A stretch of DNA of 64,000 nucleotides from Paenisporosarcina antarctica (GTDB lineage: Bacteria; Bacillota; Bacilli; Bacillales_A; Planococcaceae): the NCBI RefSeq assembly GCF_004367585.1, contig NZ_CP038015.1:2052001-2116000 (forward strand). Direction: 5' to 3'. The notes beneath the pieces are model-generated. The model was given only the letters and a program-made list of their open reading frames with translations, searched no databases and was not told where the DNA came from. Position numbers and translations under genes: made by a program. Shown here in pieces: positions 1-64,000 of the stretch. The stretch's first letter is position 1. The number at the start of each line of letters is the position of its first letter.

Positions 1-269
1 CGTTGATCTGAGTTATCTAGAATGAGTGTGACTTCTGCAAAATTAAGTGGTTTTCTGGACTCACTACCTGCAAAAATCACATCTTCCATTTTAGCTCCAC
101 GCAATGATTTTGCTGACTGTTCACCGAGAACCCATCGAATGGCGTCTGTAACATTACTTTTCCCACTACCATTCGGTCCAACTACAGCAGTAACACCCTG
201 GACAAAATCGATGCCAATTCGATCCGCAAACGATTTAAATCCAATGACTTCAAGTCGTTTTAGGAACAC
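1..269 (-). CDS. smc: Chromosome partition protein Smc, N-terminal part (cut by window edge)
   Basis: SMC ATPases condense and help segregate the chromosome with ScpA/ScpB. Only the first 89 residues are visible. They begin [16 protein letters not shown], the typical SMC opening, and contain a Walker A motif GPNGSGKSN at residues 31-39, followed by the family block [20 protein letters not shown]. The start is a GTG at 269 with a strong AGGAGGG (276-282) in front of it. That Shine-Dalgarno lies inside the last codons of rnc, so the two genes are likely translationally coupled (2 nt apart). The rest of the gene lies beyond position 1. Confidence 0.95.
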
Positions 270-271
270 AA

Positions 272-1039
272 TTAGCCCTCCTGTCTACTTTCAGCTTGGC
301 TTTCTAAATGTATAATTGCCACTTGAGCTGCTTTTTGTTCAGCCTCTTTTTTAGACTTCCCTTTTCCTTCACCTAGCTCATTGCTTCCAAGTCGAACGCT
401 CGAAACAAAAATTCGGTTATGGGCTGGCCCTTTTTCATCTACTATTTCATATATTAATAACCCGTTATTCATTTTCTGGACTATTTCTTGCAATTGACTC
501 TTATAATCCATCACATGCGAAAAAGCACCGCTTTCGACTTTTGGAAAGACCACTTGTTCTAAAAACTTCACAACAGGTTGTAAGCCTTGGTCTAAATAAA
601 GTGCTCCAACAAAAGACTCAAATACATCCGCAAGAAGTGCTGGGCGTGTTCGACCTCCTGTAATCTCTTCTCCCTTACCTAAAAGTACATATTTTCCAAA
701 GTTCAAGTCATTTGCAAATAAAACGAGTGAGGGTTCACATACGATTGCCGCACGTAATTTAGTCAATTCACCTTCGCTCATGGCAGTAAACTTTTGAAAT
801 AAATACTCAGAAATAGACAGTTCTAGAACAGCGTCACCTAAAAATTCAAGTCTCTCATTGTCCGTGTAAAGTTTCCGTCGATGCTCATTCACATAAGATG
901 AATGGGTAAATGCTTGAAATAGAAGATTATGATCTACAAATTGAACTCCTAATTCTTGTTGTAAGATTGCAAATGATTGTTTAACTGTTTCGGAAAATGT
1001 TCCATTTTTTTGAGGTAACCCTCTACGTTTATCCATCAT
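272..1039 (-). CDS. rnc: Ribonuclease III
   Basis: RNase III cleaves double-stranded RNA in rRNA and mRNA processing. The 255-residue protein has the signature [12 protein letters not shown] at residues 61-72, a second acidic catalytic stretch [16 protein letters not shown] at about 135-150, and a C-terminal double-stranded RNA binding domain from about 178. Length is normal for Bacillales. The frame opens MMDKRR, and either methionine could be the start. It follows acpP after a terminator-like hairpin and leads directly into smc, the order seen in B. subtilis. Confidence 0.96.
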
Positions 1040-1100
1040 CTATATAATCTGCCTTTCTACAGTTTCTATGGTCTAGTTTACCCGTTTGTTTCCCTTTGTG

Positions 1101-1154
1101 CAAAAAGAAATAGAGACGCAGAAGACCATTCAAGTTGAATGTCCTCCACGTCTC
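1101..1154 (-). terminator. Likely factor-independent terminator after acpP
   Basis: On the minus strand a long imperfect hairpin (1113-1154) has GAGACG/CGTCTC at its base and a perfect ATTCAA-G-TTGAAT tip (1128-1140). It is followed by the T-rich stretch TATTTCTTTTTG. It would end the fapR-acpP transcript before rnc, perhaps only partly. Confidence 0.65.
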
Positions 1155-1170
1155 GCAACGGAATAATTGC

Positions 1171-1407
1171 TTATTCTTGTTTGCTTTCAATAAAAGTAAC
1201 TGCACTTCCTACAGTACTGATTTGTTCAGCATCTTCATCCGAAATCTCCATATCAAACTCATCTTCTAATTCCATAACAAGTTCTACTACATCTAGAGAA
1301 TCAGCACCTAAATCATCACGGAAAGAAGCTTCCATTTTTACTTCGCTCTCGTCTACACCTAAACGATCTATAATTACTTTTGTTACGCGCTCTATTACTG
1401 TTGCCAC
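1171..1407 (-). CDS. acpP: Acyl carrier protein
   Basis: ACP carries growing acyl chains on a phosphopantetheine arm during fatty acid synthesis. The 78-residue product contains [24 protein letters not shown]. Ser37 in the DSL motif is the attachment site. The longest frame begins at a GTG at 1416, but that codon lies within the GGAGGTGA Shine-Dalgarno. The GTG at 1407 sits 8 nt past GGAGG and gives MATVIERV, which aligns with family N-termini, so I chose it. It is the last gene of the fapR-plsX-fabD-fabG-acpP lipid operon. Confidence 0.96.
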
Positions 1408-1464
1408 TAAAGTCACCTCCCCTCAATGATTATACAAAAAACCACTCCAACTTCATAGTGGTAA

Positions 1465-2211
1465 TTACATTACCATACCGCCATCTACGTGAAGTGTTTG
1501 GCCCGTGATATAGTTCGAATCTTCAGACGCAAAAAATACAACAGCTTTTGCGACGTCTTGTGGATTTCCTAGTTTACCTAAAGGGATTTGAGTCAGCATT
1601 TGCGTTTTCACTTCTTCAGGTAATTTCTCGGTCATCTCCGTTGTAATAAACCCTGGTGCTATTGCATTAACATTAATGTTACGACTTGCTAATTCTTTAG
1701 CTGTTGTCTTCGTTAAACCAATGACACCTGCTTTTGCAGCTACATAGTTAGCTTGACCTGCATTCCCAGAAACGCCGACGATAGATGAGATATTTATGAT
1801 CCTACCGGCACGTTGTTTCATCATTTGACGAGTGACAGCTTTTGTACACAAAAATACGCCTTTTAAATTCGTGTTGATCACATCATCCCACTCATTTTCT
1901 TTCATACGCATCAATAGATTGTCACGTGTGATTCCGGCATTATTTACTAAAATATCAATGCTTCCGAAACGGCTCATCGTTTCAGTAACCATGAATGATA
2001 CACTATCTGCGTCACTGACACTTGCTTGAACGGCAAATGCTTCGCCACCGCTTTCGATAATTTCATTAACTACTTCTTCTGCTTTTGCTTGGCTACCACT
2101 ATAGTTAACAGCAACCCTAGCGCCTTCTTTAGCTAAGTACTTTGCTATTTCTGCTCCAATTCCTCGTGAAGCTCCAGTGACGATTGCTGTTTTACCATTC
2201 AATTTCCCCAT
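1465..2211 (-). CDS. fabG: 3-oxoacyl-[acyl-carrier-protein] reductase FabG
   Basis: FabG carries out the NADPH-dependent first reduction of the fatty acid elongation cycle. It is a 248-residue short-chain dehydrogenase with cofactor motif TGASRGIG (12-19), NNAG (90-93), catalytic Ser at about 142, Tyr156 and Lys160 (YVAAK), and the C-terminal HVDGGMVM typical of FabG. An upstream in-frame GTG (2220) overlaps the AAAGGAG ribosome binding site. The ATG at 2211 is 8 nt downstream of that site and overlaps the fabD stop by one base (TAATG), which indicates translational coupling. Confidence 0.96.
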
Positions 2212-3155
2212 TACTTCCACTCCTTTGATGCTGCAATCACTTGATCTATTGACTCTAAGTCATATGCTGCATAAATAACTGCAGAACGATCTATTTTTTT
2301 TACTAATCCACTCAAAACTTTACCTGGCCCACATTCGATAAATGTGTTGACACCTAATTCCATCAATGCACGAATCGACTCTTCAAAACGTACAGGAGAA
2401 TATAATTGTTGAACAAGCAATTCTTTCATTTCTTCTGATGTGGTTACAGGACTTGCAGTAACGTTAGAAATAACAGGCACATCTGTATTATGCATTTCCA
2501 ATTGATCCAAAGCGTCTTGCAACTTCGAGGCTGCTGGACGCATTAGTTCCGAATGGAAAGGTCCACTTACCACAAGCTGGATTGCACGTTTAGCGCCCGC
2601 TTCCTTGGCTTGCAAAGATGCTTTCTCTACACCTTGTTTTGTTCCAGAAATAACAATTTGTCCTGGGCAATTCAAGTTAGCTAATTGAACCACATCTCCT
2701 TGTGATGTTACAAGGTCCGTAATTTCTTTCAACACTTCTGACTGCATACCTAATATCGCGGCCATAGCACCTTCGCCAGCTGGCACAGCTTCGTTCATGT
2801 ACAAACCTCGCTCATGGACAATCTTAACGCCATCTTCAAAGGACATGACACCTGAAGCTACAAGCGCCGAGTATTCTCCCAAACTATGACCAATTGTATA
2901 GTCAGGTTTTAATCCGGCCGCTTGAAGAATTTCAGATATCATTGTACTTGTCGTTAACAGTGCAGGTTGGGCATTGTATGTATAGGTTAATTCTTCTACA
3001 GGTCCTTCTATCATGAGTTTAGATAGGGCGAAACCTAATTGTTTATCCGCTTTATCATAAAACTCTTTATTTCCTTCATTCGCGTGAACTAGTTCACTTC
3101 CCATTCCAACAGCTTGTGAACCTTGTCCTGGAAAAATAAATGCAATCTTGGTCAT
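2211..3155 (-). CDS. fabD: Malonyl-CoA:ACP transacylase FabD
   Basis: FabD loads malonyl units onto ACP. The 314-residue protein opens [14 protein letters not shown] (GQGSQ at 10-14), has the nucleophile elbow GHSLGE with Ser91, and catalytic His201 in GPFHSEL. The frame is open upstream to 3197, but the start at 3155 matches the family N-terminus, follows GGAGG by 9 nt and overlaps the plsX stop as ATGA. It sits between plsX and fabG in the FapR-controlled operon. Confidence 0.96.
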
Positions 3156-4144
3156 TGTGTTTTGCCTCCTGCTATTGTTGAATGGATGGTTCCGCATACG
3201 TCAAATTCAACCATTGTACGGGCTTGGCGGATGGCGTTCATTACTGCAGTTGCATTTGAAGAACCATGCGCTTTTATGACTGGTGCTTTTAAACCAAATA
3301 GAGCAGCTCCACCATATTCGGTATAATCCATTTTCTTTTTGAGGCCACGTAAATCATCTTTTACAAGATAAGCTGAAATTTTCGACTTCGTGGAAGACGC
3401 GTACACTTCTTTTAACATGCTAAAGAAGCTAGCTGCGGTTCCTTCGATTGTTTTTAATACCATGTTGCCTGTAAAACCGTCTGTTACTACGACATCGGCT
3501 ACTCCTGAAAGCAAATCACGCGATTCCACATTACCTACAAAGTTGATAGGTGCTTCTTTTAGCTGATTAAACGCCGTTTTTGTCAACTCATTGCCTTTTG
3601 TTTCTTCTGTTCCAATGTTCAGTAAGCCAATACGTGGAGAGTCAATACCTCTTACTTTCGCAGCGTATATACTACCCATAATTGCGAATTGCACTAAATG
3701 TTCGGGCTTAGCATCCGAATTAGCACCTAAATCCAACATCACAAAACCTTGTCCATCAATTGTTGGTAATGTTGGAGCAAGGGCAGGTCGATCAATTCCT
3801 TCAATTCGTCCTACAATGAAGAGCCCCGCCGCCATAAGTGCACCCGTATTCCCTGCAGAAACACACGCTTGTGCTTCGCCATTTTTCACAGCTTCAGCCA
3901 TGCGCACCATAGAGGCATCTTTTTTTCGACGAATTGCTCTTACAGGTTCATCGTCGGATTCTATTTTTTGTTCTGTATGTATAACTGTTAACCTCGCATG
4001 TGGCTTTACAAAAGGTTTTACTTTTTCCTCATGTCCAAATAATAGAATGTGAATATCATCAAATTGTTCAAGTGCTAAAAAGATTCCTTCTACGATTTCT
4101 TTAGGAGCGTGATCTCCTCCCATAGCGTCTACAGCAATTTTCAT
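3152..4144 (-). CDS. plsX: Phosphate acyltransferase PlsX
   Basis: PlsX converts acyl-ACP to acyl-phosphate, the donor used by PlsY in phosphatidic acid synthesis. The 330-residue sequence opens [14 protein letters not shown] and contains [12 protein letters not shown] and VVTDGFTGN, hallmark blocks of the family. It overlaps fapR by 4 nt (ATGA) and fabD by 4 nt, so fapR, plsX and fabD are tightly coupled. Confidence 0.96.
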
Positions 4145-4725
4145 TTCGTATCACCTTTACTTGGCTCATTCGTTCGATACATTTCAAATTGTCCTTCAAA
4201 AACAATCTCGTTTTCAACAGTTGAAATGACTTCTACAAATGTGCGATTTTTTTCTTGATCTTTTAGGATAACAATTGCTTTCGCAATGACCCGATCTCCG
4301 AGTTTAACTGGTTTTACAAAAGATAAATTGGATTTTACCGTCAATGCCAATTCATCCTTAATGACCGCAACTGCTAAAGAGTTCGCTTGTGCGAATAAAT
4401 GATGACCTCGTGCAATTTGATTTCGCTTAAAGATATGTTCTAATTTTACGTCAAATATGGAAATAGCACGTTTATCGAGTTCAATGTCTACCATTTCTCC
4501 AATCAATTCATGTATAGACAAAGATTGAAGCTCATCTTCAAATGACTTTGAAGCTACATGTTTGATCCGTTCACGCAACTCAGGTATTGAAAGTTCTAAA
4601 CGGTCTAAACGGATTGTTTGAACACTGACTGAAAACTGGATTGATAGTTCTTCATCTGTAATAAACGGATTATTTTTTATGGTCTCAATTAATAGTTGTT
4701 GGCGTTCTTTTTTTGTACGTTTCAT
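4141..4725 (-). CDS. fapR: Lipid biosynthesis repressor FapR
   Basis: FapR represses fatty acid and phospholipid genes and is released by malonyl-CoA. The 194-residue protein has an N-terminal helix-turn-helix (about 18-62, including [20 protein letters not shown]) and a C-terminal hot-dog ligand domain (about 80-190) with [17 protein letters not shown]. It heads the lipid operon and has a near-perfect FapR operator just upstream, so autoregulation as in B. subtilis is expected. Confidence 0.95.
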
Positions 4726-4741
4726 AGTTCACCATCCGATA

Positions 4742-4758
4742 TTAGCACTTGGTACTAA
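4742..4758 (-). promoter_or_regulatory. FapR operator
   Basis: The 17-bp inverted repeat TTAGCACTTGGTACTAA closely matches the known FapR box (TTAGTACC...TACTAA type). It lies just downstream of a sigma-A promoter and 17 nt upstream of the fapR start, so bound FapR would cover the transcription start. Confidence 0.88.
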
Positions 4759-4762
4759 TATC

Positions 4763-4791
4763 AGTATATAAACACAAGAAAAAGAATGCAA
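4763..4791 (-). promoter_or_regulatory. Sigma-A promoter for the fapR operon
   Basis: On the minus strand TTGCAT (-35, 4786-4791) and TATACT (-10, 4763-4768) are separated by exactly 17 nt. The predicted start falls at the edge of the FapR operator. Confidence 0.75.
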
Positions 4792-5069
4792 GGATTGTCT
4801 GTAATTTCATAGTTAATAAGTGCATCAAAAGACCGTTTAATGGAATTCATGTATCACCAACGTCGTCTTGTTACCGTATTTGCAAAGTTGTCTTGAAGTA
4901 TCAGGCTTACAACAACGGATGCAATGACTTCTGTTTTGCTCCTGCGGTTACTCGTCGCCTAAGAGATTGCATATAGGACGCAAATGGTCTTTGCAGACTT
5001 CATTCTTTTTAAATATCAACAGTTATTTTCAGCGTCCTTTTAATTAATCTGGGTAGTCATGCACACTTA
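4792..5069. other. Intergenic stretch between recG and fapR, no gene seen
   Basis: I see no convincing gene here. A 75-codon plus-strand frame across it has no ribosome binding site and resembles nothing I know. The stretch holds two weak long-range inverted repeats: ATGCAAT (4919-4925) with ATTGCAT (4966-4972), and AGGACGC (4975-4981) with GCGTCCT (5032-5038). Neither looks like a canonical terminator. Confidence 0.5.
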
Positions 5070-7118
5070 TTAATCTATTCGTTCTCCATTTAATGCACCT
5101 GACTGTTCTAAGTAAGTACGTAAATACTTGGTCTCTTCACTTGTCCAAAATTCATCAGATGCAAGAAATTTTTCAGCATCTTGTCTAGCTGTTTCTAATG
5201 CTCGGTAGTCATGAACTAAGTCTGCCATTTTAAATTCTGGAACCCCACTTTGTTTGCGACCGAAAAAATCACCCGCACCTCGAAGCTCTAAATCTTTTTC
5301 AGCCAACTTAAAACCATCATTCGTTTCAGTCATTGATAACATTCGTTCTTTACCATCTTCCGATTTTGGATCAGCTAGTAAAATACAGTAGGACTGTTCT
5401 GAACCACGACCTACACGCCCACGTAATTGATGAAGCTGGGCTAATCCAAATCGTTCGGCATCATAAATAACTATAAACGTAGCATTGGGTACATTAACTC
5501 CTACTTCTACAACAGTTGTGGACACGAGCACTTGAATTTGCCCTTCACTGAATGCTCGCATCACTTCATCTTTTTCAGTTGAATGTAAACGACCATGCAT
5601 AAGGCCAACATTAAATTGCTGGTGGAAAATGGAGGATAATTGTTCATATACATCCACAGCGTTTTGAACATCGAGCTTTTCTGATTCTTCGATGAGTGGA
5701 CAAATTACATATGCTTGGTTACCCGCTTTCAATTCTACAACCATGCGTTTAATAATTTGATCAAATAGTTCCTTTTTGACCCAATGGGTTTCGATTTCTT
5801 TTCGTCCAGCAGGCATTTCATCGATGATTGACACATCCATTTCGCCAAATGCTGTAATTGCAAGGGTTCGCGGAATTGGTGTGGCAGTCATAAATAATAC
5901 ATCTGGACTCATCCCTTTGTCTCGTAATACGCGTCGTTGTTCAACACCAAATCGATGTTGCTCATCAGTAATCACGAGACCAAGTTTCCGAAATTCTACA
6001 TCTGGTTGAATTAAGGCATGCGTCCCAATTAGTAAGTCTATCTCACCATTTTGGAGTTGCTCATGTAGAGTTCTACGAGCTTTTGTTTTCGTAGAACCAG
6101 TTAACACCGCGATGCGAATGCCCATTGGTGATAACCAATCATGTAAGGACTCGGCATGTTGTTCAGCTAAAATTTCTGTTGGAGCCATTAATGCCCCTTG
6201 AAAACCGGCTGTGATCACTGCGTACAATGCTATTGCCGCTACAACCGTTTTCCCAGAACCTACATCGCCTTGAAGCAATCGATTCATTCGATGAGGTTCT
6301 TTTAAATCTTTACAAATTTCATTAACAACCCGCTTCTGAGCAGCTGTTAACTCATAAGGTAAAGTCGCTATCAAGTCTTTTATTTTATGGATATCGTAAG
6401 CAATTGCTATGCCCTTATTTTGTTCTTTACGTACTTTTTTAATCGCTTGCATCTTCAATTGAAACAACAGTAACTCTTCATAAACAAAACGTCTACGAGC
6501 TTGTTTAACATGGTCAGCATCTTTAGGGAAATGAACACCTTGAAGCGCTTCTTGTACAGGCAACAGTTTGTAGGAATGTCTTATATTATAAGGTAATAAC
6601 TCTTGTAAATCCGATTCTACTTCTTGCAAAGCTTGATGCATAAATTTACGAAAGGTTTTTTGATGGAGGGAGCCTTTCAAACTATACATAGGCTCAAAAT
6701 CAACATTATCAGTTTTAGGACCTGCCGAGTAATGAGACACACTAATGGCTTGACGACCACGATCCCATTTACCAGTAACCGTTATCGTTTGCCCGCTTAC
6801 TATCTTATTTTTCAAATATGCTTGGTTAAAAAATACGACTTTTATTAAATGTGGTCCTACGAGTAGACGAATTTGTAATCTGGATTTATTTTTCCCTAAA
6901 AAAAGAACGGAAGGCTCGCTTTCGACCCTTCCTTCAACTGTAACACGTTCATTATGTGGTGTTTCTGCAATATTTTTTAATCTAAAATCTTCATGACGAT
7001 ATGGAAATGTCATGACTAAATCATGCAAGGTCAATATCCCCATATCGGCAAGTGTTTTTTCCGTTTCGCCACCAATGCCCTTTAAGCTACTAACGGACTG
7101 AAGTGCCTTATTAGACAC
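5070..7118 (-). CDS. recG: ATP-dependent DNA helicase RecG
   Basis: RecG remodels stalled replication forks and Holliday junctions. The 682-residue protein has the N-terminal wedge/OB region (about 60-150), Walker A GDVGSGKT (284-291), DEQH box (385-388) and helicase C-terminal motifs such as QLRGRVGRG. The start is a GTG that overlaps the end of sdaAA by 8 nt. An in-frame TAA lies two codons upstream, and the ribosome binding site is weak (AAAAG right next to the start), so expression probably depends on coupling to sdaAA. Confidence 0.95.
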   Translation of the reverse strand: MSNKALQSVSSLKGIGGETEKTLADMGILTLHDLVMTFPYRHEDFRLKNIAETPHNERVTVEGRVESEPSVLFLGKNKSRLQIRLLVGPHLIKVVFFNQAYLKNKIVSGQTITVTGKWDRGRQAISVSHYSAGPKTDNVDFEPMYSLKGSLHQKTFRKFMHQALQEVESDLQELLPYNIRHSYKLLPVQEALQGVHFPKDADHVKQARRRFVYEELLLFQLKMQAIKKVRKEQNKGIAIAYDIHKIKDLIATLPYELTAAQKRVVNEICKDLKEPHRMNRLLQGDVGSGKTVVAAIALYAVITAGFQGALMAPTEILAEQHAESLHDWLSPMGIRIAVLTGSTKTKARRTLHEQLQNGEIDLLIGTHALIQPDVEFRKLGLVITDEQHRFGVEQRRVLRDKGMSPDVLFMTATPIPRTLAITAFGEMDVSIIDEMPAGRKEIETHWVKKELFDQIIKRMVVELKAGNQAYVICPLIEESEKLDVQNAVDVYEQLSSIFHQQFNVGLMHGRLHSTEKDEVMRAFSEGQIQVLVSTTVVEVGVNVPNATFIVIYDAERFGLAQLHQLRGRVGRGSEQSYCILLADPKSEDGKERMLSMTETNDGFKLAEKDLELRGAGDFFGRKQSGVPEFKMADLVHDYRALETARQDAEKFLASDEFWTSEETKYLRTYLEQSGALNGERID

Positions 7119-8007
7119 CTTTTACAAAATCCGCACCAAAAATTCTTTCAGCTAGTGCTCTTCCTGTTGGTGTCGCCGCTAAGCCACCTTGCGCTGTTTC
7201 TTTTAAAGCAGTAGGCATCGTTTGACCAATTTTATACATAGCATCAATTACTTCATCACATGGAATGCGACTAGTTACACCTGCAAGTGCCATATCAGCA
7301 GAAACTAATGCATTTGCAGCACCCATTGCATTGCGTTTCACACACGGAACTTCAACTAAACCCGCAACCGGATCACAAACTAGTCCAAGCATGTTCTTCA
7401 TTGAAATGGCAAAAGCCTCAGAACATTGCTGTGGAGTACCTCCAGACATTTCTACAATGGCAGCAGCAGCCATCGCAGCTGCTGAACCAACTTCTGCTTG
7501 ACATCCACCTGCAGCACCCGAAATAGACGCGTTGTTTGCGACAACAAATCCAAATGCACCTGAAGTAAATAAATAACGAATCATTTCTTCACGTGTAGGA
7601 TTTAATTGATTTTGAACAGCAAATAAAGTACCTGGAACCACTCCTGCAGAACCTGCAGTAGGAGTTGCACAAATGGTTCCCATAGCTGCGTTCACTTCGT
7701 TTGTTGCGACAGCTTTACTCACAGCATCAATTAATAACGCCCCTGAAAGTGTCTTTCCTGTTTTCATATAGTTGTGAAGAAGTACCGCGTCTCCACCGGT
7801 TAATCCTGATGTCGAATGAACACCTTTTAAACCCTTTTCCACCGCTTGTTCCATGACAGTTAGATTGGTATCCATTTGCTTCATAATATCTTCACGACTT
7901 CTTCGGGTAACCAGCATTTCTTGTTCAATCATTAACTCAGAAATCAATTTATTTTCAGTTGTCGCTAATGCGACTAACTCTTTTACATTACGGAATAAAA
8001 ATTTCAT
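7111..8007 (-). CDS. sdaAA: L-serine dehydratase, alpha subunit
   Basis: With SdaAB this iron-sulfur enzyme converts L-serine to pyruvate and ammonia. The 298-residue protein has the SDH alpha blocks TSGLTGGDAVLLHNY and CATPTAGSAG, and the cysteines near CDPVAGLVEVPCVKRNAMG expected for the [4Fe-4S] centre. A good GAGGAGG ribosome binding site precedes the ATG. It lies 13 nt after sdaAB, and its end overlaps recG by 8 nt. Confidence 0.95.
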   Translation of the reverse strand: MKFLFRNVKELVALATTENKLISELMIEQEMLVTRRSREDIMKQMDTNLTVMEQAVEKGLKGVHSTSGLTGGDAVLLHNYMKTGKTLSGALLIDAVSKAVATNEVNAAMGTICATPTAGSAGVVPGTLFAVQNQLNPTREEMIRYLFTSGAFGFVVANNASISGAAGGCQAEVGSAAAMAAAAIVEMSGGTPQQCSEAFAISMKNMLGLVCDPVAGLVEVPCVKRNAMGAANALVSADMALAGVTSRIPCDEVIDAMYKIGQTMPTALKETAQGGLAATPTGRALAERIFGADFVKGV

Positions 8008-8020
8008 GTAATACCCCTCC

Positions 8021-8683
8021 TCAATCTGAGATTTTCGTTACCTGAGTAATATAAGGCAATAACGCAATTTGTTGTAACACATGCTCGTCGATCGGCTCAT
8101 CGACTTCAATAACCATTAACGCCATTTGTCCCTGTTCTTTACGGGAAACTTCCATATGGCCAATGTTGATATTTTGTTCTGCTAAACAACTTGCTACTTT
8201 TGCAATACTTCCCGGCTTATCATCGTGTACGACTAAAATTGCTGAATGATTCCCCGATAATCGAAGAGGAAATCCATTTAATTCACTAATCTCGATTTTT
8301 CCTCCGCCAATTGAAATACCAATGAGTTCCATTTCGCCTGATTCGTCACCTATTACAAGACGTGCCGTATTCGGATGTTCAGTATGACCGCTTTCTGGAA
8401 TAAATTCAAAACTTAGGCTCGCTTCTTTTGCAAGGTCGAACGATGTTTTAATGCGTTCATCAAACGTATCAAAACCTAGTAATCCTCCAATAATCGCGAT
8501 ATCCGTACCGTGACCTTTGTATGTTTCAGCAAACGAACCATATAAATAGATCTTTGCCCACTTCGGTTGTCTACCAAATAACTCGCGTGTCACAAGACCG
8601 ATTCTTGCCGCACCGGCAGTATGTGAAGATGAAGGTCCAATCATCACTGGACCAATGATATCAAAAACTGAATTAAACTTCAT
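8021..8683 (-). CDS. sdaAB: L-serine dehydratase, beta subunit
   Basis: This is the beta subunit of the two-chain, iron-sulfur L-serine dehydratase. The 220-residue protein has the SDH beta domain (GPSSSHTAGAARIG near residues 17-30) and a C-terminal ACT domain from about residue 147 (LVVHDDKPGSIAKVASCL), a fold that usually senses amino acids. It is first in an sdaAB-sdaAA-recG gene string. The 186 nt upstream hold the fakA terminator and AT-rich sequence in which I could not settle on one promoter. Confidence 0.95.
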   Translation of the reverse strand: MKFNSVFDIIGPVMIGPSSSHTAGAARIGLVTRELFGRQPKWAKIYLYGSFAETYKGHGTDIAIIGGLLGFDTFDERIKTSFDLAKEASLSFEFIPESGHTEHPNTARLVIGDESGEMELIGISIGGGKIEISELNGFPLRLSGNHSAILVVHDDKPGSIAKVASCLAEQNINIGHMEVSRKEQGQMALMVIEVDEPIDEHVLQQIALLPYITQVTKISD

Positions 8684-8829
8684 TTTGATGACTCCTTTTA
8701 TATGAATTTTACATTTATTTCATAACACAAAATAGTATTAATAAAAGTATAACGTAAAAAGTGAATTCGCTTACATTTCCATTCGAACAGAGGCCGTACG
8801 GGCTGGGTTTTACAGCTAGATACTTTCCT

Positions 8830-8861
8830 AAAAAAACAGTGAACCTTTATCGATTCACTGT
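8830..8861 (-). terminator. Terminator after fakA (yloV)
   Basis: On the minus strand an 8-bp perfect stem ACAGTGAA/TTCACTGT (8836-8843 with 8854-8861) has a 10-nt loop and is followed directly by a run of seven T residues. It lies 8 nt past the fakA stop. Confidence 0.88.
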
Positions 8862-8869
8862 TGTCGTAC

Positions 8870-10537
8870 CTATTCGACTGATATTATATAAGGATACAGT
8901 GGTTGTTTTCCGTTGTACACTTCTACATCTGCATGTGAATATTTTTCTTCTACAAATGCAGCCAATTCCTTGGCCTCTGTTTCTGTAACATCTTCTCCAT
9001 ATATAATTGTAATGATTTCTGCATCTTCATCTACTAAGTCATGGAATAATGATTTTGAAACATCAACTAGTGAAGGTGATGCAAGAATAATCTTCCCTTG
9101 CGATATAGCCATATAGTCATCTTTTTGAATTTCGACACCATCAATTGACGTGTCACGAACAGCAAAAGTAATTTGACCTGTTTTGACATGTGCATATGCC
9201 TCAGTCATTGTCGTTTTGTTATCTTCAACTGTAGCTTCTGGATTAAATGCTAAAATGGCTGCTAGACCTTCAGGTACTGACTTAGTTGGGACAACGGCTG
9301 CTTCAATTCCAATCACTTCAGCGGCTTGTTGGGCAGCCATTATGATATTTTTGTTATTTGGTAAAATAAGAACTTTTTCAGCTCCAATAGATTCAATCGC
9401 TTTAACGATATCTTCTGTTGATGGATTCATCGTCTGACCGCCAACTATTACTGCACTTGCACCTACACTTTTAAGAAGATCTGAAATTCCTTCGCCCATC
9501 GCAACCGTCACAATCGCATATGGATGTTTTTTTACAGGTACAGACGTTAATACGTCCTTTTTATAATCGTCTCCAACAATTTCAGAGTGTTGTTGACGCA
9601 TATTGTCAATTTTTATTTTAATTAGGTCACCGAACTTTTGTCCGTAACCCAAACAATTTCCAGGTTGTTCAGAGTGAATATGTACCTTTGCAATTTCATC
9701 ATCAGAAATAACAAGCAGTGAATCACCAAACTGACTTAATCCTTCACGAAAATCATGTTCATTAAAAGGATTTTCTGCCACTTTTTCTGGCATGAACTTC
9801 ACCATAAACTCTGTGCAATAACCGAACTCAATATCGGCTGTATCCATAAAACCTTGAATCTTTTTATGGTGTTCTGCACTTACTAGATCATCCATAGAAT
9901 AAGAGGACGTTTTTTCAGGTAGTTTTTCACCTTTCATGGCAGCAATAAAACCTTCGTAAACGTATACGAGTCCTTGTCCACCGGAATCCACAACCCCTAC
10001 CTCTTTTAAAACAGGTAATAAATCTGGTGTTCTCTCTAGTGATGCTTTTGCTTCTTTCAGCAATTCTTCCATTACCACTATTATATTATCTTCATGTTCA
10101 GCTACTTCTATCGCTTTTTTCGCTGAATCTTTTGCGACTGTTAAAATAGTACCTTCAACTGGTTTCATGACTGCTTTATAAGCCATATCTACACCATGTT
10201 GGAAAGCATGAGCAAAGTCTTTTGCAGATAACGTCGATTTCGTTTCAACATCTTTCCCAAATCCACGGAAAAGTTGAGACAAAATGACGCCTGAGTTCCC
10301 ACGGGCTCCCATTAATAATCCTTTTGAAAGCGCTTGAGCTGTTTTTCCAATATGAGCAACTGCATGTGCTTCTGTTTCTTTTGATCCAGAAGACATTGAC
10401 AAGTTCATGTTCGTTCCCGTGTCACCATCGGGAACAGGAAAGACATTTAACGCATCCACATAATCTGCATTTTGGAATAAGTGATGGGCACCCATTTTCA
10501 CCATTTCTGCAAATTGAATTCCGTCTAAAGACTTCAT
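8870..10537 (-). CDS. fakA: Fatty acid kinase catalytic subunit FakA (YloV)
   Basis: FakA phosphorylates exogenous fatty acids that are bound by FakB partner proteins. The 555-residue protein has an N-terminal DhaL-type kinase domain with the Mg-ATP motif DGDTGTNMN (37-45) and GARGNSGVILSQ, followed by the FakA-specific middle and C-terminal domains (DAK1/DegV-like). The start ATG follows GGAGGAAG. It lies 16 nt after yloU, the usual Bacillales pairing. The name comes from family knowledge; the B. subtilis locus name is yloV. Confidence 0.9.
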   Translation of the reverse strand: MKSLDGIQFAEMVKMGAHHLFQNADYVDALNVFPVPDGDTGTNMNLSMSSGSKETEAHAVAHIGKTAQALSKGLLMGARGNSGVILSQLFRGFGKDVETKSTLSAKDFAHAFQHGVDMAYKAVMKPVEGTILTVAKDSAKKAIEVAEHEDNIIVVMEELLKEAKASLERTPDLLPVLKEVGVVDSGGQGLVYVYEGFIAAMKGEKLPEKTSSYSMDDLVSAEHHKKIQGFMDTADIEFGYCTEFMVKFMPEKVAENPFNEHDFREGLSQFGDSLLVISDDEIAKVHIHSEQPGNCLGYGQKFGDLIKIKIDNMRQQHSEIVGDDYKKDVLTSVPVKKHPYAIVTVAMGEGISDLLKSVGASAVIVGGQTMNPSTEDIVKAIESIGAEKVLILPNNKNIIMAAQQAAEVIGIEAAVVPTKSVPEGLAAILAFNPEATVEDNKTTMTEAYAHVKTGQITFAVRDTSIDGVEIQKDDYMAISQGKIILASPSLVDVSKSLFHDLVDEDAEIITIIYGEDVTETEAKELAAFVEEKYSHADVEVYNGKQPLYPYIISVE

Positions 10538-10553
10538 ATCCTACTTCCTCCTC

Positions 10554-10916
10554 TTATGGGTTCGTAACACGAACTCCTTGAACGTAAATATTTACTGATT
10601 TAACAGCTAGGCCTAATGTTTTATTTAGTGTGTATTTTACTTTCGATTGAACTTGATATGCTACTTCCGATACTTTTGTACCATAGCTGATAACAATGTA
10701 CATATCTATGTGAAGATCTTCGCCATTCTGACGTACAAGTACACCTTTAGAGAAGTTTTCTTTACGTAAGATATCAGTTAAACCATCTCGAATTTGATGT
10801 TTTGTTGCCATTCCAACTATTCCATAACATTCAATCGCTGCTCCACCCGCAATCTGGCCAACGACATCATTTGAAATATCAATTTGTCCGAATTCGTTTT
10901 TCAATTCAATTGACAT
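10554..10916 (-). CDS. yloU: Asp23/Gls24 family envelope stress protein YloU
   Basis: This 120-residue protein belongs to the Asp23/Gls24 (DUF322) family: it has EFGQIDISNDVVGQIAG at the start and VNIYVQGVRVT at the end. Relatives are alkaline-shock or envelope-associated proteins, but the molecular role is unclear. It is first in the yloU-fakA pair and divergent from rpmB. TTGACT and TACAAT occur upstream but with non-standard spacing, so I do not call a promoter. Confidence 0.92.
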   Translation of the reverse strand: MSIELKNEFGQIDISNDVVGQIAGGAAIECYGIVGMATKHQIRDGLTDILRKENFSKGVLVRQNGEDLHIDMYIVISYGTKVSEVAYQVQSKVKYTLNKTLGLAVKSVNIYVQGVRVTNP

Positions 10917-11052
10917 AGAGAATGCCTCCTTATAAGTCCTTTTTGACTACCCTTAATTGTACTACATAATGAGTTGTAATAAAAGTCAACGTTAAGATTC
11001 TCTTAAAATCGTCTGCCAAGGTATTTCCCTTGAAAGAGAGATGTAAAAGTTA

Positions 11053-11081
11053 TTGCTACGAAAATTACTTTGTGATATAAT
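11053..11081 (+). promoter_or_regulatory. Sigma-A promoter for rpmB
   Basis: TTGCTA (11053-11058) and a perfect TATAAT (11076-11081) are separated by 17 nt, 68 nt upstream of the rpmB start codon. Confidence 0.85.
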
Positions 11082-11149
11082 CCTAAGGTATGTGAAATAT
11101 ATCGAACTGAAAAAATTATTTCAGCTTCTTTGTTGAGGAGGAAAAATAA

Positions 11150-11338
11150 ATGCCTAAAGTATGTGTAATTTCAGGGCGTAAAGCTCGTGCTGGTAATGCT
11201 CGTTCTCACGCAATGAACAAAACAAAACGCACTTGGGGAGCTAATTTACAAAAAGTTCGTATTCTTGTAAACGGTACTCCAAAACGTGTATGGGTTTCTG
11301 CGAGAGCACTGAAATCTGGAAAAGTTGAGCGCGTTTAA
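11150..11338 (+). CDS. rpmB: 50S ribosomal protein L28 (bL28)
   Basis: bL28 is a component of the large ribosomal subunit. The 62-residue basic protein opens [16 protein letters not shown] and ends [10 protein letters not shown], as expected for the family. It lacks the CxxC pair of the zinc-binding L28 form. The ATG follows GAGGAGG. It is one of few plus-strand genes and is monocistronic: it has its own promoter and is closed by a bidirectional terminator shared with spoVM. Confidence 0.97.
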
Positions 11339-11351
11339 TCTTCGTGCTTAT

Positions 11352-11394
11352 AAAAAAAAAGCCAGACTGACAATTGTCAGTCTGGCTTTTTTTC
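11352..11394. terminator. Bidirectional terminator between rpmB and spoVM
   Basis: A perfect 26-nt palindrome (GCCAGACTGAC/GTCAGTCTGGC around AATT, 11361-11386) is flanked by a run of A on the left and T on the right. It can therefore stop transcripts from rpmB on the plus strand and from spoVM on the minus strand. The last codons and stop of spoVM lie inside it. Confidence 0.92.
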
Positions 11395-11496
11395 ATTTTT
11401 CTTCTTTTTAGGTTTGTCTTCTTTATCCATCCATCCCAAACACATTCTTGCAAAACCACTAACTGCTTTCGGTAATCTAAAGGTATAAACACGCAT
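11377..11496 (-). CDS. spoVM: Stage V sporulation protein M (SpoVM)
   Basis: SpoVM is a tiny amphipathic helix that recognises the convex forespore membrane and anchors SpoIVA, the base of the spore coat. This 39-residue frame opens MRVYTFRLPKAVSGFARM, matching the B. subtilis start MKFYTIKLPKFLGG in spacing and in key residues (Y4, T5, LPK at 8-10, G14, R17, G21). The ATG follows AAGGAG by 8 nt. It is at the expected place, between thiN and rpmB. The tail after residue 24 (DKEDKPKKKKNEKKPD) is longer and more lysine-rich than the 26-residue B. subtilis protein, and its last codons run into the terminator hairpin. Confidence 0.88.
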   Translation of the reverse strand: MRVYTFRLPKAVSGFARMCLGWMDKEDKPKKKKNEKKPD

Positions 11497-11510
11497 GCCT
11501 TCACTCCTTC

Positions 11511-12167
11511 TCATTGATCTGAGCTTCGTATTAATAAACATATGCCAGATGAAAAGGAGATAGACCCATGTTCGTCCAATAGTTGATTACTTGTAAATCG
11601 TGAACTACCTATATTTATGGTTTCATTGCTCACATTATATTTCATGCCAGTTAATGTTATTTCTTCGACATTTTCATGAAAAGCAAAAAAAGACATAAAT
11701 GGTAATTGAGGATTTGTAGTTAATTTTATGATACCAGGTGTTAACAGACGCATTTCATTCCATTTGTTACGTACGATAAATTGAATTCCAGGATTGTCCT
11801 TCTGAAATCGATACACGCTGTTGAGTACCGAAATAAAATGGTCCAAACGCCCTCCTGTTACACCTACTAAGACGACTTGTTGTGGATCGAAATCAAGTGA
11901 GTGTATGAGTGCTAAATCTGTATCCGTTTCATTTTTATCCACAGATGCTACTTTTACTGAAGCCACTCGGTTGGTTAAATCCAAAAATTCTTCTGAAGAT
12001 AGTGAATCAAAATCACCAACAGCTACAGTTGGAATAATGCCTTCGTTAAGTAAATACACTGAGCCCTTGTCCGCTCCAATAAAAACAACTTCATCAGATA
12101 ATTTGTAGGGCTCAAGGGGGGCCAATTCATCAATTGGCCCCCCAGCGCAAATCACAACCGTTTTCAT
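11511..12167 (-). CDS. thiN: Thiamine pyrophosphokinase ThiN
   Basis: ThiN converts thiamine to thiamine pyrophosphate with ATP. The 218-residue protein shows the family blocks GADKGSVYLL (about 30-40) and VGDFDSLS (about 51-58), the DTDLAL segment and GVTGGRLDHF. The start overlaps the rpe stop as ATGA. It sits between rpe and spoVM as in B. subtilis. Confidence 0.94.
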   Translation of the reverse strand: MKTVVICAGGPIDELAPLEPYKLSDEVVFIGADKGSVYLLNEGIIPTVAVGDFDSLSSEEFLDLTNRVASVKVASVDKNETDTDLALIHSLDFDPQQVVLVGVTGGRLDHFISVLNSVYRFQKDNPGIQFIVRNKWNEMRLLTPGIIKLTTNPQLPFMSFFAFHENVEEITLTGMKYNVSNETINIGSSRFTSNQLLDEHGSISFSSGICLLIRSSDQ

Positions 12168-12832
12168 GTAAGGATCGCTCGTTCGCCTGCTTCTTGAATG
12201 TCTTGAAGAGCTTTTGAACGGTCTTCTTTACTATAGATAGCTGAACCTGCAACAAAAATTGTTGCGCCTGCTTGTGCACAAGGAATAATAGTGTCTTCAT
12301 TAATGCCACCATCAATTTCAATTTCGATATTCAAGCCTTTTTCTTTAATGATTGTCGAAAGTTTTTGTATTTTTGGTATAACTGAATGAATAAATTTTTG
12401 TCCGCCAAATCCAGGATTAACCGTCATAAACAGTACCATGTCAATGTCTTCAAGTACATGTTGAATGGATTCAATAGGTGTATGTGGGTTTAACACAACA
12501 CCTGGCTTTACACCAAATGAACGAATTAGTTGAATTGTTCGATGCAAGTGAGGACATGCTTCTACATGAACTGTAATGTAATCAGCACCCGCTTTTGCAA
12601 ATGATTCAATAAAATCATCTGGGTTCTCGATCATTAAATGTACATCTAAAGGCAATTTTGTCACCGGTCTTAATGCTTCAACAACAATCGGACCCATTGT
12701 AATATTTGGCACAAAATGACCGTCCATAACATCAATGTGAATCAGTTGTGCACCAGCTTGTTCGACTTCTTTTACTTCTTCAGCCAATTTCGAAAAATTG
12801 GCAGCTAAAATTGATGGGGCTATTTTAATCAT
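12164..12832 (-). CDS. rpe: Ribulose-phosphate 3-epimerase
   Basis: Rpe interconverts ribulose 5-phosphate and xylulose 5-phosphate in the pentose phosphate pathway. The 222-residue TIM-barrel opens MIKIAPSILAANFSKL and contains HIDVMDGHFVPNI, DVHLMIENPD, MTVNPGFGGQKF and DGGIN, covering the metal and phosphate sites. The frame is open to 12856 but the ATG at 12832 follows GAGG by 8 nt and matches the family, so it is the start. It is 1 nt after the rsgA stop. Confidence 0.95.
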   Translation of the reverse strand: MIKIAPSILAANFSKLAEEVKEVEQAGAQLIHIDVMDGHFVPNITMGPIVVEALRPVTKLPLDVHLMIENPDDFIESFAKAGADYITVHVEACPHLHRTIQLIRSFGVKPGVVLNPHTPIESIQHVLEDIDMVLFMTVNPGFGGQKFIHSVIPKIQKLSTIIKEKGLNIEIEIDGGINEDTIIPCAQAGATIFVAGSAIYSKEDRSKALQDIQEAGERAILT

Positions 12833-12833
12833 A

Positions 12834-13715
12834 TTAATACCTCGGCTTTCGCTCATTTATTTCGTCTAAAAACTTAACATAATGTTTGTATCTGTATGCT
12901 TTGATTTCACCAGATTGAACCCCCGCAAGAACTGCGCATTTCGGTTCGCTAATGTGTAAACACTCTCTAAATTTACAACTATCAGACACTGCTCGGAATT
13001 CAGGAAAACAATAAGATAATTGTTCTTTATCTATTTCATCAAAATCAAATGAACTGAACCCTGGAGTATCAGCTAACAGTCCTTCACAAACCTCAACGAG
13101 TTCAACATGACGAGTTGTATGTTTCCCACGGCCAAGTGCTTGTGAAATGATACCTGTTTTCAAATTTAATGAGGGCAACACTGTATTCAGTAATGTCGAT
13201 TTCCCCACACCAGACTGTCCAGCTAAAACACTAATTTTCCCTTTTAAGACTGGTGCGATATTCGCAACCAATTCTTCGTCATCTTTGAATGTTTCTATTA
13301 TTTGATAACCAATTGCTCTGTAATCATTAATAAACGGTCGAATTTTTGCCATTTCAGATTCAGTAATTAAATCCGTTTTAGTTAAACAAATAATCGGTTC
13401 TACATTAAATGACTCTACGACAACAAGAAAGCGATCCAACAATAAAGGATTGAAGTCGGGTTCTGTTAACGAAAACACGAGTAAAGCTTGATCAATATTA
13501 GCGATTGGTGGACGTACTAGTGCATTCTTCCTTTCATGAACAATGGTAATTGTCCCGTCAGAACTACCTTCCACTTCATAATCGACATAGTCTCCAACGA
13601 GTGGATTCACTCCACGATTTCTGAAAACACCACGCCCTCGGCATTGTATAAACTGTTCTCCATCTTGAACATAATAAAACCCGCTAAGCGCTTTACGTAT
13701 TTGCCCTTTTGGCAT
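12834..13715 (-). CDS. rsgA: Ribosome small subunit-dependent GTPase RsgA
   Basis: RsgA is a circularly permuted GTPase that checks late 30S subunit assembly. The 293-residue protein has an N-terminal OB fold, the permuted motifs CLTKTDL (G4), GQSGVGKSTLLN (G1) and DTPGFSSF (G3), and a C-terminal zinc site with CxxxxCxHxxxxxC pattern (CKFRECLHISEPKC). It lies 11 nt after prkC. The prpC-prkC-rsgA order is conserved in Bacillales, where PrkC phosphorylates the RsgA homologue. Confidence 0.96.
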   Translation of the reverse strand: MPKGQIRKALSGFYYVQDGEQFIQCRGRGVFRNRGVNPLVGDYVDYEVEGSSDGTITIVHERKNALVRPPIANIDQALLVFSLTEPDFNPLLLDRFLVVVESFNVEPIICLTKTDLITESEMAKIRPFINDYRAIGYQIIETFKDDEELVANIAPVLKGKISVLAGQSGVGKSTLLNTVLPSLNLKTGIISQALGRGKHTTRHVELVEVCEGLLADTPGFSSFDFDEIDKEQLSYCFPEFRAVSDSCKFRECLHISEPKCAVLAGVQSGEIKAYRYKHYVKFLDEINERKPRY

Positions 13716-13726
13716 CGTATTCCTCC

Positions 13727-15679
13727 CTAATTGATACTGTTATACTCTATGATTTCATCTTCTATAACTTTTGAGTCTACCATAATTCGGTATGCTCCTT
13801 TTTGACCTTCTTCAATTTCTAATTTAATTTCGTGTAATTTTGTTTCTGTAAGAACAAATTCCTCAACAGGTTCTGTCAAAGTATGGTTCTGATCCTGAAG
13901 ATAAATACGAACGAGTTGTTCAACATCTGGTTCTTCAGGTTCATAAGGAATTTCGACCATTTTCACAAAGGTTTTAATTTGCTTAGCTGTTTGGCCTTTT
14001 GATAACACAATTTCGATCAAGCTACCCGGTTTAAGCATTGTTCCTGCAACTGGCGTTTGAGAAATGACAAATCCTCCAGGTACGTCCACAGAAAAATCTT
14101 CACTCACAATTCGAATGTTAAATCCAGATGATTTAGCATAGTCATTAAGTGTTTTTTCGTTATATGCTTTTGTTAAATCAATGACGCTAATTAGATTAGG
14201 ACCTTTACTCACTGTGAATACGAGTTCGGTTTCATCAGGAATAATATCACTATCTCCTGCTGGTTTTTGAGAAAGAATTCTACCTTCAGGTTCATCTGAA
14301 AATTCTTCTTTTGTTTCAATGGAATCAAAGTTTTGTGATGCTAATAAATCCTTAACATCATTAATATCACGTCCTACGTAATCAGCTAGATAAACTAATT
14401 CTTTCCCACTTGAGACTACGAACTCAATTTCAGTTCCTTCATCTCTTATTTTTCCAATTTGTGGAATAGTACGGATAACTTGACCTTCTTCAATGTCTTC
14501 AGAAGATTCTTGAGATTCATTTCCAGCAATCAAGCCTACATCTTCCACCATAGCAATCGCTTCGTTTAAAGGCAATTTTTCAACATTAGGTACTTCAACT
14601 TTATTTGGTCCAAAAAGTTGTGGGAATGCGAGTATTATAGCTAAACTTGCCAGTATGAGTAATGAAACTATCCCTAAAATCCAAGGCCATTTTTTCTTTT
14701 TCTTTTTTTCTTCAACAACTGGATTCGGTGATGAAGTATTTTCTTTTGAGAGTTTCTTAGTATCGGCTAATTGATCGTAGCTGCCATCTTTAATAATAGG
14801 CATTGCTTTGGTAGCACCATCATCAGTTGGAATGGCAAATGCCTTTTCATTTGCACGTTCTTCAGATAATACGTTATTTAAATCGAATTCCATTTCTTCG
14901 ACAGTTTGGTAACGATTTCGAGGATCTTTTGCTGTCGCTTTCATGACCACATTTTCCAGACTTTGAGGAATACTAGGTACAACAGCTCTTACTGAAGGTG
15001 TTTCAGTTTGTAGATGTTTTAATGCAATGGATACTGCTGATTCACCTAAAAAAGGAAGTTTTCCTGTAAGTAATTCGAACAACACGATACCTAGTGCATA
15101 AATATCTGATCTTTTGGTTGCCGTTCCACCACGTGCTTGTTCAGGAGATAAATAATGTACAGTTCCTAAAACCGAATTAGTTTGAGTAAATGATGTGGCA
15201 CTTAAAGCCATTGCAATCCCAAAGTCTGTAATTTTGACATGATGAATTCCATCCATCAAAATATTTTGGGGTTTAATATCTCGATGAACAATTTGATTTT
15301 GATGAGCGTGGCCAATTGCTGAAGTTAATTGTTTCATGATGTTCACTGTCTCAACTGGTGAAAGTGGTGCAGCATCTACAATATAATGTTTTAATGTTTT
15401 ACCTTCCACAAACTCCATCACCAAATATTGCAAGTCCTTATCTTCACCGACATCAAAAATATTAACAATATTAGGGTGGGTCAGACTAGTTGCGGCAAGT
15501 GCTTCTCGTTGAAATCTTCTATGCAAATCGTCTTCATTTGAAAAATCATATCGCAATACTTTGATGGCTACATCTCGATCAAGAATCATGTCGTGAGCGA
15601 GGTAAACATTGGACATGCCCCCTCCACCAATCATTTCGAGAACTTTATATCGTCCACTGATTCTTTTGCCTACGAGCAT
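13727..15679 (-). CDS. prkC: Serine/threonine protein kinase PrkC with PASTA domains
   Basis: This is a membrane kinase whose extracellular PASTA repeats bind muropeptides and which signals in growth and spore germination. The 650-residue protein has a cytoplasmic Hanks kinase domain (GGGGMSNVYLAHD at 18-30, Lys40, HRDIKPQN at 132-139, DFG at 152-154), a lysine-rich linker, one membrane segment at about 331-354, three PASTA repeats from about 360 to 575 and a C-terminal Ig-like segment. It starts 2 nt after prpC, its partner phosphatase, with the ribosome binding site AGGAGGTG in the end of prpC. Confidence 0.96.
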   Translation of the reverse strand: MLVGKRISGRYKVLEMIGGGGMSNVYLAHDMILDRDVAIKVLRYDFSNEDDLHRRFQREALAATSLTHPNIVNIFDVGEDKDLQYLVMEFVEGKTLKHYIVDAAPLSPVETVNIMKQLTSAIGHAHQNQIVHRDIKPQNILMDGIHHVKITDFGIAMALSATSFTQTNSVLGTVHYLSPEQARGGTATKRSDIYALGIVLFELLTGKLPFLGESAVSIALKHLQTETPSVRAVVPSIPQSLENVVMKATAKDPRNRYQTVEEMEFDLNNVLSEERANEKAFAIPTDDGATKAMPIIKDGSYDQLADTKKLSKENTSSPNPVVEEKKKKKKWPWILGIVSLLILASLAIILAFPQLFGPNKVEVPNVEKLPLNEAIAMVEDVGLIAGNESQESSEDIEEGQVIRTIPQIGKIRDEGTEIEFVVSSGKELVYLADYVGRDINDVKDLLASQNFDSIETKEEFSDEPEGRILSQKPAGDSDIIPDETELVFTVSKGPNLISVIDLTKAYNEKTLNDYAKSSGFNIRIVSEDFSVDVPGGFVISQTPVAGTMLKPGSLIEIVLSKGQTAKQIKTFVKMVEIPYEPEEPDVEQLVRIYLQDQNHTLTEPVEEFVLTETKLHEIKLEIEEGQKGAYRIMVDSKVIEDEIIEYNSIN

Positions 15680-15681
15680 GT

Positions 15682-16431
15682 CTACACCTCCTCTTTTGTA
15701 TTGGTAATTAACACGAGAGAGATGTTATCTTCTCCACCTTTTTTATTTGCGAGATCTACTAGTTGAGTGCCTTTATCAAGAACGGATACATCTGTTGACA
15801 TAATTTTTGTCATGTCATCAATCGATAATTTATTACTTAACCCGTCTGAACATAATAGTAAGTAAGAATATGTAGGAAACATTAATGAAACAAAGTCAGG
15901 CTCAATCGTTTTTTCGGTTCCTAATGATTTTGTAATTAAATTTTTCCTTGGATGACTTTCTGCTTCCTCTTCACTAATTTCTCCATTTTCAACTAAAATG
16001 TTTACATATGAATGATCTTTTGTTAATTGTTTCATTTTTCCAGCGTGCCATTCATAAGCACGACTATCTCCAATATGACAGAGTACTTTTTGTTCGTCAG
16101 TTAATACCGCCGCTAAAAATGTGGTGCCCATTCCTTGGCAATCTTCATGCGTTAAAGAATAATCAAAGATCAAGCTATTAATTTTTTTTACTGAGTTTGA
16201 AAACCAATGTTTAATAGTTTCTTCTGAAGAAAACTGTTCAGAGGTGGCACTATTAAAGTATTCACCAATTTTAGTGACAGCCATATTACTTGCGATATCA
16301 CCTGCATTGTGTCCACCCATCCCATCAGCAATAACTCCTAAACGGACAAAATCTGATCGCACGATAACTGCAGCACAATCCTCATTTACCGAGCGTTTTT
16401 GACCGATATCACTTAATACAGTGTATTTCAT
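15682..16431 (-). CDS. prpC: PP2C-type protein phosphatase PrpC
   Basis: PrpC reverses PrkC phosphorylation. The 249-residue PPM-family enzyme has VLSDIGQKRSVNEDC at the start, IADGMGGHNAGD, the LCHIGDSRAYEW block and LLCSDGLSNKL and GGEDNISLVLI near the end, supplying the metal-binding aspartates. The ATG at 16431 follows GGAG by 9 nt and overlaps the TGA stop of the rlmN remnant (TGATG). This overlap indicates the intact ancestor was coupled to rlmN. Confidence 0.95.
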   Translation of the reverse strand: MKYTVLSDIGQKRSVNEDCAAVIVRSDFVRLGVIADGMGGHNAGDIASNMAVTKIGEYFNSATSEQFSSEETIKHWFSNSVKKINSLIFDYSLTHEDCQGMGTTFLAAVLTDEQKVLCHIGDSRAYEWHAGKMKQLTKDHSYVNILVENGEISEEEAESHPRKNLITKSLGTEKTIEPDFVSLMFPTYSYLLLCSDGLSNKLSIDDMTKIMSTDVSVLDKGTQLVDLANKKGGEDNISLVLITNTKEEV

Positions 16432-16511
16432 CAATTGTCACTCCGTTTCTTGTTGACGCTTCTCTCACGAAGTTGTCTGCAAGGCGCATCAATATCAGAG
16501 TCGTATTCACG
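16431..16511 (-). pseudogene. rlmN: 3' remnant of rlmN (23S rRNA/tRNA methyltransferase)
   Basis: In B. subtilis rlmN lies between rsmB and prpC. Here that space is only 146 nt, but its last 27 codons read REYDSDIDAPCRQLRERSV followed by a lysine/arginine-rich end and TGA. This is recognisably the RlmN C-terminus (RRE-GxDIDAACGQLR in family members), including the conserved cysteine. An in-frame TGA lies five codons upstream of the match, there is no start, and the radical-SAM domain is gone. I read it as the tail left by a deletion. Whether an intact rlmN exists elsewhere cannot be seen here. Confidence 0.75.
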
Positions 16512-16535
16512 ACAGCTTGTTTCTCAAATCAGACA

Positions 16536-16566
16536 AGTCAATGTTGCTTCTTTTACAACATTGACT
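16536..16566. repeat. 11-bp inverted repeat between rsmB and the rlmN remnant
   Basis: AGTCAATGTTG and CAACATTGACT form a perfect 11-bp stem with a 9-nt loop. It is 15 nt past the rsmB stop and could terminate the def-fmt-rsmB transcript, but the minus-strand sequence after it (TGTCTGATTTG) is not a T-run. It may mark the deletion joint of rlmN. Confidence 0.6.
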
Positions 16567-16580
16567 TAATAATTTCTTCT

Positions 16581-17954
16581 TTAGTTCACTTCGTTAGAGT
16601 GTTTCTCTTTTTTTCGTAATGCAGCAACAAAAGAGCCATCGCTGTTAAAATCCTGTGGGAAAACGTGTATCATACCGTTTGTCGTTAAATGTTGGTATGC
16701 TTCAGGTAAAATATTTAATTCTTCCAACTCCATGTCTGAATGATTGGCAAGAAAGGCTTGAACAGTTCCGATATTTTCAACTTCATCAATCGTACAAGTA
16801 CTATATACAATTAAACCACTTGGCTTCAATAACTTATAAGCTTCGTCAAGTAGGCTTAATTGAATTTTATTCAATGAAGCAAAATCTTCTTGTTTTTTGG
16901 TATACTTTATATCCGGTTTCCGACGAATAACACCTAGCCCGCTACACGGTGCATCTACAAGAATACGATCAAATGAATGTTCATCATATTCATGTGTTAA
17001 TTCACGACTATCCCATGTACGTGTTTCAACATTTTCAAAACCTAATCGAGTTGCTTGATCAGAGATAAGTTTAACTTTGTGAGGATGTAGATCAACGGAA
17101 ACTAGAGAACCTTCCCCATTTAGTTTTTCTGCAATATGCATTGATTTACCACCTGGTGCAGCACACATGTCTAACACACGATGACCCGGTTCAACTCGCA
17201 GTGCATAAGTTGGAATCATAGAACTTTCATCTTGTATGGAAACAACGCCATATTGATAAGCCTGAGTTTTAGCCACTTGACCTTTTTCAATATGAAGACA
17301 TTCAGGAATTACTTCGCTTTGGCGTGCCACAATACCTTCATCTAATAACATATCAATTGCCTCTTGCACGGAAATGCGAGTCGTATTTACTCGCACAGTA
17401 TGTGCAGGAGGGATATTATTTTCAAAAGCCATTGTTTCGGCTTTCTCAAAACCAAATTGTTTAACCCATCGTTCTATTAACCATAATGGATGACTTGCCG
17501 CAATTGATAATCGTTCAATAGGATCTACTATCTCATCAGTTGAACGAACTCCTTGACGTAAAATCCCTCTTAAAATCCCATTCACTAAGCCTGCTGTGCC
17601 TTTATGACTTCGTTTTTTGGCAATTTCTACTGCTTCATTTACAGCTGCATGATTTGGAATACGATCTAAATAATGGATTTGGTAAAGTGAAAGACGCAAT
17701 AATTGTCGCACCCAATCATCGAGTTTCCCTTTAATAAATGGTTGTAAATAATAATCGAGAGTCATCTTATGCTGAAGTGTCCCATAAGTAATTTCCGTTA
17801 AAAGTGCACGGTCTTTTAGTTCAATATCATATTTTTCAATTGTTTGATGAAGTAACAAATTGCTATATGCTTGATTTTTTTCAATAGACATTAATATTGA
17901 TAATGCCGCGTCACGTACATTTCCATTCCACATTCGGTATGATTTATTACTCAT
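16581..17954 (-). CDS. rsmB: 16S rRNA (cytosine-967-C5)-methyltransferase RsmB
   Basis: RsmB methylates C967 of 16S rRNA. The 457-residue protein has an N-terminal NusB-like RNA-binding domain (about 10-130) and a C-terminal SAM-dependent NOL1/NOP2/sun domain with DMCAAPGGKSMHIA, VDAPCSGLGVIRRKPD and VYSTCTIDEVEN. The cysteines in PCS and STC are the release and catalytic residues. Its start overlaps the fmt stop by 4 nt (ATGA); MWNGNVRD seven codons in is an alternative start. It normally precedes rlmN, here degraded. Confidence 0.95.
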   Translation of the reverse strand: MSNKSYRMWNGNVRDAALSILMSIEKNQAYSNLLLHQTIEKYDIELKDRALLTEITYGTLQHKMTLDYYLQPFIKGKLDDWVRQLLRLSLYQIHYLDRIPNHAAVNEAVEIAKKRSHKGTAGLVNGILRGILRQGVRSTDEIVDPIERLSIAASHPLWLIERWVKQFGFEKAETMAFENNIPPAHTVRVNTTRISVQEAIDMLLDEGIVARQSEVIPECLHIEKGQVAKTQAYQYGVVSIQDESSMIPTYALRVEPGHRVLDMCAAPGGKSMHIAEKLNGEGSLVSVDLHPHKVKLISDQATRLGFENVETRTWDSRELTHEYDEHSFDRILVDAPCSGLGVIRRKPDIKYTKKQEDFASLNKIQLSLLDEAYKLLKPSGLIVYSTCTIDEVENIGTVQAFLANHSDMELEELNILPEAYQHLTTNGMIHVFPQDFNSDGSFVAALRKKEKHSNEVN

Positions 17955-18892
17955 TGAAACTGATCCCCAATCTGTAATTTAGAACCAGTGCCTCGCAGAA
18001 ACTCCTCGGCAGACATTTTTTTCTTGCCAGCTGGCTGTAATTCTGTAATTTCAAAGGCTTGTTCGTTGCCTGTTTGTACAACAATTCGATCCACCTGTAA
18101 CTCAACCACCGTCCCAACAGGTTGACTATAGCTTTGTTGACTCGGCTTCCCCCACCAAACTTTTACTGCTTCTTGTTTTAATGTGGTATACGCAACCGGC
18201 CAAGGATTGAGACCACGTACTTTATTATAAATATCTTGTGAGGGCTCATTCCAATTGATACGTTCTTGCTCTCTAGAGATGTTGCGAGCGAAAGTAACAA
18301 GACTTTCATCTTGCACAGTTCGTTCATTGGATTCGCTAAGAATCGTAGGCAATGTTGATTTTAGCAAGTCACAACCAACGACACTTAATTTTTCAAATAG
18401 AATTCCTGTTGTATCGGAAACTTCAATTGCGATTGCTTTTTGTGAAATAATATCACCAGCATCTAATTTTTGAGCCATGTACATAATTGTAACACCCGTT
18501 TGAAGTTGGCCATCCATAATAGCTTGATGAATAGGTGCTCCTCCACGATAAGCCGGTAGCAAAGAAGCATGTACATTTAAACAGCCATATTTTGGTGAAT
18601 CTAACAACTCTTTCGGAAGTATCTGACCAAATGCAGCTGTTATAATGATATCCGGGTTTAAGGATAAAATTTCGTCTAATTGTTGTGAACCTTTCAGTTT
18701 TTGAGGCTGCAAGACAGGTAATCCAAGTCGTAAAGCTTCTTTTTTGACCGGAGTAGGCGTTAACAACTTCTTGCGTCCTACAGGTCGATCTGGTTGAGTC
18801 ACAACAGCTAAAATGGAATATCCTTCTTCATATAGCATAGTCAAAATGGGTACTGAAAAATCAGGGGTTCCCATAAACACTAGAGAAGTCAT
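17951..18892 (-). CDS. fmt: Methionyl-tRNA formyltransferase
   Basis: Fmt formylates the initiator Met-tRNA. The 313-residue protein opens with VFMGTPDFSVPIL, has the folate-site and catalytic block NVHASLLPAYRGGAPIHQAI (about 108-127) and DAGDII, followed by the C-terminal tRNA-binding domain (GLNPWPVAYT onward). It overlaps def by 4 nt, so formylation and deformylation enzymes are made from coupled genes. Confidence 0.96.
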   Translation of the reverse strand: MTSLVFMGTPDFSVPILTMLYEEGYSILAVVTQPDRPVGRKKLLTPTPVKKEALRLGLPVLQPQKLKGSQQLDEILSLNPDIIITAAFGQILPKELLDSPKYGCLNVHASLLPAYRGGAPIHQAIMDGQLQTGVTIMYMAQKLDAGDIISQKAIAIEVSDTTGILFEKLSVVGCDLLKSTLPTILSESNERTVQDESLVTFARNISREQERINWNEPSQDIYNKVRGLNPWPVAYTTLKQEAVKVWWGKPSQQSYSQPVGTVVELQVDRIVVQTGNEQAFEITELQPAGKKKMSAEEFLRGTGSKLQIGDQFQ

Positions 18893-19380
18893 AGTAACTC
18901 CTCTTCTTGTGCTTCAAGCTCAGCAAGATCAACGACACGAAGAATTTTTGAATCAAATAAAATCCCGTCTAAATGATCAATTTCGTGTAAAATAGCTCTT
19001 GCTTCATAATCCTCTGCTTCTAGTTCGTACCATCTACCGTCTCTTTCCTGTGCTTTCATTCGCACATAAAACGGACGCTCCACTTCACCATACAATTCAG
19101 GGAAACTAAGGCAACCTTCTATCTCAATAACAGATCCTTCTGTTTCTAAAACTTCCGGGTTGATCATTTCGATAATGTCTTCACCTTCGCCAAGATCAAC
19201 AATCGCAACGCGGATAGATTCACCCACTTGTGGAGCTGCTATTCCAATACCATCTGAATCAACCATTGTGTCGTGCATATCTTTTAATAAAGTAGCAAGA
19301 TTTCGGTCAAATTTAATCACTTTTTTTGTCTTTGTAGTTAATATAGTACTTGGATGTTTTACGATTGTTCTAATAGTCAA
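18889..19380 (-). CDS. def: Peptide deformylase
   Basis: Def removes N-formyl groups from nascent proteins. The 163-residue metalloenzyme has all three motifs: GIGIAAPQVG (about 44-53), EGCLSFPE (about 88-95) and HEIDHLDG (about 131-138), which supply Cys and two His for the metal. The start is TTG (19380), 8 nt after GAGG. A nearby ATG is out of frame. It is followed directly by fmt. Confidence 0.96.
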   Translation of the reverse strand: MTIRTIVKHPSTILTTKTKKVIKFDRNLATLLKDMHDTMVDSDGIGIAAPQVGESIRVAIVDLGEGEDIIEMINPEVLETEGSVIEIEGCLSFPELYGEVERPFYVRMKAQERDGRWYELEAEDYEARAILHEIDHLDGILFDSKILRVVDLAELEAQEEELL

Positions 19381-19405
19381 CTGTCATTCCTCATTTCGTT
19401 TATGC

Positions 19406-21820
19406 TCACATGATAGAAGAAGGATTCAGGTCAATTGACATCAAAATTCCTTTTTTCATCCAATCTGTTCGGTAAATACGTGTTAATTGCTGTAACACTT
19501 CCGGGAGCGTAGGTTCTTTTTTGTATTTTATCAAACATTGGTAACGATATCTATTTTGTACACGACTAATAGATGACGCCGTAGGACCAATAATCTCTGT
19601 CGAATTAGATAAGTTTTCTCTGAGCCAATTCGCTGTTTTATGTGCGTATTCCGCTGTCATCAAGACATCTTCATGCGTGATTTGAATAAATGCAACAAAG
19701 GTATAGGGTGGGTAGGCAAATTGTTTTCTATTCACCATTTCTTGATTATAAAAAGGGACAAAATCATGATGTTTTGCAAATTGAATCGCATAGTGTTCTG
19801 GGGTATAGGTTTGAACAATAACTTGCCCTTCTTTATCATGTCTTCCGGCTCGTCCACTAACTTGTGTCAATAATTGAAATGTCTTTTCAGCTGCTCGAAA
19901 GTCTGCTAAGTGAAGAGTTGTATCCGCAGATAAAACACCAACTAACGTGATGTTCGGGAAATCAAGCCCTTTGGCAATCATTTGAGTACCAAGTAAAATG
20001 TCGGCTTTCCCATCTCCAAATAGTTTTAATATATGTTCATGTGATCCTTTTTTACGTGTTGTATCAACATCCATACGAAGAACGCGAGCGGTTGGAAACA
20101 AACGCGCAATTTCTTCTTCTACTTTTTGCGTGCCTGTGCCAAAAAATCGGATGTGATCACTTTTACACTCCGGGCATATGTTTGGCACTTGTGATTCTTC
20201 TCCACAGTAATGACACTTTATCCGTTCTTGATGTCTATGATAGGTCATGGAAATATCACAATTTGGGCATTCTACCACCGTCCCACAATCACGACATAAG
20301 ACAAAAGACGAATGTCCACGTCGATTTAAGAACAAGACCATCTGCTCTTGCTTATCCAACCGGCGACGAATAGATTCTGCTAATTCCAAAGAAAACATGG
20401 AGCGGTTGCCGTTTTTTAGTTGTTCGCGCATATCTATGACTGACACTTCAGGTAAAGCCTGATCCCTAGGCCTTTTAGTCAAAGTTAATAAACTATAATT
20501 CCCTTTTTTAGCACGCGCATAAGATTCAAGGGACGGAGTAGCACTTCCTAAAATGACTGGACAATGGTGATATTCGCTTCTCCATATCGCTACATCTCTT
20601 GCATGATAGCGTGGAGAATCGTCTTGCTTATAGGTACCTTCATGTTCCTCATCTAAAATAATCAAGCCAATATTTTGAAAAGGGGCAAAGACCGCTGAAC
20701 GGGCACCTACTACCACTTTCACTTCACCACGTTTAATCTTTCGCCATTCATCATATTTCTCTCCAGTCGATAAACCACTATGCAGTACAGCAACTAGGGA
20801 GCCAAACCGTTCTTTAAAACGATTGGTCATTTGGGGGGTAAGTGAGATTTCCGGTACCAAAACGATGGCTTCTTTTTGATCGTGTAACGCGCGTTCAATT
20901 GCTTGTAAGTATACTTCTGTCTTTCCACTACCTGTTATGCCATGTAGAAGAAACGTTTTTGCTTCATGTTTATCATATGAAAAAATGATTTCACTCAATG
21001 CGAGGTGTTGTTCATTTGTTAAAGAGTGCTTTGCCGATACATTAATTGTTCTATCTGCATATGGATCTCGGTATACTTCTTCTAATTCTAGAGTGGCTGC
21101 GCCTTTTTCCATTACCGCCTGTAACACAGCATTTGAGGTATTTAGTCGTTTTAACAAATCAGTTGATACGATGCGTGTCCCGGCATAATTCATCATCCAT
21201 TTGACAACATCTTTTTGTTTCTTTGCTTGGTTTGATATATTTAAATGAATCTCTTGTAATTTTTTCACATCTGATTCAATTAAAATCATTCTTACTTTTT
21301 TTACAGCGGTCTTTTGTTTGACTACCGTTTCCAATGCTAGAATATTTTCTTTTATTAATTTCTTAATAGTCGTTAGCAATTCCTTAGACTCATCGACCTT
21401 TAACTCAACACGGTCTTTTTGTTGGAACATTGCTTGAATACTTTGAGGAAGTTCAAAATTGTGATCCACAATTTCAAGAATTTTTTCGTATTTGGCACGT
21501 AATGCAGATGGTAACATAACTTGAAGAGCATCAATTTCATAACATAATGTGTGCCTTCTCAACCACTTTGTCATTTCGAGCATTTCTTGAGTCAACACTG
21601 GTTCGATATCTAAAAGTTCACCAACCGGCTTTTGTTTTTCCACTGGAACATCGGTTTCGCTTTTAATGGCTGTTACAAACCCCAAGACTTGCCGATTTCC
21701 AAAAGGCACTTTCACACGACTACCACTTTCAATTATTGTTTGAAACTTCTCAGGAACTGCATAATCAAAAGGTCGATCAATTGGATAAGCCGCAACGTCA
21801 ACAATGACCTCAGCGAACAT
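19406..21820 (-). CDS. priA: Primosomal replication restart helicase PriA
   Basis: PriA recognises abandoned forks and reloads the replisome. The 804-residue protein has an N-terminal 3'-end binding domain (MFAEVIVDVAAYPIDRPFDY), Walker A GITGSGKTEVYLQ, the DEEH box, paired zinc-binding cysteines (CRDCGTVVECPNC, then CHYCGEE and CPEC) and helicase motifs through VSGRAGR. The longest frame starts at 21856; I chose the ATG at 21820 because it has AAGGA 8 nt upstream and matches family N-termini. It overlaps the coaBC stop by 11 nt. Confidence 0.95.
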   Translation of the reverse strand: MFAEVIVDVAAYPIDRPFDYAVPEKFQTIIESGSRVKVPFGNRQVLGFVTAIKSETDVPVEKQKPVGELLDIEPVLTQEMLEMTKWLRRHTLCYEIDALQVMLPSALRAKYEKILEIVDHNFELPQSIQAMFQQKDRVELKVDESKELLTTIKKLIKENILALETVVKQKTAVKKVRMILIESDVKKLQEIHLNISNQAKKQKDVVKWMMNYAGTRIVSTDLLKRLNTSNAVLQAVMEKGAATLELEEVYRDPYADRTINVSAKHSLTNEQHLALSEIIFSYDKHEAKTFLLHGITGSGKTEVYLQAIERALHDQKEAIVLVPEISLTPQMTNRFKERFGSLVAVLHSGLSTGEKYDEWRKIKRGEVKVVVGARSAVFAPFQNIGLIILDEEHEGTYKQDDSPRYHARDVAIWRSEYHHCPVILGSATPSLESYARAKKGNYSLLTLTKRPRDQALPEVSVIDMREQLKNGNRSMFSLELAESIRRRLDKQEQMVLFLNRRGHSSFVLCRDCGTVVECPNCDISMTYHRHQERIKCHYCGEESQVPNICPECKSDHIRFFGTGTQKVEEEIARLFPTARVLRMDVDTTRKKGSHEHILKLFGDGKADILLGTQMIAKGLDFPNITLVGVLSADTTLHLADFRAAEKTFQLLTQVSGRAGRHDKEGQVIVQTYTPEHYAIQFAKHHDFVPFYNQEMVNRKQFAYPPYTFVAFIQITHEDVLMTAEYAHKTANWLRENLSNSTEIIGPTASSISRVQNRYRYQCLIKYKKEPTLPEVLQQLTRIYRTDWMKKGILMSIDLNPSSIM

Positions 21821-23024
21821 GTTGTACTTCCTTTTCATGAGACAATATCGTTTCAAACAATTGTATAGCTAACTGTTTTTTCGTCATATTATCAAAATAC
21901 TGTACATAATTTTCTTTACCAATTAACACGACTGTATTTGTATCTGTTCCAAAACCGCTATCAGCTTGCGTGACGTCATTGGCAACAATATAGTCCGCAT
22001 TTTTCTTAGACAATTTATCTTTTGCATACACTTCTATGTTGTTTGTTTCTGCAGCAAAACCTATCACTAGTTGCTTTGTTTTCCTTTGGCCAAGAGTCAT
22101 TAAAATATCGATTGTACGTTCGAGTTCGAGTGTTGCATCGCCTGCTTGTTTCTTCATTTTCTGATCATGAATAGTTTTTGGACGATAGTCTGCTACTGCA
22201 GCTGTTTTGACCACAATATCTGCATGATCATAATGATATAACACCGCTTGCAACATTTGTTCTGCACTTTCCACATGTTCAACTTTAACACCATGTGGAA
22301 TCGGTAAAGAAACCGGACCTGATACAAGAATCGTTTCTGCACCCATTTTCACAGCTGCTTCAGCAAGTGCATAGCCCATTTTTCCAGAAGAAAAATTGGT
22401 CAGATATCTTACAGGATCGATTCGTTCACGAGTTGGTCCTGCAGTAATAACTACTTTCTTTCCTTTTAACGGCAATTCAGTTGGTAGGAAGAAGGATTCA
22501 ACTAATCCCACGATTTTTTCTGGTTCTTCTAATCTTCCTTTTCCTACATACCCACAGGCTAGAAAACCTTCTGAAGGTTCAATAAATTCATAGCCATCTT
22601 CTGCAAGTGTCGCAATGTTTCGCTTCACTGCTGGGTGATCGTACATATGTACATTCATAGCTGGTGCTATCCATACCTTAGCTGTTGTCGCTAGAAGTGT
22701 TGTTGTCACCATATCGTCACCAACTCCATTGGCAAGCTTTCCTATGACATTTGCAGTTGCAGGAGCCACAATGACTAAATCTGCCCAATCTGCTAAGTTT
22801 ATATGAGCGATGACCCCAGAATTTTTTTCATCAAAAGTATCTGTATAAACATCATTTCGAGACATCACTTGAAAGCTCAGCGGCTGCACAAACTTTGTCG
22901 CAGATTCCGTCATGATGACTTTGACATCCGCTCCCGATTGCGACAATTTACTAACGAGGGCAACTGCTTTATAAACTGCAATACCACCAGATACGCATAA
23001 TAAGATTTTCTTGTTTGCTAGCAT
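21810..23024 (-). CDS. coaBC: Bifunctional phosphopantothenoylcysteine decarboxylase/synthase
   Basis: CoaBC makes 4'-phosphopantetheine from 4'-phosphopantothenate in coenzyme A synthesis. The 404-residue protein has the N-terminal flavin decarboxylase CoaC (KILLCVSGGIAVYKA, PATANVIGKLANG, and PAMNVHMYDHPA) and the C-terminal CTP-dependent ligase CoaB from about 185 (ITAGPTRERIDPVRYLTN, SSGKMGYALAEA). The ATG at 23024 is 9 nt after AAGGA; an ATG two codons earlier is too close to that site. It sits between rpoZ and priA. Confidence 0.95.
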   Translation of the reverse strand: MLANKKILLCVSGGIAVYKAVALVSKLSQSGADVKVIMTESATKFVQPLSFQVMSRNDVYTDTFDEKNSGVIAHINLADWADLVIVAPATANVIGKLANGVGDDMVTTTLLATTAKVWIAPAMNVHMYDHPAVKRNIATLAEDGYEFIEPSEGFLACGYVGKGRLEEPEKIVGLVESFFLPTELPLKGKKVVITAGPTRERIDPVRYLTNFSSGKMGYALAEAAVKMGAETILVSGPVSLPIPHGVKVEHVESAEQMLQAVLYHYDHADIVVKTAAVADYRPKTIHDQKMKKQAGDATLELERTIDILMTLGQRKTKQLVIGFAAETNNIEVYAKDKLSKKNADYIVANDVTQADSGFGTDTNTVVLIGKENYVQYFDNMTKKQLAIQLFETILSHEKEVQHVR

Positions 23025-23104
23025 GAACATTCTTCCTTTCTCAAACAACAAACTCCCAAAGCATCTATCTGTCTTAGGGAGTTTTCTTTAGTTAATAATC
23101 AGTA

Positions 23105-23328
23105 TTAAATTTCGTCTTCGTAAATGGTTGCTGCATCTTGTTCTTCTTTCGTCAATGCACCACAAGCCACTTCTTCTAATGCTTTTCCAACATATTTTAA
23201 AGATTGGTAAGAAGCTAATCGTTCTCCGCCCTCTTCTTGCAATTGGCGCGCACGTTTTGATGCTAAACTTACTAATGTGTATTTTGAATCTATTTTACTT
23301 TTAAGTGAATCGACTGATGGATATAACA

Positions 23329-23329
<1 letters not shown>
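23105..23329 (-). CDS. rpoZ: RNA polymerase omega subunit
   Basis: Omega helps assemble and stabilise RNA polymerase. The 74-residue protein opens MLYPSVDSLKSKIDSKYTLVSLASKRARQL in the family pattern; the KYTLV and ASKRARQ parts bind the beta-prime subunit. Its ATG overlaps the gmk TAA by one base (TAATG), as is usual for the gmk-rpoZ pair. Confidence 0.95.
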
Positions 23330-24218
<889 letters not shown>

Positions 24219-24268
24219 AGTCTTTCCTCCTATTAGATCTTCAACTTTCTTTGTTACACACTTAGCTA

Positions 24269-24276
24269 ATTATATC
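24269..24276 (-). promoter_or_regulatory. Extended -10 promoter for remA-gmk-rpoZ
   Basis: On the minus strand TGATATAAT gives a perfect TATAAT (24269-24274) with the upstream TG of extended -10 promoters, 51 nt from the remA start. No good -35 is visible (TTATCA at 19 nt at best). Confidence 0.6.
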
Positions 24277-24333
24277 ACAACCCCCTAATAAAATGATAAG
24301 ATAGAGCAAAACGTTTTGAAAGAGGAATTACTT

Positions 24334-26028
24334 ATGGCATTTGATGGTTTATTTACAAAAGCAATGACTCACGAACTTCAACATTTAGTATCTGGACGTA
24401 TATCAAAAATACATCAACCAAACTCACAAGAAATTGTGTTGCAAATTCGTGCTGGCGGTAAAAATAGCCGATTGCTTATTTCTATTCACCCTTCCTACTC
24501 ACGTATACATGTTACAAATGAAACAATTGATAACCCTTCAGAACCACCCATGTTTTGTATGCTACTTCGAAAACATCTAGAAGGTGGGTATATTTCCGCT
24601 ATTTCTCAACTTGATATGGATCGTATAATCATTCTTCATGTAGAAAGTAAAAATGAAATTGGTGACGATATGGTACGAGAATTACATATTGAGATTATGG
24701 GAAGACATAGTAATGTAATTTTAATAGACCCTGTCAGAAATCTTATTTTAGATAGTTTAAAACATTTATCGCCATCTGTTAATAGTTATAGAACTATATT
24801 ACCTGGTCAACCGCATATCGCACCTCCTAAACAAGATAAAGTAAATCCATATACTGTGGATGAACCATCGTTTCAGTCATTATTAAATTCTGAGGATCTA
24901 TCCCGCGAATTTCTATCGCAACTTGCTGGATTTTCACCTTTACACGCAAAAGAACTCGCTCACCTTGTTGAAAATAGTGGTGGACAGTCTAGCTACGATG
25001 TATTCAAAAAGTTTCTAGATGAATTTAACAAAAAAAATCCAACGGGCATGTATTTAGAAAGCGGCAACAAGGCCATTTTTTCAAGCGTGGATTTGGCACA
25101 TTTAGAAGGCAACAAAACACCTTTCAACTCCCTTGGAGAATTACTAGATAAAGTATACTTTGCACGAGCTGAACGTGACCGAGTGAAACAACAAGCCGGT
25201 GATTTAGAACGCTGGTTACAAAATGAAATTGACAAATTAAAATTAAAAATGAAAAAACTTGCAAAAGATAAAGCAAACGCTGAAAAACTGGAAACATTCC
25301 AACTTCATGGTGAACTTTTAATGGCAAATTTGTACTTGCTTGAAAAAGGGATGAAAGAGACTGAAGTGGTAAATTACTATGACGAAAATAATGCTGTTGT
25401 AAAAATTACATTAAGTCCAAGAAAAACACCCGTTGAGAATGCACAAAGTTTTTACACGAAATACAATAAAGCAAAAACAGCATTATTAAAAACACAACAA
25501 CAGCTTGATAAAACAAAAGATGACATTGATTATATTGAAATGTTGCAACAACAAGTCATGCAATCTTCACCTCAAGACATTAATGAAATTCGTGAGGAAC
25601 TTGCTGAACAAGGTTGGATGAAGGCAAAATTTACTAAGAAGAAGAAAAAAATAGTTAAACCAACACCAGAATCTTTCGTGTCTTCTACAGGATTGCCAAT
25701 TTCTGTAGGAAAAAACAATAAACAAAATGATTATTTAACATTTAAAATTGCAAACAAGTCGCAAACTTGGTTCCATACGAAAGATATTCCAGGTTCACAT
25801 GTCGTGATTCATGAAAATGAACCCGATGAAGAGTCAATTTTAGAAGCTGCCATGTTAGCAGCATACTTCAGTAAAGCGCGTGATTCATCTTCTGTGCCCG
25901 TCGACTATACGGAAGTTCGGCATGTGAAAAAACCCAACGGTGCAAAACCAGGGTTCGTGATTTATTTTGAACAAAAGACCGTCTTTGTCACTCCAAGTGA
26001 GGATATTGTAAGAAAACTTCGTAAATGA
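24334..26028 (+). CDS. rqcH: Rqc2 homologue RqcH (NFACT protein, YloA/FbpA)
   Basis: RqcH binds 50S subunits carrying stalled nascent chains and recruits Ala-tRNA to add alanine tails that mark them for degradation; homologues have also been called fibronectin-binding proteins. The 564-residue protein has the NFACT-N domain with the functional Asp96-Arg97 pair (LDMDRIII), a helix-hairpin-helix region, long coiled coils (about 270-430) and the C-terminal NFACT-R domain (WFHTKDIPGSHVVI). The frame opens at a TTG at 24316, but the ATG at 24334 is 8 nt after GAGG. It is monocistronic, divergent from remA and closed by a terminator. Confidence 0.94.
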   Translation: MAFDGLFTKAMTHELQHLVSGRISKIHQPNSQEIVLQIRAGGKNSRLLISIHPSYSRIHVTNETIDNPSEPPMFCMLLRKHLEGGYISAISQLDMDRIIILHVESKNEIGDDMVRELHIEIMGRHSNVILIDPVRNLILDSLKHLSPSVNSYRTILPGQPHIAPPKQDKVNPYTVDEPSFQSLLNSEDLSREFLSQLAGFSPLHAKELAHLVENSGGQSSYDVFKKFLDEFNKKNPTGMYLESGNKAIFSSVDLAHLEGNKTPFNSLGELLDKVYFARAERDRVKQQAGDLERWLQNEIDKLKLKMKKLAKDKANAEKLETFQLHGELLMANLYLLEKGMKETEVVNYYDENNAVVKITLSPRKTPVENAQSFYTKYNKAKTALLKTQQQLDKTKDDIDYIEMLQQQVMQSSPQDINEIREELAEQGWMKAKFTKKKKKIVKPTPESFVSSTGLPISVGKNNKQNDYLTFKIANKSQTWFHTKDIPGSHVVIHENEPDEESILEAAMLAAYFSKARDSSSVPVDYTEVRHVKKPNGAKPGFVIYFEQKTVFVTPSEDIVRKLRK

Positions 26029-26030
26029 TT

Positions 26031-26080
26031 CAACACAAAAGCCATCCAGTTAATGCGGATGGCTTTTGTGTTGATTTTTT
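26031..26080 (+). terminator. Terminator after rqcH
   Basis: A 17-bp perfect stem (CAACACAAAAGCCATCC with its complement at 26057-26073) and 9-nt loop is followed by GATTTTTTATC, just past the rqcH stop. Confidence 0.93.
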
Positions 26081-26206
26081 ATCTTCTAAACAGAGATATT
26101 TGAACATTTTCGATTGTTTACGTGACCGCAAATAATGTCCAAAATCAAAAAAATGTTAGATTTGTTCTAGTAAGAATCGTGGTTTCCATTTGATACCGAG
26201 TCTGTG

Positions 26207-26311
26207 TAGGAGAAACCAATGTTCGTTAATTTAAGGCTTACAGGCAAGCCTTTTACTATAATCGAGTCTGTGAGAGTGTCACGAACAGGAAATTGGCTGC
26301 CGTTTCTCCTA
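26207..26311. repeat. Nested inverted-repeat element, possible structured RNA
   Basis: Three stems lie inside one another: outer TAGGAGAAAC (26207-26216) with GTTTCTCCTA (26302-26311); middle CAATGTTCG (26217-26225) with CGAAC...ATTG (26282-26286, 26292-26295, with a 5-nt bulge); and a separate inner hairpin AAGGCTT/AAGCCTT (26233-26252). An upstream GGTTTC (26181-26186) could compete for GAAACC (26212-26217). I do not recognise the element. Confidence 0.6.
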
Positions 26312-26491
26312 GCTATTCCGCTGCCTTTCTCTAACAAGCACATCGATAATTTCTGTAGTTAATAGTGTTTTCTACACATTGTCTATTACCATTTTCAGGT
26401 TATTTCAGATTGCACTTTTCGGCCAATATATACGTTAATCGTAAATTTAATAGTTTACATAATAATATTATTTGCTTTCATATTTTCACTA

Positions 26492-26523
26492 TTACAACGT
26501 GAACCTTTATTTTTACAACGTCA
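26492..26523 (+). repeat. Left pair of 21-nt-spaced TTACAACGT repeats
   Basis: TTACAACGTGAA at 26492 and TTACAACGTCA at 26513 are spaced 21 nt apart and followed by CTGAGC. A similar pair in the same orientation lies right of the IS at 27938-27965. Confidence 0.7.
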
Positions 26524-26599
26524 CTGAGCTTAGTATAAAAAGTGTACAGATGAAATCCGAATTCCTTATAATAGAAACATCAAAAAGGAAGTGATCGGA

Positions 26600-26890
26600 A
26601 TGGGAAATCATCATACACCTGAGTACAAGGAATATGTAGCAAAACTCATCGTAGAAGAAAATAGAGTGGCAAAACAATTATGTCGTGAGCTGGATCTTTC
26701 TGTGGGAACAGTCGCTGGTTGGGTAAGGAAATATAGAGACAAGAAGAATGTTACTGTTACCCCTGATTTGGTTACTCCTGCGGAGTTAGAAAAGCGTGAA
26801 ACTGCTTACGAGAAGAGAATTCGAGAGTTAGAGGAAGAGAATGCAATTCTAAAAAAGGCTATGCACATCTTCACCAAAAACCAGATGTAA
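26600..26890 (+). CDS. IS3-family transposase, OrfA (DNA-binding part)
   Basis: The 96-residue OrfA binds IS ends. It opens MGNHHTPEYKEYVAKLI, has a helix-turn-helix (ELDLSVGTVAGWVRKY, about 31-46) and a C-terminal leucine-zipper-like coiled coil (KRIRELEEENAILKKAM). The frame is open from a GTG at 26591, but the ATG at 26600 has AAGGA upstream. The slippery AAAAAAG at 26851-26857, 11 codons before its stop, would let ribosomes shift -1 into orfB and make the fused transposase. Confidence 0.88.
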   Translation: MGNHHTPEYKEYVAKLIVEENRVAKQLCRELDLSVGTVAGWVRKYRDKKNVTVTPDLVTPAELEKRETAYEKRIRELEEENAILKKAMHIFTKNQM

Positions 26891-26931
26891 TTTTTAAGTT
26901 CATTCATGATCAGGAGACAAAGCATTCTGTT

Positions 26932-27774
26932 GTGAAGATGTGTAGCGCTTTGAAAGTATCTAGACAAGGATATATAAATTGGAGAAACAGAATGCTTAAT
27001 CCAAATTTAGAAAAGCAGGCGATTAAAGACGAACTTCAACATAAAATCGCGCAATCATTTCATGAAAGTGGAGGTACTTATGGTAGCCCACGGGTGCATG
27101 ATGACTTGTTAGATTGGGGCTACTCTATCTCACAAAAAAAGGTTGCCAACACGATGAAGGAAATGGGATTATGTGCCACAGTTCCAAGTAAATTTATGGT
27201 AACAACCGACTCGAATCATGACCAACAGATTTATCCCAATATCCTGAATAGACAGTTCAGAGTGGCGCAGCCAAATCATGTATGGGTTGCGGATATTACA
27301 TACATTTGGACAAATGAAGGCTGGCTCTATCTGTCGAGTATTATGGACCTCTATTCACGTAAAATCATAGGCTGGGCACTGGATTCACATATGCGTAAAG
27401 AACTTCCTATGCAGGCGCTCAATATCGCTCTAGGTTCTCGAAAAATAACTAGGGAACTTATTCACCACTCGGACCGCGGAGTACAATACAGTTCTCACGC
27501 TTATGTAGATACGTTACTCTCGAATAAGATTCAAGTTAGCATGAGTAGAAAAGGCGATCCGTATGACAATGCATGCATTGAGTCTTTCCACGCTACCATC
27601 AAAAAGGAATTGGTTTATCGAAGAAAATTCAAGACCCGTGAAGAGGCTCGTAAGAGCATAAGCTCTTATATTGTAAGCTTTTACAATGAACGAAGAAAAC
27701 ACTCAACTCTTGGCTATTTATCACCGAATAAATTTGAACGGAAATACAATTTATTTGCACTGGAAAACATCTGA
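26932..27774 (+). CDS. IS3-family transposase, OrfB (integrase catalytic part)
   Basis: OrfB carries the DDE/rve integrase domain: HTH_21 region with GGTYGSPRVHDDL, then Asp in VADITYIW, Asp in HHSDRGVQYSS and Glu in NACIESFHATIKKEL, the expected DDE triad. The ATG at 26932 gives 280 residues, but the frame is open back to the slippery site at 26851 and reads KGYAHLHQKPDVIFKFIHD, which matches OrfB N-termini. The working product is therefore probably the OrfAB fusion made by frameshifting. Confidence 0.9.
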   Translation: MKMCSALKVSRQGYINWRNRMLNPNLEKQAIKDELQHKIAQSFHESGGTYGSPRVHDDLLDWGYSISQKKVANTMKEMGLCATVPSKFMVTTDSNHDQQIYPNILNRQFRVAQPNHVWVADITYIWTNEGWLYLSSIMDLYSRKIIGWALDSHMRKELPMQALNIALGSRKITRELIHHSDRGVQYSSHAYVDTLLSNKIQVSMSRKGDPYDNACIESFHATIKKELVYRRKFKTREEARKSISSYIVSFYNERRKHSTLGYLSPNKFERKYNLFALENI

Positions 27775-27793
27775 ATTTTTAGGCATACCAATA

Positions 27794-27843
27794 GGTGATG
27801 AGAAGATAAAGTTCGTCTTTTTGAATTTTATCTTCTCATCACC
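27794..27843. repeat. Long hairpin at the right end of the IS
   Basis: GGTGATGAGAAGATAAA (27794-27810) and its exact complement (27827-27843) form a 17-bp stem with a 16-nt loop, between the orfB stop and the right IS end. It is not followed by a T-run. It could act as a transcription or translation barrier. Confidence 0.7.
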
Positions 27844-27937
27844 TTCACCAAACGCAGTGCGGTAGCTATTTGAGAAATCCGAATTTCATCAATTTTTGCT
27901 GTACACTTTCTTGACAGAAGTCCATCACCTTCCATAA

Positions 27938-27965
27938 TTACAACGTGAAAGTTAATAATTACAAC
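27938..27965 (+). repeat. Right pair of 21-nt-spaced TTACAAC repeats
   Basis: TTACAACGTGAA (27938) and TTACAAC (27959) are 21 nt apart and followed by TGAGC, mirroring in direct orientation the pair left of the IS. If the IS is removed, the inner gap is about 40 nt, close to twice the 21-nt period. Confidence 0.65.
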
Positions 27966-28054
27966 TGAGCAAATGCTCACTCTAGAGCCATAGCGAATAT
28001 GATATAGGGGGTGCCACGATCCGTAAGTCGATAATCCCTATTCTATTAATCGTA

Positions 28055-28098
28055 AAAATAGGATACCCGTGCGCTTTTGCACACGGGTATCCTATTTT
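28055..28098 (-). terminator. Terminator of the pyrimidine operon
   Basis: A long stem AAAATAGGATACCCGTG with its complement (28055-28098) has GC-rich arms and A/T tails on both sides, 47 nt past the pyrE stop. It can act in both directions and so also separates the accessory region from pyrE. Confidence 0.92.
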
Positions 28099-28145
28099 GA
28101 GTCACTTCTGTATGACAAAATCGTCTTACTATGAAGTCCTTTTAT

Positions 28146-28774
28146 TTATAATTGTCCGTGCTTAAGTTTTTGGTGCCATTCGATTAGTTGAGGTTTGTCT
28201 TCATCGCTTATTTGCTTTGCGACAGTTGCCTCTTCGATCAACGCATCAAAGTTGGTCAAACTGACGTATGGAATTCCTGCTTTTTCAAACAATTCATCCG
28301 CACGTTTTAAATGATAGGTAAAAATACAGACAACACCCAGTACTTCACAACCTTGTTTTTCAAGAGCATGTACTGCATCAATGCTGCTACCACCAGTGGA
28401 AATCAAATCTTCCACAACAATTACCTTTTGACCAGCTTCGATTTTCCCTTCAATTTGATTGCCTCGACCATGCTCTTTTGCTTTCGATCTAACATACACC
28501 ATAGGTAAATTAAGTACATCACTGACCCAAGCGGCGTGTGGAATCCCAGCAGTCGCTGTCCCAGCGACTACATTTGTTTCCGGGAAAAACTCTCGAATGT
28601 TTGTCGCTAATGCTTCGGCAATTTGCTTTCGAACAGTTGGACTCGACATCGTTAAGCGATTGTCACAATAAATAGGTGATTTGATTCCAGATGTCCATGT
28701 AAATGGACTTTTAGGACGGAATTCCACAGCCCCAATGGATAATAATGCTGCTGCTATTTCATGCTGTTGACTTT

Positions 28775-28778
<4 letters not shown>
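28146..28778 (-). CDS. pyrE: Orotate phosphoribosyltransferase
   Basis: PyrE joins orotate to PRPP to make OMP. The 210-residue protein has [16 protein letters not shown] near the start, [15 protein letters not shown] (catalytic loop) and the PRPP-binding motif [14 protein letters not shown] (about 119-132). It overlaps pyrF by 4 nt and is the last gene of the pyr operon. Confidence 0.96.
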
Positions 28779-31165
<2,387 letters not shown>

Positions 31166-31169
<4 letters not shown>

Positions 31170-34100
31170 TCAAAAACCCCCTGTTTCGGCATTTCTTGTG
31201 CTTGGAATGTCATCGACTCAATAACGCGTAACATTGCTTCTGCAGTATCAAGTGAAGTCAAACAAGGGATACCATTTTCCACAGATTCTCTTCGAATACG
31301 GAAACCATCACGCTCAGGTTTCTTGCCTTTCGTCAGTGTATTAATAACAAACTGAGCTTGTCCTTGTCTAATCACATCTAGCAGTGTTTGCCCTTGTTCA
31401 CCGATTTTATTAACTATACTTACTGAAATGCCTGCTTTTTGTAAGGCCTCAGCCGTTCCACCCGTTGCTAAAATGCTATAACCAATAGAAGTAAATCTTT
31501 TAGCTAGTGCAACAGCTTCATCTTTATCTTTATCCGCTACCGTCATTAAAATTGAACCATGGTCTTTAATTTCCATTCCAGCTGCAACTAAACCTTTATA
31601 TAGTGCTTTTTCTAACGTACTGTCTTTCCCCATGACTTCTCCAGTAGACTTCATTTCTGGTCCTAGAGTAATATCAACACGACGTAGTTTCGCAAAACTA
31701 AATACTGGGACTTTGACAAACACGCCTTTCGGACTTGGTGCCAGGCCATTTTTAATGCCTTGTTCAGGAAGCGATTGCCCTAAAATTGCCTTTGTTGCTA
31801 TTTTTGCCATCGGTATATTTGTGATTTTGCTTAAAAATGGAACTGTTCGACTCGATCTTGGATTCACTTCAATAACCAAGACTTCTCCTTTTGAAATAAC
31901 ATATTGAATGTTCAACAAACCAATAATATTTAATCCTTTAGCTAGTCGTGTTGTGTAGTCAATCAAAGTATCGATATGCTCTTGCGTTAAATTTTGTGGT
32001 GGATAGACAGCTATGGAATCTCCTGAATGGACACCAGCTCGTTCAATATGTTCCATAATCCCAGGGATACAAACATTGACACCATCAGAAATGGCATCTA
32101 CTTCAATTTCTACTCCTGTTAAATATCGGTCTACAAGTACAGGATGTTCAGGACTCGCTTGCACTGCATGCTCCATGTAGTAACCAAGTTCTTCTTGGTT
32201 GTAGACAATTTCCATAGCACGTCCACCTAAAACATACGAAGGTCGAACGAGTACAGGGTACCCTATTTCGTTACCTATTTTTATTGCTTCTTCTGGTGAA
32301 ATGGCCGTTTTCCCCATCGGTTGTGGAATATCCATTTCATGAAGAGCGCGTTCAAATTTATCGCGATTTTCTGCTCGATCTAAATCTTCTAAAGATGTAC
32401 CAAGTATTTGAACACCACGCTCTTGTAATTTATCAGCTAAGTTAATCGCTGTTTGCCCACCAAATTGAACGACTACTCCTTTTGGTTGCTCTAAATCAAC
32501 AATATGCATCACATCTTCAATCGTTAACGGTTCAAAGTAAAGCTTGTCCGATATCGAGAAATCAGTGGATACAGTTTCTGGGTTGCTATTAATAATAATC
32601 GCTTCATAACCCGCTTCTTTAATTGCCCAAACTGAATGGACCGTTGCGTAATCAAATTCTACACCTTGACCGATACGGATGGGGCCAGATCCAAGTACAA
32701 TGACACTTTCCTTATCTGTTTTTACCGACTCATTCTCATCTTCATATGTGCCATAAAAGTAAGGTGTTTCTGACTCAAATTCAGCAGCACATGTATCAAC
32801 CATTTTATACACTGGAATTAAGTTATGTTCCTTTCTCCAATTGTAAATTGCAAGTTCATCGGTGTTCCATAACTTAGCAATCGTGAAATCCGCAAATCCC
32901 ATACGTTTTGCTTTTTTCGTAACATCGTAATCAAAGGGATGCTCAGCAACATCTTTCTCGTAATTCACTATATTTTGTAGTTTATTTAAGAAGAATAAAT
33001 CAATTTGACTCCAGTCATGTATGGTCTCAATAGTCACACCACGTCTTAAAGCCTCACCAACAAAGAATAATCGTTCATCTCCTGGTCTACGAATACGTTT
33101 TTCAATCCACTCATCGCTCATTGATTCTGCATTTTTTAATTCTAAGTGGAATTGACCTGTTTCAAGAGAACGAATAGCTTTTAAAATGGCCTCTTCAAAC
33201 GTCCGTCCTATTGCCATAACTTCGCCCGTTGCTTTCATTTGAGTACCTAAGTTTCGTTTTGCAGACTCAAATTTATCAAACGGCCAGCGAGGGATTTTTG
33301 CTACGACATAGTCTAGTGCTGGTTCAAAACATGCGTATGTTTTGCCAGTTACCGGGTTCATCATTTCATCTAATGTTAAGCCAATAGCAATTTTTGCCGC
33401 TAATTTTGCAATGGGATATCCTGTCGCTTTTGAAGCTAAAGCAGACGAACGGCTAACCCGTGGATTTACTTCAATTATGAAGTAGTTAAAGCTGTAGGGA
33501 TCAAGAGCTAACTGAACATTACAGCCACCTTCAATTTTCAATGCACGGATAATTTTTAATGACACATTACGTAGCATTTGATATTCGCGATCTGAAAGTG
33601 TTTGACTAGGTGCAACAACGATTGAATCACCTGTATGAATACCTACCGGATCGACATTTTCCATGTTACACACAACAATGGCATTATCCTTTGAATCTCT
33701 CATTACTTCATATTCAATTTCTTTGTACCCTGCAATTGATTTTTCTAATAGGCATTGCGTAACTGGGCTATATTTAAGTCCACTTGTCACAGTATCCTCA
33801 AGTTCTTCATCATTGTGGCAAATTCCTCCGCCTGTTCCACCAAGCGTAAAAGCTGGGCGAACAATAACTGGATATCCAATGCGATTTACAAAAGCATAGG
33901 CTTCTTCTAAGTTATGGATAATGTCACTCTCTGGAACAGGTTCATTTAATTCATTCATTAATGTTCGGAATAAATCTCGGTCTTCTGCTTTGTGAATCGC
34001 TTCTAATTTGGTTCCCAATATTTCAATGTTTAATTCATCCAAAATACCTGACTGATCTAATTCAATAGCCATATTCAACCCAGTTTGTCCACCTAGAGTT

Positions 34101-34363
34101 GGAAGCAATGCATCTGGGCGTTCTTTTCTAAGGATACGACTTACAAATTCTAGAGTTATGGGTTCGATATATACTTTCTCTGCAATTTCTGTGTCTGTCA
34201 TAATTGTTGCCGGGTTGGAGTTAATTAAAATTACCCGATAACCTTCTTCTTTTAAAGCCAGACACGCTTGTGTTCCTGCATAGTCAAATTCAGCGGCTTG
34301 TCCAATGACAATTGGACCTGACCCGATTACTAATATAGTTTTAATATCTTGGCGTTTAGGCAT
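31166..34363 (-). CDS. carB: Carbamoyl-phosphate synthase, large chain (pyrimidine-specific)
   Basis: CarB makes carbamoyl phosphate from bicarbonate, ATP and ammonia supplied by CarA. The 1065-residue protein shows the duplicated architecture: two ATP-grasp halves, each with its own GSGPI ([13 protein letters not shown] at the start, [14 protein letters not shown] at about 555), and a C-terminal allosteric MGS-like domain. Its place inside the pyr operon marks it as the pyrimidine form (pyrAB in B. subtilis). It overlaps carA by 8 nt and pyrK by 4 nt. Confidence 0.96.
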
Positions 34364-35456
34364 GTTGTTTTTCTCCCTTCACGTTCGTGTGCATTAACTC
34401 AATAAAGCGGTCAAATAAGTGATTTGAATCTTCTGGTCCCGGTGAGGCTTCTGGATGGTATTGCACAGTAAAAGCAGGTACATCTAGATGTTTTAATCCT
34501 TCAACAGTTCCATCGTTTAATGCAATATGGGTTACTTTTAGACGCGTACCTTTTAAGGACTCAGGATCTACTGAGTAGCCATGGTTTTGTGAAGTTATAT
34601 CCGTTCGACCCGTTTCTAAATCTTTGACTGGATGATTAGAGCCTCGATGGCCAAATTTTAATTTAAATGTGTCTCCTCCACTAGCAAGAGCAAATAGTTG
34701 ATGGCCCAAACAAATTCCGAAAATCGGAATCTTGCCAATTAAGTTTTGTAGCATTGTAATGGCTTCTGGTACATCTTTTGGATTTCCAGGTCCGTTCGAT
34801 AACATAATTCCATCAGGATAGATGGCCATAATTTGTTCTGCGGTTGTGTTATAAGGAACCACTATGACATCACAGTCCCGTTTATTTAATTCACGTAAAA
34901 TACCATGTTTCATGCCAAAATCAACTAGCACCACACGTTTACCTCGTCCTGGACTTGGATAAGGGCTTTTCGTTGATACTTGATCGACTTGATCTGTGCG
35001 GAAGGTCGTGTTTTTTAACTTAGCCACTACTTCCTCTACATTTACTTCTTCACCTGCAGCACTTAAGAGACCTTTTACAGAACCTAATTCGCGGATGATT
35101 CGCGTTAGTTTGCGGGTATCAATACCTTCAATTCCAGGAATATCTTTCAAAACAAACAATTCATTTAATGTTGCATCGCATCTAAAGTTAGATGGCGTAT
35201 TAGCAAGTTCACGTACGACCATTCCTTTTATTGCTGGTTCAATTGATTCAAAATCATCTCGGTTAATTCCGTAGTTTCCTATTAGCGGGTAAGTCATTGT
35301 GACAATTTGGCCACAGTATGACGGATCAGATAATGTTTCTTGGTAGCCAGTCATACCAGTTGTAAATACAACTTCACCTTCGCTTGCTTTCGTGCTACCG
35401 AAAGCTGTTCCATTAAATACATCGCCAGTTTCTAAAATGAGGCTTCTATTCATCAT
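34356..35456 (-). CDS. carA: Carbamoyl-phosphate synthase, small chain (pyrimidine-specific)
   Basis: CarA is the glutamine amidotransferase that feeds ammonia to CarB. The 366-residue protein has the N-terminal CPSase domain ([30 protein letters not shown]) and the class I GATase domain with nucleophile in [12 protein letters not shown] and His-Glu in [13 protein letters not shown]. The open frame extends to 35474; I chose the ATG at 35456, 7 nt after AGGAGG and overlapping the pyrC stop by one base (TAATG). Confidence 0.96.
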
Positions 35457-36733
35457 TATTTCTCCTCCTGCCAAATTACGTTTCCTTCAAACATCGTCAT
35501 TACCGGCCATCCTGTGCATATCCAATCTTGGAACGGTGTGTTTTTACCTTTTGAAACAAATTGTCCGGTGTCTATGTTTTGTTCTTTCGTTAAATCGATA
35601 AATACTAGGTCTGCTGACTCGCCCATATTTAAACGGCCATATGGTAAACCAAAGACATCTGCAGGCTTTTGAGTTAGCCAATCAATTAATTGAGTTAAAG
35701 TCCATTTACCTGTCTTGACAAAATGTGTATACAAAAGAGGGAAAGCCGTTTCTAAGCCGACAATTCCAAAAGGAGCTTGTTCCATGCCACTACCTTTATC
35801 TTCAGCTGTATGAGGGGCATGATCCGTTGCAATAAAATCAAGTGTGCCATCTTCTAATCCTTTGATTAACGCTTGTAGATCTTCTTTCGCTCGAAGAGGA
35901 GGATTCATTTTCCAGTTCGCATCGTTTCCAGGAATATCGTCTTCACAAAGTAGTAAATGATGTGGACTTACTTCAGCAGTTACTCGAATTCCCGCTTTTT
36001 TTGCGTCTCTTATAACGCGGACTGATTCTTTTGTACTTACGTGGCAAACATGATAATGTGCGCCAGCTGCTTCGGCAAGTAGTACATCTCTAGCTATATG
36101 AACGGACTCTGCTATTGCTGGAATCCCTTTTAAACCAAGTTCTATATTTTTCGTACCTTCATGCATTACCCCAGCGTAAATGAGTGTATTGTCCTCACAA
36201 TGGGCAACAATTGGCATATTCAGTTTTGCCGCATTTTTCATTGCCTCAAACATCATTCCTGCTTGCTGAACACCTACACCATCGTCAGTAAAAGCGAATG
36301 CACCGTGTTCTTTTAAAGCAGCTAAATCTGTTCTCTCTTTTCCAGCTTCACGTATTGTAATTGATGCATAGGGAAGTACACGAATCTTAGCGTTTTCTTT
36401 TATAAGTTGATTAACATGGTTCAAGTTTTCTATTGTATCTGGTACTGGTCTCGTATTGGGCATTGCACAAATTGTCGTATATCCACCTTTTGCTGCTGCA
36501 TCTGTTCCTGTTTTAATCGTCTCTTTTTGTTCGCCACCTGGCTCTCTTAAGTGCACATGTACGTCAATAAATCCTGCAGAGACAAAATACCCTTGACCGT
36601 CGATAATTTCATCTACTTGAGGTGTTGTTTTCGAATTCACTTCGATAATACGTCCATTTTCAATTAATATGGAACCCTCTTTTAATTCATTTTTATCATT
36701 TAGCAATTGTATATTTTGAATAAATTTCTTCAT
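35456..36733 (-). CDS. pyrC: Dihydroorotase
   Basis: PyrC closes carbamoyl aspartate to dihydroorotate. The 425-residue amidohydrolase has the zinc ligands in [16 protein letters not shown] (about 58-73), HCEDN and HVST, and the catalytic Asp in IATDHAPHT. It overlaps pyrB by one base (TAATG) and is coupled to carA the same way. Confidence 0.96.
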
Positions 36734-37611
36734 TACATTCTCTCCTTTAATACAGATTCTAGTATCGCCATACGGACAAAGACGCCGTTTTGTATTTGCT
36801 TAAAAATACGTGATTTATCGCTTTCAACTAATTCACTTGCAATTTCCACATCTCGATTAACTGGTGCAGGATGCATAACAATTGTTGATGGCTTTAACTC
36901 TGCATAACGCGCAATCGTTAAACCGTATTCCTTATGATAAAGTTCTTTTAAAAAATCATTTTCTTTCCCGTGCCGTTCGTGTTGAACACGTAGTAACATG
37001 ACTACATCCGCAGTAGGCAAAACTTCTTCCCAAGTTGAAGTAGCATCAAAATCTCCTTGCCACTCTGGAGGACAGATGAATGTGACATGGGCTCCTAGTT
37101 TCTTTAGTGCTAGTGCATTTGATTTTGCCACACGGCTATGGGCAATATCTCCAACGATTGTCACATGAATGCCTTCGAACTTTCCAAATTCTTGTTTAAT
37201 CGTATATAGATCTAGTAAGCATTGCGATGGGTGTTGACCTGACCCATCTCCAGCATTAATAATGGCTAAGTTTAAACCTGACATCAATTCTTCATAAAAC
37301 TGATCTTGTTCATGTCGAATGACTACAGCATCTACACCTATTGCTTCCAATGTCCTGACTGTATCATACATGGTTTCCCCTTTTAAGGTACTTGAAGTAC
37401 CCGCTTCAAAAGGTAATATATGAAGTCCAAGCTTTCGTTCAGCCATTTCAAAACTCATTTTTGTTCGTGTACTCGGTTCAAAGAACAAATTCACCACAGT
37501 AAATTGTTTATTAAATTGGTGAGATGGATTTTGCTGAAATTCTAATGCTCGATTTAAAATAGTGTCAATATCCTTAATTTCTAAGTCATTCATGTTTAAT
37601 AAATGCTTCAC
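36733..37611 (-). CDS. pyrB: Aspartate carbamoyltransferase, catalytic subunit
   Basis: PyrB condenses carbamoyl phosphate with aspartate. The 292-residue protein contains the carbamoyl phosphate motif [13 protein letters not shown] (about 42-54), [17 protein letters not shown] and [11 protein letters not shown]. There is no pyrI-type regulatory gene, as is normal in Bacillales, where control is by PyrR. It is preceded by a PyrR attenuator. Confidence 0.96.
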
Positions 37612-37644
37612 TTTATAGCCTCCCTAGTTCTTTGTTTAAAGATT

Positions 37645-37688
37645 GTGTTCAAAAATGAGCCTAATATCTTATCGGACTTTTTGAACAC
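37645..37688. repeat. 11-bp inverted repeat between the pyrB attenuator and pyrB
   Basis: GTGTTCAAAAA (37645-37655) and TTTTTGAACAC (37678-37688) form a perfect inverted repeat with a 22-nt loop, downstream of the attenuator terminator and 34 nt before the pyrB start codon. Its role is unknown. Confidence 0.6.
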
Positions 37689-37695
37689 CCTCTAA

Positions 37696-37808
37696 AGAAA
37701 ACCTCTCAACAATGTTGAGAGGTTTAAGGGTAACCTAAGTAAAGATCCATTTTATAATGGAAATTTAACAGTTGGCTTCCCTTTACCTGCCTCTCTGGAC
37801 TAGGTATT
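37696..37808 (-). promoter_or_regulatory. PyrR-dependent attenuator upstream of pyrB
   Basis: On the minus strand the leader carries the PyrR-binding loop TAGTCCAGAGAGGCAGG (about 37786-37804) with AAAGGGAAGCC after it, then an antiterminator region, then a terminator hairpin AACCTCTCAACATTGTTGAGAGGTT followed by TTCTTT (37696-37724). PyrR with UMP is known to stabilise the binding loop and favour termination. This is one of two such sites in the operon. Confidence 0.88.
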
Positions 37809-37827
37809 AAAAGGATTATTTTTCAAT

Positions 37828-39135
37828 TTATTGTGCACTGTCTTCTTCGATTTCAACTACTTCTTGAGGTCTGCCTGGCAATACAAGATTTAATATGACA
37901 CCTACGATTGCCGCTAAAGCCATACCTTCGAGTTCAAACGTATCTGAAAAGTGAAGTTTAGCTCCACCTATTCCAATAACTAATATGATTGAAGATATCA
38001 CCAAGTTTCGTTTATCTCCAAAGTCTATTTTGTTATCCACTAACATACGTAGACCTGAAGACGCAATGATCCCAAACAGCAAGATTGAAATCCCACCAAG
38101 AACAGCAGTAGGAATAGTAGCAATCAATGCCATAATTTTACCGAAAAACGAGAATATTATGGCTAAAATAGCTGCGCCTGCAATTACGTATACACTATAT
38201 ACTCTCGTAATTGCAAGAACTCCGATGTTTTCTCCATACGTCGTTTTTGGAGGACCTCCTATAAGTCCACTTATAAACGTTCCTAAACCATCACCTAGTA
38301 ATGAACGATGCAAGCCTGGTTCCTTTATGTAATTTCTATTAACAATTTTCCCTAACACAAGTTGATGACCGATGTGTTCAGAAATGGTCACAATTGCAAT
38401 AGGTACCATAAGACCGAGTAATGTTGGTGTTACGATAAATTCATAATCAATTCCTGGTAGTAAGAAATCTGGTGCGCTAATCCATTTTGCACTTAATACA
38501 GTTGAAAACTCCACAATGCCGATGAATAAAGAATATATATACCCAACAATGATTCCGATAAGAATTGGCATTAAACTTAGCATACCTTTAAAGAATAATA
38601 TAGTTATAACTGCTGCCGCTAATGTGACAAGTGCTGCAGAAAAGTGCAACATGCTGTATTCTTTTATCCCATCTCCATTAAGATCAAAGTTCATGGCTAG
38701 GTCGATTGCAACTGGTGATAACGCTAAACCTATGACAATAATGACTGGTGCCACAACAATTGGTGGTAATAATTTCATAATCCACTTATAACCTGTTTTC
38801 CAAATAACAAGTGACACGATGAAATACACTAGTGCGACAAACAAACTTCCTATCATTGCACTACCAATACCCGATATTTCAGTTATTGCAAGTATCGGTA
38901 CAATAAATGCAAATGATGAGCCCAAATAAGCTGGCACTTGAAATTTTGTTACAAACATGAAAATTAAAGTAGCTATTCCGCTTGTTAAAAGTGCGATAGC
39001 TGGACTTAATCCAACTAACTGTGGAACCAAGATAGTTGCACCGAACATGGCGAACATATGTTGAATACTTAATGTGGTTAGTTTTCCTGCTGATGGTTTA
39101 TCGTGTATGTCTAAAACCGTTTGTGAATTCGTCAT
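37828..39135 (-). CDS. pyrP: Uracil permease
   Basis: PyrP imports uracil. The 435-residue membrane protein of the NCS2 (uracil/xanthine) family has about 12-14 hydrophobic segments and the family block LSIQHMFAMFGATILVP near the start, plus GDGLGTFISGLIGGPPKTTYGE, the signature region. The open frame starts with a GTG at 39150, but the ATG at 39135 is 9 nt after GGGGA. Only 18 nt separate it from the pyrR stop, so the pyrR-pyrP attenuator known in B. subtilis is absent. Confidence 0.95.
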   Translation of the reverse strand: MTNSQTVLDIHDKPSAGKLTTLSIQHMFAMFGATILVPQLVGLSPAIALLTSGIATLIFMFVTKFQVPAYLGSSFAFIVPILAITEISGIGSAMIGSLFVALVYFIVSLVIWKTGYKWIMKLLPPIVVAPVIIVIGLALSPVAIDLAMNFDLNGDGIKEYSMLHFSAALVTLAAAVITILFFKGMLSLMPILIGIIVGYIYSLFIGIVEFSTVLSAKWISAPDFLLPGIDYEFIVTPTLLGLMVPIAIVTISEHIGHQLVLGKIVNRNYIKEPGLHRSLLGDGLGTFISGLIGGPPKTTYGENIGVLAITRVYSVYVIAGAAILAIIFSFFGKIMALIATIPTAVLGGISILLFGIIASSGLRMLVDNKIDFGDKRNLVISSIILVIGIGGAKLHFSDTFELEGMALAAIVGVILNLVLPGRPQEVVEIEEDSAQ

Positions 39136-39153
39136 GTTGTTTTTCCCCACTAT

Positions 39154-39840
<687 letters not shown>

Positions 39841-39928
39841 TTAAAGGTGTTCTATTAAATTTAGCTATATCATCAAAAAAGCTAGTTCCAAGCATGAGAT
39901 GCGCTCTTCACTTTTTATAAGTATAGAT

Positions 39929-40855
39929 TTACTTTTCTTTGCTGTCAACGGTCGTTTTCATTTCCTCAAGCAAAGTCTTGAATTCTTCAGGTAGTGGAGC
40001 TTCGAATTCCAAATACTCTTCAGTGCGTGGATGTATAAATCCAACAACACCAGCATGAAGCGCTTGTCCGTTAAATTCGATCGTTTTTTTCGGTCCGTAT
40101 TTAGGGTCTCCAGCTAATGGGAAGCCAATGTATTTCATATGAACACGAATTTGATGTGTACGACCTGTTTCTAAACGACATTCAACTAACGTAAAGTTGC
40201 CAAAGCGTTCGATTACACGAAAATGAGTAATTGCATGTTTTCCTTTATCAATTACTGCCATACTCTGACGATCACGAGAATCGCGACCAATTGGTGCATC
40301 AATCGTTCCTTTATCGTGAGGAATATGACCATGCACTAAAGCTGTATATTTTCGAGTAACAGTTCTTTTCACCAGTTGATCCACTAATGAAACATGGGCT
40401 TTATCATTCTTCGCAACCATTAATAAGCCTGATGTATCTTTATCAATACGATGGACAATTCCTGGACGCAACACTCCATTGATGCCAGATAAATCTGTAA
40501 CCTGATGCATTAAACCATTAACAAGCGTCCCTGATGTATGACCAGGTGCAGGATGTACGACCATACCACGAGGTTTATTCACAACAAGGACATCTTCATC
40601 TTCATAAACGATCTCAAGATTTAAATCCTCTGCTTCAATATCTAATGGTTCAACGTCAGGTACAGTAACAGTAATAACATCATTTAGTTTTACTTTATAG
40701 TTTGGTTTTGCTGTTTCCCCATTGACTAAAACAGCACCATCTTTTAACCAAATTTGAATTTGGCTACGAGACCAATCTGCTTCAAGTGTAACAAGGGCTT
40801 TATCGATACGTTCACCTTTTTGTTCTTCTGAAATTGTATACGTAAAATCTTCCAT
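39929..40855 (-). CDS. RluD-family 23S rRNA pseudouridine synthase
   Basis: The 308-residue protein has an N-terminal S4 RNA-binding domain (about 13-75) and the RluA/RluD catalytic domain with the active-site Asp in HRIDKDTSGLLMVAKND (about 135-151) and ETGRTHQIRVHM. B. subtilis calls the gene at this place ylyB. The exact uridine target cannot be read from sequence. Its ATG is directly next to the lspA stop. Confidence 0.92.
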   Translation of the reverse strand: MEDFTYTISEEQKGERIDKALVTLEADWSRSQIQIWLKDGAVLVNGETAKPNYKVKLNDVITVTVPDVEPLDIEAEDLNLEIVYEDEDVLVVNKPRGMVVHPAPGHTSGTLVNGLMHQVTDLSGINGVLRPGIVHRIDKDTSGLLMVAKNDKAHVSLVDQLVKRTVTRKYTALVHGHIPHDKGTIDAPIGRDSRDRQSMAVIDKGKHAITHFRVIERFGNFTLVECRLETGRTHQIRVHMKYIGFPLAGDPKYGPKKTIEFNGQALHAGVVGFIHPRTEEYLEFEAPLPEEFKTLLEEMKTTVDSKEK

Positions 40856-41341
40856 TTATTCACCTTTTCTCTTTGCAGCTTTTTCTGCTTTTTCTTCTAA
40901 AAACAAACCGACCATGAGCATCACGACGCCAATGCTTAATGCTGCATCTGCTACGTTAAAAATCGGGAAATCATAGTTAATAACAGGGATGAGAACATCT
41001 ATAAAGTCAACAACTTCACCGCGGAATAACCGATCCATAAAGTTCCCTATAGCGCCTCCAAGTAATACCATTAAACTAAGTTGAAATAATGGTTTTCCTT
41101 TTGCTTCTTTATGAAAGTAATACAAAATACCAATGATTACGATCACTGTGACGATTGTAAACAACCAAATTTGACCTTCCAACATTCCCCATGCTGCTCC
41201 ACGATTACGATGTGATAGTAACGCAAATGTTGGCTCAGCTAATACAATTCGTTCACCTAGTTCCATATTTTTTACAACTAACCATTTTGTCCACTGATCA
41301 ATTGCCACAATGACAATTGCAACTAAATAAAAAATATACAC
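40856..41341 (-). CDS. lspA: Lipoprotein signal peptidase (signal peptidase II)
   Basis: LspA cleaves prolipoprotein signal peptides after lipidation. The 161-residue protein has four membrane segments and the two catalytic aspartates in GNFMDRLFRGEVVDFID and FNVADAALSIG. SHRNRGAAWG is the conserved loop. The longest frame begins at 41362, but the GTG at 41341 lies 7 nt after GGAGG and matches family N-termini (MYIFYLVAIVIVAIDQ), so I chose it. It lies between ileS and the rluD-family gene. Confidence 0.95.
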   Translation of the reverse strand: MYIFYLVAIVIVAIDQWTKWLVVKNMELGERIVLAEPTFALLSHRNRGAAWGMLEGQIWLFTIVTVIVIIGILYYFHKEAKGKPLFQLSLMVLLGGAIGNFMDRLFRGEVVDFIDVLIPVINYDFPIFNVADAALSIGVVMLMVGLFLEEKAEKAAKRKGE

Positions 41342-41403
41342 GCATGTTCCTCCATTACGCAAGCATCATAACTAGTTTACCACATAGTTCAAGCAATCAG
41401 AAA

Positions 41404-41425
41404 GAGCTGACCAAAAGGGCAGCTC
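41404..41425. terminator. Hairpin between ileS and lspA
   Basis: GAGCTG/CAGCTC with a short loop lies just past the ileS stop. The minus-strand tail (TTTCTG) is a weak T-run, so termination may be partial. Confidence 0.4.
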
Positions 41426-41431
41426 CATTTT

Positions 41432-44194
41432 TTATACGTAAAACTTTTCAACCACGTCTGCACAGCGCGGACATAAAGTTGAATGTTTTTCATTTTCGCC
41501 TACTTTAGTTGAAAATGACCAGCATCTTTCACATTTTTCACCTTTAGCTTTTGTTACAACAACAGAAGCTACATGAAGATCTAATGCATCTAGAGGTGCA
41601 TCTTCTTTTAATCCTGCAAGCGAAAAGTCGGATACAATAAAGAACTGTGCAAAATCAACTTTATTGGTATCAAAAGCATCTAATAATTCTTTTTTTACGT
41701 AAACCGTAACATTAGCTTCCAATGATTTACCGATTACTTTTGCATTTCGCGCTTCTTCTAATGCTTTTAATACATCATCGCGTACGAGCATCAATTGTTG
41801 ATACTTCGTACGAAGAGCTCCAAACGATTCATGAGATATCGCTTCAGGGAAGTCCGTTAATTGAATGCTTTCTTCTGTTTCATGTGTCAAGAAGACCCAA
41901 AGTTCATCAGTCGTATGTGGCAAAATTGGTGTCATTACTTTCAATAATGAAATCAACGTATCATACATCACAGTTTGCATAGCACGACGATGTAAATGAT
42001 CCTGTCCTTCAATATAGACAACATCTTTCGCAATATCTAGATAGAATGAACTCAAATCAGAAGAAACGAAGTTATTGACTGCGTTATAAACACTAGCAAA
42101 GTCATATTTATCGTAAGATTTACGAACCGTTTCAATTAATTCTTGAAGTTTCATGTACATATATTGATCCACTTCACGTAAGTCTTCAAAGGCTATGCGA
42201 TCTGTCTGAGGATTAAAATCTGATACTGTACCATGTAAGAAACGGCATGTATTACGGATTTTACGATACACTTCAGCAACTTGCTTAAAATTCGAGTCAG
42301 AAACACGAACATCAGCTGTATAGTCAACAGAAGCTACCCATAGACGAAGAATGTCTGCACCTAATTGATTCATAACTTTTGCAGGATCAATGACGTTGCC
42401 TATAGATTTACTCATCTTGCGTCCTTCACCATCTAGCGCAAATCCATGACTTAGAAGTCCTTTATAAGGAGAGTGTCCATTAATTGCTACACTTGTTGTT
42501 AAAGATGAGTTAAACCATCCACGATATTGATCAGACCCTTCTAAGTAAAGATCTGCTGGGTACTCTAAATCTTCACGTTCATCTAGCACGGCTTGGTGGG
42601 AAGAACCTGAATCAAACCAAACATCCATAATGTCCGTTTCTTTTGAGAAACGACCATTTGGACTTCCTACATGAGTAAAACCTTCTGGTAACAAATCTTT
42701 TGCTTGACGTTCAAACCAAACAGTTGACCCATGTTCACGGAACAGCTTGGATACATGAGCAATTGTTTCTTCTGTTAGGATTGGCTCGCCATCTTCTGCA
42801 TAGAAAACAGGGATTGGAACACCCCATGCACGTTGTCGAGAAATACACCAATCTCCTCTGTCTCGTACCATGTTAAACAGACGTGTTTCGCCCCAGGCTG
42901 GTGTAAATGATGTATCTTTAATTGCTTGTAATAACTGGTCACGGAAGGCTTCAATTGATGCGAACCATTGAGCAGTAGCTCGGAAAATGACCGGCTTTTT
43001 CGTACGCCAATCATGTGGTGCAGAGTGAGTGAAAAACGTTAATTTTACTAATGCACCAGCTGCTTCTAATGCCTCTGTAATGACTTTATTCGCTTTATCA
43101 TAGAATAACCCTTCAAACCCTGGTGCTTCAGCCGTCAATACGCCACGGTCATCCACTGGTGATAGTACTTCAAGACCATATGTTTTACCTACTTGGAAAT
43201 CGTCTTCACCGTGTCCTGGAGCTGTATGAACGCATCCTGTACCACCTTCATTTGTCACATGTTCTCCTAACATCACAAGAGAATCACGATCATATAAAGG
43301 ATGTTTTGCAACCATTCGATCCATTTGCTCGCCTTTGATAGTCTGAACAATTTCATAAGATTCCCATTCAAGCGTTGTCGCAACATTTTCTAGTAATCCT
43401 TTGGATATAAGGTAGCGTGCGCCGCTTACCTCAACGATCACATAATCAAATTCTGGATGTACGGAAATGCCTAAGTTAGCTGGAATTGTCCAAGGTGTAG
43501 TCGTCCAAATGATAATTTTTGTTCCTTCTGCAATTATCCCTTTACCATTTGTAACATCAAAGGTTACATATATTGAAGGTGATTTCTTGTCTTGATATTC
43601 GATTTCAGCTTCAGCTAAAGCTGATTCACTTGAAGGAGACCAATACACTGGTTTTAAACCTTTGTATATATATCCTTTACGAGCCATCTCACCGAACACT
43701 TCAATTTGACGAGATTCATATGCAGGTTTTAACGTAATATAAGGATTCTCCCAATCCCCACGTACACCAAGTCTTTTGAATTGCTTGCGTTGACGATCAA
43801 TTTGCTCATAAGCATATGTTTCACATAAGTTACGGAACTCGGCTATCGTCATTTCTTTACGATTAACACCCTTGTTTGCTAACGCTTGCTCGATTGGCAG
43901 ACCATGTGTATCCCAACCTGGAACAAATGGTGCGTAAAATCCAGTCATCGACTTGTGACGCACAACCATATCTTTTAGTACTTTGTTTAATGCGTGCCCC
44001 ATGTGTAAGTCTCCGTTTGCATATGGAGGACCATCATGTAAAGTAAAACTTGGTCGACCTTTTGTACGGTCTAATACTTTTTTATATAAATTCATTTCAT
44101 TCCATCGTTCTTGCATAACTGGTTCTCGTGTAGGTAACCCCCCACGCATTGGAAAATCTGTTTTAGGCATTAATAATGTATCTTTGTATTCCAA
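41432..44194 (-). CDS. ileS: Isoleucyl-tRNA synthetase
   Basis: IleS charges tRNA-Ile and edits valine. The 920-residue class I enzyme has the HIGH motif as [11 protein letters not shown] (about 61-71), the editing domain, KMSKS (about 592-596, [11 protein letters not shown]), an anticodon-binding domain and a C-terminal zinc site (CERCWSF ... CPRC). Its length is typical of the bacterial IleS1 type. It has its own promoter and a T-box leader, so it is controlled by uncharged tRNA-Ile. Confidence 0.97.
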
Positions 44195-44340
44195 CTAAAA
44201 AACCTCCTTAATTAATGGTTCAAAGCTCAATTGCATGGCTATCTAATTCTTGTCACAAAATTTACGGCTTTAAAACTTTACGATACCTTCATTACCTACT
44301 GAAGTTGTCATTTGTAAAATTTAAACGTTCATAACTCAAA

Positions 44341-44575
44341 AAAACTCCTCATCCCAATAAAGGGACGAGAAGTTTAGACTCGCTGTACCACCCTAATGGC
44401 AACATTTTTTGATTGCCAGCTTAGATCACATTAACGGTGCGAAACCGAAATCACCTACAAAACCTAGTTCAGTGATTTAACTCAAGAGTGATTTTCTTTT
44501 GTTTGCAAAGTGTTCGAGCTTTCACCATCCTCGAATCGCTAAACTATGCCTACAAAATACTGTCTCTTTCAGCGT
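44341..44575 (-). promoter_or_regulatory. T-box leader of ileS (isoleucine)
   Basis: The minus-strand leader has the T-box sequence AGGGTGGTACAGCG (44381-44394), whose UGGU pairs with the tRNA acceptor end, followed by a terminator hairpin AACTTCTCGTCCC/GGGATGAGGAGTT and a run of T (44343-44374). Stem I lies upstream, with a specifier codon ATC (Ile) at 44490-44492 in GAAAATCAC. Uncharged tRNA-Ile would favour read-through into ileS. Confidence 0.93.
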
Positions 44576-44604
44576 TTTATCAAATATTATTGCAATATGT
44601 AAAT

Positions 44605-44633
44605 ATTATAGGGAATGATTCCGAAATCGTCAA
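44605..44633 (-). promoter_or_regulatory. Sigma-A promoter for ileS
   Basis: TTGACG (44628-44633) and a perfect TATAAT (44605-44610) are separated by 17 nt on the minus strand. They lie between the divIVA stop and the T-box. Confidence 0.9.
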
Positions 44634-44640
44634 GTAATGC

Positions 44641-45153
44641 TTAATCCTCTTGTTTTGAATTTAATCCTTCTAATTCAGTAGTATCTATTTCATATTGCAT
44701 CAAATGGTCCCAGTCATCAGTGTTGATTAAATCAAGTTGTGCTTCCACCAACATTTTAAAACGGTTGCGGAATACTTTTGATTGTTTTTTCAAGTCTTCA
44801 ATTTCAAGCGCAATTCGACGTGCTTTCGTCAAAGATTCATTGACAATACGATCAGCATTTTTCTCTGCTTCTTTGACTATCAATTTTGCTTCTTTTTGAG
44901 AGTTTCTACGTAATTCTTCCGCAGCTTCTTGAGCAATAACAATTGACTTTTGTAGTGTCATTTCAATAGTAGTGAAATGGCCTATACGTTCAGTTGATGT
45001 TTTCAGTTTCTCTTCTAATTCTTGTTTATCTTTTATCAAAAGTTCGAAATCTTTTGTCACTTGTTCCAAAAACTCGTTAACCTCGTCTTCGCTGTAACCT
45101 CGGAATCCACGACCAAACTCTTTGTTATATATATCTAGTGGTGAAAGTGGCAT
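44641..45153 (-). CDS. divIVA: Cell division and polarity protein DivIVA
   Basis: DivIVA assembles at curved membrane at poles and septa and positions other proteins. The 170-residue protein has the membrane-binding N-terminus MPLSPLDIYNKEFGRGFRGY with Phe13 and Arg14 in the GRGFRGY tip, followed by long coiled coils (about 25-150). It lies downstream of ylmH and upstream of the ileS promoter, the standard Bacillales position. Confidence 0.95.
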   Translation of the reverse strand: MPLSPLDIYNKEFGRGFRGYSEDEVNEFLEQVTKDFELLIKDKQELEEKLKTSTERIGHFTTIEMTLQKSIVIAQEAAEELRRNSQKEAKLIVKEAEKNADRIVNESLTKARRIALEIEDLKKQSKVFRNRFKMLVEAQLDLINTDDWDHLMQYEIDTTELEGLNSKQED

Positions 45154-45250
45154 TGTAAAAAATCTCCCCTTTATTACTTACATCGTTTCAAACTATTATA
45201 CCTTTCATTGTCATCGTTTACAGCAATAATTCGAATTTCTTGAATTATTT

Positions 45251-46039
45251 TCACGATTTTGGCTCGATTCGACTAATTTGAAGTCGAATTTTATCTTTTT
45301 TTGTGCGTCCTTCAATTAAACCAATTTTAATTCGTCCATATCCTCTAATAGATAATAGATCTGATTCATGCAGCTCAAATGATGGTTGTTCGCGGACGGA
45401 CCAATTCACTTTTACTTTACCACTATGAATTAGCATCGAGGCTTTTTGTCTAGAGACATTAAATAATGAAGCTATTATGGTATCAATTCTCATCGAACTC
45501 ACAGTATGAGTTTCTTCTACCCACACATCACTATTTTCTATATATGGATGATCAAGCGGCAATTCTTCCACTTTTACTTTAGATTTACCAATCGAAGTAA
45601 TATGCATGCTAACAAAATCCGCTACTTCTGATGCTACAGCAAATTCAATCCGATCATCATTTACACGAATATCACCAAATTTTGAACGATCAAGTCCTAG
45701 TGACATGAGTGTACCTAATACATCTGGGTGCTCTAGTTTAATGAATTTTGATGGGTATTTAATTGAAAACATAGTTATGCCATAGTCTTCGTTAGTTGCA
45801 ACAAAGTAAGATGGTGATATAAGCATGCGTTTTCGTTCGGCTTCAGAAAATTCACCAAAGACGGAAGTTAAAACCTCGTCATTTTGTCCAATTAAAGAAT
45901 TAGCAATATATTGTTGTCTTGGATCTAAAAAATCGGTCAATTTCGGAGCATAGCGATCTTGGGTTTCTCGAACCCACCCACTAACTTGCTCAATAAATGG
46001 TTGTTCATCTTTGCGAAAATGTTGGAATACTTGTTCCAT
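45251..46039 (-). CDS. ylmH: S4-domain RNA-binding protein YlmH
   Basis: The 262-residue protein has a C-terminal S4 domain (about 183-245, RIDTIIASLFNVSRQKASMLI) and an N-terminal YlmH-specific domain. Homologues near divIVA are linked to division-site genetics, and YlmH of B. subtilis has been tied to ribosome rescue alongside RqcH, whose gene is also in this window. I assign the family with confidence but not the function. Confidence 0.9.
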   Translation of the reverse strand: MEQVFQHFRKDEQPFIEQVSGWVRETQDRYAPKLTDFLDPRQQYIANSLIGQNDEVLTSVFGEFSEAERKRMLISPSYFVATNEDYGITMFSIKYPSKFIKLEHPDVLGTLMSLGLDRSKFGDIRVNDDRIEFAVASEVADFVSMHITSIGKSKVKVEELPLDHPYIENSDVWVEETHTVSSMRIDTIIASLFNVSRQKASMLIHSGKVKVNWSVREQPSFELHESDLLSIRGYGRIKIGLIEGRTKKDKIRLQISRIEPKS

Positions 46040-46093
46040 CTGTTGTTCTTCCTTTCAATGTTAAAAAAAGTCCCACAAATGTGAGACTAGATT

Positions 46094-46354
46094 TTATATA
46101 TAAGATGTTAGTGAAAGCAATCCTGACTGGGCTAATCTTAAAACCAGTATACCCACAAGTGGGGATAAATCAATCATACCAAGTGGTGGGATAAAGCGTC
46201 TGAATGGTTCTAAATATGGTTCGCAAATTTTTTCAAAAAGGCTACCAATACTCGATTCTTTTATACTCGGTACCCATGACATAAAAATATAGATAATGAG
46301 TAAAATCGAATATAGTCCAATTGCTTGATAAATAATGTTGATAATTAAATCCAT
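46094..46354 (-). CDS. ylmG: YggT-family membrane protein YlmG
   Basis: The 86-residue protein has two membrane segments (about 8-27 and 62-80) flanking the conserved loop [34 protein letters not shown], the YGGT signature. Its role near division genes is not settled. The ribosome binding site (GAGG) is 14 nt from the ATG, farther than usual. Confidence 0.88.
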
Positions 46355-46374
46355 ATGAATTAGTTACACCTCAA

Positions 46375-46851
46375 TTATTGTATATCATCATAAAAATAGT
46401 CCGAAATCGCTCCATCTACTTCGACAGTATCAGGTGCACATAAGAAAATATCCGTGCCAATACGTTGAATATCTCCGCCTAAAGCATACACGGTTCCACT
46501 TAAAAAATCCACAATTCGGATTCCTTGATCTTTTTCAATACGTTGTAAATTTACGACAACAGCCCGCTTGTTTTTTAAATGCTCTGAAATATCTTGCGCT
46601 TCTGCATAAACACGAGGTTCAACTAATATTACTTTTGAAGATTTTTGTAAGTTTTGTAGACTTACTAGATTTGATGAATTTGAAGTTGAGTTTGATTCTA
46701 TTTGAACTCCTCTTCTTTCTTTTACAGTTTTACGAATTGTAGGTTGAGACATTTGTTGAAATTCATTTTTGCGGTTATTTGTTTTTGGAGCTTCATTTTC
46801 ATCTTCTTCTTCCAAGTAAAAAAAGTTTTTAAATTTATTTTTCATACTCAT
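46375..46851 (-). CDS. sepF: Cell division protein SepF
   Basis: SepF bundles FtsZ filaments and tethers them to the membrane. The 158-residue protein has an N-terminal amphipathic membrane-binding segment ([18 protein letters not shown]), a low-complexity linker, and the C-terminal SepF core (about 72-155) with [21 protein letters not shown]. Its ATG overlaps the ylmE stop by 4 nt and follows GAGG by 7 nt. Confidence 0.94.
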
Positions 46852-47537
46852 ATAACATCCTCACTTTCGTCTCCGACTAGTGCTGTACCAATTCGCACAT
46901 ATGTTGCACCTTCTTCTATTGCGATTTCAAAGTCATTTGACATACCCATAGACAATTCTGTACACGGAGCATACGGATAATTGTTGCTAGCAATTTTTAA
47001 CTGCATGTCTTTTAATGATTTAAACAAAGAACGAATGACTTCGTCGTTTGCAGTGTGCGGTGCCATCGTCATTAAGCCGATAACTCGTATTCGATCATGT
47101 TCATTTAACGATTCAATAAATGATTGTACATCTTTTAACTCTATGCCATGTTTCGCTTCTTCTCTTGAAACATTGACTTGAACGAAGCAATCAATTGTGT
47201 GATCCGCTCTTTTTTGAATCTCGTCAGCTAAACTTAGTCGGTCAAGTGAATGCAATACAGATATACTATTAATAACTTGTTTCACTTTTCGTGTTTGTAA
47301 AGAACCGATATAATGCCAACGTGCAGCTGTTGTAATTACTGCTTGTTTAGTTAGTAAGCCTTCTGGTCGATTTTCACCAAGATGATTTAGACCAGCTTGT
47401 AATGCTTCTTCAGTACGTTCAATTGATACAGACTTTGTAACTGCTACAATATGAACATCCGAAATAGAACGATTGACTCGTGTGCATGCTTGGTAAATTT
47501 GATTTTGTATTTGTTGAAGTTTATGATCAATTCGCAT
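46848..47537 (-). CDS. ylmE: PLP homeostasis protein YlmE (YggS family)
   Basis: The YggS/PROSC family binds pyridoxal phosphate without known catalysis and buffers PLP and amino acid pools. The 229-residue TIM-barrel has the PLP lysine in IVAVTKSVS (about 30-38), [12 protein letters not shown] and [13 protein letters not shown]. In B. subtilis ylmD precedes it; here the upstream gene is ylmC after only 67 nt. Confidence 0.93.
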
Positions 47538-47604
47538 TTTTAAGAGTTCCTAACTTTTAAGTATCGATGTTGTCTCTATATTGTACCAATCAAGCGTTAA
47601 ATAT

Positions 47605-47859
47605 TCAATTTTTATCCGGTTCTGAGCCTCTAGATTGTACGATAACTACATCTTTTCCAATGACTTTAATATCTGATAATCTGATTACAGTAGTTGGACG
47701 ATTTCCAGAAAATAATTCTAACATTTTTTTAGGTTCTGCTAGGAAAAAAGATTCTATTACTCCTTTTTCTTTTGATATTCGTGCATCATTAACATAACCG
47801 AGCATTTTTCCATCACTCGCTTCAATAAATTCTTTTTGTTGGATATCGGTAAATTTCAT
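47605..47859 (-). CDS. ylmC: YlmC/YmxH-family PRC-barrel sporulation protein
   Basis: The 84-residue protein is a PRC-barrel: MKFTDIQQKEFIEASDGKMLGYV, then IRLSDIKVIGKDVVIV. Members of the YlmC/YmxH family are found in endospore formers and some are sporulation-controlled, but the function is unknown. It lies after sigG and its terminator, as in B. subtilis. Confidence 0.85.
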   Translation of the reverse strand: MKFTDIQQKEFIEASDGKMLGYVNDARISKEKGVIESFFLAEPKKMLELFSGNRPTTVIRLSDIKVIGKDVVIVQSRGSEPDKN

Positions 47860-47898
47860 TGATTATTCTCCTTTTATACAGTTTATGTTTCATAAATG

Positions 47899-47939
47899 AA
47901 AAAAAGCTTTTATTCTTAAAAGGAATAAAAGCTTTTTTT
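47899..47939. terminator. Terminator between sigG and ylmC
   Basis: A perfect stem AAAAAAGCTTTTATTC with its complement and 7-nt loop is bounded by A and T runs, so it can act in both directions. It lies 49 nt past the sigG stop. Confidence 0.88.
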
Positions 47940-47987
47940 GTATTATTTTTTACTAGCTACATATTCGCACTTAGAGCGGTGATTCTC

Positions 47988-48776
47988 TTAATGTGAATCA
48001 ATATTGTATTGTTCTTGAATGACACGAATCGCATGCTTCTCAAGTCTAGAAATTTGTGCTTGTGAAATACCCAATTCTTTAGCAATTTCAGTTTGAGTCT
48101 CTCCGTAATAATAACGCTTAGCCAATATTTTTTGTTCACGAATATCTAACTTACTTATACTTTCTTTAATAAATACATAACTCGACCAGCTTTCTTCGGA
48201 TACTTGCTCATCTCGTAACTGATCAAGCATGAAAACTGGATCTCCACCGTCATGATATATTGGTTCTTGCAATGAGATAGGCTCTTGAATTGCATCTAAA
48301 GCAAATAAGATATCTTCACGAGGTATTTCGGTTAACACTGAAAGTTGTTGTAAAGTTGGTTCATGTAAATTTTCTGTAATAAACTGTTCTTTTGCTCTCA
48401 TCGACTTATAGGCAATATCACGCAAAGATCTCGATACACGAACTGGATGATGATCACGTAAATGTCTTTTGATTTCCCCGATAATCATCGGGACTGCATA
48501 CGTGGAAAACCTTACATTGTGTTTTAAATCAAAGTTTTCAATTGATTTTATTAAGCCTATACACCCTACCTGAAATAAGTCGTCTGCTTGTTCTCCTCTA
48601 TAAGCAAATCGTTGAACTAAACTAAGGACTAATCGTAAATTCCCCATTACTAGTTCATCTTTTGCAAATTCATCACCACTTTGCAATCGTATAAAGGTTT
48701 GTGTCATCACTTCGTTTGATAAAACAGGTAGCTTTGATGTATCCACACCACATAATTCTACTTTTGTTCGTATCAT
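47988..48776 (-). CDS. sigG: RNA polymerase sporulation sigma factor SigG
   Basis: SigG directs late gene expression in the forespore. The 262-residue protein opens with MIRTKVELCGVDTSKLPVLS, the SigG-specific N-terminus, followed by region 2 (DDLFQVGCIGLIKSIENFDLK), region 3 (RVSRSLRDIAYK) and region 4 (TEIAKELGISQAQISRLEKHA). The ATG follows GGAGG. It lies directly after sigE, the conserved spoIIGA-sigE-sigG order, and is followed by a terminator. Confidence 0.96.
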   Translation of the reverse strand: MIRTKVELCGVDTSKLPVLSNEVMTQTFIRLQSGDEFAKDELVMGNLRLVLSLVQRFAYRGEQADDLFQVGCIGLIKSIENFDLKHNVRFSTYAVPMIIGEIKRHLRDHHPVRVSRSLRDIAYKSMRAKEQFITENLHEPTLQQLSVLTEIPREDILFALDAIQEPISLQEPIYHDGGDPVFMLDQLRDEQVSEESWSSYVFIKESISKLDIREQKILAKRYYYGETQTEIAKELGISQAQISRLEKHAIRVIQEQYNIDSH

Positions 48777-48870
48777 ACCTTTTCCTCCGAACTGTTCTAC
48801 ACTGTGATACTTTTAAGTGTGTCCGGCTCGAAGGAAAGTATGCGTAGTTTTATAACTCCAATTTCATCCA

Positions 48871-49578
48871 TTATGAAGTCGGTTGGTTCAGCTCTAATCG
48901 TAAGTCATGTATTATTTTCTTTTCTAAACGAGATATATACGATTGTGAAATACCAAGCATATCTGCTACTTCTTTTTGAGTCATTTCTTCTTGACCGTTT
49001 AAACCAAAACGACACTCCATAATGTATTTTTCACGTTTTTCTAATAAATTAATAGCTGAAAACATAAATTGTCGTTCGATTTTTTTCTCTACATCCTCCG
49101 TAATTATATGTTCATCTGTCCCTAAAATATCAGACAGTAGTAATTCATTACCATCAGCATCTGAATTCAATGGTTCATCAAAAGATACTTCTGATTTCAA
49201 GCGGCTCGTTTTTCGAAGATGCATCAAAATTTCATTTTCAATACAGCGTGAAGCATACGTAGCGAGTTTAATCTTTTTCTCTGGGTTAAAAGTTTCAATC
49301 GCTTTGATTAAACCAATTGAACCAATACTAATTAAATCTTCAATATTTGTTCCAGTGTTATCAAAACGTCTTGCAATATATACAACAAGCCTCAAATTAC
49401 GTTCTATCAATGTATCACGAGCAATTAAATTACCATTCATAAATGCTTCAATCGTTTTTGCTTCTTCTTCACGATTCATCGGATGTGGTAATGATTCACT
49501 ACCACCAATATAATATGTTCCTTTGCTGCGCCATTTACTCCACAGTCCAATAAGTTTGTGCCAAATTCTGATTAACAA
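48871..49578 (-). CDS. sigE: RNA polymerase sporulation sigma factor SigE (pro-SigE)
   Basis: SigE is the first mother-cell sigma factor, made as an inactive precursor that SpoIIGA cleaves. The 235-residue frame has an amphipathic pro-segment ([16 protein letters not shown]) ending before [10 protein letters not shown], the known processing neighbourhood, then region 2 ([11 protein letters not shown]-type with [14 protein letters not shown]) and region 4 ([17 protein letters not shown]). The frame is open to 49680, but the TTG at 49578 lies 8 nt after AGGGGGG and gives the normal length (B. subtilis 239), so I take it as the start. Confidence 0.94.
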
Positions 49579-49595
49579 AACAATCGCCCCCCTGA

Positions 49596-50426
49596 TTAGC
49601 TGAATAATGTTGAAGCATGCAAAATTACGTCTGATTGGTGTGGAAAATGTGTGCTGTTTTTTGTAAGAACAACATAACATGGCCCCAAGGAATGCTCAGT
49701 AGTTGTTTTTAACCGAATATGATCCACTTTAATACCAATCGCCCAAGTTGACTGTTTTTGGACAGTTTGAAGTCTTATTAAGCGTAATTGAGACCGAAAT
49801 GGCAATGGAATATCTTGAAACTCTTCAGTTGAATTCCCTTCAAACGAATGTAAATAATTCCATAATTCTAAAGGGATGAAAGATTTCATTTTTTCAGCAG
49901 ATATAAAGTGAACAGGTTTACCGGATAATGGTTCAATGCAAAGGTTTCCAGTGTCCGAGTATGAGGTAAGTTGAAATTCTTTTTGAAATAAGCTAATCGT
50001 CACTTGACCCATATAAGAATCTTTAATTGCGGTTAAATTAATACGAAACCAATTCTTTTTAACCCCTGATAAACTAAAAACTAAAACACTTCCGGCAATC
50101 ACTACGAATACATACCAACTGGCATTTGCTAAGAGCGGTTGAATTACTGTTAATAGACCACCGGCAAACAAAGCACCAATCAATATGTTTGCGGCTGCAA
50201 GTAACCAATTTGATCGATTCAACCCAAATGCAATTGTTGTCATAAAAATAAATGTAACTACAATTGAAAAGAAACTCCCTCCAAACAGGACGATACTTAC
50301 TCCACCTAAAAATGCACTGATCCATAAACGCCAAGATTTTTGGTGAAATGAACCCATTTTGTTTGAAAAAGAAAGCAATGAAAAATTAATCAAAGTATTA
50401 ATCGAAATCAAAACTTCAGCATACAT
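49596..50426 (-). CDS. spoIIGA: Sigma-E processing peptidase SpoIIGA
   Basis: SpoIIGA is a membrane aspartic protease that matures pro-SigE after signalling from the forespore. The 276-residue protein has about five N-terminal membrane segments (to about 145) and a cytoplasmic domain with the single Asp motif [14 protein letters not shown]. The ATG at 50426 follows GGAGG by 7 nt; the open frame runs to 50468. It is 17 nt upstream of sigE, as expected for a protease made with its substrate. Confidence 0.93.
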
Positions 50427-50507
50427 TTTCTCACCTCCTATAATTACGGTAACACTTATCCAATGCAAAACCTGTCATTTCTTGTATCATTATTGAAAAA
50501 ATCTACG

Positions 50508-50555
50508 ACAAAAAAGCCCATCTCTTGTAGCGTTTGAGCTACTAGAAATGGGCTT
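50508..50555 (-). terminator. Terminator after ftsZ
   Basis: On the minus strand AAGCCCAT ... ATGGGCTT (50514-50521 with 50548-50555) plus an inner AGTAGC/GCTAC stem is followed by TTTTTTG, 70 nt past the ftsZ stop. Confidence 0.85.
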
Positions 50556-50624
50556 ATTAATGCAATTCACGTTCACTTTCCAGTGTTAGAGCAGAGCTAA
50601 AATCGTCTACTACACTGTTATGAA

Positions 50625-51800
50625 CTAGTTCCTTTTTTGACGATTACGTAAGAACGTAGGGATATCTAATGTTTCCTCATGTTGTGGAGTTTGTTGCTCT
50701 CTTCGAGTTGGTTCTGGTTGTTGATATGAAGGAGCTTCTTCACGTCTTGATTCACGAGTTGGTGCTTGTTGTTGTTGCTGTGGTGCCGCTTGTTGAGAAC
50801 GACCTGCACCAAATCCGCTACTTCGAGTAGGACGTGGAGTGGGTACAACATCGTTGAAACCAGTGGCAATTACTGTCACAATAATTTCATCTTTTAAATT
50901 ATCATTTATTACAGAACCAAAAATCATGTTTACATCTTCATCAGATGCTGAAGCAACAATGTCAGCAGCTTCTTGAACTTCAAATAAACTTAAGTTTGAC
51001 CCACCAGTGATATTCATTAAGACCCCTTTTGCTCCGTCAATTGACGTTTCAAGAAGTGGACTTGAAATAGCTTTTTTCGCAGCTTCAGCAGCTCGGTTTT
51101 CACCAGTTGAAATACCAATACCCATAAGTGCTGACCCTTTGTTTGACATGATTGTTTTCACATCAGCAAAGTCTAAGTTAATTAGTCCAGGAACTGCAAT
51201 TAAATCTGAAATACCTTGAACACCTTGACGAAGTACATTATCCGCTTCGCGGAATGCTTCTAACATAGGCGTATTTTTATCGACAATTTCAAGTAATCGA
51301 TCATTTGGAATGACGATTAATGTATCAATTGCTTCTTTCATAGCTGTGATACCAGTCATTGCTTGGGTCGAGCGTTTACGACCTTCAAAAGTGAATGGAC
51401 GGGTAACTACACCAACTGTTAAAGCACCAATCTCACGTGCGATTTGAGCGATCACAGGTGCAGCGCCAGTTCCAGTTCCACCACCCATACCAGCAGTCAC
51501 AAATACCATGTCAGCTCCTCGTAAAGCTTCTTCAATTTGTTCTTTACTTTCTTCAGCTGCTTTTTTACCAACCTCAGGATTTGCTCCAGCCCCAAGTCCA
51601 CGTGTTAATTTTGCACCAATTTGTAACTTCACTGGTGATTTTGATAAATTCAATGCTTGTGCATCTGTATTTACTGCAATAAATTCTACACCTTTTACGC
51701 CGTGTTCAATCATACGGTTCACAGCGTTATTTCCGCCACCACCGACACCAATTACTTTGATAACGGCAAGTTGATCTAAACTTGTATCAAACTCTAACAT
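50625..51800 (-). CDS. ftsZ: Cell division protein FtsZ
   Basis: FtsZ polymerises into the division ring. The 391-residue protein has the GTP-binding motif [12 protein letters not shown] (about 103-114), the synergy loop [11 protein letters not shown] and the C-terminal conserved peptide [10 protein letters not shown], which binds FtsA, SepF and others. The linker before it is rich in Gln, Pro, Arg and Glu with a run of glutamines (about 335-375). It lies 39 nt after ftsA. Confidence 0.97.
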
Positions 51801-51839
51801 CGCATTTCCTCCTTAAATCACAAATAGTCATTACATGTA

Positions 51840-53126
51840 TTATTCAAAAAACTTATCGATGAACTTTCGAGCTTTCCCCATTACACTTTCTTTGTCTTCA
51901 TCTTTTGGATTACTTTGCTTTTGTTTTTTAGGTGTTGCTGTACTTTGTTCAGCTTTTTTTGATTGACCAAGCGCATTCCCACCTAATCGGTTAAAGAATT
52001 GATCTTCCTTATGAGCGTAACGTATTAAGCCAACCGCTGTCGCGTATCCAGGCTCACGTACACCTATATACTCCGGAGTGTAAAGTCTTACACGAGTTTG
52101 TAAAATATGGCGAGCTAATTGTGAAAGTCCCTCTAATTTTGCAACTCCACCAGTAATAACTACTCCACCAGGTAAATCTTGAATGCCCATGCGATAGAAT
52201 TCTTCTAATACTAATTCAAACAACTCTTCTAAACGAACACCTATAATTTCAGATATATATCTCTGACTATATTGTTCTTTTATATCTGCACCAATTACAG
52301 GAACTTCAAACAATTCATCGTCAGATGCATCGTCGTAAAAGGCATGTCCATATTGATGTTTAATTTTTTCAGCTTGCTCTGTTGGTGTTTTCAAGACAAT
52401 AGATAAGTCTTTGGTCAAATGATCTCCGCCGACAGGCAACACGGAAATATTTGTTAAATGACCGTCTTGGAAAATACCAATTGTTGTTGATCCTCCACCA
52501 ATATCAATAAATGCAGTACCATGATTTTTTTCATCTTCTGATAAGGCAAAATATCCAGAAGCGAGAGGTTGCATATAAATTTCACGAATTTGAAGACCTG
52601 CCCGCTCAACACAACGCAAAACATTATGTAAGATTGTTTTTGATGTCGTCAACATCGTTCCATCCATCTCTAAGCGGATACCAATCATGCCACGTGGATC
52701 TTTAATTTCATCTAAGTGATCCACAATAAATTGTTTTGGCACCAGATTAACTAATTCTCTTTCGGGTGGAATTGACATTACTTGAGCTGAATCTATTACT
52801 CTTTCTAAATCTTCATCGGTAATTTCACGATTCTCACTATTTACTGCCACCACGCCTTTTACATGTTGCAACATGGCTTGATTAGCAGGTATTCCTAATA
52901 CTACTTCGTTTATAGACATTCCGATCATTCGTTCAGCTTGATCAATAGCTTTTTTTATTGACTGCACGGTTGCATCTATATCAACAATTGCACCTTTACG
53001 AATCCCATTTGACTTCACATTTCCTACGCCAATCACATTTAAGGTTCCGTTCGCCATTTCTCCGATAAGGACTTTAACTGATGAAGAACCAATATCAAGA
53101 GAAACATATAATTCTGTCTGATTCAA
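51840..53126 (-). CDS. ftsA: Cell division protein FtsA
   Basis: FtsA is an actin-like protein that anchors FtsZ to the membrane. The 428-residue protein opens ELYVSLDIGSSSVKVLIGE (phosphate 1 motif), has FIDIGGGSTTIGIF (phosphate 2) and VVITGGVAKLEGL (adenosine motif), and ends with an amphipathic membrane-targeting helix (GKARKFIDKFFE). A charged, lysine-rich linker precedes that helix. Confidence 0.96.
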   Translation of the reverse strand: MNQTELYVSLDIGSSSVKVLIGEMANGTLNVIGVGNVKSNGIRKGAIVDIDATVQSIKKAIDQAERMIGMSINEVVLGIPANQAMLQHVKGVVAVNSENREITDEDLERVIDSAQVMSIPPERELVNLVPKQFIVDHLDEIKDPRGMIGIRLEMDGTMLTTSKTILHNVLRCVERAGLQIREIYMQPLASGYFALSEDEKNHGTAFIDIGGGSTTIGIFQDGHLTNISVLPVGGDHLTKDLSIVLKTPTEQAEKIKHQYGHAFYDDASDDELFEVPVIGADIKEQYSQRYISEIIGVRLEELFELVLEEFYRMGIQDLPGGVVITGGVAKLEGLSQLARHILQTRVRLYTPEYIGVREPGYATAVGLIRYAHKEDQFFNRLGGNALGQSKKAEQSTATPKKQKQSNPKDEDKESVMGKARKFIDKFFE

Positions 53127-53237
53127 TCCGAGGCACCTCCTTCAACAACTCTTTAATCATCATTCTATTGCATTCTATCAAGCTTGTCTAAGTAAAATCA
53201 TTAAAAGTTGTAAATTTTCCTTCTATTCGACTGTTTT

Positions 53238-53594
53238 TTAGTCAATAGTCCCTTTTCTTTCCGTCCATTTTGTTAACAAGATCCGTCTAATAACTGCAAT
53301 ATTTTGGAATAGACGTACACCGAATGCAAAAATTGCGGCTAAATACAAGTCAACACCTAAGTGAACACCAAGAAAAGCTAGTCCTGCTGCAAGTGCAATA
53401 TTAAAGAAAAATCCCGAAACAAATACTTTATCGTCATAAACATGTTGTAGTTGAGCGCGTATCCCTCCAAACAAAGTGTCTAGTGCTGCTAGGACCGCAA
53501 TAGATAGATAGTTTTCATACACAGAAGGGATTTGAATATCAGTCAGTAATCCAAGTGATATCCCCAAGATTAAGCCAAGTAATGGTAGCCACAT
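53238..53594 (-). CDS. sbp: Small basic protein Sbp (DUF1290)
   Basis: This 118-residue membrane protein has three or four hydrophobic segments and the family pattern LGILGISLG-type start (LLGLILGISLGLLTD), LDTLFGGIRAQL and GVRLFQNIAVIRR. It is the conserved gene between the DUF881 pair and ftsA in Bacillales. Its function is unknown. Confidence 0.88.
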   Translation of the reverse strand: MWLPLLGLILGISLGLLTDIQIPSVYENYLSIAVLAALDTLFGGIRAQLQHVYDDKVFVSGFFFNIALAAGLAFLGVHLGVDLYLAAIFAFGVRLFQNIAVIRRILLTKWTERKGTID

Positions 53595-53597
53595 AAG

Positions 53598-54317
53598 TTA
53601 GTCCCCTTCCGATGTATTTTTTAAGTAATTATTTTTAAAAGTTTGATCGAATGCTGGAATTTTAATTTGATTTTGTGGTTCACCTATCGTTAAGTATAAA
53701 TTATCAATAAAAAAGTCATCCATAATCATAGAAGATTGCAAATGATTGTAAAGTTTCTCTGCGTCTTCTGAGCTGTCTGTTCCGATTAGAATCTTAAAAG
53801 GTGGCGTTTGCACGTTAACACTATTGACAGTTGTTTCTCCATTGATATCTCGAATTGGCGAAGATTGGATAATTCGTTTGCCATCAATTGAAACATAGTG
53901 TCCATTGAAGCGATTAATTTCATTTAATAAACGAACAAGCAAATCTGGTGAAATACTCGTTACACTTTGACCAAATGCGACTGCTTCTAACGATGGTTCA
54001 ATGATTAACTCTAACCCCGGACCAGTCACTTCGGTTAACCCAGCTTTTTCTCTTAATGTTGCCAGTGTATCATTTAATGCTCGTGCAGGACTTTCAGATT
54101 GTAAGTTGTCGTATTTCGTAATCATTTCGTTAATGTCACGAATTTTAGACAGCAACTCAGAGTGCAACTTTTTTTCAGTTGAAAGTTCTTGCCTGATTTC
54201 CCAAATATCACGAGTATCTCGTGATTCAGGTTTTTGTACAGTATTGTACTGAACAGCAATCATAAAGCCAACAATTAATAAGATAAACGTGAAGCGGGCA
54301 TAAACACCTAGTTTCAT
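53598..54317 (-). CDS. ylxX: DUF881 protein YlxX
   Basis: The 239-residue protein has one N-terminal membrane segment (about 5-22), a coiled coil (about 38-75) and the DUF881 extracytoplasmic domain (GPGLELIIEP, VSIDGKRIIQSSPI, FKILIGT). The ATG at 54317 follows GGAG by 7 nt; the frame is open to 54338. The function is unknown; division-cluster context suggests an envelope role. A palindromic repeat separates it from ylxW. Confidence 0.85.
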   Translation of the reverse strand: MKLGVYARFTFILLIVGFMIAVQYNTVQKPESRDTRDIWEIRQELSTEKKLHSELLSKIRDINEMITKYDNLQSESPARALNDTLATLREKAGLTEVTGPGLELIIEPSLEAVAFGQSVTSISPDLLVRLLNEINRFNGHYVSIDGKRIIQSSPIRDINGETTVNSVNVQTPPFKILIGTDSSEDAEKLYNHLQSSMIMDDFFIDNLYLTIGEPQNQIKIPAFDQTFKNNYLKNTSEGD

Positions 54318-54366
54318 TGAGCCGCTCCTTCCTTCCAAGTGCCAACTTTGTAACTGCTATTGAATA

Positions 54367-54477
54367 TGTCTAGTTCCAAGCGCCACCCCACCCCTAAGCT
54401 TCAGAACCTCAGACGAAAGTAGCTTTCGTATCGGTTCTTCCAGCGCCGGGGTAGAGCTAGATGGCGCTTTACGCCTT
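54367..54477. repeat. Bacillales-type interspersed palindromic repeat
   Basis: A 111-nt GC-richer segment starts TGTCTAG and contains nested complementary arms: AGCGCCA/TGGCGCT (54379-54385, 54462-54468), AGAACC/GGTTCT (54403-54408, 54433-54438) and ACGAAAG/CTTTCGT (54413-54419, 54423-54429), with ACCCC/GGGGT between. The ends and arms resemble the dispersed TGTCTAGCTTC...GCGCC repeats known in Bacillaceae. Only one copy is in this window. Confidence 0.7.
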
Positions 54478-54483
54478 TCAATG

Positions 54484-55200
54484 TTATAACGCGGGCATTT
54501 GTACTTTTGATTTTTTTTCAATTGTTACTACAATATTATCATTAACTAATTGGTCTAATACTCCACCTGTAAGTTGGAGTGATGGTACTAAAACTGATGG
54601 ATCACCGATTGCTTCGATAATGAATGGTGCTGGAAATTGTTGTCCATCTACAGTAATAACAGGGCCGTTACATTTAATATACGAATTTGCATGAAGTCGT
54701 TGACCATTAATAGTGATCGCTTCTGCTCCTGATATTTTCAATTCATTTAACACTTGAAAGACATGACTTTCGTGGACGATATAGTCATTCGGATTAACTG
54801 ATGCTGGATTATATTCTGCATCTTGAAGCTGCACTTTTACACCTTCACCTGTAGCCGGAAGCATGCCCATCAATAGTCGTAAATCTTCAGCCTCACCAAC
54901 TAAACTCTCATATTGTTCTTCACTACCCGAAAGAGACTTTTCAATTTCTCTTACTTCAAGTTGTCTCGTTACTAGTTCATTCTCCAATTCTTTATTACGT
55001 TCTTTTTGGTGAATTAGATCTTCGCGATAGCTTTCCTCTTTTTCAAAGTACTTGCTACTGTCAGATACTCCACTTAGCTTCTTGCTGCTAGATAAACTAT
55101 ATGAATAAGCTAAAATAAAACCTAAAACTAAACAAACTAAGGAAAAAATAATACGTTTGTTGACAAGTGATCGAGTTTGTTTATTCTGGAGTTTCTTCAA
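54484..55200 (-). CDS. ylxW: DUF881 protein YlxW
   Basis: The 238-residue protein has a membrane segment (about 17-35), a coiled coil (about 48-90) and a DUF881 domain (GEGVKVQLQDAEYNP, ITINGQRLHANSYIKCNGPVI-type core). The open frame begins at 55233, but the TTG at 55200 sits 6-9 nt after GGAGGAGG and overlaps the end of divIB by 20 nt, so I use it. It is a paralogue of the next gene, ylxX. Function unknown. Confidence 0.85.
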   Translation of the reverse strand: MKKLQNKQTRSLVNKRIIFSLVCLVLGFILAYSYSLSSSKKLSGVSDSSKYFEKEESYREDLIHQKERNKELENELVTRQLEVREIEKSLSGSEEQYESLVGEAEDLRLLMGMLPATGEGVKVQLQDAEYNPASVNPNDYIVHESHVFQVLNELKISGAEAITINGQRLHANSYIKCNGPVITVDGQQFPAPFIIEAIGDPSVLVPSLQLTGGVLDQLVNDNIVVTIEKKSKVQMPAL

Positions 55201-55987
55201 TTTCCTCCTCCTTAGCTTGCGGATTATACACATCTAAATATGTTTGGAAAAATGAACCCACTTCAATATCTATGACACCTTTTTCAGTTTTACCAATTTG
55301 TGCAATTATTGACGGGTAATAGTTCATTTTATCAGCAAATGACGAAATAACGGCTCTTACTTCATTTCCATCGTTCATAAATAGTCTAATGCGATAAGGA
55401 TCTACTTCTGAAGGAGTAGATTCAATTTGAGATATCATGGATAATACTTCACCTTTTACTTTGGCAAGTTCTTTTACCATGCGCATTGTGATTTTTTGAT
55501 TCTCAAAATCACTTAATAAAGGTGCATCCAGCGGTGCAATTGTCTGATCAGATTGAAACACTGAACCATTCTCAAGCACGATATCATAACCAGATTCTGA
55601 TTGAATATACGCTGATTTTTTCCATTCTTTCACAACTATAGTTACGGAAGTGAATCCACTTCGTTTGACTCTCACATCTTGTATCCACTCGTTTTTTTGT
55701 AATTGTTTTTCCGAGTTGCTTGTCCTAACTTCCCACATTGATTGTCCATTTTGTATACCACTTTGTTCGATATAATCATCACTGGACGCTAAATCTGCTC
55801 CAATAACAACTATCTTTTGTACATGACTATACGGAGATTGAAAATAGAGGAGACCAAGTAAAGTTAGCAAGAAAATAACGAGTAATAACGTGAACTTGCG
55901 ATTTGTTCTCTTTTTCCGCCGCTCCCTAAGCGTTGGTATTCGGTCTTCAATATCGATAATCTTATCCACGTTATTCACTCCTTTCAT
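55181..55987 (-). CDS. divIB: Cell division protein DivIB (FtsQ)
   Basis: DivIB works with DivIC and FtsL outside the membrane to activate septal wall synthesis. The 268-residue protein has a cytoplasmic basic N-terminus, one membrane segment (about 30-50), a POTRA domain (YSHVQKIVVIGADLASSDDYI, about 52-120) and the beta domain to about 245, with an acidic tail (KEEEIEETPE). In B. subtilis murG and murB lie between spoVE and divIB; here divIB starts 3 nt after the spoVE/ftsW stop. Confidence 0.93.
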   Translation of the reverse strand: MKGVNNVDKIIDIEDRIPTLRERRKKRTNRKFTLLLVIFLLTLLGLLYFQSPYSHVQKIVVIGADLASSDDYIEQSGIQNGQSMWEVRTSNSEKQLQKNEWIQDVRVKRSGFTSVTIVVKEWKKSAYIQSESGYDIVLENGSVFQSDQTIAPLDAPLLSDFENQKITMRMVKELAKVKGEVLSMISQIESTPSEVDPYRIRLFMNDGNEVRAVISSFADKMNYYPSIIAQIGKTEKGVIDIEVGSFFQTYLDVYNPQAKEEEIEETPE

Positions 55988-55990
55988 ACT

Positions 55991-57076
55991 CTATATGTCT
56001 TTTGAAAAACGAAGAATGAGTCCTACTATTAGCCAAGTTGACAATAGTGAAGAACCACCATAACTTATAAAAGGCAAAGTCACTCCTGTCACAGGAAATA
56101 ACCCAACGACAACACCAATATTTAAAAATATCTGGAAGCCAATCATGGACTGAAGTCCTGCTATTGCAAAAAAACCAACTTTTGTAGGCGCAAGAATAGC
56201 TAAACGGTAACCTGTGTATAAGAAAAGTATAAACAAACTAATAAGAATTAAGGCACCAAAAAATCCCATTTCCTCTACAATTATAGAGAAGATAAAATCA
56301 TTTTGAGGTTCAGGTAAATATAAAAACTTTTGCCTACTGTTACCAAATCCATGCCCAAACAAACCTGATGGACCAATAGCTAGAAGGGATTGAATGCCTT
56401 GAAATCCACTGTTTAACGGATCTGCCCAAGGATCAAGAAATGCATATATTCGCTGCAATCGATAGGGTGCTGATGCGATTAAACCAACAATTCCCAGAAC
56501 ACCAATTACCCCAATACTAACAAAGAAGCGCATGGGCAAACCAGCAATAAATAAAAGAGAAAATCCACCTACTATTAATAAAAAAGCAGTTCCAAAATCA
56601 GGTTGCACTAAAATGATACCAGCTGGAACTAGACAAATAAGTAACGGTCCTACAAAGGACTTAGTCTGGAGCTTTGTCCCTTTTGCTAGAATACATGCCA
56701 AAAATCCTATGACTGAAATTTTCACGAATTCAGCAGGTTGCAAACTAAAACCAGCTATTTGAATCCAGCTCTGCGAACCATTTCGAACTACACCAAGACC
56801 TGGGATATAAACAGCAAACAATAAAATTATGGATAAAATATAAGCACTTAACCAAAATTTATGATTATTTATAAAATTGGCTTTCAAAATTATCCACGCA
56901 CATAACATCCCTAAAGTCCCGTAAAAAAATTGTTTCCAGAAGAATGGTAGGCTATCTTCGTAATGGACTTTCCCCCAGTAGGAACCGGCAGAATAAACAA
57001 AACAATAACCAATAACGGTTAATAGTAAACTCGTAAACAGAAAAATATGTGTAGGTTTTTTCTGCAGTTTTGGCAT
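55991..57076 (-). CDS. spoVE: SEDS-family lipid II polymerase SpoVE/FtsW
   Basis: SEDS proteins polymerise peptidoglycan glycan strands with a partner class B PBP. The 361-residue protein has about 10 membrane segments and motifs QPAEFVKISVIGFLACILA, GFGNSRQKFLYLPEPQNDFIFSIIVEEMGF and PFISYGGSSLL. B. subtilis has spoVE here for spore cortex and ftsW elsewhere. Whether this gene serves sporulation, vegetative division or both cannot be told from one locus. Confidence 0.88.
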   Translation of the reverse strand: MPKLQKKPTHIFLFTSLLLTVIGYCFVYSAGSYWGKVHYEDSLPFFWKQFFYGTLGMLCAWIILKANFINNHKFWLSAYILSIILLFAVYIPGLGVVRNGSQSWIQIAGFSLQPAEFVKISVIGFLACILAKGTKLQTKSFVGPLLICLVPAGIILVQPDFGTAFLLIVGGFSLLFIAGLPMRFFVSIGVIGVLGIVGLIASAPYRLQRIYAFLDPWADPLNSGFQGIQSLLAIGPSGLFGHGFGNSRQKFLYLPEPQNDFIFSIIVEEMGFFGALILISLFILFLYTGYRLAILAPTKVGFFAIAGLQSMIGFQIFLNIGVVVGLFPVTGVTLPFISYGGSSLLSTWLIVGLILRFSKDI

Positions 57077-57096
57077 CCTTTCATCTGGTATTTATA

Positions 57097-58449
57097 TTAT
57101 TTAATTTGAAAAACAGCTTTGATAAAATCGTTTCCTCGCAACTCGAAGTTTGCATACTGATCCCAACTCGCACAAGCAGGTGATAGTAAAATAATATCAT
57201 TAGGTTCTGATATAGCTGTTGCCACCTTCACTGCTTGTTCTATATCATCTACTTTTTTCAAATAATCTACACCGCAGGATGCTGCAAATTCAACGAGACG
57301 ACTACTTGTTTCTCCAAATGAAACTAAAGCTTTCACATGCTCCATATAAGGTCGCATTTCTTCAAATGAATGTCCTCGCTCTAAACCACCAGCTATTAAG
57401 ATTACAGGCTGTTCAAATGCCGCTAGCGCACTTTTGGTTGCTAACGTGTTTGTTGCTTTTGAATCATTGTAGAATTTACGTTTCTTCCACTCACGTACGA
57501 ATTGTGTACGATGTTTCACTCCTGTAAAGGACGTCAAGACATGCTGAATTGTTTCTTTTGGACAACCCATTAAAATAGAAGTCGCAACAGCAGTTAGTAT
57601 ATTTTCAAGATTATGCTCTCCAGGTAATGCAATCGATTTTCTCTCTAAATAAGGTTCACCCAGCCAATAAATAGTTGTGGCGTCTGCACTTATTCCTTCT
57701 GCTCTTCTACCTTTAGTTGTAAATGGCAAAAGTTTTGCCTTTGTGAGTTCTGCATATTTAACAACAGCAGGTTGATCGGCGTTATAAATAAATAAGTCTT
57801 CATTCGTCTGATTTTTAGTTACCGCAAATTTTGCATCCGCATAATTTTCAAACGTACCATGGTAATCCAAATGGGATTCATACAAATTAATTAGAATCGA
57901 AATTTTCGGTTGGAATTTATTAATTCCCATCAACTGAAATGATGAAAGTTCTGTTACAATCACGTGATCAGCTTGGGCATCTTCAGCAACTTTACAAGCA
58001 ACTGTTCCTATATTCCCAGCAATTAAAGGTTTTTGACCACCTTGATTTAACATGTGGAATAGCAAAGTCGTAGTGGTTGTTTTACCATTCGAACCTGTTA
58101 TCCCAATAAATGGAGCTTCACTAATCAAGTAAGCTAATTCCATTTCTGTCCATACAGGAATCCCCCGCAATATAGCATCACTAACAATAGGATTATTATA
58201 AGGAATACCTGGATTTTTAATTACATATTCAAATCCTTCGTCAAGTAAATCCTCTGGATGTCTTCCACAAATAACCGTAATGCCCTTACTTAATAAGTTC
58301 TGCGCGTCCGGACTTTCATCAAAGGGCTTTGCATCATTAACTGTAACAAATGCGCCTAATTTATGAAGCAGTTCTGCTGCCGCAACACCACTCTTTGCAA
58401 GTCCTAACACAAGTACTTTTTTTGATGTGAATTCAGAAATGTTATTCAT
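57097..58449 (-). CDS. murD: UDP-N-acetylmuramoylalanine--D-glutamate ligase MurD
   Basis: MurD adds D-glutamate to UDP-MurNAc-L-Ala. The 450-residue protein has an N-terminal UDP-binding domain (VLVLGLAKSGVAAAELL), the ATP motif GITGSNGKTTTTTLL (about 114-128), and ligase motifs KHRTQFVREWKKRKFYNDSKATN. It directly abuts the mraY stop. murE, which would normally precede mraY, is absent from this cluster. Confidence 0.96.
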   Translation of the reverse strand: MNNISEFTSKKVLVLGLAKSGVAAAELLHKLGAFVTVNDAKPFDESPDAQNLLSKGITVICGRHPEDLLDEGFEYVIKNPGIPYNNPIVSDAILRGIPVWTEMELAYLISEAPFIGITGSNGKTTTTTLLFHMLNQGGQKPLIAGNIGTVACKVAEDAQADHVIVTELSSFQLMGINKFQPKISILINLYESHLDYHGTFENYADAKFAVTKNQTNEDLFIYNADQPAVVKYAELTKAKLLPFTTKGRRAEGISADATTIYWLGEPYLERKSIALPGEHNLENILTAVATSILMGCPKETIQHVLTSFTGVKHRTQFVREWKKRKFYNDSKATNTLATKSALAAFEQPVILIAGGLERGHSFEEMRPYMEHVKALVSFGETSSRLVEFAASCGVDYLKKVDDIEQAVKVATAISEPNDIILLSPACASWDQYANFELRGNDFIKAVFQIK

Positions 58450-59421
58450 TTATAATACCTCCAGCATAACTACGATAAAAGCTGCTAGGAAAGAAGTTGA
58501 CCAAAAGACAACAACTATTTTCCATTCAGACCAACCTGACAATTCAAAATGATGATGGATAGGACTCATTTTGAAAATTCGTTTGCCTGTTGTTTTAAAG
58601 CTGATAACTTGTATGATAACCGATAACGTTTCGACAACAAAAACCACACCAATGATCACCAGCAACAGCTCTTGTTTAACTAAAATAGAACCCATTGCAA
58701 GGGCACCACCGAGAGCAAGTGAACCTGTATCACCCATAAATATTTTTGCCGGATTTGCATTAAATATTAGGAACCCAAGAAGTGCTCCTGTCACAGCAAA
58801 AGCAAATATAGCAATATCTTGTTGTTGATAGATTAAGGCTAAAACGCCTAATGTAGTAAATGCAATTGATGCTGTACCAGAAACAAGACCATCTAGACCA
58901 TCCGTTAGATTCACAGCATTTGAAAATCCAACAAGCCAAAAAATCATAAAAGCAATATACGCTATCCCAAGATCAATCGACCAGTCAGTAAAAGGTACAC
59001 TAACTGTCGTTTCAAATGGTCCTTGTATAAGTAACATAAAAGAAGCAATAGCTATCACAATTTGCCCGATTAATTTTTGTAGTGAAGTCAATCCTAAATT
59101 TCGTTTTAGGGCTACTTTAATAAAGTCATCTAAAAACCCAATAAGACCAAATCCAACAAACACTAAAACTAAAACAATCGTTTGTGTGGTTAACATTTCT
59201 AAATAAAAGGCAACTCCTAGTGTTGTTAAGACTATAGAGATAATAAAGACAAATCCACCCATAGTAGGAGTACCTGCTTTTTTCATATGAGATTGTGGAC
59301 CTTCTTCGCGGATACTTTGACCAAATTTCATCCGTTTGATTACCTGAATAAAAAGTGGGGTTAAAAGAACCGTAAGTAAAAAGCCGATTCCTACAATCAT
59401 AAATGTTGTTACGAGTGTCAT
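58450..59421 (-). CDS. mraY: Phospho-N-acetylmuramoyl-pentapeptide-transferase MraY
   Basis: MraY transfers the muramyl pentapeptide to undecaprenyl phosphate, giving lipid I. The 323-residue membrane protein has about 10 segments and the family motifs [26 protein letters not shown] (the DD pair), [12 protein letters not shown] and [12 protein letters not shown], and ends with [15 protein letters not shown]. It starts 43 nt after spoVD. Confidence 0.96.
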
Positions 59422-59463
59422 GTGTAATCTCCTTAAAATAAACGATTGTATTCTTAATTTCTA

Positions 59464-61383
59464 TTATTCACCTAAGTATAAATGAATTGTACCGTCTATA
59501 GACAGTAAACTTTCTGCTTTGGGTATTTGGGATACAATTTTTGTCCCTGTACCATGCCATTCAATTTTAAAGGGCTCTTCTATCATCACAATTTTGCTTT
59601 TCTCTTGCCCGACGAGTTCAGGAACTCTTCGTTCTATAGAATCTCCCCATCTATACTCTTTTTGGATTTGATCTTTGTTGTAATTAAATCCAATAAAAGG
59701 CGCGCTATCTTCAAGAATTTCCCCTACAATAGGTGCTGCAATAACTCCGCCAAATTGTACAATATGTTTTGGGTTGTCTATAGCTACATAAACGACTATT
59801 TCAGGGTCGTTAGCAGGCGCGAATCCAATAAACGATACAATGTACTGTCCTTCAACGTACCGACCATTAACAGCCTTCTGTGCGGTACCTGTTTTTCCGC
59901 CAATCCTCATTGTATCACGAAAAGCATTACGTCCTGAACCATTTGCCACAACAGATTCTAATGCTTCCCGAACTTTTTTTGATGTATCTTCTGATATAAC
60001 TTGTCGTACTTTAGTTGGTTTATTTTCTTTTATTACTTCGTTCGTTTGTTCATTATAAATCCTTTTCACTACATATGGTTGAAACAAAGTTCCACCATTG
60101 ACAGCTGCTGAAACGGCTTGAACTTGTTGAATTGGGGTCGTCGATATTCCTTGACCGAATGAGGTAGTCGCATGTTCAACTGGTCCATAGGCTTCTTCAG
60201 AGAACAAAATACCTGTGGACTCTCCAGCAATAGATGATCCTGTTTTTTGCCCAAAACCGAAATCACGTATATATTTCGACAGCTTCTCCCGACCAACACG
60301 TTGACCTAGTTCAATAAAACCTGGATTGCATGAGTTTTCAACCACTTCTAAAAAGGATTGCTCTCCATGTCCTTGTCGTTTCCAACAACGTAATCTTGTA
60401 CCCTCTACCATTGCATAACCAGGGTCGTAGAATGAATCCTTTTTCAAATCCACTTTTCCTTCTTCAAGCGCAGCGGCAAGTGTAATAATTTTAAATGTTG
60501 AACCCGGCTCAAATGTCATAGACACTGGCAAGTTTTGATTATAAACGCTCGGACTTACTTTAGCATATTGCAAGGGATGAAAAGTAGGAAAAGATGCTAT
60601 AGATAGAATCTCACCCGTTTTCGGGTTCATAGCTATTCCCATAGCTTGGTCTGCATCATACTTTACCATGGCTTGGGAAAGGACACGTTCAACAACCTCT
60701 TGAATATCTAAGTCAATCGTTAAATCTACTGTCGCACCATCAGTCCCTTTGCCCCATCCGTCATTCACATGAGGCAATGAATTCCCTTTAGCATCAGTAA
60801 ATAAACGTAATGTCGATTGTTTCGATGTCAAGTATTTATTATATTGAAATTCAATTCCTGCTAAGCCTTGATGATCATATCCAGTAAACCCAATAAGACG
60901 TGACAATAAATCATCATGTGGATAATCACGCACATAATCAACACCTGCATATAAGCCAGGAATTTGCATTGATTGTACTTCAAGCGCTTTTCCAAGTTCA
61001 ATGTTCTTGCCTTCAGGTGCCAATTTGATTAAAAATGTTTTTTTACTCATTTGCTCGATTAGCTTTTTTTCATCGATATTTAAAGCCACGCTTAGTTTGG
61101 TTGCAGCACTTTCAACATCTTCGTTTTGAGCAGGCATAAAATAAAGTGTCGGGGCAAGCTTACTCCCAACAATCAATTCGCCATCACGATCTCGAATGTT
61201 CCCTCTGGTTTGTGAAAAAGGTATTTCTCGATCCCAATTCTCTTCTGCTTTTTGCGTGAGCCATTCATACTGAAAAAACTGCATAACAATTAGTTTCCCT
61301 ACTGACGCGACACTTAAGCAAAAAAATAATAAAACCATTGTCCGAACTCTAATTTTCAATTGATGAGGCACTCCTGCCTTCAT
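59464..61383 (-). CDS. spoVD: Sporulation-specific penicillin-binding protein SpoVD
   Basis: SpoVD is the class B transpeptidase for spore cortex peptidoglycan. The 639-residue protein has one N-terminal membrane segment (about 13-35), a dimerisation domain and the transpeptidase domain with EPGSTFKIITLA (catalytic Ser), SCN and GGKTGTAQK, and one C-terminal PASTA domain (about 580-638). One PASTA is the SpoVD pattern; pbpB next door has two. A candidate sigma-E promoter lies in front. Confidence 0.93.
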   Translation of the reverse strand: MKAGVPHQLKIRVRTMVLLFFCLSVASVGKLIVMQFFQYEWLTQKAEENWDREIPFSQTRGNIRDRDGELIVGSKLAPTLYFMPAQNEDVESAATKLSVALNIDEKKLIEQMSKKTFLIKLAPEGKNIELGKALEVQSMQIPGLYAGVDYVRDYPHDDLLSRLIGFTGYDHQGLAGIEFQYNKYLTSKQSTLRLFTDAKGNSLPHVNDGWGKGTDGATVDLTIDLDIQEVVERVLSQAMVKYDADQAMGIAMNPKTGEILSIASFPTFHPLQYAKVSPSVYNQNLPVSMTFEPGSTFKIITLAAALEEGKVDLKKDSFYDPGYAMVEGTRLRCWKRQGHGEQSFLEVVENSCNPGFIELGQRVGREKLSKYIRDFGFGQKTGSSIAGESTGILFSEEAYGPVEHATTSFGQGISTTPIQQVQAVSAAVNGGTLFQPYVVKRIYNEQTNEVIKENKPTKVRQVISEDTSKKVREALESVVANGSGRNAFRDTMRIGGKTGTAQKAVNGRYVEGQYIVSFIGFAPANDPEIVVYVAIDNPKHIVQFGGVIAAPIVGEILEDSAPFIGFNYNKDQIQKEYRWGDSIERRVPELVGQEKSKIVMIEEPFKIEWHGTGTKIVSQIPKAESLLSIDGTIHLYLGE

Positions 61384-61430
61384 ATATCCACACCTTGTTT
61401 TATATCAGCGTATGATAGAAAAGGAGTGCC
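61367..61430 (-). repeat. 9-bp inverted repeat enclosing the spoVD ribosome binding site
   Basis: GGCACTCCT (61367-61375) and AGGAGTGCC (61422-61430) are perfectly complementary and flank the spoVD start region, so the spoVD ribosome binding site (AGGTG) and ATG at 61383 fall inside the 46-nt loop. The left arm lies within the first codons of spoVD. Confidence 0.65.
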
Positions 61431-61433
61431 TAT
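61407..61433 (-). promoter_or_regulatory. Candidate sigma-E promoter for spoVD
   Basis: On the minus strand GAATA (-35; ATA at 61431-61433) is followed 16 nt later by CATACGCT (61407-61414), one mismatch from the sigma-E -10 consensus CATACANT. In B. subtilis spoVD is transcribed by sigma-E. Confidence 0.6.
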
Positions 61434-61440
61434 TCACTGT

Positions 61441-63636
61441 TTAATCTTCAGAAGGTGTTTGTTCTTCATCTTCTTCTGTTTCTTTTTGGACATTATTATT
61501 GGTTTCTTCTGGCGTTTGTAATTTAATAACAATTGGTGTTTGTTCTTTTGACACTGTCCCTTTAGTGACACTTTGACTTACAACATACCCATCTCCGATC
61601 ACTTCAATGTTTAGTCCAGATAACACTTGATAAACTAAAACATGTCGTTTTGACCAATTTGTAAAATCAGGAATCGTTATAGGACCATTAGTTTTTAACA
61701 TAACTAGACTTCCAGGAAGAGTTTCAGTACCTGAAGCAGGGAATTGTTCTTTTACTTTGCCAGTTTCACCAATTAAAACTGGATTTATTTTTTGTTCAAC
61801 CATTTGATTTTGGGCAACGGTAACATCTTTCCCCTTAACTTCTGGAACAGTAACAGTAGGGATAGATTTTACTTCTTCAGGTTTAATATTCATGTACTTT
61901 AAACTATTTTCTGTAACGGATCTAAAAATCTCCGATACAGGCATAGAACCAACTTCATTCACTTCTAGTTTAGGTTTGCTCACTGCAATGTAGACAACAA
62001 GTTGAGGGTCTTCAGCAGGGGCCATTCCAATAAATGAATACAAGTAACTATTTGTACCCGATAAATAGTTCCCTTTACCATCTGGTTGTTGAGCAGTACC
62101 GGTTTTACCTGCAACTGAATAATCACTCAGTTCAAACCTTTTAGCAGTTCCATTTTCAGACGTAACAGTTGAAGCTAATAGCTCTCGAACTTGTTTTGCG
62201 GTTGCAGCAGATATAGGCTTGCCTGCTTCAATTGCTTTATGATTACTGACTACTTCTTTAGTCAGAGGATTTACCACTTTATCAATAACATAAGGTTGCA
62301 TCATAATACCATCATTGGCAATTGCTGTTGTAGCCTGAATTATTTGCATCGGTGTAACAGTAGACCCTTGTCCGTATGTGGTTGTTAAACGGCTGATAGG
62401 ATTATCTTCAATGATTTTCCCTGAAGCTTCGTTAGGTAGGTCAATACCTGTTTGTTCCCCAAAACCAAATTTCTTCACATATTCTACAAACGTTTCGCCT
62501 CCTAAACGTTCTAGTAAATAGGCCATCGCCACGTTTGATGAACGTTGGAATCCTTCTAAATAAGTAATTGATCCCCATCCCACACGATTATGATCACGGA
62601 TAATTCGGTCATACATTTTATATTGACCAGATTTGTACCAAGCATTCGGTTCCCATTTTCCTTCTTCAATTGCTGCAGCTACAGTAAAAGCTTTCATAGT
62701 AGATCCAGGTTCAATCGTATTTTCGATTGACTCGTTTAACCAGTTTGTCGTCAAACCTTCACGTGTTTCTGGGTCAAAGGACGGACGCTGACTCATACCT
62801 AATATTTCACCAGTTTTTGGGTCAGCTACTATTGCGAGCATTTTTTCTGGTTGGTATTCTTCTTCCACCCGACTCATTGCATCTTCTAAAAAGTTCTGCA
62901 CTTTTTTATCAAGTGTGACATGAATATTGTAGCCATCTTGTGCAGGTGTTACCATCTTTTCTGAGTTCGGTAACAAATACCCCCACAAATCACTATCATA
63001 TTGCACTTTGCCGTTTTTCCCTGTTAGTTGTTTATTATAAATCGATTCAATTCCCATTTTCCCATTAGTTTTAAATGATAAATCTTCTTGTTCCTCTTTT
63101 ACAGCAAATCCAATTAAGTGAGAAGCAAATATACCATTTGGGTAAAAACGTTTTAAATCTCTTACAAAGACAATTCCAGGTAAATTCTGCTCCGAAATTT
63201 CCGTCATGACTTTATGACTAATATCACGACCGCTAGAACCAAATTCTACTTGGTAAGGGCCTTCTTTAGATAAGCGTTCCACTAATTTCTCTTTGGATAT
63301 TGGTAAGTATTTAGCTAGTACATCAGCTGTTTTATCCACATCATTTACATGTTTTGGTTTCTTTGCATTTGTAGTAGCTTTCGGACTTATAACAGCTACT
63401 AAACGATAACTTAATGTGTCTTCAGCGATTACTTCATTATTTCTATCCACAATTTTCCCGCGACTTGCATTAATTATTTGTTCTCTTTCATATTTAGCGG
63501 CAGCCTTAGCAGCTAGTGCTTGGCCATCTGCTTCTCCCGTGACTTGGATAAAAATTATCCGTGACAACAATAAAAAAAAGAGCCCTCCGTAGAACAAAAA
63601 CATCAGAAAGGCTCCCCATTGAAATCTAAATTTCAT
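61441..63636 (-). CDS. pbpB: Penicillin-binding protein 2B (septal transpeptidase)
   Basis: This class B PBP crosslinks septal peptidoglycan. The 731-residue protein has a membrane segment (about 10-30), a pedestal domain, and the transpeptidase motifs EPGSTMKAFTVA (catalytic Ser), SSN and AGKTGTAQQ, followed by two C-terminal PASTA domains (about 590-710) and an acidic tail. The first ATG at 63642 overlaps the ftsL stop but is too close to AGGGA; the ATG two codons later has 8-nt spacing and is preferred. Confidence 0.94.
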   Translation of the reverse strand: MKFRFQWGAFLMFLFYGGLFFLLLSRIIFIQVTGEADGQALAAKAAAKYEREQIINASRGKIVDRNNEVIAEDTLSYRLVAVISPKATTNAKKPKHVNDVDKTADVLAKYLPISKEKLVERLSKEGPYQVEFGSSGRDISHKVMTEISEQNLPGIVFVRDLKRFYPNGIFASHLIGFAVKEEQEDLSFKTNGKMGIESIYNKQLTGKNGKVQYDSDLWGYLLPNSEKMVTPAQDGYNIHVTLDKKVQNFLEDAMSRVEEEYQPEKMLAIVADPKTGEILGMSQRPSFDPETREGLTTNWLNESIENTIEPGSTMKAFTVAAAIEEGKWEPNAWYKSGQYKMYDRIIRDHNRVGWGSITYLEGFQRSSNVAMAYLLERLGGETFVEYVKKFGFGEQTGIDLPNEASGKIIEDNPISRLTTTYGQGSTVTPMQIIQATTAIANDGIMMQPYVIDKVVNPLTKEVVSNHKAIEAGKPISAATAKQVRELLASTVTSENGTAKRFELSDYSVAGKTGTAQQPDGKGNYLSGTNSYLYSFIGMAPAEDPQLVVYIAVSKPKLEVNEVGSMPVSEIFRSVTENSLKYMNIKPEEVKSIPTVTVPEVKGKDVTVAQNQMVEQKINPVLIGETGKVKEQFPASGTETLPGSLVMLKTNGPITIPDFTNWSKRHVLVYQVLSGLNIEVIGDGYVVSQSVTKGTVSKEQTPIVIKLQTPEETNNNVQKETEEDEEQTPSED

Positions 63637-63638
63637 TT

Positions 63639-64000
63639 TCATTGTCCCTGTACTACTTTCACATTTTGCTCGTTAAGTTTGAAACCAAGTCCTTTTGCTT
63701 TGTCCCATATACGTTCATATGTTGAAAGTTCGCTTACTTGAATGGACAAATCTGTATTTTGTTTTTTCGTTTCATCAATTTGTAGGTTAATTGTTTGTAT
63801 GTCTTGAGTTGAAGTGTGAATACTTGCTTGCGTTTGTAAAATCATCACACAAAATAGTGCAACTACAGATACAAATAGGACAAGTAGAATTTTTTCACCT
63901 TTTGTTACTTTTTTTCTATTAGATTTAATCTCGGGTTTGAATCCAGGCTGCGGGTTAAAGACAGGCTGCTTTATGTAAGTAGATTGTGTTCTAGCATGCA
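63639..64000 (-). CDS. ftsL: Cell division protein FtsL (5' end cut by window edge)
   Basis: FtsL forms the septal complex with DivIB and DivIC. The visible 119 residues have a basic cytoplasmic tail (ending KKVTKGEKI), a membrane segment (LLVLFVSVVALFCVMIL) and a coiled-coil ectodomain with the conserved end LSTYERIWDKAKGLG. The frame is open to the window edge, so the true start lies beyond 64000; a short reading starting inside the membrane segment at 63848 is not the real start. It precedes pbpB as in other Bacillales. Confidence 0.9.
   Translation of the reverse strand, partial: HARTQSTYIKQPVFNPQPGFKPEIKSNRKKVTKGEKILLVLFVSVVALFCVMILQTQASIHTSTQDIQTINLQIDETKKQNTDLSIQVSELSTYERIWDKAKGLGFKLNEQNVKVVQGQ

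Follow-up and report, generated by a model that had tools for sequence, protein, structure and literature searches.

The spacer between rsmB and prpC in the window (the whole stretch of DNA analysed, 64,000 nt of Paenisporosarcina antarctica) appears best explained, with a probability of roughly 0.6, as a displacement fossil of rlmN that was recruited as a structured leader of prpC. An ancestor would have carried two RlmN genes, RlmN-A in an rsmB-rlmN-prpC operon and RlmN-B, of a separate clade, elsewhere; RlmN-B would have made RlmN-A dispensable, and most of rlmN-A would have been deleted, probably once and before the seven genomes that now carry the scrap diverged. The deletion would have left the last ~75–85 nt of the gene, holding the prpC Shine-Dalgarno sequence, and after the death of the gene this tail would have become a hairpin (helix P3 with P4 at its tip), closed by a further outer helix, P2, that covers the Shine-Dalgarno sequence; it would probably serve as a leader, hiding the ribosome site and thereby setting prpC translation. 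It is close to certain, taken jointly, that the scrap is a fossil of rlmN-A and that the gene was displaced by RlmN-B; for the displacement the A/B pattern is observed and we infer the order of events, and for the leader step the shared fold is a computed result, to which masking and any regulation would be added as a predicted consequence. Recruitment of the rlmN-A C-terminal codons, after gene death, as a cis-acting RNA leader controlling PrpC translation (hence the PrpC/PrkC balance) and replacing the translational link to rlmN is put forward as a tentative proposal.

Table 1. Features of the rsmB–prpC region in window coordinates
Feature	Position	Strand	Basis or remark
prpC, protein phosphatase	15682..16431	(-)	start ATG at 16431; gene name from the earlier note
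rsmB	16581..17954	(-)	stop at 16581; gene name from the earlier note
RlmN-A remnant, 3' end of operon-type rlmN	16438..16520	(-)	alignment to intact G001; SW score 56
Inverted repeat, terminator-like stem after rsmB	16534..16568	(-)	arms 16535-16546 and 16556-16567, 12 nt
P2 5' arm ACTCTG	16496..16501	(-)	predicted fold; pairs with the prpC Shine-Dalgarno region
P3 5' arm TTGATGC	16486..16492	(-)	predicted fold; inherited from rlmN codons
P4 5' arm CTTG	16480..16483	(-)	predicted fold; 1/4 pairs broken in the window sequence
P4 3' arm AGAG	16462..16465	(-)	predicted fold
P3 3' arm GCGTCAA	16453..16459	(-)	predicted fold and alignment; absent from the intact G001 tail
P2 3' arm CGGAGT	16440..16445	(-)	contains Shine-Dalgarno GGAG; predicted P(GGAG unpaired) 0.02 in the window

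The remnant (Table 1) was identified by comparison with G001, a genome assigned to the same genus by genome search, in which an intact rlmN stands between rsmB and prpC; the final rlmN codons of G001 can be matched to the window spacer nucleotide by nucleotide, and the rsmB of the window is homologous to the gene upstream of the intact rlmN-A. Aligned to the C-terminus of G001 RlmN-A, the window spacer scored 56 against a maximum of 35 for dinucleotide-preserving shuffles (0/2000), which rules out a chance reading, and the spacers of G002–G007 scored 59–93 (0/500 shuffles each). Altogether 7/9 same-genus genomes carry the same scrap, which rules out an assembly error as its cause and bears out the earlier note, which had read the spacer as an rlmN remnant. 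The alignment across relatives that had been advised there separated an intact form (G001), the scrap (seven genomes) and a deleted form (G008, score 15, at chance level; 437/500 shuffles); a complete rlmN at the locus, named there as evidence against the reading, is absent from the seven scrap genomes and present in the relative G001. Among 27 measurable spacers of other genera no RlmN-A scrap stood out (best case, 15/200 shuffles equal); three of the 30 B-type junctions (L102, L110 and L122) were unmeasurable, with rsmB missing or out of order.

Read on the minus strand from the rsmB stop to the prpC start, the spacer translates as RRNY*VNVVKEATLTCLI*ETSCREYDSDIDAPCRQLRERSVNKKRSDN*. By alignment to intact G001, about 16 codons (CREYDSDIDAPCRQLR) keep the RlmN frame, after which one nucleotide is missing compared with the intact gene; in the remnant no RlmN frame is open over the catalytic domain. 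The tail of 27 codons described before is to that extent confirmed for ~16 codons, the remainder lying in a shifted frame; because of the deletion, both the end of that reading and its TGATG overlap with the prpC start, which had been likened to that of an intact neighbour, are out of the RlmN frame. The ancestral stop TGA is out of frame in the window (16438-16440), and the ancestral end ..QQETE* is still in frame in G002, G003 and G004. Coding constraint on the scrap was ruled out, as the frames differ among species and the changes are not concentrated at third positions; a small leader ORF was rejected by eye, starts at the P3 ATG giving different ends and lengths among species.

Retention of the last ~75–85 nt of rlmN-A with the Shine-Dalgarno sequence is evident from these alignments. 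The last 18 nt of the remnant, with the prpC Shine-Dalgarno sequence, are identical in 7/7 scrap genomes (the remnants of G005 and G006 being nearly identical overall), and G008, from which rlmN-A is also gone, keeps a Shine-Dalgarno-like block only; both points would suit the unlikely case that displacement by RlmN-B is right, that the Shine-Dalgarno sequence alone is under selection and that the rest is debris with a coincidental hairpin. The block in G008 (L017; assembly 81% complete) lies in a 93-nt rsmB-prpC spacer, and this incomplete assembly yielded no RlmN at all, whether A or B.

For the displacement, the full genome was searched for an rlmN homologue, as had also been advised. Exactly one RlmN over the curated cut-off of TIGR00048 was found (424–425 versus 290 bits), with no internal stop; this gene, RlmN-B, is located ~116 kb from the remnant, outside the window, and its ORF contains the motifs GCNIGCSFC, VCVTTQVGC and DIDAACGQLR, which we take to be the radical-SAM CX3CX2C motif and the two catalytic cysteines. 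All seven scrap genomes have an intact RlmN-B that passes this cut-off. RlmN was thus probably not lost from the organism, and its enzyme activity is predicted to be retained. The earlier note, seeing the operon copy of rlmN gone, had suggested a change in ribosome modification, i.e. a strain without m2A2503 and m2A37; with an intact RlmN-B over the cut-off in the window genome and in 7/7 scrap genomes, and with the three motifs in place, loss of RlmN function was rejected and that suggestion is scarcely credible, its proviso of a copy elsewhere having turned out to apply. RlmN-B was also rejected as a Cfr 23S rRNA methyltransferase: it belongs to the same wide protein family but reaches 253 bits against a cut-off of 550 and 264 bits against a cut-off of 530 on the Cfr models, far under both. 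RlmN-B of the window genome shares 94% identity with four named Paenisporosarcina records and 91% with P. indica. Its neighbours, one on each side, are presumably glnA and lexA; within the genus the lexA side was constant in 4/4 loci compared, and the glnA side was within reach in 3/4. Between rlmN-B and the lexA-like gene lies an 85-aa ORF (L001:779-1036, L212; own genome C1, outside the window), which by eye we take to resemble a phage holin.

Across 261 genomes of the family, best TIGR00048 matches were of type A in 104 (E 7e-161 to 2e-149, 497–535 bits) and of type B in 155 (E 5e-134 to 9e-126), and a search of 250 of the 261 with the RlmN-B protein gave the same split. G221, whose copy runs off the contig end, was counted as B; the two genomes outside A and B were G214 (75% complete), with an RlmN fragment only, and G008, with none. 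B is present alongside A in four genomes (G260, G164, G157 and G027, the last 8% contaminated), and no match in the A score range was found among the B genomes once second matches had been resolved; the four show that an intermediate state with both genes exists. A adjoins prpC in 21 loci cut around both genes by coordinates and in 60/60 short loci from four A-type genera that were excised with reference to prpC only. Compared with RlmN as defined by TIGR00048, RlmN-B agrees in lying over the curated cut-off and the remnant in aligning to the operon-type C-terminus, but RlmN-B forms a separate clade, is 56% identical to the operon type of G001 and has no neighbourhood common across genera; its neighbours are mostly genus-specific, one being shared by g4 and g13, and gene family F28 is found close to B in L019 and, on its other side, in L203. 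Seven of 26 named B genomes (26/80 loci matching the genome's RlmN) have two full RlmN genes (Paenibacillus, Cohnella and Desulfosporosinus) and 19 have one. As separate observations, two RlmN-B copies were present in 8/9 g13 genomes examined (G124, G126, G127, G129, G130, G136, G138 and G140; loci L197-L202), the second copies grouping in the tree with the B of G260, G164, G157 and G027 (3/8 genomes sampled), and extra RlmN/Cfr-family matches of ~270–291 bits, Cfr-like by score only, were seen in G035, G045, G048, G049, G053, G056, G057, G058, G077, G132, G150 and G203, that of G058 being split over two frames.

On the protein tree of 76 RlmN sequences, A (17 rows) was split from B (59 rows) by one branch with SH-aLRT 100; tree checks flagged long branches, above all L097. 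The B of the genus adjoins that of Planococcus (SH-aLRT 88), and on an rpoB tree of 28/30 genomes (G008, with no rpoB match, and G025, with a split rpoB, were left out) Planococcus is joined to the Paenisporosarcina genus with support 92/92. Since G001, an A genome, falls beside the Paenisporosarcina genus on the rpoB tree, with weak support (80/67), the B genomes do not form one clade there, although a single clade was not rejected (p-AU 0.06). This pattern requires two or more losses of A from a two-gene state, or else more than one arrival of B. That the genus acquired RlmN-B in a horizontal transfer independent of Planococcus, and not by descent from a two-gene ancestor, is a serious possibility without being the favoured one: none of the window-genome neighbours of RlmN-B was found beside RlmN-B in other genera, and the relative G001 has A without B, but reshuffled gene order could also explain the differing neighbours, the position next to Planococcus B matches the rpoB tree, and the test on one clade of B genomes speaks on the same side. 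The rpoB of G025 (L241, G025:C1:102319-105713) consists of two separate open frames of 653 and 601 aa in an otherwise complete genome.

Two separate lineages of this conserved ribosome-modifying enzyme occur in one family, and over half of the genomes lack the operon copy; an rlmN missing from its usual position is therefore not to be taken as a sign that the modification is missing. Within the literature searched, outside of which most subscription journals lay, no published report of RlmN-A/RlmN-B displacement or of an rlmN-tail leader was found; the accessible part of a Cfr phylogeny (PMC11047308) does not treat two RlmN lineages.

For the leader, the scrap was analysed for a fold common to six distinct sequences (G006, nearly the same as G005, was left out here and in the scrap-rate, spacer-rate and codon-position tests). 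In the common fold, P3 (UUGAUGC/GCGUCAA) carries P4 on top, and P2 (CUCUG/CGGAG) closes over the Shine-Dalgarno sequence. Standard pairs fill 97.1% of 102 pair cells (10/500 shuffles as high); three pairs are changed on both sides (12/500 as high) and 13 further pair types occur (10/500), with pairing kept through the double-sided changes in G002 and G007. Six slid versions of the fold pair 31–66% of cells; the version slid by -2 also has three double-sided changes, but only 38% of its cells are paired. RNAalifold gave 26 pairs, four of them with double changes, and the consensus energy was below that of 1000/1000 column-shuffled alignments (z -5.3; P3 and P4 alone, z -7.3). Among 40 gene-start regions of the same genomes, the prpC start was third lowest (z -5.0) after o39 (-11.3), presumably an attenuator-bearing pyr gene, and o9 (-5.2); z was about -4.2 or lower in 4/39 other regions. 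Values of ~ -4.2 were recorded at the o7 and o71 starts, and -2.7 at the prkC start (window near 15680).

On this evidence the shared RNA structure is likely to be real. Single sequences fold hardly better than their shuffles (z -0.56 to -2.50), which favours the case for debris with a coincidental hairpin; the covariation rests on six distinct sequences only, and P2 varies little, its 5' arm being inherited coding sequence. Against that case stand the column shuffles (0/1000), the pairs kept through double-sided changes in G002 and G007 and the lack of any such fold in intact rlmN-A tails. The latter were tested in four genera (60 loci, reduced to 18, 19, 12 and 4 distinct sequences by dropping identical ones; mean identity 0.92, 0.77, 0.91 and 0.90) and gave z-scores of +1.31, -0.11, +0.64 and +1.07 with no consensus fold, a test of reduced power because three of the four sets are 90–92% identical. 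At its 3' end, intact rlmN-A showed no clear constraint on synonymous sites (0.55–0.58 versus 0.54–0.72 elsewhere in the gene). Inheritance of the structure from the living rlmN was rejected on these two grounds, and the lack of a fold in intact tails together with the absence of the P3 3' arm from G001 points to a fold most likely gained after the death of rlmN-A.

Model R1, built on the fold element, had one match in its own genome and, within the family, matched 45/261 genomes at E<=0.001 (R1 E-values being rough): the seven scrap genomes at 104–139 bits and 38 others at 32–58 bits. All 38 weaker matches belong to A-type genera or G001 and lie at the prpC start by coordinates, i.e. they are intact rlmN tails, and occurrence of the element elsewhere was rejected. 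Rfam models searched against window 15600-17000 gave nothing over the gathering score, only a chance tmRNA match (8.2 versus 47 bits) inside rsmB.

Rates of change were determined for the 59 nt preceding the last 18 nt of the scrap, which differ by 7–34% between distinct species, versus 30–66% at prpC/rsmB 4-fold sites. Relative to the 4-fold rate, taken from a tree built on 43 genes with 3864 4-fold columns, the scrap has a rate of 0.20 and the spacer just upstream one of 0.67, a difference that again counts against plain debris; 30 random sets of 59 4-fold columns gave 0.62–1.11. However, six other spacers of the same genomes, taken whole, gave 0.15–0.23 in five cases and 0.38 in one, so the scrap is not slower than ordinary spacers (rates were measured for 7/11 spacers, including the scrap's own; the other four had fewer than six genomes), and when the best 59-column stretch was compared, 7/9 other spacers were more alike than the scrap (0.74) and two less (0.56 and 0.68). 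As most other measured spacers are equally slow, the slowness is weak evidence, and slow change alone was rejected as proof of selection; a rate within that of other spacers (0.15–0.38) is compatible with debris, and its likeness to spacers upstream of genes also suits a DNA element. Some of the slow comparison spacers are probably leaders or promoters, and the scrap behaves like these, or else spacers are slow in general. By ancestral codon position (20 columns each), minority letters number 19, 18 and 12 at positions 1, 2 and 3, and the scrap consensus agrees with intact G001 at 16, 19 and 8 columns, as expected from an earlier life as a gene; late gene death would put the changes at third codon positions, and they are not concentrated there.

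The prpC Shine-Dalgarno sequence is predicted to be closed in 6/7 scrap genomes (probability of being unpaired 0.01–0.10) and about half open in G007 (0.53); the values are 0.46 in G001 and 0.47 in G008, and the 60 intact rlmN tails have a mean of 0.51, none being at or below 0.10. Of 30 other gene starts measured in the window genome, however, six have values of at most 0.07. That the leader masks the prpC ribosome site is plausible, at a little less than an even chance, and the leader would most likely lower or condition prpC translation, with no ribosome arriving from rlmN. PrpC opposes PrkC, a cell-wall-sensing kinase, and altered prpC translation could shift the balance between them.

Messenger RNA leaders that mask ribosome sites include ribosomal protein leaders and RNA thermometers; the predicted prpC hairpin resembles them in its position directly upstream of the start codon and in having the Shine-Dalgarno sequence in a helix, but it derives from what is left of the end of a dead protein gene, and no Rfam family reached its gathering score on it. 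Pseudogene remnants and non-orthologous gene displacement are likewise known in bacteria, an ancestral gene being deleted where an equivalent is present and scrap being left; the rlmN-A scrap differs in having gained a fold not found in the tail of the living gene. The parts are therefore of known kinds, and their combination, a dead gene's tail turned into a structured leader, was not found in the literature searched. If true, this would be a case of the tail of a dead protein gene becoming regulatory RNA, with living (G001 and other A-type genera), dead-and-folded (seven genomes) and erased (G008, Planococcus and Sporosarcina) forms to compare. That the scrap is common to several species, and that it folds, goes beyond what had been noted before.

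Retention of the tail as DNA, as a prpC-prkC promoter or operator once located inside the 3' end of rlmN, was also considered and is improbable. The terminator-like stem after rsmB could cut off upstream transcription in the window, but a sigma-70 scan of 16380-16700 gave no minus-strand site, intact rlmN-A lacks clear synonymous constraint at its 3' end, and the double-sided pair changes argue for RNA. The inverted repeat that forms this stem had been reported as 11 bp next to the joint; the repeat does exist, with arms of 12 nt, upstream of the scrap. The terminator scan reads it, on the minus strand, as a stem of 14 pairs with a T-rich tail, and this stem may keep transcription of prpC-prkC apart from that of the operon upstream. 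This part of the spacer is unalignable with other species, only G003 aligning with G005/G006 among themselves. No minus-strand terminator-like site was found over the P3/P4 hairpin in the same scan, and the remnant hairpin was rejected as an intrinsic terminator or attenuator, as there is no T run and its 3' arm is followed by CAAGAAACGG. A second terminator-like site, a 5-pair stem, was recorded in the spacer at 16500-16513 (+).
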